A stretch of 39,022 nucleotides of DNA from Anaerolineae bacterium (lineage in GTDB: Bacteria; Chloroflexota; Anaerolineae; Aggregatilineales; UBA3940): NCBI GenBank assembly GCA_016926255.1, contig JAFGOY010000025.1, positions 1-39,022 on the forward strand. Direction: 5' to 3'. Within the stretch, counting starts at the first letter, position 1. Each line of letters starts with the position of its first letter. The notes under the pieces were generated by a model. The model was not told the origin of the DNA. It worked only from the letters and a program-made list of their open reading frames with translations, and ran no database searches. Made by a program: the position numbers and the translations under genes. Of the stretch, positions 1 to 39,022 are shown piece by piece.

Positions 1-1
1 C

Positions 2-1126
2 TTCTGGTTCTGGCATTCTTTTTGCTCACTTTCCTCTCTTTTTGTGAGCTTTCATTCTATCATCACAAGTGCGGCTGTAGTACTAGGGCCGCGCGTCGGC
101 GAGCACGTGCAGATGAAGCCGGGCAGCGAACTTCAGTACCTGACGCTGGCCGACTGGATTGTCCGTGGGGAACCGGTCTATTTCATCGAGACGAATTACA
201 GCAAGCATACCATGCCCGATTCGCCGCATGGCGCATTGCTCGAATTCGTAAAGCAATATCAGCACGAAGATGTCACGCTGAAGCTCTATCGCGTGGGGGG
301 GGTGACGGGACAGACTGCGGAGGTCGTCTACGAAAAGCGCCTGCCGCCCGCCGATATGCTGGAAGCAGCCTATGCCAGCCTCTATGCCGATCTATCGACA
401 GCCAGCCCGGAAACGGTGACTGTGGTTTTCCCCGGCAGTCAGGCGGAGATGGTCGATGCGGCGAACGACGGCACCGTCATACCACTGACGCTCGACAGGT
501 GGCCTCCCGACCGGGAAGAAGCAGCAGAAGTGCTGTCCGATCTGGCCACAGACGACAAGCAGGTGATCGAACTGATTGAAGTCGCCGGATACCAGACTGA
601 CCCCAATCAGGCGATCCTGCAGGCGGCCCAGGCACTTTTCTACCACGTCAGACAGATCTGGCATGAAGACCAGATCACACAGACGACTTATATCACCGGG
701 CCGGTTGCGCCGGATTGGGAAGATACCGGTTATCGCTGGGAAGACGCTATTGATCTGGATCGGGTTGCTATTGTCGATCCCGTCACCGGGGCCGGCGATT
801 GGGCACGCATCGCCTATACCTGGCGCACCGATTCGCCCGTGCAGGATTCGTTCAGTGTGTTTACTCATATTGTCGATGCGGAGGGGAATCTCGTCGCCCA
901 ATATGACGGCATCCCCGGTGGCGGCCTCTACCCGCTGACCGTCTGGCAGCCCGGCAAACCGGTCGTCGACCGGATTGCTATCCGGCTGCCTGCCGACTTA
1001 GCGCCGGGAGACTACGCGATCAATGTGGGGATTTATTCGCCAGAAAGCGGCCTCCGACTGCAGGTGACGGCAGGCAGCACGTTGGCCCCGGACTACGCAA
1101 CCATCGGGCGGATCAGCGTACAGTAG
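2..1126 (+). CDS. C-terminal part of a membrane glycosyltransferase-like protein (partial)
   Basis: The reading frame is open from the left edge of the window, so this is the 3' part of a longer gene. The first ~25 residues are hydrophobic or aromatic and look like the end of a last membrane helix. They are followed by a soluble region that opens with a leucine/alanine-rich segment and a 'PVYFIE' strand, as in the C-terminal part of multi-membrane-span family 39-like glycosyltransferases. The last ~100 residues (FTHIVDAEG, VAQYDG, LPADLAPGDYAINVGIY) form a beta-sandwich type found at the end of many Chloroflexota glycosyltransferase-like proteins. A GTG at 44 could in principle start a shorter protein but has no ribosome binding site. 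Frame 1 over bases 1-40 also encodes a very hydrophobic stretch, so a frameshift near the edge is possible. Function is inferred from layout only. It converges on sbcC with a 19-base gap. Confidence 0.55.
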   Translation, partial: FWFWHSFCSLSSLFVSFHSIITSAAVVLGPRVGEHVQMKPGSELQYLTLADWIVRGEPVYFIETNYSKHTMPDSPHGALLEFVKQYQHEDVTLKLYRVGGVTGQTAEVVYEKRLPPADMLEAAYASLYADLSTASPETVTVVFPGSQAEMVDAANDGTVIPLTLDRWPPDREEAAEVLSDLATDDKQVIELIEVAGYQTDPNQAILQAAQALFYHVRQIWHEDQITQTTYITGPVAPDWEDTGYRWEDAIDLDRVAIVDPVTGAGDWARIAYTWRTDSPVQDSFSVFTHIVDAEGNLVAQYDGIPGGGLYPLTVWQPGKPVVDRIAIRLPADLAPGDYAINVGIYSPESGLRLQVTAGSTLAPDYATIGRISVQ

Positions 1127-1145
1127 GTGACCGGCACCCAGTCGA

Positions 1146-3698
1146 TCAGGTGATTTCGATCAGGGAACCATCAGGTGTTTTGGTGACTTCGATATGGGCC
1201 GGGAATGCTTCTCGCAGTTCCTCGATATGGGTGATCACGAGGATCAGGGCGAAGTCGTCCTTGATCGCGTTGATCGCCTGAACCAGCCGCTCACGCCCCT
1301 GCGTATCCTGCGTGCCAAAGCCCTCATCGAGGATCAAGGTCCTGAGCTGCGCCCCGGCACGCCGGGCCAGCAGACGCGACAGGGCCAGCCGTATGGCAAA
1401 GTTCACCCGGAATGCCTCGCCGCCGCTGAAAGTATCGTAATCGCGGGTGCCCAACTCGTCGGAGATCCGGATGTCAAGCGTTTCTTTCGTCCCCCCGGTG
1501 ACCTTTTCACGCTGTGTCTCGAACCGGATATGCATCCGCCCGTCGGTCATCCGGGCGAGGATGTCGTTGGCCTCGGCCTCGATCTCCGGGATCGCGGCAT
1601 CGATTAACATGGCAGGGATGCCATCCTTCCCGAAAGCGACTCGCAGTTCTTCGTAGATGCCGTATTCCTCGGCGGACTGGTCGCGATCTTCGTGCAGCTT
1701 CTCACGGCGGGCGCGGAGCTGTTCGAGCGTGTTCAGCTTTTGCTCGGCGGCCCCTACCCGGTAATGGGCCTGGCGCTCCTGGTCACGCAGTTGATTGAGT
1801 TGCGGTTCCCAGGGTTGTAATTCATCGATCTGCTGCGTCAGCATCTCCAACTCGGCTTCCAGGCCGCCCAGTTCACCCTGATCCTGCCCGATGCGTTCGC
1901 CGATTGAGGCGACCTGTTCTTCCAGCCGCGCCAGCCGTTCTTCGGCATCTGGGAAGTTTTTCCGCACGTGGTCGAGATCGGCTTTGTACTGTTCAAAAGG
2001 CTGGTTCTCAGTCGCCGCCACCTGCGCCTGCTGATGCGCCTCCTGGTCATAGCCCACTTCGGCCAGCCGCGCCTCAAGACCGGCTAGCTGTGCCCTGGCC
2101 TCGTGCGCATAGTCTTCTGTTGTAAGCATCTGATCGATCTCTTCCAGGTGTGCGTCAAGTTGATCCAACTCGGCCTGCTCACCTTCGATCTGGCTGATCT
2201 GCTCGTTGAGCAGCACAATCTGATCCTGCCGGGGCTTGAGATTGCGAAGTTCGGCGGCAGCCTTGTTGAAATCTTTGAGCAGTTCGTCGATCTGTCTTCC
2301 CGTGTCGGCAGCCTGCGCTTCTTTATCCTGAAGCTCCTGTTCCTTTTCGCCGCGCTCGCCGACAAGACGATCGAGCAGGTCGGCACGATGTTGTTCACTG
2401 AGCGGCTGGCGGCACAAAGGGCAGTCGGCATCCTCAGCACCGTCGATCTGGGCATACTGGTCATCGAGATGGTTCAACTCGTTTCGCAGGTTATCGCTGG
2501 CGGCATCCAGTTCAGCCTTGAGCACCCGCAGCCTGGAAATTTGCTCGCCGGTCTGATCTTGTTCAACCTTTCTTGCTTCCAGCACTGCGACAATGTCCTG
2601 CGCCTCTTTGAGCGTTTCCCGCTTGCCCTCGACAGGGACGATTCGATCATCCATTTCAACCCGCTGGCGGGTCAGCGTGCGCTGCTCGGCCTCAAGTCCA
2701 CTGCGGGCCGAGGCAATATCCTGCTGAAAGGCGTTAAGCTGCTCGCGGAGATCGCTTTGCTCGCGCAAGCGTTCGCCGAACTCGCGTTCTGACTGTCGGG
2801 CTTCTTGAAGAAGCCGGTAGCCCTCCTCGATATTCTCCGCCTGGGCGAGGGTTTCCTCGTATTCGGCTAGCCGCCCCCGGATCGTTTCGGCCTCCGCATT
2901 CAATCGATCCAGGTCACCCAGGTCGCGGGAGATGCGGTTTTGCAGATCGTCCCGGCGAAGGGTGATGGTCTCATAACGACGCCGGGTTTCTTCCAATTCC
3001 TGAACATGCCCGGCGGCTTCTTCTACCTGCTGCCTGAGATCTTCGAGCGATGCATTCGCCTCGTCCAGATCGTTCCGATATTCATTCTCGCGTACAAGCT
3101 CTTCCTGAATCCGTTCCAGTTCGGAGTCGATCTGCTGCCGTTCGAAATCCAACTGGCGCAGCCTTGCCTTGGTGCGCTCCTCGTAGGTTTCCCAGACATC
3201 CAGGCCGAGAATCTCGCCGAGGATCGCCTTTCTCTCGCCGGGGGTTTTCTGGGTGAACTCGTCTGCGCGACCCTGAACGAGAAAAGCAGAGTTGATAAAC
3301 GTATCATAATCCAATCGCAGCAGGCTGGTTAACCGCTCTTGCGTATCCCGGATGGTGCTCTCCGATATCGACCGCCAGTCGCCGCCATCCTCGACTTCGA
3401 GATCCAGGGCGCTGATCCCCCGCCCCTTCCTCGATCGGTAGCGTGATACCCGGTAGTGATTGCCGGTCAGTTCAAAGGTCAGCCTGACCCGCATCTCGAT
3501 CTCATCGCCATGAATCAGGTCATCATCGCGGCGGGTGCGCGCCTTGCCCCACAGTGCCCAGGTGATCGCGTCGAGCAGCGACGACTTACCCGCGCCATTC
3601 GCGCCAGTCAGGCATGCGAGGTGCAGACCGGTCAGGTCGAGTGTTTCCGGTTCGCGGTAGGCGAGGAAATTCAGCAGTTCCAGCTTGAGGGGGATCAT
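1146..3698 (-). CDS. sbcC: Exonuclease SbcC (Rad50-like SMC ATPase)
   Basis: An 850-aa SMC-type ATPase of the SbcC/Rad50 family, the ATP-driven subunit of the SbcCD nuclease that cuts DNA hairpins and processes double-strand ends. The Walker A loop GANGAGKSS is at residues 32-40. Two long coiled-coil arms follow, separated by the zinc hook CPLC (residues 426-429), where two molecules join. The ABC signature FSGGE lies near residue 763 and the Walker B ending LILDEGFGTQD follows. Length is somewhat below E. coli SbcC (~1050 aa) and closer to Rad50/short SbcC forms. The ATG is preceded by GGGAG at good distance. The usual partner sbcD is not adjacent: the upstream gene is a phosphofructokinase, separated by a terminator. 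sbcC therefore probably has its own promoter (extended -10 at 3740-3748). Confidence 0.93.
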   Translation of the reverse strand: MIPLKLELLNFLAYREPETLDLTGLHLACLTGANGAGKSSLLDAITWALWGKARTRRDDDLIHGDEIEMRVRLTFELTGNHYRVSRYRSRKGRGISALDLEVEDGGDWRSISESTIRDTQERLTSLLRLDYDTFINSAFLVQGRADEFTQKTPGERKAILGEILGLDVWETYEERTKARLRQLDFERQQIDSELERIQEELVRENEYRNDLDEANASLEDLRQQVEEAAGHVQELEETRRRYETITLRRDDLQNRISRDLGDLDRLNAEAETIRGRLAEYEETLAQAENIEEGYRLLQEARQSEREFGERLREQSDLREQLNAFQQDIASARSGLEAEQRTLTRQRVEMDDRIVPVEGKRETLKEAQDIVAVLEARKVEQDQTGEQISRLRVLKAELDAASDNLRNELNHLDDQYAQIDGAEDADCPLCRQPLSEQHRADLLDRLVGERGEKEQELQDKEAQAADTGRQIDELLKDFNKAAAELRNLKPRQDQIVLLNEQISQIEGEQAELDQLDAHLEEIDQMLTTEDYAHEARAQLAGLEARLAEVGYDQEAHQQAQVAATENQPFEQYKADLDHVRKNFPDAEERLARLEEQVASIGERIGQDQGELGGLEAELEMLTQQIDELQPWEPQLNQLRDQERQAHYRVGAAEQKLNTLEQLRARREKLHEDRDQSAEEYGIYEELRVAFGKDGIPAMLIDAAIPEIEAEANDILARMTDGRMHIRFETQREKVTGGTKETLDIRISDELGTRDYDTFSGGEAFRVNFAIRLALSRLLARRAGAQLRTLILDEGFGTQDTQGRERLVQAINAIKDDFALILVITHIEELREAFPAHIEVTKTPDGSLIEIT

Positions 3699-3739
3699 CA
3701 GGCAGCTCCCAACAAAAAAAATGATCAGATAGCGTGTCT

Positions 3740-3748
3740 ATTTTAACA
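3740..3748 (-). promoter_or_regulatory. Extended -10 promoter candidate for sbcC
   Basis: Read on the minus strand the bases are TG-T-TAAAAT, an extended -10 element with five of six matches to TATAAT. It lies about 40 bases before the sbcC ATG and just downstream of the terminator of the preceding phosphofructokinase gene. No good -35 box is seen at 16-18 bases, as expected for extended -10 promoters. Confidence 0.4.
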
Positions 3749-3763
3749 CTACCGGTAGAAAAC

Positions 3764-3786
3764 GAACGCCCCTGATCGGGGCGTTC
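3764..3786 (-). terminator. Intrinsic terminator after PPi-type phosphofructokinase
   Basis: A perfect 9-bp inverted repeat (GAACGCCCC / GGGGCGTTC) with a 5-base loop lies 27 bases after the stop of the gene at 3813-4976. On the minus strand it is followed by GTTTTCT, a short T-tract. It separates this gene from sbcC. Confidence 0.75.
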
Positions 3787-3812
3787 AAAAAAACTGGATT
3801 GTGAGCCGAGGG

Positions 3813-4976
3813 TTAGCTCAGGAACATCGGCATTCCGGCAACATGCCGTACTTTGGGCTTGTAGCGCTCAATGTCGTATAGTTCGCCCACGTCGACGACC
3901 TTGCGGCCTTGCATGATCATGCTGATCGGGATGTCGGTGTACACGCCACCGCGCAGTGCGACCATACGCCCACTTTGTCCCTTGAGCACCATATCCATCG
4001 CCATGTGAGCATAGTTGAAGGCGACCATCAGGTCAAGCGAGTCGGGTGCGCCGGAGCGCATCAGGTAAGCAACCTGCTGGTAGATGATCCCCTCCCCGGA
4101 AATTTCCTTGATCAGCTCACCAGTGGTTAGACCGATGCCGCCCAGCTTCTTGTGGCCATAGGCATCCGCTTCGCCGCTTTCTACGATCTCGCCGCCTTCC
4201 ATCCGTGCGCCTTCTGAGATGGTCATCATCGCGTAGTTGCTGGGATTGTTCGCCTTGTCTTCGGCCAGAAAGTGAGCGAGCTTGGTCACATCAAATGGGA
4301 CTTCGGAGATAACCGCACGATCAACACCGGCCAGATATGCGGCGATCAGCGAGGTTTCGCCGGAGTTGCGTCCGAACAACTCGACAATGGCGATACGCTC
4401 GTGTGAACCTGTGCTGGTTCGCAGGTTGTTGATGAAGTTGACGCTGCGGGTAACAGCGGTCGAGAACCCGATGCAGTAGTCGGTGCCAAAAACGTCGTTG
4501 TCCATCGTCTTGGGAATACCCATGACCCGGACGCCTTCGCGGTGGAGCCGTTCGGCGTAGCTCAACGTATCGTCACCGCCAATTGAGATGACAACATCCA
4601 GGCCAACCGAATTGACCACTTTCATCACGTGATCGGTGTAGTCCTTGTTCGGCTGATCTGCGGACCAGTCCGCGTCGCGGAGAAACTCCGGAACAGCCTC
4701 GGCCTTCACGTTGCTTGGCTTGGTCCGCGAAGTGTGGAGCCATGTACCACCAGTCCGGGCAATGCGGCGGACTTTATACTTGTCCAATACTTCGACACAA
4801 TTCTGGTTGTTTTCGGAGTCTATCGGCTCATCAGGGTGATAATTCAGAAGCCCAGCCCAGCCACGACGAATACCAAGCGCCTCGTGTCCTTCTTCATCGG
4901 CTCGATCAACCAAAGCCTTAATGCAGGGATTCAAGCCGGGAACATCGCCACCACCGGTTAAAATGCCTATTCTCAT
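3813..4976 (-). CDS. 6-phosphofructokinase, predicted pyrophosphate-dependent
   Basis: A 387-aa phosphofructokinase (family PfkA) that phosphorylates fructose 6-phosphate at C1. The start at 4976 is chosen because GAGGAG stands 8 bases ahead and the conserved N-terminal motif LTGGGDVPG follows at residues 6-14; a further in-frame start 51 bases upstream has no such support. The donor-site residues are diagnostic. GGDD at 133-136 has Asp where ATP enzymes have Gly (E. coli Gly104), and PKTMDND at 155-161 has Lys where ATP enzymes have Gly (E. coli Gly124). In this family that pair marks use of PPi, which also makes the reaction reversible. Sugar-phosphate contacts such as SHERI and EGARMEGG are present. 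It lies immediately downstream of the ATP-type paralogue, in the same direction, with a 154-base gap. Confidence 0.9.
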
Positions 4977-5052
4977 TGGTCCTCTCCTCAATAGGTGTTG
5001 AGATATGTAACAAAAATGCGCGTCCAATGACGAGCGAATTACTATATCTGGG

Positions 5053-5100
5053 AAATTGCCATTATTTTACCCGGAAATCTCAATCTAGGTAGGGCAATTT
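5053..5100. repeat. Inverted repeat between the two phosphofructokinase genes
   Basis: AAATTGCC (5053-5060) and GGCAATTT (5093-5100) are perfect 8-bp inverted arms separated by 32 bases. The arms fall in the 154-base gap between the paired phosphofructokinase genes. There is no T-tract, so it does not look like a terminator. It could be two operator half-sites or the base of a large leader hairpin. Confidence 0.35.
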
Positions 5101-5130
5101 TCAAATGTTCTCAAGCAATAGGACTCGCAG

Positions 5131-6105
5131 CTAGCGAGTCAGAATCTTCAATAACTCTGAATAACCGGGATTGATCGGGCGCTGTTTCCCGATCACTTCT
5201 TCCAGATTGCGCAGCACAATATCTGTCCCTTCCAGTGCCGTCATCACCCCGGATTTACCTTCTTTTAAAGCATTGACGGCAGCAACGCCAAAGCGAGTTG
5301 CCAGCAGCCGGTCAAAGGTTGTGGGTCGTCCACCGCGAACGACGTGTCCAAGGATCGTTGTCCGAACCTCGAAACCAATATCATGGGCGGACAGACTTTC
5401 AGCGATCTGCTGGCATTTCAGATTCGCCCCCTCCGCAACGACGATCATCGCGTGGGATTTGCCCTTCATGTAAGCATCTTCTACAACTGCGTTAACATGC
5501 TCAAGCGTCACTTCTTCCTCAGGGATGATCATAAACTCGGCCCCGGTGACCAGTCCGGAAACCATGGCGAGATACCCGCACTTGTTGCCCATTACCTCGA
5601 CGAGGAAAACCCGCTCATGGGATGAAGCTGTATCACGCAGGCGGTCGATGGCTTCAATGATTGTGTCAAGGGCAGTGTCGACACCCAATGATGAAGCCGT
5701 GCCCCAGATATCGTTGTCGATGCTGCCGGGGATTCCGATCACTTTGACCCCGCGTTGATGCAGGGCCAGCGCCCCGCTCAGGCTGCCGTCCCCCCCGATG
5801 ACCACCAGTGCGTCGATGCCGTGTTCGTTCAGGCGGCGGATCGCCTTTCGCTGGTAGGCTTCTTCCTTAAACTCCGGCAACCGTGCGGTCTGAAGGAAAG
5901 TTCCACCAGCCTGAATGATTCCGGCCACATCTCGTGTATCCAGCCGTTCGATATCGCCATTTACCAGGCCGCGATATGCCTGTCGAATGCCATAAACTTC
6001 AAGATCATAATAAGTGCCGGCGCGCACCACTGCTCGAATAGCGCCGTTCATACCAGGGGAGTCACCCCCGCTGGTCATCACCGCAACTCGTCGTATTTCA
6101 CTCAT
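5131..6105 (-). CDS. pfkA: ATP-dependent 6-phosphofructokinase
   Basis: A 324-aa phosphofructokinase of the usual bacterial length, committing fructose 6-phosphate to glycolysis. The start at 6105 is favoured because AAGGTGG lies 8 bases ahead and the protein then opens with RRVAVMTSGGDSPGMNG; an in-frame start 30 bases further upstream lacks this. The donor loop GGDGS (104-108) and the PGSIDND motif (126-132) both carry Gly at the two positions that decide between ATP and PPi, so this is the ATP-type enzyme. The catalytic Asp is D130. MGNKCGYLA and AEGAN are the typical substrate-site motifs. It is followed by the PPi-type paralogue and preceded by dnaE with a 190-base gap that holds no gene. 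Confidence 0.93.
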   Translation of the reverse strand: MSEIRRVAVMTSGGDSPGMNGAIRAVVRAGTYYDLEVYGIRQAYRGLVNGDIERLDTRDVAGIIQAGGTFLQTARLPEFKEEAYQRKAIRRLNEHGIDALVVIGGDGSLSGALALHQRGVKVIGIPGSIDNDIWGTASSLGVDTALDTIIEAIDRLRDTASSHERVFLVEVMGNKCGYLAMVSGLVTGAEFMIIPEEEVTLEHVNAVVEDAYMKGKSHAMIVVAEGANLKCQQIAESLSAHDIGFEVRTTILGHVVRGGRPTTFDRLLATRFGVAAVNALKEGKSGVMTALEGTDIVLRNLEEVIGKQRPINPGYSELLKILTR

Positions 6106-6294
6106 AACGTAAACCACCTTTGTATTCAATATCATTTACACAGGAAAAACCGGGGAATTACATCTCTTCAACCAGGTTATTCCCTGCTGGTATTCACAAA
6201 TGACTTGAAGAATCTCTATATATGATAACAAGCCATTGTTAACATTTGATTGAGACAATTTTAGACTAGGTCAACAATCTCACTCCCCCAAAAA

Positions 6295-9200
6295 TCAGGA
6301 GGAGATGACCTGAATGGCCCCCTGACCGACTAAGTGAGAGAGCTTGGCCTCCAGATCAGGACAATAATGCGTCGTATCATTTGAAAAGTCAATTTCTACA
6401 TTGCCGTTTTGATCCGAAACGACGAACGAGAACTGATCGTTTCCCGGATAACTGATCAACACACCATGAATATGCTGCATTTTCCGCCGGTCAAGTTCCG
6501 GATCGTCAGAACGCTCGATTCTGATACGGAGTTTCACCGATATATTCGTATTGCCAGCAGGTTTTGAAGGTTTAACGACGCGCGGAGCAGCCTGGCCACC
6601 GTTGGCAGCCTGCTGCGGAACATCGTCCATTGCGGGCTCTGCCAATCCGGGCACAGCAGTTTCAGGATTTTCTTCCACCAACTGCCCCATTTCCGACTCT
6701 GGCGCCGCATCCGGCACTGTTTCATATGGCAGGCTATCGACCGGTTCCAGCGGTGGAGGGCTGACGATCTCATATTCTTCCGGGGGGGGCGAATAGTCAT
6801 ACGAGGGTTGATCGGAACCGTAGTCATCCAGGCCATCGTAATAGTAGTCAGATTGATTATCCCCATTATCATTAACCGATGCAGTCTCTTCCGGCTGCTC
6901 TGTCCCGTTATCGTTGGGGCCAGGGATTGGCTGCAAGATTTCAAAGTTCGTCGTGGCGTCGTCGCAGAGCAGTTTAGGTTCTCCACGCTGCGCATCGATT
7001 TTCCCACGTACCAGTAAAACACGATCTGGCTCCCACAGGTGTTTTGTTTCATCCCAGGTGCTCGGCCAGATCACCACTTCGATATGCCCGTACAAATCCT
7101 CCAGACCGGCAAAGGCCATCGGCTTGCCTTTCTTGGTTGTATGAGGCCGGACATAGTTGACCATTCCCGCCATTGCTACCTGCCGGTCGTGATCGGCTTC
7201 GGAGAGATCGGTGCTGTAGGCAGTAACGACCTGCCCGATCTTGTCGATGACGCTTTTCAGTGGATGTTCAGAGATGTAGACACCGACCAGCTCGCGTTCC
7301 CACTGGAGCATCTCGCGGCGGCTCGCCGGATTGGACACTTCCGTTACCAACACGCCGCTGGCGTCAGTGTCGAGCTTAACACCGGTGGTATCGCCAAACA
7401 GGCTCATTTGCCCGACATCAGCCGCCCGGTGCAGGCTGACACTGAAATTCATCAACCGGTCGAGCGATTCAAGCAGCACCGGTCGCCCGGCAAACATATC
7501 GAGCGCGCCGACCTTGATCATTGACTCCAGCGCCCGCTTGCCAACATCTCGCAGATCGACCCGCTGGCAGAAATCGGTGAGGTCGACAAAGGGCGTGTCC
7601 TCACGGGCAAGCAAGATCGCCTCGACTGACCCCTCTCCGACATTCTTGATTGCACTCAGGCCATAGCGGATCGCCCGGCTGCCATCGACGCGATCTTCGA
7701 TGGTGAAATCATGCTGGCTGAGATTCAGATCAGGCGGCAGGACATCGATTCCCATCCGGTGGCAGTCGGCGATATAGTTGCCGACCTTGTCCGTGTTCGC
7801 ACGCTCGATTGTGAGCAGGGCAGTCATGTATTCGTGTGAATAATGCGCCTTCAGATAGGCAGTTTGGACCGTCAGAATGGCATAGTCAGCGGCGTGTGAC
7901 TTGTTGAACCCGTAGCGGGCGAAAAACTCGATATCGTCAAATATCCGGCTGGCAGCTTCGGCAGAGACTCCCCTTTCCGGTCCCTGATTCTGGAACTTGG
8001 CGCGGTGCTTCTTTAACTCGTATTCCTTCTTTTTGGCGACCGCGCGGCGCATCAGGTCGGCTTCACCAAGCTGGTAGCCAAACAGTTCAGAAGCGATCTG
8101 CATGATCTGCTCCTGGTAAACGATAATGCCGTAAGTCTCGCTCAGGATCGGTTCGAGTTTCTCGTGGTGGTAGGCGACTTCCTCCTCACCATGCATACGC
8201 CGGATGTAGGTGGGGATGTACTCAATCGGGCCGGGGCGGAATAGCGAGATACCGGCGATGATGTGCTCAAACCGGGAAGGTTTCATCTCGGTGAGCATCC
8301 GCGTCATACCGGCCCCTTCTACCTGGAATACGCCGCTTGTATTGCCGCTGGTCAGCAACTCGAATGCCTTGTCAAGGCTGGCGTTGTATTCCGGGTCATC
8401 CTCAAGATGCCGGTAGGGGATATTGTCCAGGTCGAAGTGAACGCCGTGATAATATTCGATCAACTCGCAGGCTTTACGCATGATCGTTAACGTGCGAAGT
8501 CCCAGGAAATCGACCTTGAGTAACCCAATCGATTCGACGATCTCCATCGGCCACTGAGAGACGGCCCCCAACGCCTCGTCATCGCCGCGCGTAGGCCGGT
8601 GAAGGGGCGTATATTCCACCAGCGGCTGATCGGCGACCAGCAGTCCGCACGCATGGGTGCTGGCATGCCGGGCGACCCCTTCCAGGCGCATGGCGTTGTC
8701 GAGCAGATTCTTGATATAAGGCCGATTTTTATCTTCGTAGGCGGCCTTCATGTCAGGAATATCTTCGAGCGCGTCTTTTAGCGAAACAGGCTTGCCGGGG
8801 ATGTTGGGGATCAGGCGGGCCAGTTGATCCACCTCGTTCAGGGGAATGTCGAGCGTGCGGCCAACATCGCGCACGGCAGCGCGCGCCCCCAGCGTTCCAA
8901 AGGTGATGATCTGCGCGACCTTGTCCTCCCCGTATTTGTTCACACAATAGTCGATCATCTCATTGCGGCGGTCATCGGGGTAGTCCAGGTCGATGTCGGG
9001 CATGCTGACGCGCCCCGGATTCAGGAAACGCTCGAAAATCAGGCTGTTTCGCAGCGGGTCGATATTGGTGATCCCCAGGCTGTAGGCAACCACCGACCCG
9101 GCCCCGGAACCGCGCACATTCCACCAGATATCGTTGTCTCGTGCAAATTCACACAGGTCCCACACGATCAGGAAATACGTATCGAACCCCATGTCGTGAA

Positions 9201-10191
9201 TGATATGAAGTTCGTGTTCCAGACGTCCACGCACTTCGGCGGCGGTGGCGTTGGTACCATAGCGCCATTCAAGCCCCTTTTCGCAAAGGTGCCTGAGATA
9301 GGACGCCGCATCGAACCCTTCCGGCACAGGAAATTTAGGGAGCTTGTAACTCTTATCATCGAGATTGACGTCGCACATCTCGGCGATCTTCACCGTGTTG
9401 CTCACTGCTTCGGGTACTTCAGCGAAAATCCTTGCCATTTCTTCCGGTGAGCGTAGATAGTAGCTATCATCGCTGAACTTCAACCGGTTCGGCTCGCTGA
9501 CCAGGCTGCCCGTGCCAATGCAAAGCAGCACATCATGTGGATTGGCGTCTTCGGGATGTACATAGTGAACGTCGTTGGTTGCGAGTAAGGGAATTTTTGC
9601 ATAGGGCGCAAGCTCGATCAACGCCTGGTTCAGCTTACGCAGGTCGGGGATATCGTGCTCCTGGAGTTCGATATAGAACCGGTCTTCTCCAAAGACATCC
9701 AGGTACCATCCCAGCCACTGGCGGGCTTCCTCGTCACGGCCTTCGAGGATCATCTGGGGGATTTCGGCTGCCATGCACCCGCTGGTAGCGATCAACCCCT
9801 CGGAATGTTTGGCCAGGAACTCATGGTCGATGCGCGGTTTGTAGTAGAACCCCTCTAACTGTGAGGCGCTGGCGATCTTCAGCAGGTTTTTGTACCCCAC
9901 CTGATTTTCGGCGAGCAGCAGCAGGTGATAGCTCGACTTATCTAGATAAGGATCGCGGTCGCCCATGCCTCTCTTGGCAAGGTAGGCTTCCATCCCGATG
10001 ATGGGCTTGACGCCCTGCTTTTTGCAGGCCCGGTAAAACTCGATCACGCCGTACATCACGCCGTGATCGGTAATGGCGATGGAATCCATTCCCAGTTCGG
10101 CAGTGTAGGCAACCAGGTCTTTCATCTGGCTCATGCCATCTAACAGTGAGTATTCCGTGTGTACGTGCAGATGGGCGAACGATGCCGTCAC
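6295..10191 (-). CDS. dnaE: DNA polymerase III subunit alpha
   Basis: A 1298-aa replicative polymerase of the DnaE1 type. The N-terminal PHP domain keeps all expected metal ligands: HLHVH with H9 and H11, D18, then TDHG, GMEAY, YHLLLLA, SGC and TNDVH. The polymerase palm carries PDIDLD near residues 397-402 and the third acidic site in VDFLGLR near 559. KKKEYELKKHR and the FNKSHAADYA segment are standard thumb/finger features. An OB fold sits near 1005-1050. It is followed by an acidic, Pro/Asn-rich linker of about 120 residues and a ~75-residue C-terminal domain. The start is GTG at 10191 with GAGG 9 bases upstream, directly before the PHP motif. The gene leads the leftward block with the two phosphofructokinases. 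Confidence 0.96.
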   Translation of the reverse strand: MTASFAHLHVHTEYSLLDGMSQMKDLVAYTAELGMDSIAITDHGVMYGVIEFYRACKKQGVKPIIGMEAYLAKRGMGDRDPYLDKSSYHLLLLAENQVGYKNLLKIASASQLEGFYYKPRIDHEFLAKHSEGLIATSGCMAAEIPQMILEGRDEEARQWLGWYLDVFGEDRFYIELQEHDIPDLRKLNQALIELAPYAKIPLLATNDVHYVHPEDANPHDVLLCIGTGSLVSEPNRLKFSDDSYYLRSPEEMARIFAEVPEAVSNTVKIAEMCDVNLDDKSYKLPKFPVPEGFDAASYLRHLCEKGLEWRYGTNATAAEVRGRLEHELHIIHDMGFDTYFLIVWDLCEFARDNDIWWNVRGSGAGSVVAYSLGITNIDPLRNSLIFERFLNPGRVSMPDIDLDYPDDRRNEMIDYCVNKYGEDKVAQIITFGTLGARAAVRDVGRTLDIPLNEVDQLARLIPNIPGKPVSLKDALEDIPDMKAAYEDKNRPYIKNLLDNAMRLEGVARHASTHACGLLVADQPLVEYTPLHRPTRGDDEALGAVSQWPMEIVESIGLLKVDFLGLRTLTIMRKACELIEYYHGVHFDLDNIPYRHLEDDPEYNASLDKAFELLTSGNTSGVFQVEGAGMTRMLTEMKPSRFEHIIAGISLFRPGPIEYIPTYIRRMHGEEEVAYHHEKLEPILSETYGIIVYQEQIMQIASELFGYQLGEADLMRRAVAKKKEYELKKHRAKFQNQGPERGVSAEAASRIFDDIEFFARYGFNKSHAADYAILTVQTAYLKAHYSHEYMTALLTIERANTDKVGNYIADCHRMGIDVLPPDLNLSQHDFTIEDRVDGSRAIRYGLSAIKNVGEGSVEAILLAREDTPFVDLTDFCQRVDLRDVGKRALESMIKVGALDMFAGRPVLLESLDRLMNFSVSLHRAADVGQMSLFGDTTGVKLDTDASGVLVTEVSNPASRREMLQWERELVGVYISEHPLKSVIDKIGQVVTAYSTDLSEADHDRQVAMAGMVNYVRPHTTKKGKPMAFAGLEDLYGHIEVVIWPSTWDETKHLWEPDRVLLVRGKIDAQRGEPKLLCDDATTNFEILQPIPGPNDNGTEQPEETASVNDNGDNQSDYYYDGLDDYGSDQPSYDYSPPPEEYEIVSPPPLEPVDSLPYETVPDAAPESEMGQLVEENPETAVPGLAEPAMDDVPQQAANGGQAAPRVVKPSKPAGNTNISVKLRIRIERSDDPELDRRKMQHIHGVLISYPGNDQFSFVVSDQNGNVEIDFSNDTTHYCPDLEAKLSHLVGQGAIQVISS

Positions 10192-10270
10192 TTTTTGCTT
10201 CCTCTTAGGCTGGGATCATATCCATCGTGGGCGATGTTGGGTTGTCGAATACTATCCGGGTGTTGGCGTT

Positions 10271-10279
10271 AGTATACCA
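10271..10279 (-). promoter_or_regulatory. Extended -10 promoter candidate for dnaE
   Basis: The minus strand reads TG-G-TATACT, an extended -10 with five of six matches, about 80 bases before the dnaE GTG. There is no recognisable -35 box at 17 bases. On the opposite strand, TATGAT at 10338-10343 is a weaker candidate -10 for the rightward gene at 10406. Confidence 0.45.
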
Positions 10280-10405
10280 TATTCATCGGGCTGGATGGGA
10301 GCAAAATCGACGTACTTTTTCTATCAAACCGGCAGGTTATGATAGGATTAGAATACGCTGGCGCAGCCCGGCGTTACGCGGCATACTTCAACCCGGAGGT
10401 CACCC

Positions 10406-11245
10406 ATGGCGCGTCAAAAAAGGAGCCGCAAATCAGAGTCGGATAGACCGGTCGAGAAGAGCCGCCCCAAAGACCGTGCTCCCGGTCAAAAGCAGGTTCA
10501 GCAAAAAGCCAGCCAGAAAAAACCGGCCCCTCAAAAATCCCCTCAACCGGTACGCACCGTCACACCGGAGCGTGAACCCTGGACACCCTGGGGGAAAGCA
10601 GCTAAAGCCCGGCGTGAACGCAAGGCCCGGGAGCAGCGTGAACGCGAACAGCGTCGCCAGGAACGGTTGAAAGCCCGGCAAACGCGAAAAATGCGGCAGC
10701 GGTTGATCACCGCACGTGGTCTTGTGTTTCTCCTCCTGCTGATCATCACCTGCGCCATTGGTGGGATCGTTTTATTACTGATGGGCCGTCCCTACCCCTG
10801 GGAAGCCCTGGCGGATGTCGGCGAAATGCAGCAGTTTTCCCAGACATTAGAAGAAAACCGGGAACGCTGGGAGAGCCTGGGCATCCGGCACTATACGGTC
10901 GAAATACATTATCAGGATGACACAGGTACGATCTGCGGCCCGGCGGTCGTCGAAGTGCGTGATGGGATCGTCGAAGAGATGCCCTCCGCGCGTGATACAC
11001 ACTGGTTCCCGGCAGACGATTGTGACGAACTTCTTGACGATCTGACAATCGACAGTGCTTTCGGCTGGCTCGATGAACAATCAGCTTTATATCGCCCCGG
11101 CCAGACGGATTTCGAAGTATCGTTCGACCCGGACTTCGGCTATCCCACCTGGGCGCAAACAAACGCGTACGACGAGCCTGCTGCCGGGTGTTGCTGGACA
11201 GTCACCTGGACTGATATACGCCCGCTGTTCGATCAGGAGGAGTGA
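10406..11245 (+). CDS. Single-span membrane protein with DUF6174-like extracytoplasmic domain
   Basis: A 279-aa protein starting at ATG 10406, supported by GGAGG 6 bases ahead. The first ~100 residues are extremely basic (Lys/Arg/Gln-rich, helical) and should stay in the cytoplasm. Residues ~105-126 form one transmembrane helix. The outer domain begins with an 'ENRERWESLGIRHYTVEI' segment, continues with GPAVVEVRDGIV, and ends with VSFDPDFGYPTW. That order resembles DUF6174 proteins, a family of unknown function. Several cysteines (CGPAV, DDCDE, GCCW) could form disulfides. It lies 6 bases before mutM and is probably co-transcribed, but the pairing does not reveal a role. The charged tail could bind nucleic acid or phospholipid; this is speculation. 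Confidence 0.75.
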   Translation: MARQKRSRKSESDRPVEKSRPKDRAPGQKQVQQKASQKKPAPQKSPQPVRTVTPEREPWTPWGKAAKARRERKAREQREREQRRQERLKARQTRKMRQRLITARGLVFLLLLIITCAIGGIVLLLMGRPYPWEALADVGEMQQFSQTLEENRERWESLGIRHYTVEIHYQDDTGTICGPAVVEVRDGIVEEMPSARDTHWFPADDCDELLDDLTIDSAFGWLDEQSALYRPGQTDFEVSFDPDFGYPTWAQTNAYDEPAAGCCWTVTWTDIRPLFDQEE

Positions 11246-11251
11246 ACCGTT

Positions 11252-12067
11252 ATGCCAGAACTTCCAGAAGTCGAAATGGTCGTTCGTGGGCTGTGCCCCG
11301 ACGTGATCGGGCGGACGTTCACCAATGCTGTCATTAACTGGGAACGTCAGATCGCGCCTCTGAGTGTCAAAGCGTTCAGTGAGCGAATCACCGGGCAGCG
11401 CGTGGAGCAATTGAGCCGCCGGGGGAAATATGTCGTTTTTACCCTCAGCAGCGGCGCGCTCCTAGTACACCTCAAAATGACCGGGCGATTATATGTATCA
11501 CTGCCCGATCAGCAGGATCACGCAGATCGCTGGGTGCGGGCGATAGTGGGGATGGATGACGGCAGAGAACTGCGCTTTTCCGATTTGAGAAAGTTCGGGC
11601 GCTTATACCTGGTCAAACACGCCGAAGAAGTGACTGGGAATCTCGGCCCGGAGCCGCTCTCGGAAGCTTTCACACTGGAACGGTTCCAGGAATTGATCGG
11701 TCACCGAAAGGGGATGATCAAGCCGTTGTTGATGAATCAGGAATTTATCGCCGGGATAGGCAATATTTACGCCGACGAATCCTTATGGCTGGCCGGGATT
11801 GCCCCCCGGCGTGGGGCGGATACACTTAAGCCAGGTCAAATCGAAAAACTGTATCACGCCATACGGCAGGTATTGCAGCAGGGAATCGAAAACGAAGGAG
11901 CCAGCATCAACTGGTACCGGAAACCCGATGGCAGCACCGGCTCATACCAGGAACGCTTTTATGTCTACGATCGGACAGGGCAGTCCTGCCCTCGTTGCGG
12001 AGACGCCATCCAAAAAACCCGAATAGCTCAACGTGGAACACACTTCTGCCCATCGTGTCAGGTTTAG
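11252..12067 (+). CDS. mutM: Formamidopyrimidine-DNA glycosylase
   Basis: A 271-aa Fpg/MutM base-excision repair enzyme that removes 8-oxoguanine and formamidopyrimidines and cleaves the abasic site. Mature PELPEVE provides the catalytic N-terminal proline and glutamate. K59 in RRGKY matches E. coli Lys57. HLKMTG and the GIGNIYADE helix-two-turn-helix segment follow. The C-terminal zinc finger is C-x2-C-x16-C-x2-C, starting at CPRC. The ATG is preceded by GGAGGAG. Length fits the family exactly. Second gene of the rightward cluster 10406-14079. Confidence 0.96.
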   Translation: MPELPEVEMVVRGLCPDVIGRTFTNAVINWERQIAPLSVKAFSERITGQRVEQLSRRGKYVVFTLSSGALLVHLKMTGRLYVSLPDQQDHADRWVRAIVGMDDGRELRFSDLRKFGRLYLVKHAEEVTGNLGPEPLSEAFTLERFQELIGHRKGMIKPLLMNQEFIAGIGNIYADESLWLAGIAPRRGADTLKPGQIEKLYHAIRQVLQQGIENEGASINWYRKPDGSTGSYQERFYVYDRTGQSCPRCGDAIQKTRIAQRGTHFCPSCQV

Positions 12068-12079
12068 GGAGAATCGACC

Positions 12080-12973
12080 ATGAATTCTGGAAACATGCTT
12101 GTTGTTATCTTACCTATCATGGCCGTGCTGCTGGCCGGATTGTCCATTGCGGCGCTTTATCTTTGGTGGAGATCGTCTCGCGACGAGGAAGACGAAGGCG
12201 AGAGCGAGATGCAGGCAACCATCGCCGATGAACCGTCTTTGCCGGAGGAGACACTCGATTCAATACTGGATGACAGGCCAAGCGGCAGCTTCTTCGAGCG
12301 TATGTCGGATTCGTTCAAACCGGTCAAAGCAAGCGCCCCGGCACGACCTGTACAAACGATACCCGCAGCGCCGATCCGCGCCACCACCCAGTCCGTCCCG
12401 GTTGGCAACGCGGTCGAGGTGATGCGCATCATGCGAGACATTGCCGATGGCTCGCTGTTTGTGGAAATTGACGGGCGTTCCTACCGGAAACTGGACGACA
12501 TCACCGACCCGGAAACCGGGCGGCGCTTTATGGGAAACGTCCAATCACTGGCTCAATTCGCCCGGCTGGGTGATTTCAACGTTCCGGATGACTGGGCACG
12601 CATTCCTGAACCGCCTCAGATCGTGACAGCCCCTCCTTCCCCCCCGCCGTTTCCCGGTTCTAAGGCCACCCGGACAGCAGAGATACCCGATTCTAAGACG
12701 CCAGGGATGTTTTCAGTCAAGCGTCTTAGAGGTGAGAAGGTGGAGATTCCTGAGCCAGTTCCGATTGCCGACCAGATCGAGGAGATTCTCCAGTACCGGC
12801 TCAGCATGAACCCCGATCTGATGCATCGCTCGATTCACATCCGCCCTGGCGCTCAAGGCATGATCCGGATCGAGGTGGATGGCATCTCCTACGGGAGTGT
12901 AGCCGACGTACCGGACGAGTCGGTTCGGGAGTTTTTACAATCGGTAATCAACGAATGGGAAGCAAGGCAGTAA
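12080..12973 (+). CDS. Membrane-anchored protein with an internal duplicated module, function unknown
   Basis: A 297-aa protein not recognised as a named family. GGGAG precedes the ATG. Residues ~5-28 form a transmembrane helix, followed by a Trp-Trp-Arg stop-transfer signal and an acidic linker, so the bulk is likely cytoplasmic. Two short modules resemble each other: residues ~128-157 (FVEIDGRSYRKLDDITD, then RRFMGNV) and ~262-291 (RIEVDGISYGSVADVPD, then REFLQSV). Each has two strands, the DG-x-SY turn, and a helix. They are linked by ~100 residues rich in Pro, Ala and Ser. It lies 12 bases after mutM and before the protease gene at 13021. Confidence 0.7.
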   Translation: MNSGNMLVVILPIMAVLLAGLSIAALYLWWRSSRDEEDEGESEMQATIADEPSLPEETLDSILDDRPSGSFFERMSDSFKPVKASAPARPVQTIPAAPIRATTQSVPVGNAVEVMRIMRDIADGSLFVEIDGRSYRKLDDITDPETGRRFMGNVQSLAQFARLGDFNVPDDWARIPEPPQIVTAPPSPPPFPGSKATRTAEIPDSKTPGMFSVKRLRGEKVEIPEPVPIADQIEEILQYRLSMNPDLMHRSIHIRPGAQGMIRIEVDGISYGSVADVPDESVREFLQSVINEWEARQ

Positions 12974-13020
12974 CGGCTGTCATCCGTTATTCACCCTAAG
13001 AAAACCGAGGAGAAAATCGC

Positions 13021-14079
13021 GTGGCGGAATCACCACTATCGGACAGACTTGAGCAGGTGACACAGGCGCAGGCTATGGTTGTCGGCGATTTTATGAAACG
13101 CCGGAACGTGGTTGCCTGTGGGGTAGGCTACAAAATCACCCAGGGGAAACTGACCGACATTCCCAGTGTGGTGGTTTCGGTAACAAAAAAAGAATCACCG
13201 GAAAACCTGCCTGCCGATGACCTGATCCCCGATCAGGTAGACAGCGTGCTGACCGATGTCATCGAAACCGGTGAGATTGTCGCCTATTCGCTGGATCGGC
13301 AGGCACGGCAGCGGCCCGTCCGCCCCGGCATCTCGGTCGGACATCAGAGCGGCAGCACAGGCACCTTCGGCTGTGTGGTCAGGCGGGATGATGCGTTATT
13401 TGTATTGAGTAACAATCATGTACTTGCCTATGAGAACCAGGCCGAGAAAGGTGATTTTATTCTCCAACCAGGCCCGGCTGACGGCGGCAGCCTGCTCGAT
13501 AAGATCGGCGTGTTGAGCGATTTTGTGGCGCTGCGTTTTCTGGAAAGTTCCACTGATTCGGAGGCGGAGGGCCAATCGACGGAGCCATCAGGCTGTGCGA
13601 CACTGCTGAGCAATCTGTTGAGCGCCCTCAGCGATCTGGGACAGACAAAAACGGCGGATGAGGTTCCGCTTGGCCCTCAGCTAAATTACGTCGATGTAGC
13701 AATGGCCCGCATCGACGATTCTGTTTCCGTAGACCCCAGGATCGTCGATGTCGGCGGCGCGCCCCTGGGAATCACCGAGCCGGAACTGAACATGAAGGTG
13801 ATCAAAAGCGGGCGGACAACAGGACTGACTAAAGCCATCATTCTCCAAATCGACGTTGTGGTTGACGTCAAGTATGGCAGTCGCAAGGCACGTTTCGTAA
13901 ACCAGATTATGACTTCGCCTTTCAGTCAGCCGGGTGACTCCGGGTCGCTGGTGCTGGATTATGAACGCAATGCAGTCGGACTGCTGTTCTCCGGGTCGGG
14001 CAATATCGGCGTGGCGAATCCCATACAGCCAGTGCTGACGGCCATGCGGGCCGAACTCGTGCTGGAAGGGGAGCTTTAA
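13021..14079 (+). CDS. Trypsin-fold serine protease, cytoplasmic type
   Basis: A 352-aa protein with a chymotrypsin-like triad: H133 in SNNHVLA, a likely Asp near residue 225 in YVDVAMARID, and S307 in PGDSGS. A small N-terminal domain (residues ~30-80: ACGVGYKIT, SVVVSVTKK) precedes the protease, as in bacterial trypsin-like proteins of this layout. There is no signal peptide or membrane segment. An insertion between His and Asp (about 160-210) carries Ser/Glu-rich sequence. The start is GTG at 13021 with GAGGAG 9 bases ahead. It is the last gene of the rightward cluster. Its last 4 bases overlap the convergent lipoprotein gene. Substrate unknown. Confidence 0.82.
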   Translation: MAESPLSDRLEQVTQAQAMVVGDFMKRRNVVACGVGYKITQGKLTDIPSVVVSVTKKESPENLPADDLIPDQVDSVLTDVIETGEIVAYSLDRQARQRPVRPGISVGHQSGSTGTFGCVVRRDDALFVLSNNHVLAYENQAEKGDFILQPGPADGGSLLDKIGVLSDFVALRFLESSTDSEAEGQSTEPSGCATLLSNLLSALSDLGQTKTADEVPLGPQLNYVDVAMARIDDSVSVDPRIVDVGGAPLGITEPELNMKVIKSGRTTGLTKAIILQIDVVVDVKYGSRKARFVNQIMTSPFSQPGDSGSLVLDYERNAVGLLFSGSGNIGVANPIQPVLTAMRAELVLEGEL

Positions 14080-15194
14080 TTCTCGTTGGAGGTATTCCCT
14101 CCGGGTGGATGGATGCCGGTAATCAACCATTTGCCCTGCTCCGCGACCGGCGGCTGGAAATCGGCCACGAATGTCCCCTGCAAATCCCGGAAGACGATCT
14201 GCTCCGGTTCGATGCCGAGAACCTGGTAGCGGCGCTGTGACAGCGTCAACCCGAAATCTGCAGCGGTGGAAAGCACGTCCGGATCGGCGGCCAGGGCTCC
14301 CGCGCCATCGACATCCCCCACCTGGAGCCGCTCAACAAACTCAACCAGTGTCGCGTAAGGCGATGGTTCGGCAACTTCCCACAACCACTCCATCCGTACA
14401 GAATCCTGAGGCATTGGCGGCACAGAGACATAGGTATTTCCCACGCGCTGCCAGTCGACATTGAACGCCCGGCAGACTTCTTCCGTTTCGTAAAATACCT
14501 GGGTAGTTCCATCGGCACTGCCTGATACGGTCAGCAAGCTGCGATCCGGTGCAAGATTCAACTGCCCGCCTACTGCGTTGAACCACCAGCCTGGCGCCTC
14601 GTCACCGAGCCAGGCTGTACGCCAGCCCGACTCATCTTTCACGGCGAGCAGCGCATGCACCCTCACCAGGTCATCATTCCCCTTTGTACCATAGCCAACG
14701 ACGACCTCATCTTCTCCCCACGATACCTGCAACACACTCAGCCCGACCGTCCAACGGCTCAACTCAAAAGCCGGGATATTACCACCCATGTTGAAATCGT
14801 AGAGAAACAGACCCAGGCCATCAGGCAGGCTGATGACGGCCAGTGTATCCTCCCGGTCGATCATGGCAGGCATTGGTTGAGTCAGGCAGTTGCATGAGAA
14901 AGCGAGTGTGGTGTATTCCGCCGACAGTTCCTCATCAGAGAGACGGGGATCGGCCTCGCGAAGAAACGCGCCGGTTGCAGACAGAACGGCTTCTCGCCGT
15001 ATAGCTGGTTCTGAGATTACGTAAGCGTTTGAAACATCTACAACCGGAGCGGTCGTCTCGGTTGGGCGGGGCAATGATACGTGTTCGGTAGGTGCGACAT
15101 CGGCGGGAGTGATCTGGCACCCATCCAGAATGAGGAATAACAAACAACCGTAGAGTATAAAGAGAGAGCCGCTCTTCTTTCCCGGCATCCACAT
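14076..15194 (-). CDS. Putative lipoprotein, function unknown
   Basis: A 372-aa protein with a short basic N-terminus, a hydrophobic stretch (LFILYGCLLFLIL) and a lipobox-like LDGC; Asp just before Gly is unusual and lowers certainty of lipidation. A TE/TP-rich linker follows. The rest is mainly beta-strand with Trp-rich segments, which may be a propeller-like or DUF-type outer domain; I recognise no family. It begins 10 bases after the receiver-GAF gene, so it is likely the third gene of the leftward regulator operon. The start could also be the Met at 15188. No strong ribosome binding site separates the two. It may be a sensor or output partner of the regulators, but this rests on position only. 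Confidence 0.65.
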   Translation of the reverse strand: MWMPGKKSGSLFILYGCLLFLILDGCQITPADVAPTEHVSLPRPTETTAPVVDVSNAYVISEPAIRREAVLSATGAFLREADPRLSDEELSAEYTTLAFSCNCLTQPMPAMIDREDTLAVISLPDGLGLFLYDFNMGGNIPAFELSRWTVGLSVLQVSWGEDEVVVGYGTKGNDDLVRVHALLAVKDESGWRTAWLGDEAPGWWFNAVGGQLNLAPDRSLLTVSGSADGTTQVFYETEEVCRAFNVDWQRVGNTYVSVPPMPQDSVRMEWLWEVAEPSPYATLVEFVERLQVGDVDGAGALAADPDVLSTAADFGLTLSQRRYQVLGIEPEQIVFRDLQGTFVADFQPPVAEQGKWLITGIHPPGGNTSNEN

Positions 15195-15204
15195 ATCCGG
15201 TCGA

Positions 15205-16350
15205 TCACCGATCCTCGAACGCGCTGAGTTCTTCGCGGATGAAATCGGCGATTTCTTTCAAACGTTCACCCGCCAGTTTAATCCGGGAGACGGCGCTTTG
15301 CTGTGCTTCCGTCAACGGGTCAAATCCTCCAGCCAGCAGCGTATTGACCTGTGATTCAATGCCATCAATCGGGCTGAGGAGCGTCTCGGCATGGTGCTTG
15401 ACATTGCGTGCAGCAGACAGCGCCTTACCGATACGTTCCTTTTCACCGGCGATCAGCAGGGCTTTATCCAGCGCAATGGCAGTATAATCGGCCAGGGCGC
15501 TCAAGACGCTCTCGTCCGCTTTCTCGAAGTCTTCCTTGCCATGCCGGTGAACGGCGATCACCCCCATTATCTTTCGGTTTAGAACAATGGGGACATTCAC
15601 CGCTGCCCTGACCAGATAGCTGGTCGTTATCTTGCTCTGTGAACCACTCCCGGTTCTGATAACCGGGTTGCCCGACAAGGCCACAGTTGCGACATCAGAA
15701 TCAGGGGAAGGGCGTTGAACAGCCGTCAGTTCGTGTTCGGAAAGCCCTTGATGTGCTCGCAGGGTCATGCTCTGGCTTGATTCGTCTAATATATCATCCA
15801 ATATATATATAAGACCTTCTTCCGAGTTTGTGAGAAAGACCGCTGCCTCGATGACCCGTGATAGAATCTCGTCTACCTCGGTAAGGGAAGTAATGCTCCG
15901 GCAGATGCGTGAAAGTGCGTCCATTTCTCCCAGACGCCGGGTGAGCAGGCCCCTCAAGCTTTTTAATTCGTGGCGAAGCGTTTCTTGCTGATGTTCCTCA
16001 GATATCCTCTCAACGAAGTTCTCCAGCTTCTCCAGGAGAACCTCGTTCTCGACCGGCCTCCGCACGAAGTCGCGAATACCCAATGACAGGAACTCCCCGG
16101 CCATCTCCCCTGTCAGGCGAGGAGCAATCAGGATCGCCTCGGCGCTGATCCCCATGCTGCGCTGTGACATGAGAGCGGCAAATGGGCTGCCCCGTAAATG
16201 GACGACATCCACCAGGATGACATCACAAGGAGGCGCTTGAGTGAATTCATCGCCAATGTTGACGGAATAGCCTGCCTCCGCTAATAAATCGCGAAGTGCC
16301 TCAGCTCCTTCTGTTGTATCGGCCAGAATGAGTACATTTACTTCATCCAT
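15205..16350 (-). CDS. Degenerate receiver - GAF - HisKA-like signalling protein
   Basis: A 381-aa protein. Residues ~5-115 have the fold of a response-regulator receiver. D48 sits at the phosphorylation position, but the usual acidic pair is reduced to one Asp (ILADTT), and the conserved Lys of the KP motif is Arg (RRP, 97-99). Canonical phosphorylation is therefore doubtful. A coiled linker leads to a GAF domain at roughly residues 145-295 (NSEEGLIYIL, VNVPIVLNRKIMGVIAVHR). The C-terminal ~70 residues resemble a histidine-kinase dimerisation helix pair (LTEAQQSAVSRIKLAGERLKEI), but no ATP-binding domain follows. It may sense a ligand through GAF and signal by protein contact. It lies 9 bases after the CheY-like gene. 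Confidence 0.75.
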   Translation of the reverse strand: MDEVNVLILADTTEGAEALRDLLAEAGYSVNIGDEFTQAPPCDVILVDVVHLRGSPFAALMSQRSMGISAEAILIAPRLTGEMAGEFLSLGIRDFVRRPVENEVLLEKLENFVERISEEHQQETLRHELKSLRGLLTRRLGEMDALSRICRSITSLTEVDEILSRVIEAAVFLTNSEEGLIYILDDILDESSQSMTLRAHQGLSEHELTAVQRPSPDSDVATVALSGNPVIRTGSGSQSKITTSYLVRAAVNVPIVLNRKIMGVIAVHRHGKEDFEKADESVLSALADYTAIALDKALLIAGEKERIGKALSAARNVKHHAETLLSPIDGIESQVNTLLAGGFDPLTEAQQSAVSRIKLAGERLKEIADFIREELSAFEDR

Positions 16351-16359
16351 CGGAAATGT

Positions 16360-16734
16360 TTAAACCTCGATGTATTTCTTGATGGTATCAAGGAGTTCCA
16401 TCAAGTTGATCGGTTTTGCAAGATAGTCGTCACAACCAGCTTCTAAAGCACGTTCCCGATCACCGCGCATCGCATGAGCGGTCAGGGCAATAATTGGAAT
16501 TTGCGCGGTTTCCGGGTCGGCCTTTAGTTCCCGCGTGGCCTGCCAGCCATCTTTCTCCGGCAGGGAAAGGTCCATGAGTATCAGGGTCGGCTTTTTCTCG
16601 AATGCCAGGCGGACACCTTGCTCACCATCAGGAGCCTCGAATACATCGTAACCCAGCGATGTAAACAGGTCCATCATCAATGTGCGATTATCTGTGTTGT
16701 CTTCGACAACCAGGACACTCCGCTTGGCGCTCAT
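16360..16734 (-). CDS. CheY/DivK-like single-domain response regulator
   Basis: A 124-aa stand-alone receiver with every canonical residue: E11 and D12 (metal site), phosphoacceptor D55 in LMDLSLP, T85 in ALTAHAM, and K107 in LAKP. GGAG precedes the ATG at good distance. There is no output domain, so it must act by protein-protein contact. The next gene in the operon carries a degenerate receiver and a HisKA-like tail, a plausible partner. No complete histidine kinase is in the window. Confidence 0.92.
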   Translation of the reverse strand: MSAKRSVLVVEDNTDNRTLMMDLFTSLGYDVFEAPDGEQGVRLAFEKKPTLILMDLSLPEKDGWQATRELKADPETAQIPIIALTAHAMRGDRERALEAGCDDYLAKPINLMELLDTIKKYIEV

Positions 16735-16852
16735 GCTTATATCTCCAACATCTGTCGAAAACCGGCCAGGCTTATCGAGAACCTGTCGATTTTCATTTAG
16801 CGACAGCCGCTATTTAGTAAATCTCATGGCTGTCCGGTGCATGTATGAGCCT

Positions 16853-16869
16853 ACATAGATTATCTATGT
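16853..16869. promoter_or_regulatory. 17-bp perfect palindrome, candidate operator
   Basis: ACATAGAT-T-ATCTATGT is a perfect 8+1+8 palindrome in the intergenic region before the CheY-like gene. It covers the -10 region of a candidate leftward promoter whose -35 is TTGTCC at 16886-16881 (minus strand). Position and symmetry suit a dimeric repressor site. A further inverted repeat (GACAGCC at 16802-16808 with GGCTGTC at 16828-16834) lies in the presumed leader. Confidence 0.5.
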
Positions 16870-16886
16870 GTTTTCGAATTGGACAA
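16857..16886 (-). promoter_or_regulatory. Candidate promoter of the response-regulator operon
   Basis: On the minus strand, TTGTCC (-35) and TAATCT (-10) are separated by 18 bases. The -10 match is weak (three of six). The palindrome at 16853-16869 overlaps the -10 box, so the operon may be regulated here. The predicted leader is about 115 bases. Confidence 0.35.
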
Positions 16887-16931
16887 CTGCGAGGTCATTT
16901 ACAGTGGCGGCAGCTTCTCTCAACCGGACGA

Positions 16932-17636
16932 TTAAGGGCTGTTGAGAGCGCTAGAAAAATCGTAATGGGGTAGAAATCCCAGAGAATCAATCGGCCAGTA
17001 GGAGAACCATGCTTTGCCAACTATATACCGCCGTTCCAGCATACCCCAATCACGCGAGTCGCTCGAATGATTTCGATTATCCCCAAGTACAAAATAGTTG
17101 TCTTCTGGAACCTGCCATGTGTTCGAGCGCCTGCTGTACTGTCCGGGAGATATATATGGCTCATCTATCGGTGTTCCATTGATGTAGACAATTCCCCGGT
17201 CGTCGATTGATACCGTGTCACCCGGCACGCCGATCACTCGTTTGACATAATCATCAGTTGGATTGCCGGGGTAATCGAAGACGATAATATCCCCGTGCTG
17301 GGGTTCCCCTAGTTGGAATCGGTCGCCGATTTCCATGTAGGAGAGGCGGCTGACGATCAGAAACTGCCCGGTATGCAAATTGGGTTCCATGCTGGGGCCT
17401 TCGACAACATAGCGCCGTGACACAAAATTGACGGCCAACCAGATCAGAATAGCCAGGATGATCGTTTCGAAAATCTCGTACAGGATCGCCCCTGTATTGT
17501 GGTCGGATACTTCCAGGTCCTCTCCGGTTGAAGGCTGTTCAATCACTTCGTCATCAGGAAGCAGTTCATCCGTTATCATGCCGGGCACCTGTGTTATCGA
17601 GTCAGAGTCATTCACGTTAATACCTGAGTCTTCCAT
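16932..17636 (-). CDS. lepB: Signal peptidase I
   Basis: A 234-aa type I signal peptidase that removes signal peptides from exported proteins at the outer face of the membrane. The catalytic serine is S82 in GPSMEPNL and the general base is K132 in DYVKRVIGVPGD. The C-terminal GDNRNHSSDSRDWG motif is typical. One transmembrane helix (residues ~54-71) precedes the catalytic region. The N-terminal ~48 residues are acidic, disordered-looking and unusually long for the family. The ATG at 17636 has only a distant AGGGTGG. The gene has its own promoter (17682-17711). Confidence 0.95.
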   Translation of the reverse strand: MEDSGINVNDSDSITQVPGMITDELLPDDEVIEQPSTGEDLEVSDHNTGAILYEIFETIILAILIWLAVNFVSRRYVVEGPSMEPNLHTGQFLIVSRLSYMEIGDRFQLGEPQHGDIIVFDYPGNPTDDYVKRVIGVPGDTVSIDDRGIVYINGTPIDEPYISPGQYSRRSNTWQVPEDNYFVLGDNRNHSSDSRDWGMLERRYIVGKAWFSYWPIDSLGFLPHYDFSSALNSP

Positions 17637-17681
17637 TAATGTTTAGGCAAACCACCCTATTTCCCCTGGTCAAGTCAGTGG

Positions 17682-17711
17682 ATTATAGACCACAGCTTGA
17701 ATCTGTAGCAA
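17682..17711 (-). promoter_or_regulatory. Promoter for lepB
   Basis: On the minus strand TTGCTA and a perfect TATAAT are separated by 18 bases. The start of transcription would fall about 40 bases before the lepB ATG. It lies just beyond the terminator that ends the valS transcript. Confidence 0.65.
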
Positions 17712-17741
17712 TACGTTCCCCTTACGATGATCAACCAGAAT

Positions 17742-17775
17742 CAAAGAGGGTCAGCTTGCAGACTGACCCTCTTTG
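17742..17775 (-). terminator. Terminator-like hairpin after valS
   Basis: A perfect 13-bp stem (CAAAGAGGGTCAG / CTGACCCTCTTTG) with an 8-base loop lies 17 bases after the valS stop. The T-tract is short on the minus strand, being mainly the CTCTTTG of the stem itself. It also shields the downstream lepB promoter from readthrough. Confidence 0.65.
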
Positions 17776-17792
17776 TATTGGGTATACTGGAA

Positions 17793-20447
17793 TTACGACA
17801 ACGTCGTGAGCCGTTCCTCTATCGCGGCCTGAGAAGATTTCAGGTCTGCCAGCTTATCCTGCTCACGTTGGATGATTTCAGGCGGTGCTTTGCCGGTGAA
17901 ATCTTTGTTACTCAGTAATTGCTCCGAGCGTTTGATCTGCCCGGTGATCTGATCTAGCTCCTTCTCCAGGCGTTTCCGCTCCGCATCAAGATCGACCATC
18001 CCCGCCAGCGGCATAAAGACCGTTACCCCGCCGATTGTCGCTGAGGCTGCCTGTTCAGGCACTTCATCAAGGTCTGACTGAATGATGAAAGCCTTCTCCT
18101 CAATGTTTACCAGCCGGACAAATACATCCCGCTGCGCATTGAGCAGATCGGCCCACTCACCGGCGTTGATCAGCACGTTGACCCGACGGCCCGGATCGAC
18201 CTTATATTCACCCCGGATGTTACGGATGGCCCGGATCAACTCCATGATCAGCCCTATCTGGTCTTCCGCCTCGTCATCGTAATGGACCTCATCCAGTTCG
18301 GGCCAGCGGGCGATGATCAGCGCTTCGCCTTCGTGGGGGATATGCTGCCAGATTTCTTCGGTGACGTACGGGACATACGGGTGAAGCATTCGCAGACTTT
18401 GATCGAGCACATAGGTCAAAATGTGGCGCGTCCGCGATTTTGCTGCCTCGTCGCCGCCATAGAGCACGCTTTTGCTGATCTCGATGTACCAGTCGGCGTA
18501 TTCGCCCCACAGGAAATCGTAAATCTGGCGGCCTGCCTCACCATACAGGTGAGTCTCGAAAAGCCGGTCGACCGTCGCAATCAGGTGATGGAGCCGACTC
18601 AGAATCCACCGGTCAGGCAAGGAGAGATTGTCGACAGGCGGCGGGCCAACCGGGTATTCGTCTTCCAGGTTGCTCACCAGGAAGCGGGCGGTGTTCCAGA
18701 TTTTGTTGGCGAAGTTTCGATTTGACGCGATCCGGTCGAGCGACAGGTTCAGGTCGTTGCCGGGCGTCGAGCCGGTCAGCAGAGTGAAGCGCAGCGCATC
18801 GGTGCCGTATTCGTCCATCACTTCGATCGGGTCGATCACGTTGCCGTAGGACTTGCTCATCTTTTTGCCGTGCTCGTCCCTGACCAGCCCATGCAGATAG
18901 ATGATCCGGAAAGGGACGTCGTCCGTAAATGACATGCCCATCATCACCATCCGGGCCACCCAGAAGAAGAGGATGTCATAGCCAGTTTCCATCATCGTCG
19001 TCGGGTAGAAACGCTGGAGATCGGGCGTCTCGTCGGGCCAGCCCAGCGTACTGAACGGCCACAGCCCGGAACTGAACCACGTATCCAGCACGTCCGGGTC
19101 CTGCTCGATATTCGGCGAGCCACAAGATGAACACTCGGTCGGGTCTTCCCGCTCGACCGTCACCGCGCCGCAGTCAGTGCAGTGCCAGGCCGGGATGCGA
19201 TGACCCCACCACAACTGGCGGCTGATGCACCACGGTTGGATGTTGGTCAACCAATGTTCCCAGACCTTGACGAAGCGCTCCGGCACGATCTCGATCCGGC
19301 CATCGCGCACCGCTTCGAGGGCCATCGCCGCTGGGCCGCTGACATCGGCAAACCACTGCGTACTGATCATCGGCTCGATCAGTTCACCGCCACGCTGGGC
19401 CACCGGCACGACGTGTGTATAAGGCTCGGTTTTGATCACCAACCCGGCTGATTCCATATCGGCCCATAGTTTTTCGCGAGCTTCGAAGCGGTCGAGTCCG
19501 GCATAAGGCCCCGCATTTTCGTTGAGCGTGGCGTCCTTGTTCAGAATGTTGATGAATTCCAGATCGTGCCGCTGGCCGATCTCGTAGTCGTTCGGATCGT
19601 GGCCTGGGGTGATTTTCAATGCGCCGGTGCCAAATTCGATATCGACGTACTCGTCGGCGATCACCGGTATCTCGCGGTTCAGGATCGGCACAAGCACCGT
19701 CTTACCGACATACTGCCTGTAGCGATCGTCGTCGGGATGGACAGCGACTGCCGTATCGCCGAGGATCGTCTCCGGACGTGTTGTGGCAACCGGGATAAAG
19801 CCGTCGCCGTCTTTCAGCGGGTATTTGAAATGGTAAAGATGCCCCTGCTGCTCGACCCGGTCGACTTCCAGGTCGCTGACGGCGGTTTGCAGGTTAGGCG
19901 ACCAGTTGATCATGTACGTGCCGCGATAGATCAACCCTTGCTCGTACCAGCGGACGAACGCTTCGCGTACGGCGCGGCTCAGGCCCTCGTCGAGGGTGAA
20001 CCGTTCGCGATCCCAGTCACAGCTTGCCCCTAACCGTCGAAGCTGCTCGACAATCCGCCCGCCGTAGGTTTCTTTCCATTCCCAGGTGCGGCGCAGGAAT
20101 TCCTCGCGGCCCACTTCCTTCCGGCTGGTGCCTTCTCGATTGAGCATCCGCTCGACCTGTAACTGGGTGGCGATACCTGCATGGTCGCTGCCGGGAACCC
20201 ACAGCGCAGCGAGGCCCTTCATCCGGGCATGGCGGATCATCAGATCTTCTAGCGTGACGAAAAGCGCATGGCCCTGATGCAGCGCACCGGTCACGTTCGG
20301 CGGCGGGATGCTGATGACATAGGGATCGGCCCCCTCGTCGGCAACTTCCGGCTTAAACCAGCCGTTATCCCACCACCATTTGTACAGCCGCTCTTCGGTG
20401 GATTCAAAATCATAGGTCTTGGGCATTTCTTGCATATTGCCGCTCAT
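17793..20447 (-). CDS. valS: Valine-tRNA ligase
   Basis: An 884-aa class Ia aminoacyl-tRNA synthetase that charges tRNA-Val. PPNVTGALHQGHA (residues 49-61) is the HIGH motif, and KKMSKSYGN near residue 527 is the KMSKS loop. The editing domain (TTRPETILGDTAVAVHP) and a zinc-type insertion with C-x2-C pairs (CTDCG, CSSCG) are present. The C-terminus ends in the coiled coil typical of ValRS (from about residue 815). GAGGGG stands 4-5 bases before the ATG. Expression is controlled by the T-box leader at 20486-20760, whose specifier triplet is a Val codon, so the enzyme identity and the RNA agree. Confidence 0.97.
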   Translation of the reverse strand: MSGNMQEMPKTYDFESTEERLYKWWWDNGWFKPEVADEGADPYVISIPPPNVTGALHQGHALFVTLEDLMIRHARMKGLAALWVPGSDHAGIATQLQVERMLNREGTSRKEVGREEFLRRTWEWKETYGGRIVEQLRRLGASCDWDRERFTLDEGLSRAVREAFVRWYEQGLIYRGTYMINWSPNLQTAVSDLEVDRVEQQGHLYHFKYPLKDGDGFIPVATTRPETILGDTAVAVHPDDDRYRQYVGKTVLVPILNREIPVIADEYVDIEFGTGALKITPGHDPNDYEIGQRHDLEFINILNKDATLNENAGPYAGLDRFEAREKLWADMESAGLVIKTEPYTHVVPVAQRGGELIEPMISTQWFADVSGPAAMALEAVRDGRIEIVPERFVKVWEHWLTNIQPWCISRQLWWGHRIPAWHCTDCGAVTVEREDPTECSSCGSPNIEQDPDVLDTWFSSGLWPFSTLGWPDETPDLQRFYPTTMMETGYDILFFWVARMVMMGMSFTDDVPFRIIYLHGLVRDEHGKKMSKSYGNVIDPIEVMDEYGTDALRFTLLTGSTPGNDLNLSLDRIASNRNFANKIWNTARFLVSNLEDEYPVGPPPVDNLSLPDRWILSRLHHLIATVDRLFETHLYGEAGRQIYDFLWGEYADWYIEISKSVLYGGDEAAKSRTRHILTYVLDQSLRMLHPYVPYVTEEIWQHIPHEGEALIIARWPELDEVHYDDEAEDQIGLIMELIRAIRNIRGEYKVDPGRRVNVLINAGEWADLLNAQRDVFVRLVNIEEKAFIIQSDLDEVPEQAASATIGGVTVFMPLAGMVDLDAERKRLEKELDQITGQIKRSEQLLSNKDFTGKAPPEIIQREQDKLADLKSSQAAIEERLTTLS

Positions 20448-20485
20448 TTCCCCTCGCTTATAAACTACGACCCTGTCACAACAAA

Positions 20486-20520
20486 CAAAAAACCCCTTCG
20501 CCTGTAAGGACGAAAGGGGT
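20486..20520 (-). terminator. T-box terminator hairpin before valS
   Basis: On the minus strand ACCCCTTTCG and CGAAGGGGT pair with one bulged base, followed by seven Ts. It is the terminator half of the T-box switch. Uncharged tRNA-Val should favour the competing antiterminator made by the T-box sequence at 20527-20541. Confidence 0.9.
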
Positions 20521-20760
20521 GAGCTTCCGTGGTACCACCTTGCTTCCGATCATCTACCCTGACCGGCTCTCTATGCGCGATAACGGGCGCAACCCGAAAC
20601 GCGCCTACTGGCTCTGCAGTTTTCAGCGCATTGGCTCCTGAGCGACCTTCGGCGGGGGGTCAGTGGGGGCTTTCAGCCTGTGGCCCGACCTTCTCTACCT
20701 GATACCTGCGGTTTAATCGAAACTTCCGCCGCCTACTCCTCTCAGTCATCGCCTGTTTGA
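20486..20760 (-). promoter_or_regulatory. T-box riboswitch (Val) controlling valS
   Basis: A roughly 270-base leader read leftward. It has the stem I AGTAG-type 5' element (GAGAGGAGTAG near 20735), a specifier loop with GAA-G-GTC, the AGAGAGCCGG element of stem III, and the conserved T-box AAGGTGGTACCACGG at 20527-20541, then the terminator. The specifier GTC (20644-20646) is a valine codon, spaced one base after GAA as in glyQS-type T-boxes. T-boxes bind uncharged tRNA by codon-anticodon pairing and by its free 3' end, and let transcription continue. Confidence 0.95.
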
Positions 20761-20778
20761 GTATGGCTCTTGGGCAGA

Positions 20779-20808
20779 AGTCTATCATACTGCTCCGCGC
20801 AGTGTCAA
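20779..20808 (-). promoter_or_regulatory. Promoter for the valS T-box transcript
   Basis: A perfect -35 TTGACA is followed by an 18-base spacer and TAGACT (three of six matches to TATAAT). Transcription would start just before the T-box. It stands back to back with the strong rightward promoter at 20839-20867. Confidence 0.6.
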
Positions 20809-20838
20809 TAGAATCAGGACATAAACTCTCAAAATCCA

Positions 20839-20867
20839 TTGACCTAGCTGCCACGATCTGCTATAAT
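20839..20867 (+). promoter_or_regulatory. Near-consensus promoter for the 82-aa gene
   Basis: TTGACC, a 17-base spacer and a perfect TATAAT give eleven of twelve consensus matches. The predicted start near 20874 leaves a 45-base leader with an AGGAG ribosome binding site before the ATG at 20919. It is the best promoter match I found in the window. Confidence 0.85.
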
Positions 20868-20918
20868 ATTATAGAACAAGAGTTCCAAACACAAGAGCTG
20901 ATCAGGAGCACAAAAGAA

Positions 20919-21167
20919 ATGCGGATTGGTATGTTATGGTTCGATAACCACAGCCAGCGAGACCTCGAAACGAAGCTCCGCCGGGCAGTCATTTACTATG
21001 AAAACAAGTACGGCAGCCGCCCGACCATGTGCCACGTTCACCCGTCGATGCTCGTGGGACAGCAGTCAGAGATCGCCGGGGTAGCGATGGAACCTTCGAA
21101 CCTGGTACTGCCTCATCATTTCTGGCTGGGGCAGGGCGGGGATGTCAAGAAGCTCACAGCGGCTTAA
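20919..21167 (+). CDS. Small conserved-looking protein of unknown function (82 aa)
   Basis: An 82-aa protein beginning MRIGMLWFDN. The ATG at 20919 is chosen over longer in-frame starts because AGGAG is 9 bases ahead and a near-consensus promoter lies at 20839-20867; upstream starts would lie before the transcript. It has one amphipathic helix (DLETKLRRAVIYYENKYG), then a PTMCHVHPSML segment with one Cys and two His, and a C-terminal strand-loop (NLVLPHHFWLGQ). It lacks a signal peptide or membrane helix. The Cys/His content could bind a metal, but spacing fits no finger I know. I do not recognise a named family. Confidence 0.75.
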   Translation: MRIGMLWFDNHSQRDLETKLRRAVIYYENKYGSRPTMCHVHPSMLVGQQSEIAGVAMEPSNLVLPHHFWLGQGGDVKKLTAA

Positions 21168-21209
21168 TCTTCTCCGATTTACACACTATCCGGAATGAAC
21201 GAAATGAAT

Positions 21210-21989
21210 TTACGGATAGGTTCTCTGCCTGACCATCTCAAACAGGAGAATGCTGGACGCCATCGCCACGTTCAGCGATTCCATCTGGCCGGGCATCGGG
21301 ATGGTGACGTAAGCATGGGCAAGCTCGACTGCTTCCTGGCTGGCCCCATGCGCCTCGTCGCTGACGATCAACGCACAGGGCTGCGTCCAATCGACTTGAT
21401 AACAGGATGACCCATTTTTTATATCGGCCAGAAAAATAGCCTTATCCGCCAGCCGGTTGGCGATCCCCTGCCAGCTCAACGCCTGCACCGGCAGCCGGAA
21501 ATGAGCACCCATCGCGCTGCGAATGACTTTCGGGTTGGTCAGATCGACCGTACCGCTGGTGATCATCATCACAGGGACACCGGCTGAGGCCGCCGCCCGC
21601 ATAATCGTTCCCATGTTGCCGGGGTTCGATACCCCGTCGATGATCAATGCAAACGAGTAATCTTCCGGGACTTCCAGTTGAGGTAGGGGCAGCGTGACCA
21701 GTATGCCCTGCGGGGTCTCGGTATCGCTCATCGCTTTCATGACCGGCTCGTCGACCGCCAGCAGCATCACCCGCCGGTCGCTCGCCGCGTCGAGAACGGC
21801 GCGGCCTTCCTCACTGGCTCCATACTCCTCGGTGTAAAACACTTCGGTAATTGGGACACCGGCTTCTACGGCATCGCGAACCAGGCGCGTCCCCTCGATC
21901 ACAAAAAGCCCCGCCTTACGGCGGGCATTTCGCCGGGCCTGTAACCCTATAACTTTTTTGACACGTTCGTTGCTCAGGCTGGTAATCAT
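21210..21989 (-). CDS. TrmH/SpoU-family RNA 2'-O-methyltransferase
   Basis: A 259-aa SPOUT methyltransferase that moves a methyl group from S-adenosylmethionine to a ribose in rRNA or tRNA. The N-terminal substrate-binding domain (RRKAGLFVIEGTRLVRDA) precedes the knotted catalytic domain with motif 1 SNPGNMGTIMRAA, motif 2 NPKVIRSAMGAHFRLPV and motif 3 IPMPGQMESLNVAMAS. The target base cannot be read from sequence. The start at 21989 is favoured over one 24 bases upstream because it gives MITSLSNERVKK, the usual opening. No ribosome binding site is visible, so translation may be coupled to the comEA gene 27 bases upstream or leaderless. Confidence 0.88.
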   Translation of the reverse strand: MITSLSNERVKKVIGLQARRNARRKAGLFVIEGTRLVRDAVEAGVPITEVFYTEEYGASEEGRAVLDAASDRRVMLLAVDEPVMKAMSDTETPQGILVTLPLPQLEVPEDYSFALIIDGVSNPGNMGTIMRAAASAGVPVMMITSGTVDLTNPKVIRSAMGAHFRLPVQALSWQGIANRLADKAIFLADIKNGSSCYQVDWTQPCALIVSDEAHGASQEAVELAHAYVTIPMPGQMESLNVAMASSILLFEMVRQRTYP

Positions 21990-22016
21990 TGATGTAGTGT
22001 AGCATAAAAGCACAAG

Positions 22017-22607
22017 CTATTCGACAACAATGATCTCCTTGATATCCTCAAAGGTGGCCGGGCCGATGCCGGAGACGTTCTGTATTTCTTCAATCGTGTT
22101 GAACGGACCGTATGCCTCCCGGTATGCAATGATCTTCTCCGCAGTAGCCGGGCCGATCCCTGGCAGCGTCTCAAGATCGGCTTGAGGTGCCGTGTTGATG
22201 TTGACCGGCCAGGGCGGGGTCGGCGTCGCGACGACACCCGGCTCCAGGGTTGGAACATCACCAATGCTGGGAACGTGTACATGAGTCCCGTCTTCAAGCG
22301 GCAGCGCCAGGTTGATCCGGTTGAGGTCGGCATCGGCGGTCACACCACCGGCAGCATCGATTGCATCACGCGCGATAGTCCCCGCCGGGAGCGAATAGAC
22401 ATTCGCCTGAGCAACCGCACCGCTGACATAAACCTGGATAGGCCCTGGGGTTTCGGTTGGAACGGGCATTGCCGTCGGCCGCGGCGCTTCGATGGTTATC
22501 GGCGCTGCGGGCTGCCAGCGGATGAGCATCATCGCCAGCCCACCAACCAGAAGAATCCCAATTACCGAAAGTACAAGCGTACGATGGTTTTCCAGCCATT
22601 GATTCAC
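22017..22607 (-). CDS. comEA: ComEA-like helix-hairpin-helix DNA-binding protein
   Basis: A 196-aa membrane-anchored protein. A transmembrane helix at ~10-28 is followed by a Pro/Thr linker, an SLBB domain (IQVYVSGAVAQANVYSLPAG) and two helix-hairpin-helix motifs at the C-terminus (LPGIGPATAEKIIAYRE and VSGIGPATFEDIKEI). In competent bacteria ComEA binds incoming double-stranded DNA outside the membrane. The start is GTG at 22607 with GGAGGGG 7 bases upstream. comEC and comF are absent here, so whether uptake occurs is unknown. Confidence 0.9.
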   Translation of the reverse strand: MNQWLENHRTLVLSVIGILLVGGLAMMLIRWQPAAPITIEAPRPTAMPVPTETPGPIQVYVSGAVAQANVYSLPAGTIARDAIDAAGGVTADADLNRINLALPLEDGTHVHVPSIGDVPTLEPGVVATPTPPWPVNINTAPQADLETLPGIGPATAEKIIAYREAYGPFNTIEEIQNVSGIGPATFEDIKEIIVVE

Positions 22608-22664
22608 AGACTCGCCCCTCCGCTCCCAAAGGATTTTGACAATATATCATGCTGAACGGGAAAT

Positions 22665-22694
22665 GTAAAAAGCGCCCGGTATTTCACGGGCGCT
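22665..22694 (-). terminator. Intrinsic terminator after citrate synthase
   Basis: AGCGCCCG and CGGGCGCT form a perfect 8-bp stem with an 8-base loop. On the minus strand it is followed by TTTTT. It begins 28 bases after the citrate synthase stop. Confidence 0.85.
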
Positions 22695-22722
22695 CAATCA
22701 ATATCACAGAGGGGACTGTGTA

Positions 22723-23880
22723 TCAGCCTCGTTCTTCCAGGGGCAGCCAGGGTTGATCTTCAGGGCCAACGTATTCCGCACGCGGGCGGATCAGCCGGTT
22801 GTTTTCCCACTGCTCCATGATATGGGCGGTCCAGCCAATAACACGGGACATAGCAAACAGCGGCGTGAACTGATCGTCAGGAATGCCGAGTTCATAGAGA
22901 ACAATCGCCGAGAAATAATCAACGTTGGGGTACAGGTTACGCTCGATAAAGTATGGATGCTCGCGTGTTTTCTGCTCAAGCCGTTCGGCAATATCGAACC
23001 ACTTACTGCCACCATTCGTTAGAGACAAAGCTTTTGCGTCTTCACGGAGAACAGTAGCACGCGGATCCATCGTCTTGTAAACTCGGTGCCCGATCCCCGC
23101 AATACGGCGCTTGTTAGCTATCGCTCCTTCGAACCAAGCATCCACGTTTTCAGGGCTGCCAATCTCGCGGAACGTTTCCATCGCCTTCTGATTCGCACCG
23201 CCATGCGCGGGGCCTTTGAGTGTACCAATCGCAGTCGTCACCGCCGAATACATATCCGACAATGTGCTGGTGGTTACACGAGATGAAAACGTAGAGGCAT
23301 TCATCCCATGATCGGCCAGCAGCACAAGATAGGATTCCAGAGCTTTGACTGCCGTCTCATCAGGCTCAGCGCCATTGATCATAAATAAGAAATTCTCGGT
23401 ATGATCGAGTGTTTTCTGCGGGAACAGGATCGGCTTATCGATGCGAATGCGTTCCCAGGTTGCTATAATCGTCGGAATGACCGCCGTCAATCGATGAGCC
23501 TTCTTCAGGTTCGCTTCGGGGCCGTTATCATCTGCATCGGGATCGAAAGCACTCAACGCCGAAACAGCGGTTCGCAGCACGGCCATTGGATGCGCCGTCC
23601 TGGGCAGCACTTTCATAAGCTCGATAATTTCCGGTCGTAATTGACGATCTAATCGCAGAGAGGCCTTCAAACCATCAAGCTCAGATTGATTCGGCAGTTT
23701 GTTATACCACAGAAGGTAGGCGACTTCTTCAAAAGACGCCTTCGGTGCTAAGTCAAAGACATTGTAGCCATGATACTGGAGCTTGCCGATAAGACCATCG
23801 ACTTTACTTTTCTGCGTCCTGGCAATAATGATGCCTTCTAGACCGGTATCGGCACTCGCTGTTTCTGGTTTGCTGCTCAT
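22723..23880 (-). CDS. Citrate synthase
   Basis: A 385-aa short (type II-like) citrate synthase that joins acetyl-CoA and oxaloacetate at entry to the TCA cycle. The catalytic triad is H191 (ADHGMNAS), H226 (GPAHGGAN) and D321 (NVDYFSAI). RIAGIGHRVYKTMDPRA is the conserved CoA/substrate segment. Length is typical for the dimeric Gram-positive-like form. Activity on propionyl-CoA (methylcitrate synthase) cannot be excluded from sequence, and no prp genes are nearby. AGAGGGGG precedes the ATG. The gene has a good promoter (24027-24056) and a ~140-base leader with a GC-rich hairpin. Confidence 0.93.
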   Translation of the reverse strand: MSSKPETASADTGLEGIIIARTQKSKVDGLIGKLQYHGYNVFDLAPKASFEEVAYLLWYNKLPNQSELDGLKASLRLDRQLRPEIIELMKVLPRTAHPMAVLRTAVSALSAFDPDADDNGPEANLKKAHRLTAVIPTIIATWERIRIDKPILFPQKTLDHTENFLFMINGAEPDETAVKALESYLVLLADHGMNASTFSSRVTTSTLSDMYSAVTTAIGTLKGPAHGGANQKAMETFREIGSPENVDAWFEGAIANKRRIAGIGHRVYKTMDPRATVLREDAKALSLTNGGSKWFDIAERLEQKTREHPYFIERNLYPNVDYFSAIVLYELGIPDDQFTPLFAMSRVIGWTAHIMEQWENNRLIRPRAEYVGPEDQPWLPLEERG

Positions 23881-23938
23881 GTACGTTTCCCCCTCTGGTC
23901 ATATTGTGATGATTGACAGTTAGATATGCGTGGTCACC

Positions 23939-23959
23939 CCCACCGGCAAAAGCCGGGGG
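23939..23959 (-). other. GC-rich hairpin in citrate synthase leader
   Basis: CCC-A-CCGGC, AAAA loop, GCCGG-GGG: an 8-bp stem with one bulged A, about 60-80 bases before the start codon. No T-tract follows on the minus strand. An unused AGGAGG lies just upstream in the leader with no start codon behind it. Confidence 0.5.
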
Positions 23960-24026
23960 CGGCGACTGGGCCTCCTATTGAGTTGGATGTGAAGTACCTG
24001 ATTAGTTTGCGAACACGGGTTGAGAG

Positions 24027-24056
24027 AGTATAGCCAACAGGTCCATAATTGGTCAA
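24027..24056 (-). promoter_or_regulatory. Promoter for citrate synthase
   Basis: On the minus strand TTGACC and TATACT (each five of six) are separated by 18 bases. Transcription would begin near 24020, giving a leader of about 140 bases. Confidence 0.75.
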
Positions 24057-24102
24057 AAAACAGTTAGGCACCTACATTTTACGTGGTAGAATGCGTAATG
24101 TT

Positions 24103-24612
24103 ATGACAAATGAAGACAGCACAGCAGTGATTTATCAAACCGAATCTCCTGAGGAAACCGAGTATTTAGGCGAACAAATTGGTGCCCTGCTTGGTGCGAG
24201 AGATATCGTCTGTCTGGCCGGGAATCTCGGTGCGGGGAAAACCTGCCTGGTACGGGGGATGGCCCGCGGGTGGGGTGCATCCGGACAGGCCACCAGTCCA
24301 ACATTCACATTGATCAATGAATACCGGCGAACTGATGATAACAAGCGGTTTTATCATATGGATAGTTATCGCCTGTCCGGGACAGCAGATGCCCTATCGA
24401 CTGGACTGGACGACATTCTGGATGCGCAGGAAATCCTGGTGATAGAGTGGCCAGAACATATATTGGACACTTTGCCCGCTGATCGATTGTGGATCGAAAT
24501 CACCGACCAGGGAGGGGACAGCCGCAAACTGGCCTTTACCGCTGGCGGATCACGGGCGGCGGTGCTGCTTTCCAGACTTGGCGAAATCTTCCCCGTTGCT
24601 GCCCATGACTAA
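24103..24612 (+). CDS. tsaE: tRNA threonylcarbamoyladenosine biosynthesis ATPase TsaE
   Basis: A 169-aa P-loop ATPase that assists TsaB/TsaD in making t6A37 on ANN-decoding tRNAs. The Walker A GNLGAGKT is at residues 40-47. The family segments SPTFTLINEY, YHMDSYRL and VIEWPEH follow in order. The start at 24103 gives the family's normal length. Longer forms begin at TTG 24049 or ATG 24091 but have no ribosome binding site. A possible -10 TAGAAT at 24087-24092 would put the transcript start just before 24103, suggesting a nearly leaderless message. tsaB and tsaD are not in the window. Confidence 0.93.
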   Translation: MTNEDSTAVIYQTESPEETEYLGEQIGALLGARDIVCLAGNLGAGKTCLVRGMARGWGASGQATSPTFTLINEYRRTDDNKRFYHMDSYRLSGTADALSTGLDDILDAQEILVIEWPEHILDTLPADRLWIEITDQGGDSRKLAFTAGGSRAAVLLSRLGEIFPVAAHD

Positions 24613-24630
24613 TATCCTAAAGATGTCTTT

Positions 24631-24659
24631 TTGATCGTTTCGATAAACTCAGGTATAAC
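24631..24659 (+). promoter_or_regulatory. Promoter for the small membrane ORF
   Basis: TTGATC and TATAAC are separated by 17 bases, with four and five of six consensus matches. It lies just after the tsaE stop and about 50 bases before the small ORF at 24711. Confidence 0.55.
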
Positions 24660-24710
24660 TTCGCCGGTGTTTAAATCAACGTTCGGGCAGTTTACTGGTA
24701 GTTTTATGAA

Positions 24711-24884
24711 GTGGTGAGAATATTGGCCGATATTGTAGTCTATTTTATCCAGAGCAACCCGTTAATCCTGTTAGTGATTGGTGTCTCCCTGTTATTGGTA
24801 CTGCTTACCCTGACAGTCGCACAACCGAACGATTCTTATACCCACCTGGCCGCCCAGCGGAACAGCCGCCGCCATATTGAGTGA
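24711..24884 (+). CDS. Small single-span membrane protein (about 57 aa), hypothetical
   Basis: A short frame opening after TAG at 24699 and ending at TGA 24882-24884. The start may be GTG 24711, GTG 24714 or TTG 24723; the last has GGTGAG 4-5 bases ahead. The peptide has a strong membrane helix (NPLILLVIGVSLLLVLLTLTVA) and a polar, basic tail (AAQRNSRRHIE). A dedicated promoter (24631-24659) supports expression. It ends 8 bases before the end of the convergent epimerase gene. No known family. Confidence 0.45.
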   Translation: MVRILADIVVYFIQSNPLILLVIGVSLLLVLLTLTVAQPNDSYTHLAAQRNSRRHIE

Positions 24885-24892
24885 CGGTTTTT

Positions 24893-25993
24893 CTATGTCG
24901 CTGCAAGGTGCTGCGCGATCCGTTCGGCGGCGTGCCCATCGCCAAACGGCGAGACAGCATTAGCCATCGCTTCATAGGCCGCCGGATCGTGCAGCAGCGT
25001 TTCCGCCTCTTCGAGAATAACTCCACTATCTGTCCCCACCAACCGCGCAGTTCCTGCCTCCACCGCCTCCGGACGTTCTGTCGTTCGCCTCATAACAAGC
25101 ACAGGTTTCCCCAGCGACGGGGCTTCTTCCTGCAAGCCCCCCGAATCAGTGATCACCAGTGAGGATCTGTTCATCAGATGGGCAAAATCGGGATAGGGCA
25201 GTGGATCGATCAGGTGTACCCGTTCGACATCCTTCAGAATTCGGTAGACGGGTTCCTGCACGTTTGGGTTAAGGTGAACCGGGTAAATCAGCCGGATATC
25301 GGGATTACGTTCGGCGATTTGGCGCAGCGCGTGGCAGATTTCTTCGAAATCGGGGCCGAAGCTCTCCCGCCGGTGCGCAGTGACCAGTATCAACCGCTCG
25401 CCGGGCCGATCAAGTGGCACGTCGATATCAAGCGTGTGAGGCTGTGCGACCGTCCACTTTAAGGCATCAATCACCGTATTTCCGGTAACGACAATTGATT
25501 CGGCAGAGACACCTTCCGCTAACAGCGCCTCGCGTGCGGTCTGCGTCGGCGCGAAGTGATAGCTCGTCATCACGCCGACCAGATGGCGGTTCACTTCTTC
25601 GGGGAAGGGGTTATACATATCATAGGTGCGCAACCCGGCCTCCACATGTCCCACCGGGATTCGCTGGTAAAACGATGCCATCGCCGATGCCATCGCCGTC
25701 GTCGTATCGCCCTGTACCAAAACGACATCCGGCTGCACCTGTTCGATGACTTTTGTAACGCCGGTTATTGCCCTGGCTGTCAGCCCGGCCAGCGTTTGAT
25801 TGGGCTGCATCAGGTCGAGATCGTAATCCGGCTGGATGTGAAACCAATCCAACACCTGATCGAGCATTTCGCGGTGCTGGGCGGTCACACAGGTGATCGC
25901 TTCAAATTCAGGATTTTCACCCAGCACCCGCACCAGCGGGGCCATCTTGATCGCTTCGGGGCGGGTGCCAAATACCAATAGTACGCGACGCAT
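24893..25993 (-). CDS. wecB: UDP-N-acetylglucosamine 2-epimerase (non-hydrolysing)
   Basis: A 366-aa GT-B-fold enzyme interconverting UDP-GlcNAc and UDP-ManNAc for cell-surface polysaccharide. Typical motifs are VFGTRPEAIKMAPL at the start, VQGDTTTAM, GHVEAGLRTYD, PFPEEVNRHL, TAHRRESFG and the C-terminal TDSGGLQEEAPSLGKPVLVMR. The start at 25993 is set by AAGGA 5 bases ahead and by the canonical first motif. It begins one base after the stop of the Ste24-type protease, so the two genes are translationally close. The long in-frame extension upstream belongs to the shadow of that gene. Confidence 0.95.
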   Translation of the reverse strand: MRRVLLVFGTRPEAIKMAPLVRVLGENPEFEAITCVTAQHREMLDQVLDWFHIQPDYDLDLMQPNQTLAGLTARAITGVTKVIEQVQPDVVLVQGDTTTAMASAMASFYQRIPVGHVEAGLRTYDMYNPFPEEVNRHLVGVMTSYHFAPTQTAREALLAEGVSAESIVVTGNTVIDALKWTVAQPHTLDIDVPLDRPGERLILVTAHRRESFGPDFEEICHALRQIAERNPDIRLIYPVHLNPNVQEPVYRILKDVERVHLIDPLPYPDFAHLMNRSSLVITDSGGLQEEAPSLGKPVLVMRRTTERPEAVEAGTARLVGTDSGVILEEAETLLHDPAAYEAMANAVSPFGDGHAAERIAQHLAAT

Positions 25994-25994
25994 T

Positions 25995-27134
25995 TTATTC
26001 CTTAGTGGACTTGTAACCTTCGGCAAAGGCGATCCGCTCGGCGAGTGGAGGGTGGCTGTGCAGCAAAACGACTTCCCACCGCTCCGGGTTGATCTCGCCC
26101 AGGTTTTGATTGGCAAGGCGAACCATCGCATCAGCAAATGACTGTGGTTTGCCGGTATGCTCCAGCGCGTATTGATCGGCCATACGCTCCCGCCAGCGGG
26201 AAAAGGCATTGCCAAGCGGCATGGCGATCAGGCTGATCACCCCCACCGTCAGTGCGAAGACCGGCATACCTGCCGGGTCGGCGATGCCGGTCAGATCGAA
26301 AGCCGCCGCTCCCCAACGCAACACCAGATGCACAGCCCACAGACTGATCAGCGTCAGCCCCGAGTTGATCACCAGAGACAGCGGCATATCTTTGTGAACG
26401 ATGTGGGCAAATTCGTGGGCCAGCACCGTCTCGATCTCATCGTAAGTAAAGGATTCGAGGAGCGTGTCGCCCAATATGATCCGCCGCGTTGTGCCCAACC
26501 CGATCACGGCGGCGTTGGCGCTTTTGGTTCGCGTGCTCAGATCAAAGCGGTAGACACCGGTCACCTCGATGCCGGACTGTTCAGCCAGCACGGTCAGGCG
26601 GCTGGCCAGTTCGTCATCATCCAGCGGGATGAATTTATAGAAAAGCGGAGCGAACAGCACCGGGTTAAGCGCGGAAATGACGACGGTAAAAAAGAGCATC
26701 ACGCCACCGGCATATAACCACCACAATTCAGGGGCGGCGCGGAGCAGCCAGTAGACAATCGACAGCAAAATGCCACCGAGAATGCCTGAGAGGGCCAGAC
26801 TCTTGATCAGATCGACAATCCAGCCGCCGAGGGTCTGGTTGCTCTGCTCGAACCGGTGGGGGAGGACATAACCGCTGAAAAAAGAGAGTGGCAGATCGAG
26901 CAGCGAATAGGGTAAGCCAAGCGCCAGCGCGAAAATCAGCACGTTCAAAAACGGGCTGGCGATCCGGGACAGGATCGCAGCTCGCAGAGACGTGTGCCAC
27001 CCGGCAGCGATCACCACGATCAGATATAAAGCACCGATCACCAGATCGACCAGCATCAGGCGGCGTTGAATGCGAGAATATTCTCTGGCTTTTTGTTGGC
27101 GTTCGTCATCGATCTGTACAGTGGGTTCTTGCAT
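25995..27134 (-). CDS. Ste24/M48-family membrane zinc metalloprotease
   Basis: A 379-aa membrane protease resembling CAAX prenyl protease 1. Several helices occupy the N-terminal half. The segment LPHRFEQSNQTLGGWIVDLIKS matches the Ste24 family. The zinc site is HEFAH with a downstream Glu in ERMADQYALEHTG. A late HSHPPLAERIAF segment is typical of M48 enzymes. Bacterial members are thought to act in membrane-protein quality control; CAAX processing need not occur here. The ATG at 27134 has only a weak ribosome binding site. The promoter lies at 27173-27201. Confidence 0.9.
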   Translation of the reverse strand: MQEPTVQIDDERQQKAREYSRIQRRLMLVDLVIGALYLIVVIAAGWHTSLRAAILSRIASPFLNVLIFALALGLPYSLLDLPLSFFSGYVLPHRFEQSNQTLGGWIVDLIKSLALSGILGGILLSIVYWLLRAAPELWWLYAGGVMLFFTVVISALNPVLFAPLFYKFIPLDDDELASRLTVLAEQSGIEVTGVYRFDLSTRTKSANAAVIGLGTTRRIILGDTLLESFTYDEIETVLAHEFAHIVHKDMPLSLVINSGLTLISLWAVHLVLRWGAAAFDLTGIADPAGMPVFALTVGVISLIAMPLGNAFSRWRERMADQYALEHTGKPQSFADAMVRLANQNLGEINPERWEVVLLHSHPPLAERIAFAEGYKSTKE

Positions 27135-27172
27135 ATCGTCAAGTCACTTTACCTGTTAGCGGGTCGCAGGCG

Positions 27173-27201
27173 ATTGTAGCCCAACGCCGAGTGTGGTACA
27201 A
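27173..27201 (-). promoter_or_regulatory. Promoter for the Ste24-type protease
   Basis: On the minus strand TTGTAC, a 17-base spacer and TACAAT. Transcription would start about 30 bases before the ATG. It occupies the same bases as the rightward rqcH promoter. Confidence 0.6.
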
Positions 27202-27202
27202 C
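27174..27202 (+). promoter_or_regulatory. Promoter candidate for rqcH
   Basis: TTGTAG, a 17-base spacer and TACAAC preceded by TG one base upstream (extended -10). It overlaps the leftward promoter base for base: the -35 of one is the -10 of the other. Confidence 0.45.
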
Positions 27203-27243
27203 CCACGTATCATCAGCACAGACCAGCGAATGGTGGAGGCTTT

Positions 27244-28935
27244 ATGTACGTCGATGCCGTGACGACTGCAGCGGTTGCAAGCGCGTTAAACGAAACGATC
27301 ATTGATGGGCGTGTTCAGGCTGTCATTGCAGTCGACGATCAATCGGTTGGCCTGGAAGTCTATGCCCGGCAGCAGCGCCATTATCTCCTGCTGTCGATCC
27401 ATCCCAAAGAAGCGCGCTGCCAGTTAGTGGGAGGCAAGCTCAGGCGCGGCGCAGCGCGCCCGTCGCCGCTCGTTTTGCTGATGAAGAAATATATCGAAGG
27501 CTCGCGGTTGATGTCAATCCACCAGCCTGCCTGGGAACGCCTGCTGCAGTTCGAGTTTTCTGGCGACGAGGGCAACACGCGCCTGATCGCAGAGACGATG
27601 GACAAGCGCAGCAACCTGATCCTGACCGTCGATGGGCATATCCTCGAATGTATGAAACGCATTGGGGCCGATCAGAACCGCTACCGGCAGATACTGCCCG
27701 GAAAACCCTACATTCCGCCGCCGCCCCAGAGCAAAGCCCTGCCCGCCGAAGTTGGTCTGGGGCAGATCAAGTCGTATCTAGAGCAAGACCCCGATCAACC
27801 GACCTGGCGTTTGCTGGTTCAATACATATCGGGGATCAGCCCGCTGCTGGCGAAGGAGATCATCTTCCGGGCCTGCGGTGATGCCGAAGCCCTGGCCTTC
27901 GACGTGGCGGCGCGAATTGTTCATGAGGCGTTCTCGAAACTCATCGGCGAAGTGCTGGAAGAACGCTACTTCCCCTGTGTCGCCCTGGCACCGGATCGCC
28001 CCGGCTACCTGGCTTTTGCCGCCTACCAGTTGAATCACCTGGGGTGGAAACCAGTCGACAGCATTTTTAAGGCGATGACTCTGTACTTCGGCGCACCGGT
28101 CGGGCAGGATGCATATACGGCGGGGAAGCAGCCGATCCAGGATCAGATCGACGAGGCGCTGACCCGTGTGCATCACAAACTCGACTCGCTCGAACGCGAA
28201 TCAAGCAGCGATGAGGAAATTGAACGGCTGCGCCAGCATGCCGAATTGATCCTTGCCTACGGGCCGACCTTCAAGCCGGGACAGACCTCTTTTCAGGCCC
28301 AGTACGATCCTGATGGACCGATGCTCGACATCCCCCTCGACCCTGCTTTGACGCATGTCGAGAACGCCCAGAAGCTGTTCGAGCGCTACGACAAAGCCAA
28401 GCGAGCGGTCAAAGGTGTCCCCCGGTTTATCGCGGAAACCCGGCACGAGATCGCTTACCTCAATCAACTAGCCGCCGATCTCCAGATGGCGGAAAGCTGG
28501 CCGGATATCGATATTGTCCGCGAGGCATTGCAGGAAGCCGGGTACTGGCGGGGGGCAAAAACACGCGGCCCACGTGGAGGCAAGCCGGGCATCCGACGTT
28601 TCACCGAGGGGGACGGCTTCGTGATTCTGGTGGGCCGCAACGCCGATCAAAACCACACGCTGGTCACCGAGCGATCCGCCAGCCGCGATCTGTGGCTCCA
28701 TGCGCGGGGGATTCCTGGAAGCCATGTGATCGTCAAAAACGATGGCCGTCCGATCCCTGAGGAGGTCATCCAGCGGGCGGCAGAGCTTGCCGCGTATTAC
28801 TCGGCGGGGAGAGACGATTCGGCGGTCGAGGTGGATGTCACTGAGCGGCGCTACGTGAGGCCGATCAAAGGGGGCAGGCCGGGAATGGTCAACTACAAGA
28901 ACGAACGAACCCTGCGGATCGCCCCCCAGGATTGA
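27244..28935 (+). CDS. rqcH: RqcH/NFACT ribosome quality-control protein
   Basis: A 563-aa NFACT-family protein that binds stalled 50S subunits and recruits tRNA-Ala to add alanine tails to incomplete peptides. The N-terminal NFACT-N domain covers about 1-190, a HhH region about 190-250, a coiled coil about 280-430, and the NFACT-R domain about 445-560 (SRDLWLHARGIPGSHVIVKN). The Asp-Arg motif needed for tailing appears as Glu-Arg (E98-R99, in IHQPAWERLLQF). The ATG at 27244 has TGGAGG 5 bases upstream, which decides it over an earlier in-frame start. The gene is transcribed away from the Ste24-type protease. Confidence 0.92.
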   Translation: MYVDAVTTAAVASALNETIIDGRVQAVIAVDDQSVGLEVYARQQRHYLLLSIHPKEARCQLVGGKLRRGAARPSPLVLLMKKYIEGSRLMSIHQPAWERLLQFEFSGDEGNTRLIAETMDKRSNLILTVDGHILECMKRIGADQNRYRQILPGKPYIPPPPQSKALPAEVGLGQIKSYLEQDPDQPTWRLLVQYISGISPLLAKEIIFRACGDAEALAFDVAARIVHEAFSKLIGEVLEERYFPCVALAPDRPGYLAFAAYQLNHLGWKPVDSIFKAMTLYFGAPVGQDAYTAGKQPIQDQIDEALTRVHHKLDSLERESSSDEEIERLRQHAELILAYGPTFKPGQTSFQAQYDPDGPMLDIPLDPALTHVENAQKLFERYDKAKRAVKGVPRFIAETRHEIAYLNQLAADLQMAESWPDIDIVREALQEAGYWRGAKTRGPRGGKPGIRRFTEGDGFVILVGRNADQNHTLVTERSASRDLWLHARGIPGSHVIVKNDGRPIPEEVIQRAAELAAYYSAGRDDSAVEVDVTERRYVRPIKGGRPGMVNYKNERTLRIAPQD

Positions 28936-28954
28936 GGATTTATCCGCGAGTTGG

Positions 28955-29027
28955 CGGCCCTCTTGGCCGATTTCGTCACCACCCCCTTCGACGGGTCTTC
29001 GACCCGCCACTTCCCCCTTTCAGGGGG
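28955..29027. repeat. Triple-hairpin intergenic element (REP-like)
   Basis: Three perfect hairpins in 73 bases: CGGCC/GGCCG (28955-28969), CGGGTC/GACCCG with a TTC loop (28992-29006), and CCCCC/GGGGG with a TTTCA loop (29013-29027). It lies between the convergent stops of rqcH and a glycosyltransferase gene. No T-tract is present on either strand. Its layout resembles repetitive extragenic palindromes of other bacteria. Copy number cannot be judged from this window. Confidence 0.5.
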
Positions 29028-29030
29028 CAG

Positions 29031-30272
29031 CTATGGGCTGGGCTGGTGTGACTTGATGTAGAGACTTTCGATCCGGGGGACGATCACCGGCCAGTCATAG
29101 TGCTGTCTGGCATATACGGCGGCCTTTTCTCCCAGTGACCGGCAGCGTTCCGAATCGCCGAGCAGCCCGATCACCGCATTGGCGAATGACTGAGGATCGT
29201 CAGCCAGCAGCATGAAGTCGGACTCCTCCCCGGCGACGCCCTCTGCCCCAAGCCGGGTGCTGACTATTGCCCGCCGCATCGCCATCGCTTCGAGCAATTT
29301 CAAGCGGGTGCCGCTGCCCATCCGCATTGGGATCACGAACACATCGGCGGCCCGGACATACGGCTGAACGGAGTCGACCCAGCCGGTCAGCGTGATGTCG
29401 GAGCGCCCGCGCAGTTGATCAAGGCGGGTGTGAGGTTTCTGTCCAACGACGGTGAAGTGCGCATCGGGGATCGCTTTCCGAATCAGCGGGAGGACACTGT
29501 CGGCAAACCACAATACCGCGTCGACGTTGGGTCGATAATCCATCTTCCCCGTGAAGACCAGCGCCGGATGTTCGATGGCGGCGACATCCCCATCACCTGT
29601 TTCATAACCGGCAGCGTCGATAGCATTCGGGACCACCGTTACCGGCGTCCTTGACTCAAGCGCAGTCAGCAGACGCCCATCAGCCTCAGAGACCGCGATC
29701 ACATGGTCGGACATCTGGCAGACCTGCCGCTCGAAGCGTTCCAGGCGGCGAGCCTGGATCACCGAATAAAGTGCCATCGGCAGCCTGTGAATGATCTGCA
29801 AATCCTGCCGGGCGATCCGGCGCTGAAGATCGTATTCGGCGTTGAATGCATCGTAGACCAGGATCGTGCCGGGGAAGTTCTCCCGGACCTGATCGTGGAT
29901 TTGATTGAGATAGCCCGCCACCTCAATTCCTTCGAAATGAATGCCGTCAAAAGGCCGATCGCCGAGCAGCATAAGAAGGGCCTCCAGAAACGCCGGAGAC
30001 CACAGGCGGCGCTCCATATCGACGCGACCGGTGAGGAGGTCACGCAGGCGCTCCGGCGATGTTCTGGAGGGCGCAGGGACGGTGACAACCCGATCGCAGA
30101 GGTCGGCTAGCGGCGTGGACTGCCAATCGGGTTGGCCTTCTTCGATCAGCGAGAGCAGCGTAATTCGATGACCGCGTTCCGCCAACCCTTTGATCAGCCC
30201 CAGTGTGCGGATCGCACCGCCCTGGTGCGGCGGGTAGGGAAGCTGCGCGGTCACAAAGAGGAGACGGCTCAT
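29031..30272 (-). CDS. Glycosyltransferase family 4, sugar transferase
   Basis: A 413-aa GT-B enzyme. The opening FVTAQLPYPPHQGGAIRTLGLIKGLAERGH and the DAFNAEYDLQRR segment resemble sugar transferases first noted with exosortase/EPS systems; no exosortase is present here. The C-terminal half has PNAID, FTGKMDYRPNVDAVLWF and MRMGSGTRLKLLEAMAMRRAIVST, the donor-binding region of GT4 proteins. The start at 30272 with GGTGGGA just ahead is preferred; it begins one base after the preceding glycosyltransferase stop. Acceptor and sugar are unknown; surface polysaccharide is inferred. Confidence 0.88.
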   Translation of the reverse strand: MSRLLFVTAQLPYPPHQGGAIRTLGLIKGLAERGHRITLLSLIEEGQPDWQSTPLADLCDRVVTVPAPSRTSPERLRDLLTGRVDMERRLWSPAFLEALLMLLGDRPFDGIHFEGIEVAGYLNQIHDQVRENFPGTILVYDAFNAEYDLQRRIARQDLQIIHRLPMALYSVIQARRLERFERQVCQMSDHVIAVSEADGRLLTALESRTPVTVVPNAIDAAGYETGDGDVAAIEHPALVFTGKMDYRPNVDAVLWFADSVLPLIRKAIPDAHFTVVGQKPHTRLDQLRGRSDITLTGWVDSVQPYVRAADVFVIPMRMGSGTRLKLLEAMAMRRAIVSTRLGAEGVAGEESDFMLLADDPQSFANAVIGLLGDSERCRSLGEKAAVYARQHYDWPVIVPRIESLYIKSHQPSP

Positions 30273-30273
30273 A

Positions 30274-31386
30274 CTATCCCACCAGCACTTTTTCATAGAC
30301 GGCGAGCGTCTCCTCGGCGGCCTTTCGCCAGGAGAATTTCGCCGCCTGCTTGATCCCCCGCCGGGTCAGTTCGGCGGCTACCTGTGTATTGGAAAGAACG
30401 TGCAGCAATCCTTCGGCGATGCTTTCTGGCTGGTCGGGGTTGACCAGAATCCCGGCTTCGCCGACCACCTCCGGCAGCGATGACCGTTCGGAGACGACCA
30501 CCGGCGCGCCGCAGGCCATCGCTTCCAGAGCGGTCAGCCCAAAGCCTTCGTAATGGGAAGGCAGGCAGAAGACATCGGCGCCACTGTAGATCGCCGGGAG
30601 ATCGTCGTAAGATGCATCTTCCAGCCAGATAACAGAATCGCCCAGCTTGAGATCGGTATAAAGGGTGTAGAACTCGCCATATAACCAGCCCCGCCGACCG
30701 CACAGCACCAGCGGCGGCACATCGGGCAAATCCTGCCGTAATTGATCATAGGCCAGCAGCAGCCCGTTTATATTCTTTCGCGGCTCGATGGTGCTCACGA
30801 ACAGGATGTAACTGTCGGGTAGGTTGTATCGTTCGAGCGTTTTAGCGATCTTGTCGTTCCTGACCATGCGAAAACGATCGCTCGCCGCTTCCGGGATCAC
30901 CGTAATCTTTTCGGCAGACACATCGAGCAGTTTGAGGATATCGGCCCGCGTTGCCTCAGAAACGGTGATGATATGATCGGCCCGTTCGACAGCATCCTGA
31001 ATCTGGCCGTTGTAGTAACGGCGGCTGTCACCGGTCATGAATTCAGGGTAGTGAAGAAAGGCCAGGTCGTGGATGGTGATCACCGAGCGGTAGCGCCCGC
31101 TGCGCGGGGGAATATAGTCCGGGCTGTGGAGCAGATCGAGGCGAAGGCGGGCAATCTCGGCAGCCAGAGCGTACCGTTCATAGCGGTTGTGAGCAGGTGT
31201 CCAGCATTTCACACGGCGCTGCCATTTTCCATGAGTCAGGTCACGATGATCTTTGCGACTCTGCAGAATGAACAGGCGATGGCCAGATGCGATAGCGGCA
31301 AATTCGTGGATCAGGTGTTGTATGTACTGGGCTATACCACCCTGAGTATAGTAGGTTAAACGGGCGTCGATCCCGATGCGGCTCAT
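30274..31386 (-). CDS. Glycosyltransferase family 4 (mannosyltransferase-like)
   Basis: A 370-aa GT4 enzyme. The N-terminal domain has IGIDARLTYYTQGGIAQYIQHL (glycine-rich acceptor loop) and TIHDLAFLHYPEF. The C-terminal half has FVSTIEPRKNINGLL, FCLPSHYEGFGLTALEAMACGAPVV (EX7E) and FSWRKAAEET. Closest in style to alpha-mannosyl or rhamnosyl transferases; the exact sugar cannot be read. AAAGGAG precedes the ATG. The promoter is at 31415-31443, and the second glycosyltransferase follows after one base. Confidence 0.9.
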   Translation of the reverse strand: MSRIGIDARLTYYTQGGIAQYIQHLIHEFAAIASGHRLFILQSRKDHRDLTHGKWQRRVKCWTPAHNRYERYALAAEIARLRLDLLHSPDYIPPRSGRYRSVITIHDLAFLHYPEFMTGDSRRYYNGQIQDAVERADHIITVSEATRADILKLLDVSAEKITVIPEAASDRFRMVRNDKIAKTLERYNLPDSYILFVSTIEPRKNINGLLLAYDQLRQDLPDVPPLVLCGRRGWLYGEFYTLYTDLKLGDSVIWLEDASYDDLPAIYSGADVFCLPSHYEGFGLTALEAMACGAPVVVSERSSLPEVVGEAGILVNPDQPESIAEGLLHVLSNTQVAAELTRRGIKQAAKFSWRKAAEETLAVYEKVLVG

Positions 31387-31414
31387 AGTCGCTCCTTTGA
31401 CGTCATGCCCGGTC

Positions 31415-31443
31415 AGTATACCGTCGAGTATCTCAAATGGTAA
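31415..31443 (-). promoter_or_regulatory. Promoter for the glycosyltransferase pair
   Basis: On the minus strand TTACCA, a 17-base spacer and TATACT (four and five of six). Transcription would begin about 20 bases before the ATG at 31386. Confidence 0.6.
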
Positions 31444-31513
31444 AGAGGGCAGGCTATCGCCCGAAAAACGTCAACCACACGCAGGGTTGAGGAGATAGTC
31501 AAACAAAGTTTTT

Positions 31514-31542
31514 TGCGGTAGACTCCGCCCGCGTTTATAGGG
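31514..31542 (+). promoter_or_regulatory. Promoter candidate for ugd
   Basis: TTGCGG, a 17-base spacer and TATAGG, with three and four of six consensus matches. Transcription would begin near 31549 and give a 175-base leader. Confidence 0.4.
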
Positions 31543-31548
31543 AATAGG

Positions 31549-31723
31549 CGCAGTGTGAAAACCTACAGTCCAACCCGGTTTTCACCGGCTGCACAGGCTG
31601 CGAGTAAAGCCACCTGCCGGAATCTGGCTCCTGTCCTTTCTTTTATTTGATGAATCCCCCACCATTGTGATGGGGACAGTAATAAGCATTGGTGAAACTT
31701 ACCCGAATGACGAGGATTTAGTA
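31549..31723 (+). ncRNA. Structured leader RNA before ugd (candidate)
   Basis: The 337-base gap before ugd holds four compatible helices. (A) GTGAAAACC 31556-31564 with GGTTTTCAC 31578-31586, 9 bp, 13-base loop. (B) CGCAG 31550-31554 with CTGCG 31599-31603, enclosing A. (C) AGCCA 31609-31613 with TGGCT 31626-31630. (D) CTGTCC 31632-31637 with GGACAG 31675-31680, containing CCAT/ATGG at 31663-31674 next to its inner end. CCGGC 31586-31590 with GCCGG 31617-31621 is an alternative to C. No known riboswitch class is recognised. There is no T-tract terminator, so control, if any, may be at translation. Confidence 0.4.
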
Positions 31724-33046
31724 ATGAGAAACATTGCTGTAGTCGGTGTCGGTTATGTTGGATTGGTGACCGGCACATGCTTCGCCGATTTAGGAAACAA
31801 GGTCGTTGCGCTGGATATCAGCGAAGAAAAGATCGAAAAGCTCCAGCAGGGCATCATGCCCATCTACGAACCGGGGCTGGCAGAAGTCGTCAAGCGGAAT
31901 GTCGAAGCCGGACGTCTGACCTTCACGACCAATTATACTGAAACCTTGAAGGACGCTGAGTTTGTATTCATCTGCGTCGGCACACCTTCCGGTGTCGATG
32001 GCGAGGCCGATCTCCAGTATGTTCGCCAGGCAGCCGAAACAATCGCCCAGGAGATGGATCACGAGCTGATTATCATCAACAAGTCGACGGTTCCGGTTGG
32101 TACCGGCGACTGGGTTGCCGAGATCATCCATGACGCGCAGCCTAAGCCGATCCCCTTCTCGGTGGTCTCCTGCCCGGAATTCCTGCGCGAAGGTTCCGCC
32201 CTGCAAGACTTCATGAACCCGGATCGAACCGTTCTCGGTTCGCTGAATGTCGAAGCGGCGGACAAAGTCGCGCAACTTCACCTGCCGCTCCGCGCCCCGA
32301 TCATCGTCACCGATCTGCGCACCGCCGAAATGATCAAATATGCATCGAACGCTTTCCTGGCGACGAAAATCTCGTTCATCAACGAGATCGCCAATATCTG
32401 CGAAGCGCTGGGTGCTGACGTGAAGGAAGTAGCAATCGGCATGGGCGTTGACAAGCGCATCGGCCCGCGCTTCCTCGATGCTGGCGTTGGTTTTGGCGGT
32501 TCGTGCTTTCCCAAAGACGTGTTGGCGCTGAAGCACATGGCAACCGTGCAGGGCAAACACCCGCAGCTTCTCGAAGCCGTGATGGATATCAACTACTACC
32601 AGCGCAAGCAGGTGGTGCTCAAAATCCGCGAATTACTGGGCGAAGACCTCTCAGGAAAGACCATCGGCCTGCTGGGGCTGGCCTTCAAACCCAACACCGA
32701 CGACATGCGTGATGCCCCCTCGATCGTCGTCACCGAACTCCTAATCGAAGCAGGTGCGAAAGTCAAGGGGTACGATCCCGTATCGATGGATGTCGCCCGC
32801 CGGGTCATCCGTGGCATAACGTTCTGCAAAGACCCCTACGAGGTCGCCCAGGACGCCGACGTGCTGGTGATCATGACCGAGTGGAATGAGTTCAAGCAGC
32901 TCGATATGATCAGGGTCAACAAGTTGATGAATCAGCCGATCATCATCGACGGACGGAACATCTACGATCCTGAAATTATGACTGAACAGGGCTTTATGTA
33001 TCGTGGCTTTGGGCGTGGTTATAATGGTAGAACATTAGACGACTGA
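31724..33046 (+). CDS. ugd: UDP-glucose 6-dehydrogenase
   Basis: A 440-aa enzyme oxidising UDP-glucose twice to UDP-glucuronate with NAD+, a precursor for acidic polysaccharides. The Rossmann motif [10 protein letters not shown] is at 8-17. [15 protein letters not shown] and the active-site K206 in [12 protein letters not shown] follow. The catalytic Cys is C261 in [15 protein letters not shown] lies 8-10 bases before ATG 31724; an earlier in-frame start falls inside the structured leader and lacks such a site. First gene of the rightward run to 36977. UDP-N-acetyl sugar dehydrogenases share the fold, so the substrate assignment is likely but not certain. Confidence 0.92.
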
Positions 33047-33088
33047 TCACTGCGCCTGAAACACGATCCGATTGGAGAAACAAACCAG

Positions 33089-34393
33089 GTGGATCAGGAC
33101 GGGGTAATCAAGACAACGTTAGACAACGGGCTGAAGGTGTTGATCAACGAGGCGCACCATGCGCCCGTTGCTTCGTTTTGGGTATGGTATCGAGTTGGCA
33201 GCCGCAACGAAGTGCCCGGAATTACCGGAATCTCGCACTGGGTCGAGCATATGCAGTTCAAGGGAACTGAAAAGTACCCCGGCGACGAAGTCGACCGGCT
33301 GATCTCCCGCGTGGGCGGCCATTGGAACGCGATGACCTTCTACGATTGGACGGCCTACTACGAGGTCATGCCCGCCAACCAGATCGATCTGGGCCTCGAC
33401 CTCGAAGCAGATCGCATGGTCAACGGCCTTTACGACCCCGAAGAAGTCGAATCGGAGCGGACGGTGATCCTCTCCGAGCGCAGCGGCTCGGAAAACTCCC
33501 CGGTCTGGCTGCTCTACGAGGAGATGCTCAGCGCGGCGTTTCGCGTCCACCCGTACCGGGTGCCGGTGATCGGGGAGCGGATCGACCTGCAAACGATAAC
33601 CCGCGACGATCTCTACAACCACTACCGCCGCTACTATGTCCCTAACAATGCGACGGCAGTTATGGTCGGCGACATCAATGCAGAAGAAGCGCTGGAAAAG
33701 ATCGAGCGGTTGTTTGGCGGCATCCCTGCCGGTGATCCCATTCCAGAAGTCAACCGCCCGGAGCCGCCCCAGTTTGGGGAACGCCGGGTCACATTGAACC
33801 GGGAAGGGCAAACGGCCTTTGTTAGTGTATCGTACAGGGCATACGAAACTGCCCACCCCGATTTCTTCGCCCTGACCATTGTCGACAGCATCCTGGCCGG
33901 GGCCAGCAGCCTCAACTTCATGAGCACCTCCGACACATCGAACAAAACGTCGCGGCTGTACCGGGGTCTGGTCGAAACGGAGCTGGCTGCCGGGGTCGGC
34001 GGTGGACTGATCGCCACCATCGACCCGTATCTGTATTCGATCACGGCGACGGTGCGCGACGGGCGCACCTGCGAGGAAGTCGAAGAGGCGCTCGATAATG
34101 AATTAGAGCGCATGGCATCAGGTGATATCAGCTTACAGGAGTTCGAGAAGGCCCGGAAGCAGGCCAAGGCGCTGTTCGCCTACGACAGCGAGAGTGTTTC
34201 CAGCCAGGGGTTCTGGCTTGGATTTGCCGAAACGCTGACCGGAAGTTACGACTGGTTCAACGATTATCTCGACCGGCTGATGGCCGTCACGCTCGATGAT
34301 GTACGCCGGGTCGCTGCCGAGGTGTTCCATCCACACCGGCGGACGGTCGGCTGGTATTTGCCAACCGGCCACGGCGATCAGGGAGAACTGTAA
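33089..34393 (+). CDS. M16 zinc peptidase, catalytic subunit
   Basis: A 434-aa M16B (processing-peptidase-like) metallopeptidase. The inverted zinc motif H-x2-E-H is intact at H50-W-V-E-H54 in ISHWVEHMQFKG, and the distal zinc ligand is E130 (VILSE). YEVMPANQIDLGLDLEADRM is typical. The two-lobed M16 fold usually works as a dimer, and the next gene encodes the partner. The start is GTG at 33089 with GGAG 11 bases ahead. Role is probably peptide turnover or processing; substrate unknown. Confidence 0.92.
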   Translation: MDQDGVIKTTLDNGLKVLINEAHHAPVASFWVWYRVGSRNEVPGITGISHWVEHMQFKGTEKYPGDEVDRLISRVGGHWNAMTFYDWTAYYEVMPANQIDLGLDLEADRMVNGLYDPEEVESERTVILSERSGSENSPVWLLYEEMLSAAFRVHPYRVPVIGERIDLQTITRDDLYNHYRRYYVPNNATAVMVGDINAEEALEKIERLFGGIPAGDPIPEVNRPEPPQFGERRVTLNREGQTAFVSVSYRAYETAHPDFFALTIVDSILAGASSLNFMSTSDTSNKTSRLYRGLVETELAAGVGGGLIATIDPYLYSITATVRDGRTCEEVEEALDNELERMASGDISLQEFEKARKQAKALFAYDSESVSSQGFWLGFAETLTGSYDWFNDYLDRLMAVTLDDVRRVAAEVFHPHRRTVGWYLPTGHGDQGEL

Positions 34394-34394
34394 G

Positions 34395-35675
34395 ATGACA
34401 CCACCTTCGAACAACAGCGCCTTACCAGGGCCGGATGATATCCTTCGCAGGGAACTCAACAACGGGATTACGGTGCTGGCCCGTGAAAACTTTTCCAGTC
34501 CCGCGGTGGTGGTCAGCGGGCTGCTGCGAGCCGGATCGCTGCTCGAGCCTCCCGAAAAGGCCGGGCTTGCCAGCTTCCACAGTTCGCTGATGATGCGCGG
34601 CACGGAGCAGCATCGCTTCGACGAATTATACGAAGAGATCGAGGGTATTGGAGCCAGCCTGTCGTTTGGCAGCGGTGGGCACACCTATCGCTTCAGCAGC
34701 AAAAGCCTGGCCGAAGACCTGCCGCAGATGCTCAATCTTACCGCCGAAGTGATCTGCCAGCCGACCTTTCCCGAAGAACATGTTGAACGGGTACGCGGGC
34801 AGATCATGACCTCGCTGCAAATGCGTGCTCACAATACACGCAGCATGGCCGCGCTCAAATTCATCGAACTGGCCTACCCGGATGGACATCCTTACGGGCG
34901 CAGCGTCAACGGTTATCTCGACACCATCCCGGCAATCACCCGCGATGATATTGTCAGCTTTCATAAAAACCTCGGGCCTCACAAGGCCGTCATTGTCGTC
35001 GTCGGGGCGGTAAAAGCAGAAGAAGCTGTCCGCCTCGTGAAAGACGCCCTCGGCCAGTGGGAGAATCCGCAGCAGCCGGACATCTTATCAGCGCCGGATG
35101 CCCTGCGTCTTACGACCCCCCGCCGCGAACACGTCTTGATCCCCGGTAAAACCCAGTCAGACCTTGTCCTGGGATTCCCCGGCCCGGCCCGTGCCAATCC
35201 TGATTTCCACGCAGCGCGGTTGGCAAACAGCATCCTGGGCGAGTTCGGGATGTATGGCCGCCTGGGTGACGCTGTCCGCAAGGCGCAGGGATTGGCCTAT
35301 TATTCCTACAGCCGGATGACCGGTGGCTTTGGTCCCGGCCCCTGGCGGGTGATCGCCGGGGTTGCGCCGGAGAAGGTCGAACAGGCAGTGGAGACGATCC
35401 GCGAGGAAATCCGCCGCATTGTCGATGAACCTGTCAGCGATGAGGAACTGGCCGAGAACAGGGCTTATTTCAAGGGCCAACTGGTGTTGAGTCTGGAAAC
35501 CAACGAGGGTGTCGCCGAGAGCATCAAGTTGATGGAGATGCACGACCTGGGCCTCGATTACCTGTGCCGGTATGCCGCCATGATCGATGCGATCACAATC
35601 GAGCAGATTCAAAAAGCCGCCGCCAACTACCTCGATCCAGATGCCTACGCGCTGGCCGTCGCCGGGCCTGATTAA
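34395..35675 (+). CDS. M16 peptidase-like partner subunit, zinc motif lost
   Basis: A 426-aa M16-family protein starting one base after the preceding stop, with GGGAG ahead of ATG 34395. The region that should carry H-x2-E-H reads ASFHSSLMMRG, so the metal ligands are missing. The C-terminal lobe keeps MYGRLGDAVRKAQGLAYYSYS, the Arg/Tyr region that completes the active site across the dimer. This arrangement fits the non-catalytic subunit of a two-gene M16B peptidase, as in mitochondrial MPP and paired bacterial M16 genes. Confidence 0.9.
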   Translation: MTPPSNNSALPGPDDILRRELNNGITVLARENFSSPAVVVSGLLRAGSLLEPPEKAGLASFHSSLMMRGTEQHRFDELYEEIEGIGASLSFGSGGHTYRFSSKSLAEDLPQMLNLTAEVICQPTFPEEHVERVRGQIMTSLQMRAHNTRSMAALKFIELAYPDGHPYGRSVNGYLDTIPAITRDDIVSFHKNLGPHKAVIVVVGAVKAEEAVRLVKDALGQWENPQQPDILSAPDALRLTTPRREHVLIPGKTQSDLVLGFPGPARANPDFHAARLANSILGEFGMYGRLGDAVRKAQGLAYYSYSRMTGGFGPGPWRVIAGVAPEKVEQAVETIREEIRRIVDEPVSDEELAENRAYFKGQLVLSLETNEGVAESIKLMEMHDLGLDYLCRYAAMIDAITIEQIQKAAANYLDPDAYALAVAGPD

Positions 35676-35693
35676 TCGCCAGGAGAAAACGAC

Positions 35694-36056
35694 TTGCTCC
35701 GAACAGGCGTTGATATCATAGAGGTAAGCCGGATACAGCAGGCCGTCGAGCGTCACGGCGAGCGGTTCTTCGAACGCATCTACACCGCCAACGAACGCAC
35801 CCACTGTGGCGAACGCTATCCCTCGCTGGCGGCCCGATTCGCTGCCAAAGAAGCAGTCGCCAAAGCGCTGGGCACAGGGATCGGCTATGTGGCATTTCGC
35901 GAGATCGAGATCGTCAACGATCCACAGGGCCGCCCCGACGTGGTGCTTCACGGCTCGGCGGCTGAACTGGCACAATCACTTGGGCTGGCAGCCTGGGCGG
36001 TCAGTCTCTCACATACTACTGATTATGCAGTTGCGTCCGTTGTGGCAATGGATTAA
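35694..36056 (+). CDS. acpS: Holo-[acyl-carrier-protein] synthase
   Basis: A 120-aa AcpS that transfers 4'-phosphopantetheine from CoA to acyl carrier protein, needed for fatty-acid synthesis. The metal-binding GVDIIEV (D7) and the FAAKEAVAKALG motif are present, and the C-terminal SLSHTTDYAVASV strand is standard. Length matches the family. The start is TTG at 35694 with AGGAG 8 bases ahead. It lies 18 bases after the M16 pair. Confidence 0.95.
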   Translation: MLRTGVDIIEVSRIQQAVERHGERFFERIYTANERTHCGERYPSLAARFAAKEAVAKALGTGIGYVAFREIEIVNDPQGRPDVVLHGSAAELAQSLGLAAWAVSLSHTTDYAVASVVAMD

Positions 36057-36083
36057 CATCTCATCACACAGTCGGGAGGGGCA

Positions 36084-36977
36084 ATGAGTTCTTGGGATAT
36101 TGTCTGGATGATCGGGGTTTCGATGCTCATGCTGCTGGCTGGCTGTGCCGCTCCATCGCCCGGAACACCAGCCGGTGAGCCGACCGCAGCCACCATCGCC
36201 GAAGCGCCGCTCCCGCCGACACCTCTTCCAACCTTTACACCTCTGCCCATCGTCGAACCAACGGCCACGCCCAGCCCGCCCGCCAAACTGACCGTCGAAG
36301 AACTCAGCCAGCAGCTCGATCCGCTCGGCGGTGGCAACTCGTGCCCACTTCCCTGCTACGGCGGGCTGATGGTCGGGCAGGCCAACCTGAATGACGCCCT
36401 CGAATTTTATTCAAAACTGGGAATCGGCACATCTGATCTCATGCCCGGCGACTACGACGACGTTCGCTCAGGGACAGGTCATCTCCATGCCTGGCTGAAC
36501 AAAGCTAGCGACCAGGCGGAGGCACAGGCAGCGGGCTACGCGCCGCCGCTGGTTGACATCGTTCTCCAGGATGGACTGGTACACCAGCTTTACATCGGGT
36601 GGTCACAGCTTCCGGATATACTTGACGCGGCACGCATCGTCGGGGCACTTGGCGAGCCAGATGTGCTCGAAGGGGCCGTCATTCAAGACGAGGAAGTATC
36701 GACTTACATGCTCCGGCTGATCTACACCACCCATCAGGCTGATCTTGTATATTATGGTTCGCCGGTAACCGGTGCAGGCTTTCCCCAGATTTGCGTCAAC
36801 CCGGACACCGTTCAGCAGGTTTTATTTGGCGTCTGGGAACTGGAAACCGGCCCAATAGAGGGATTTGCCCTCAGCGATCATTTGCGGCCCGCCGAAGAGT
36901 CGCTGGGTGCATCGAAAAGCGATGTCACCGCCCGGCTTGGAACCGGGCAGTGCCTGGACATTCCAGCAACCCCTTAA
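36084..36977 (+). CDS. Putative lipoprotein with Thr/Pro linker, function unknown
   Basis: A 297-aa protein with a lipoprotein signal ending LLAGC (cysteine at residue 21). A Thr/Pro-rich linker (about 25-66) tethers the folded part. The mature domain contains CPLPCYGG and several cysteines and Trp-rich strands; I do not recognise a family. GGGAGGGG stands 3-4 bases before the ATG. It is the last gene of the rightward run and converges on RNase J with a 2-base gap. Confidence 0.75.
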   Translation: MSSWDIVWMIGVSMLMLLAGCAAPSPGTPAGEPTAATIAEAPLPPTPLPTFTPLPIVEPTATPSPPAKLTVEELSQQLDPLGGGNSCPLPCYGGLMVGQANLNDALEFYSKLGIGTSDLMPGDYDDVRSGTGHLHAWLNKASDQAEAQAAGYAPPLVDIVLQDGLVHQLYIGWSQLPDILDAARIVGALGEPDVLEGAVIQDEEVSTYMLRLIYTTHQADLVYYGSPVTGAGFPQICVNPDTVQQVLFGVWELETGPIEGFALSDHLRPAEESLGASKSDVTARLGTGQCLDIPATP

Positions 36978-36979
36978 AG

Positions 36980-38689
36980 CTAGACTTCGTTGATAAACGT
37001 AAAGATCATCGGGCGGCGCTTGAGTTCCGAATAGAAATACTTACCAAGCTGTTTCTCGATCTTTCGCCGGATAGTGCGCTGCGATGTGTCACCATCGCTG
37101 GTCAGGACGTCGATGATTACATCCTGAGCGCCATCCATCAACCCCTGGGCTTCGCGCAAATATACGAATCCGCGTGAGATGAATTCCGGCTCGCCGATGA
37201 TCTGGCGGGTGTCCCGGTCGAGCGTCAGGTTGGCGATGACGAAGCCATCGCGCCCCAGCAGTTCCCGGTCACGCAGCACAATCGGCCCGATATCCCCGAC
37301 ACCCGTGCCATCGACAAAAACGTACCCGCCGGGTATCCGCTCACCAACTTCCATCGAGTCTGCGGTGAATGTCAGCATGGTGCCGTTTTCGACCACAGCG
37401 ATATTCTCCGGCGGAATGCCCAGGTCAACCGCCATCTTCCGGTGCTGGTGAAGGTGCCGAAGCTCCCCGTGTACGGGGACCATGAACTTTGGCCGTATCA
37501 TGTTGATCATCAGCTTCATTTCTTCCTGAGCAGCATGCCCGGAGACATGCACCGGGGCAATAGGATCGTAGATCACCTCGGCCCCGCGCTGGATCAGCTT
37601 ATTGATGGTACGATAGACCATTTCTTCATTGCCCGGAATGGGGTGGGAAGAGAGGATGATCGTGTCGTCCTCTTCGACTTCAATATCATTGTGCTGTCCG
37701 GTCGATAAACGCCCCAGCCCGGCTAACGGTTCCCCTTGAGCGCCGGTGGTCATGATGACAACCTTGTGATTCGGTAGGTTGTTCGCCGCGCCAATTTCGA
37801 CCACCTGAGAGGAGGGGATATCAAGATAGCCGAGAGAACGTGCTAATTTCACGTTTTCAACCATGCTGTACCCCTGGACGGCGATCTTTCTCCCGTGCCG
37901 CTGGGCAGCATTTGCTACCTGCTGAACACGCGAGATGAGCGAAGCAAACGTCGCAACGATGATCCGCCCTGGAGCTTTCACAAAGATATCGTCAAGTGCC
38001 TCGTCGATCACCGACTCGGAGGTCGTCCAACCTGGGACATCAGCATTGGTACTGTCGGCAAACAACGCCAGAACGCCGCGCTGCGAGAAATCTGTCAGCT
38101 TACCGAAATCGGTCGGCCAGTTATCGACCGGGGTATGGTCGATCTTGTAGTCGGAAGTATGGACAACCAGCCCAACCGGGGTCGTGATCCCCAGCCCGAC
38201 ACTGTCCGGAATGCTGTGACAAACATGGAAAAACTCGACCAGGAACGGCCCCATTTTGATCCTGTCGCCTGCCTGGATGGTAACCAGGGTTACCTGATCG
38301 AGAAGGTGGGCATTGTCGAGCTTGACTTCCAGCAGGCCGCGCGTCATGGCGGTTGCATAGACCGGCGCATGTACATGCTCCATCACATGAGCAATCGCGC
38401 CGGTATGATCTTCATGTCCATGCGTGATGATAACCCCTCTGATGGTATCGAGTCGATCCATGATGTAGGCGAAATCGGGAATGATCAGGTCAATACCGAG
38501 CATGTCGTTATCAGGGAACATAATGCCGGTATCAATGATGATCGAATCATGTGACGTTCTGGTCACATATTCCATGATCATCATGTTTTTCCCAATTTCC
38601 CCCAGGCCCCCCAGGGGAACTACTCGTAAAAACTCGTCAGGTGGTTTTTTTTCACTGTATTCGTTCTTTTTCGTCTTACCTTTCGACAC
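36980..38689 (-). CDS. rnj: Ribonuclease J
   Basis: A 569-aa beta-CASP metallo-beta-lactamase RNase, with 5'-to-3' exo- and endonuclease activity in mRNA decay and rRNA maturation. The zinc site is H90-G-H-E-D-H95. VHTSDYKID, HTGEP-like AQGEPLAGL, HVSGHAAQEE and FMVPVHGELRHL complete the site, followed by a C-terminal dimerisation domain (FFY/RRPMI end). The N-terminus is Lys-rich. The start is GTG at 38689 with AGAGGA 10 bases upstream. The leader contains a strong terminator 38 bases upstream of the start (38727-38761), suggesting attenuation or an independent small RNA. Confidence 0.95.
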   Translation of the reverse strand: MSKGKTKKNEYSEKKPPDEFLRVVPLGGLGEIGKNMMIMEYVTRTSHDSIIIDTGIMFPDNDMLGIDLIIPDFAYIMDRLDTIRGVIITHGHEDHTGAIAHVMEHVHAPVYATAMTRGLLEVKLDNAHLLDQVTLVTIQAGDRIKMGPFLVEFFHVCHSIPDSVGLGITTPVGLVVHTSDYKIDHTPVDNWPTDFGKLTDFSQRGVLALFADSTNADVPGWTTSESVIDEALDDIFVKAPGRIIVATFASLISRVQQVANAAQRHGRKIAVQGYSMVENVKLARSLGYLDIPSSQVVEIGAANNLPNHKVVIMTTGAQGEPLAGLGRLSTGQHNDIEVEEDDTIILSSHPIPGNEEMVYRTINKLIQRGAEVIYDPIAPVHVSGHAAQEEMKLMINMIRPKFMVPVHGELRHLHQHRKMAVDLGIPPENIAVVENGTMLTFTADSMEVGERIPGGYVFVDGTGVGDIGPIVLRDRELLGRDGFVIANLTLDRDTRQIIGEPEFISRGFVYLREAQGLMDGAQDVIIDVLTSDGDTSQRTIRRKIEKQLGKYFYSELKRRPMIFTFINEV

Positions 38690-38883
38690 TACTATTTTTT
38701 CCTCTTAAATCTACTATCGTACTGTTAAAAAAAGGGCTTGAGAGGTTCCATCTCAAGCCCTAAAGTTTCTAATTGAGTTTGTCTGGTTTTGTAATTGTGT
38801 TAATCTGCAACAGATTATTTCCAGCTAAAAATCTCAGATAGCATTCAGGCTAACGCAATGGTTACCAACACTCTCGTTTATTG
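38690..38883 (-). ncRNA. RNase J leader or terminated small RNA (candidate)
   Basis: The 333 bases right of rnj contain no convincing gene. A leftward promoter (38890-38919) would start a transcript near 38883. About 125 bases on it meets a terminator at 38727-38761, before the rnj start. Within it TAATCTG/CAGATTA (7 bp, 3-base loop, about 38803-38819) forms a hairpin. The product is either a premature-termination leader for rnj or a small RNA of about 150 bases. Confidence 0.4.
38727..38761 (-). terminator. Strong intrinsic terminator upstream of rnj
   Basis: AGGGCTTGAGA and TCTCAAGCCCT form an 11-bp perfect stem with a 7-base loop. On the minus strand it is followed by seven Ts. It stands 38 bases before the rnj GTG and so inside any transcript starting at the 38890-38919 promoter. 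Confidence 0.85.
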
Positions 38884-38889
38884 CCCATA

Positions 38890-38919
38890 AGTTTAGCACA
38901 TTGTATGGATAAAAAACAA
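38890..38919 (-). promoter_or_regulatory. Candidate promoter for the rnj leader
   Basis: On the minus strand TTGTTT, an 18-base spacer and TAAACT preceded by TG-C (extended -10). The -35 falls in the T-tract of the terminator at 38905-38941. Confidence 0.45.
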
Positions 38920-38941
38920 CGCACCCAGAAATGTGGGGTGC
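38905..38941 (-). terminator. Terminator of an upstream leftward gene beyond the window
   Basis: GCACCC and GGGTGC pair over a 9-base loop and on the minus strand are followed by GTTGTTTTTT. A second hairpin, GCATTTC/GAAATGC, adjoins at about 38940-38964. It probably ends a leftward gene lying right of the window. Confidence 0.6.
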
Positions 38942-39022
38942 ATTTCACTTCAGTGCGGAAATGCGATAGGCTAAGGCATCCTGAAGCAGAAAGTGATGCC
39001 AGATGCCAAACAAACGGGAAGA

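Follow-up and report, generated by a model that had tools for sequence, protein, structure and literature searches.

The sequence ahead of rnj, the gene for RNase J, is best read as a cis-acting transcription attenuator with premature termination, a reading that we hold with moderate confidence. The gene lies near the end of the window (the whole 39,022-nucleotide stretch of DNA analysed here, from an uncultured Anaerolineae bacterium), on the minus strand, and the stretch in front of it would be the 5' leader of its mRNA. Transcription would begin near 38884, a functional leader RNA would be made, and the polymerase would then meet an intrinsic terminator ahead of the rnj ribosome-binding site. 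Part of the polymerases would stop there and release an RNA of about 155 nt, and RNase J would be produced only from read-through. The read-through fraction would most likely be tuned to match RNase J output to need. In many bacteria bulk mRNA decay is controlled by RNase J, and to our knowledge it is hardly known how the level of the enzyme is set.

The rnj gene, its predicted promoter and the leader terminator

The open reading frame at 38689-36980 (minus strand, 569 amino acids, GTG start at 38689) is a genuine RNase J. It matches the TIGR00649 profile with 570.6 bits against a cut-off of 400, and its identity is 67-73% to the rnj products from six of the other seven genomes in its family and 62% to the remaining one. 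The nearest named rnj, from an Anaerolineae metagenome-assembled genome, has 73% identity. A Shine-Dalgarno sequence, AAGAGG, is located at 38701-38706 (minus strand).

The predicted rnj promoter (38890-38919, minus strand) consists of the -35-like TTGTTT at 38919-38914, an 18-nt spacer and the extended -10 element TGC-TAAACT at 38898-38890, from which the start site is predicted near 38884. This promoter was not flagged by the sigma-70 scan (3/6 and 4/6 matches); the prediction is backed by the TG extension and by the conservation of the -10 element in relatives. The -10 is seen as TAAACT, TACAAT or TACACT in most same-family genomes, and examples upstream of the relatives' rnj are GCTAAACT, TGCTACAAT and TGGTACAAT.

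The predicted start site is followed by an untranslated leader of about 122 nt (38762-38884, minus strand) and then by the intrinsic terminator at 38727-38761 (minus strand). The stem-loop of the terminator, 38761-38733, reads AGGGCTTGAGA-TGGAACC-TCTCAAGCCCT, with an 11-bp stem, a 7-nt loop and a folding energy of -17.9 kcal/mol. It is more stable than 200 of 200 shuffled sequences (mean -6.7 kcal/mol, z -4.2), and leader and terminator folded together reach z -2.1. Seven Ts follow at 38733-38727, the first of which sits within the stem. In a scan for consensus terminators, 38761-38727 was the only strong one in the last 3 kb of the window, and judged by sequence and energy the leader terminator is real. 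The sequence-only reading, which had described an extended -10 promoter, some 125 bases of sequence and an 11-bp stem with seven Ts before rnj, is thus borne out at these positions. Its distance of 38 bases from there to the rnj ribosome-binding site fits the interval between the T-run and the start codon and not that to the binding site, as the Shine-Dalgarno sequence starts 26 nt past the stem and the GTG lies 43 nt past it. A promoter, an untranslated leader and an intrinsic terminator before the ribosome-binding site of the same gene form the layout of a cis-acting attenuator.

Upstream of the promoter there is a second terminator-like hairpin (38918-38944, minus strand) with a 9-bp stem, -11.9 kcal/mol and the tail GTTTTTT at 38917-38911. 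Its T-tract overlaps the rnj -35 element TTGTTT, and the hairpin is probably the end of an upstream transcript. The window is one entire contig of an 82-contig assembly and the contig ends 78 bases beyond this hairpin (38944), which leaves the gene that precedes rnj out of sight. At 38940-38961 the sequence TTTCCGCACTGAAGTGAAATGC is found, with a single near-copy (two mismatches) elsewhere in the genome, at G000:C2:29418-29439; it may be a regulator site or a chance similarity.

Conservation of the hairpin and selection on the leader

The comparison of rnj leaders in related genomes, proposed by the sequence-only reading as a check, supports the terminator as a part of the rnj leader. The same-family sample comprises eight genomes with rnj and a readable leader, the window and seven relatives. 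A hairpin of at most -11.6 kcal/mol with at least four Ts in the next eight bases was found before the start codon in all eight leaders, which are not fully independent because L008 and L009 belong to the same genus, g2. In the window's own genome, a similar criterion (-11 kcal/mol, four Ts) lets through 14 of the 54 divergent gaps and 33 of the 80 tandem ones; with the stricter criterion (-14 kcal/mol, five Ts), which the window copy also passes, the number of divergent gaps falls to 4 of 54. One gene in the divergent-gap list is valS with its T-box. A fast shuffle test on the last 230 nt, using a crude energy rule, gave terminator-like signals below 0.05 in 6/8 leaders of the family, with L008 scored on another hairpin; we place no weight on it. 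L055 and the contig of G007 are apparently one and the same.

The genes upstream of rnj vary across the family and, identified by eye, include murD, a GntR-type regulator and Wzz-like proteins. Since they differ between genomes and are divergent in four of them (L004, L007, L008 and L009), the terminator is not theirs and belongs to the rnj leader. This bears on the idea that the hairpin insulates rnj from an upstream transcript and that the true rnj promoter lies between the terminator and the GTG. A weak -10-like match, TACGAT at 38721-38716, would suit such a promoter. However, besides the divergent upstream genes, the upstream unit of the window seems already terminated at 38944-38911. The distance from hairpin to rnj is about 25-160 nt across the family, and most relatives leave some 25-45 nt to the start codon, where no promoter is conserved. 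We therefore regard insulation as very improbable.

The exact core GGGCTTGAG-N5-17-CTCA-N0-2-GCCC was found at rnj in three genera. Outside rnj, the pattern has a single match in nine genomes, in L146, where it seems to fall inside a coding region; the reversed pattern, used as a control, also has one match in the nine genomes. A generic or repeated terminator was rejected, as the rnj core motif has no repeat in the genome.

L004, L005 and L006 have weak T-tracts, which means that the hairpin is kept better than the quality of the terminator. This is what would be expected if the hairpin acted post-transcriptionally, as a barrier to a 5'-3' exonuclease or as a landing structure near the ribosome-binding site (an RNase J sensor), its resemblance to a terminator being secondary. 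Other families of the order, which keep hairpins beside or around the rnj ribosome-binding site without strong T-tracts, would fit as well. On the other hand, five to seven consecutive Ts follow the hairpin in the window and in genera g2 and g6, and these would be needless for a barrier; we rate this explanation as rather improbable.

Selection on the leader can be seen in the g2 pair (L008/L009). From promoter to hairpin the two leaders are 86.3% identical (139 aligned bases). Identity is 88.9% for the hairpin and its tail and only 49% in the 200 nt ahead of the promoter, which are essentially unalignable. At fourfold-degenerate third positions this rnj pair has 42.8% identity (77/180), a figure that can be shifted by codon usage, and the amino acids are 85.5% identical. 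The excess of the leader over the fourfold sites indicates strong purifying selection on the leader itself, and the non-coding leader is about as conserved as the RNase J protein. In genus g15 of another family (f8), the roughly 245 nt before rnj are 77-97% identical against 44-81% at fourfold sites, with the leader above the fourfold sites in 10/10 pairs and a smallest excess of 1.4 points. Further pairs were mixed, with an excess in L038/L039, none in L027/L028 and values near background in distant pairs, and the lineages compared are few.

When whole leaders were aligned with MAFFT across the genera of the window's family, nothing was alignable except segments resembling the promoter and the hairpin, and for L007 and L012 the hairpin was put in the wrong place. 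The sequence-only reading had offered either an attenuation switch or a separate small RNA. If the RNA of about 155 nt were the product of a separate gene, it would work in trans on other mRNAs and rnj would merely lie downstream or be reached by read-through, as the dcw cluster does behind UpsM (PMC5089854). An own promoter and terminator and the strong selection on the g2 leader would agree with this. Against it, only promoter and hairpin can be aligned across genera, so there is no family-wide seed, and rnj always follows within about 25-160 nt, without a conserved promoter after the terminator. We give a separate small RNA gene little credence. The hairpin goes with rnj in 8/8 genomes, including the four whose upstream gene is divergent, and the g2 leader is under selection. 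An attenuator is the better of the two options; for the proposed switch, no antiterminator signal above shuffles was seen.

Alternative folds and the proposed regulation of termination

A switch requires two states, that is, mutually exclusive folds. Complementarity of the leader to the 5' arm of the terminator was at chance in the eight leaders compared with shuffles (Fisher p 0.70), and 5'-arm pairing probability and duplex energy gave no antiterminator signal against dinucleotide shuffles. In the window leader, the antiterminated fold has -25.6 kcal/mol compared with -36.8 kcal/mol with the terminator, no better than chance. The terminator is well supported by sequence, but because the antiterminator does no better than chance the case for regulation comes down to leader conservation and precedent.

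In the g2 leaders, a truncated transcript is predicted to form a helix between GCUCA.CCU and the 5' arm of the terminator. In the complete leader, GCUC pairs with an upstream GAGC instead and the terminator forms. At column 51 a single substitution pairs in both states, in a comparison of two sequences only. These alternative pairings are suggestive of the 1:2, 2:3, 3:4 layout of classical attenuators, again from two sequences. The window leader also contains an 8-codon frame, GTG TTG GTA ACC ATT GCG TTA GCC TGA, at 38871-38845 (minus strand) with a weak Shine-Dalgarno-like CGAGAG. The frame is rich in Val, Leu, Thr and Ile codons, and inspection of the relatives by eye revealed no counterpart.

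Searched against Rfam, the rnj leader had no match at gathering score, and 38500-39022 had only chance-level matches at E up to 5. A T-box (RF00230) was rejected for the rnj leader, as none matched in 38500-39022 at that E-value. TGGAACC in the terminator loop was likewise dismissed as a T-box sign, as it does not lie inside an antiterminator. The positive control for this kind of search was the leader of valS (valine--tRNA ligase, start 20447), whose T-box at 20503-20758 (minus strand) scores 82.2 bits; because Rfam sets the gathering score at 93, a default scan misses it. The valS leader ends in the terminator CCCTTTCGTCCTTACAGGCGAAGGGG-TTTTTT, 45 nt ahead of valS. It resembles the rnj leader in that a leader and an intrinsic terminator lie upstream of the gene; the rnj leader differs in lacking a T-box match (E up to 5), and rnj is not related to aminoacyl-tRNA. 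As the valS leader has the same order of promoter, leader, terminator and gene, the organism very likely uses attenuators.

Termination could also be fixed and unregulated, the terminator holding rnj at a constant fraction of promoter output without any switch. The antiterminator signal that does not rise above shuffles would be explained in this way, as would the lack of aptamer-like sequence conserved between genera and of an Rfam match. However, the whole g2 leader is 86% identical against 43% at fourfold sites, which a passive spacer would not need. We consider fixed attenuation unlikely, if the least unlikely of these alternatives. Under regulated attenuation, which we prefer, termination would take place in vivo and would be subject to control.

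Precedents and other rnj leaders of the order

The analogy to autoregulated RNase E and RNase III genes drawn in the sequence-only reading is apt, and there are closer precedents. In the Synechocystis rne leader, premature termination falls from 95.9% to 65.3% under UV (PMC10989929). The rne 5' UTR mediates RNase E feedback, with termination inferred from transcript ratios and a U-rich site that is cleaved by RNase E (PMC10989929). Like rnj of the window, rne is a main RNase gene with a long leader, and most of its transcription is inferred to stop before the open reading frame, with stress raising read-through. It encodes RNase E in a cyanobacterium, whereas the window has a clear intrinsic terminator before RNase J. 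For rnj of H. pylori, in which RNase J forms a degradosome with RhpA, there is evidence of negative autoregulation via the 5' UTR (PMC5874925). The gene is shared with the window, and the involvement of the 5' UTR would be too; H. pylori belongs to a different phylum, and the passages on this feedback describe no terminator-based attenuation (PMC5874925).

UpsM is a 5'-UTR small RNA of the Rhodobacter dcw cluster, whose cleavage needs RNase E and Hfq and which probably acts in trans (PMC5089854). It has a promoter, a leader with a Rho-independent terminator and an important downstream gene in common with the window, and termination gives a small RNA, as it would in the window. The gene and the phylum are different, and cleavage dependent on RNase E and Hfq and probable action in trans are features of UpsM. 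The 5' UTR stem-loop of E. coli rne and the leader of rnc are further RNase genes under the control of leader structure (PMC3997798), but unlike the window rnj they act by mRNA decay and cleavage, without a terminator. The RNase genes that a 2013 review gives as autoregulated include rne, pnp and rnc but not rnj. The literature search, with most subscription papers outside its reach, turned up no account of an rnj leader with a terminator. The nearest precedents are Synechocystis rne and H. pylori rnj and, for a terminated 5'-UTR RNA, UpsM.

Roughly 100 other rnj leaders from across the order were also read. These leaders are elaborate and long, and their architecture differs by family, with the terminator in the family of the window. 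In genus g30 of family f2 (L123-L142) an extended -10, where found, mostly sits some 196 nt ahead of the ATG. A CCCG/CGGG hairpin lies just before the Shine-Dalgarno sequence, and a mid-leader hairpin occurs as CGCGCC/GGCGCG and CATGCC/GGCATG. RNAalifold on the g30 leaders gave almost no covariation term and one misaligned arm. In genera g16 and g24 of the same family (L104-L122) the ribosome-binding site is split, with AAAGGA, a stable hairpin, roughly 7-14 nt and then the ATG. A nearer Shine-Dalgarno sequence is almost never present in these leaders (absent from 8/8 in g16 and 10/11 in g24). Larger versions of the split site were seen in L051 and L053 of family f7. In each of the ten family f8 loci scanned (L019, L026, L032, L036 and L043-L048), rnj is closely preceded by a tRNA-Cys (GCA) gene. 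Because other families have other leader architectures, control of rnj does not depend on a terminator; the leaders of the order are compatible with a general control of RNase J through its leader.

The leader is probably part of a feedback control of RNase J, and the cell probably uses it to set the amount of the enzyme. High activity of RNase J or its degradosome would lead to termination or to decay of the leader, and at low activity rnj would be transcribed. That RNase J is itself the regulator of termination is possible, though we would sooner expect otherwise. More tentatively, and with a small chance of being right, RNase J or its degradosome may set the read-through of the polymerase, the 5'-3' exonuclease engaging its own nascent leader co-transcriptionally. 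The various structured leaders that rnj has in the order, with a terminator, a hairpin between Shine-Dalgarno sequence and AUG, a hairpin at the ribosome-binding site or a linkage to tRNA-Cys, might then be lineage-specific solutions to that feedback.

A conserved leader of this kind in Chloroflexota, with its terminator, would add RNase J to the genes controlled by premature termination. The several distinct leader designs within one order offer concrete cases for asking whether RNase J senses its own nascent message.
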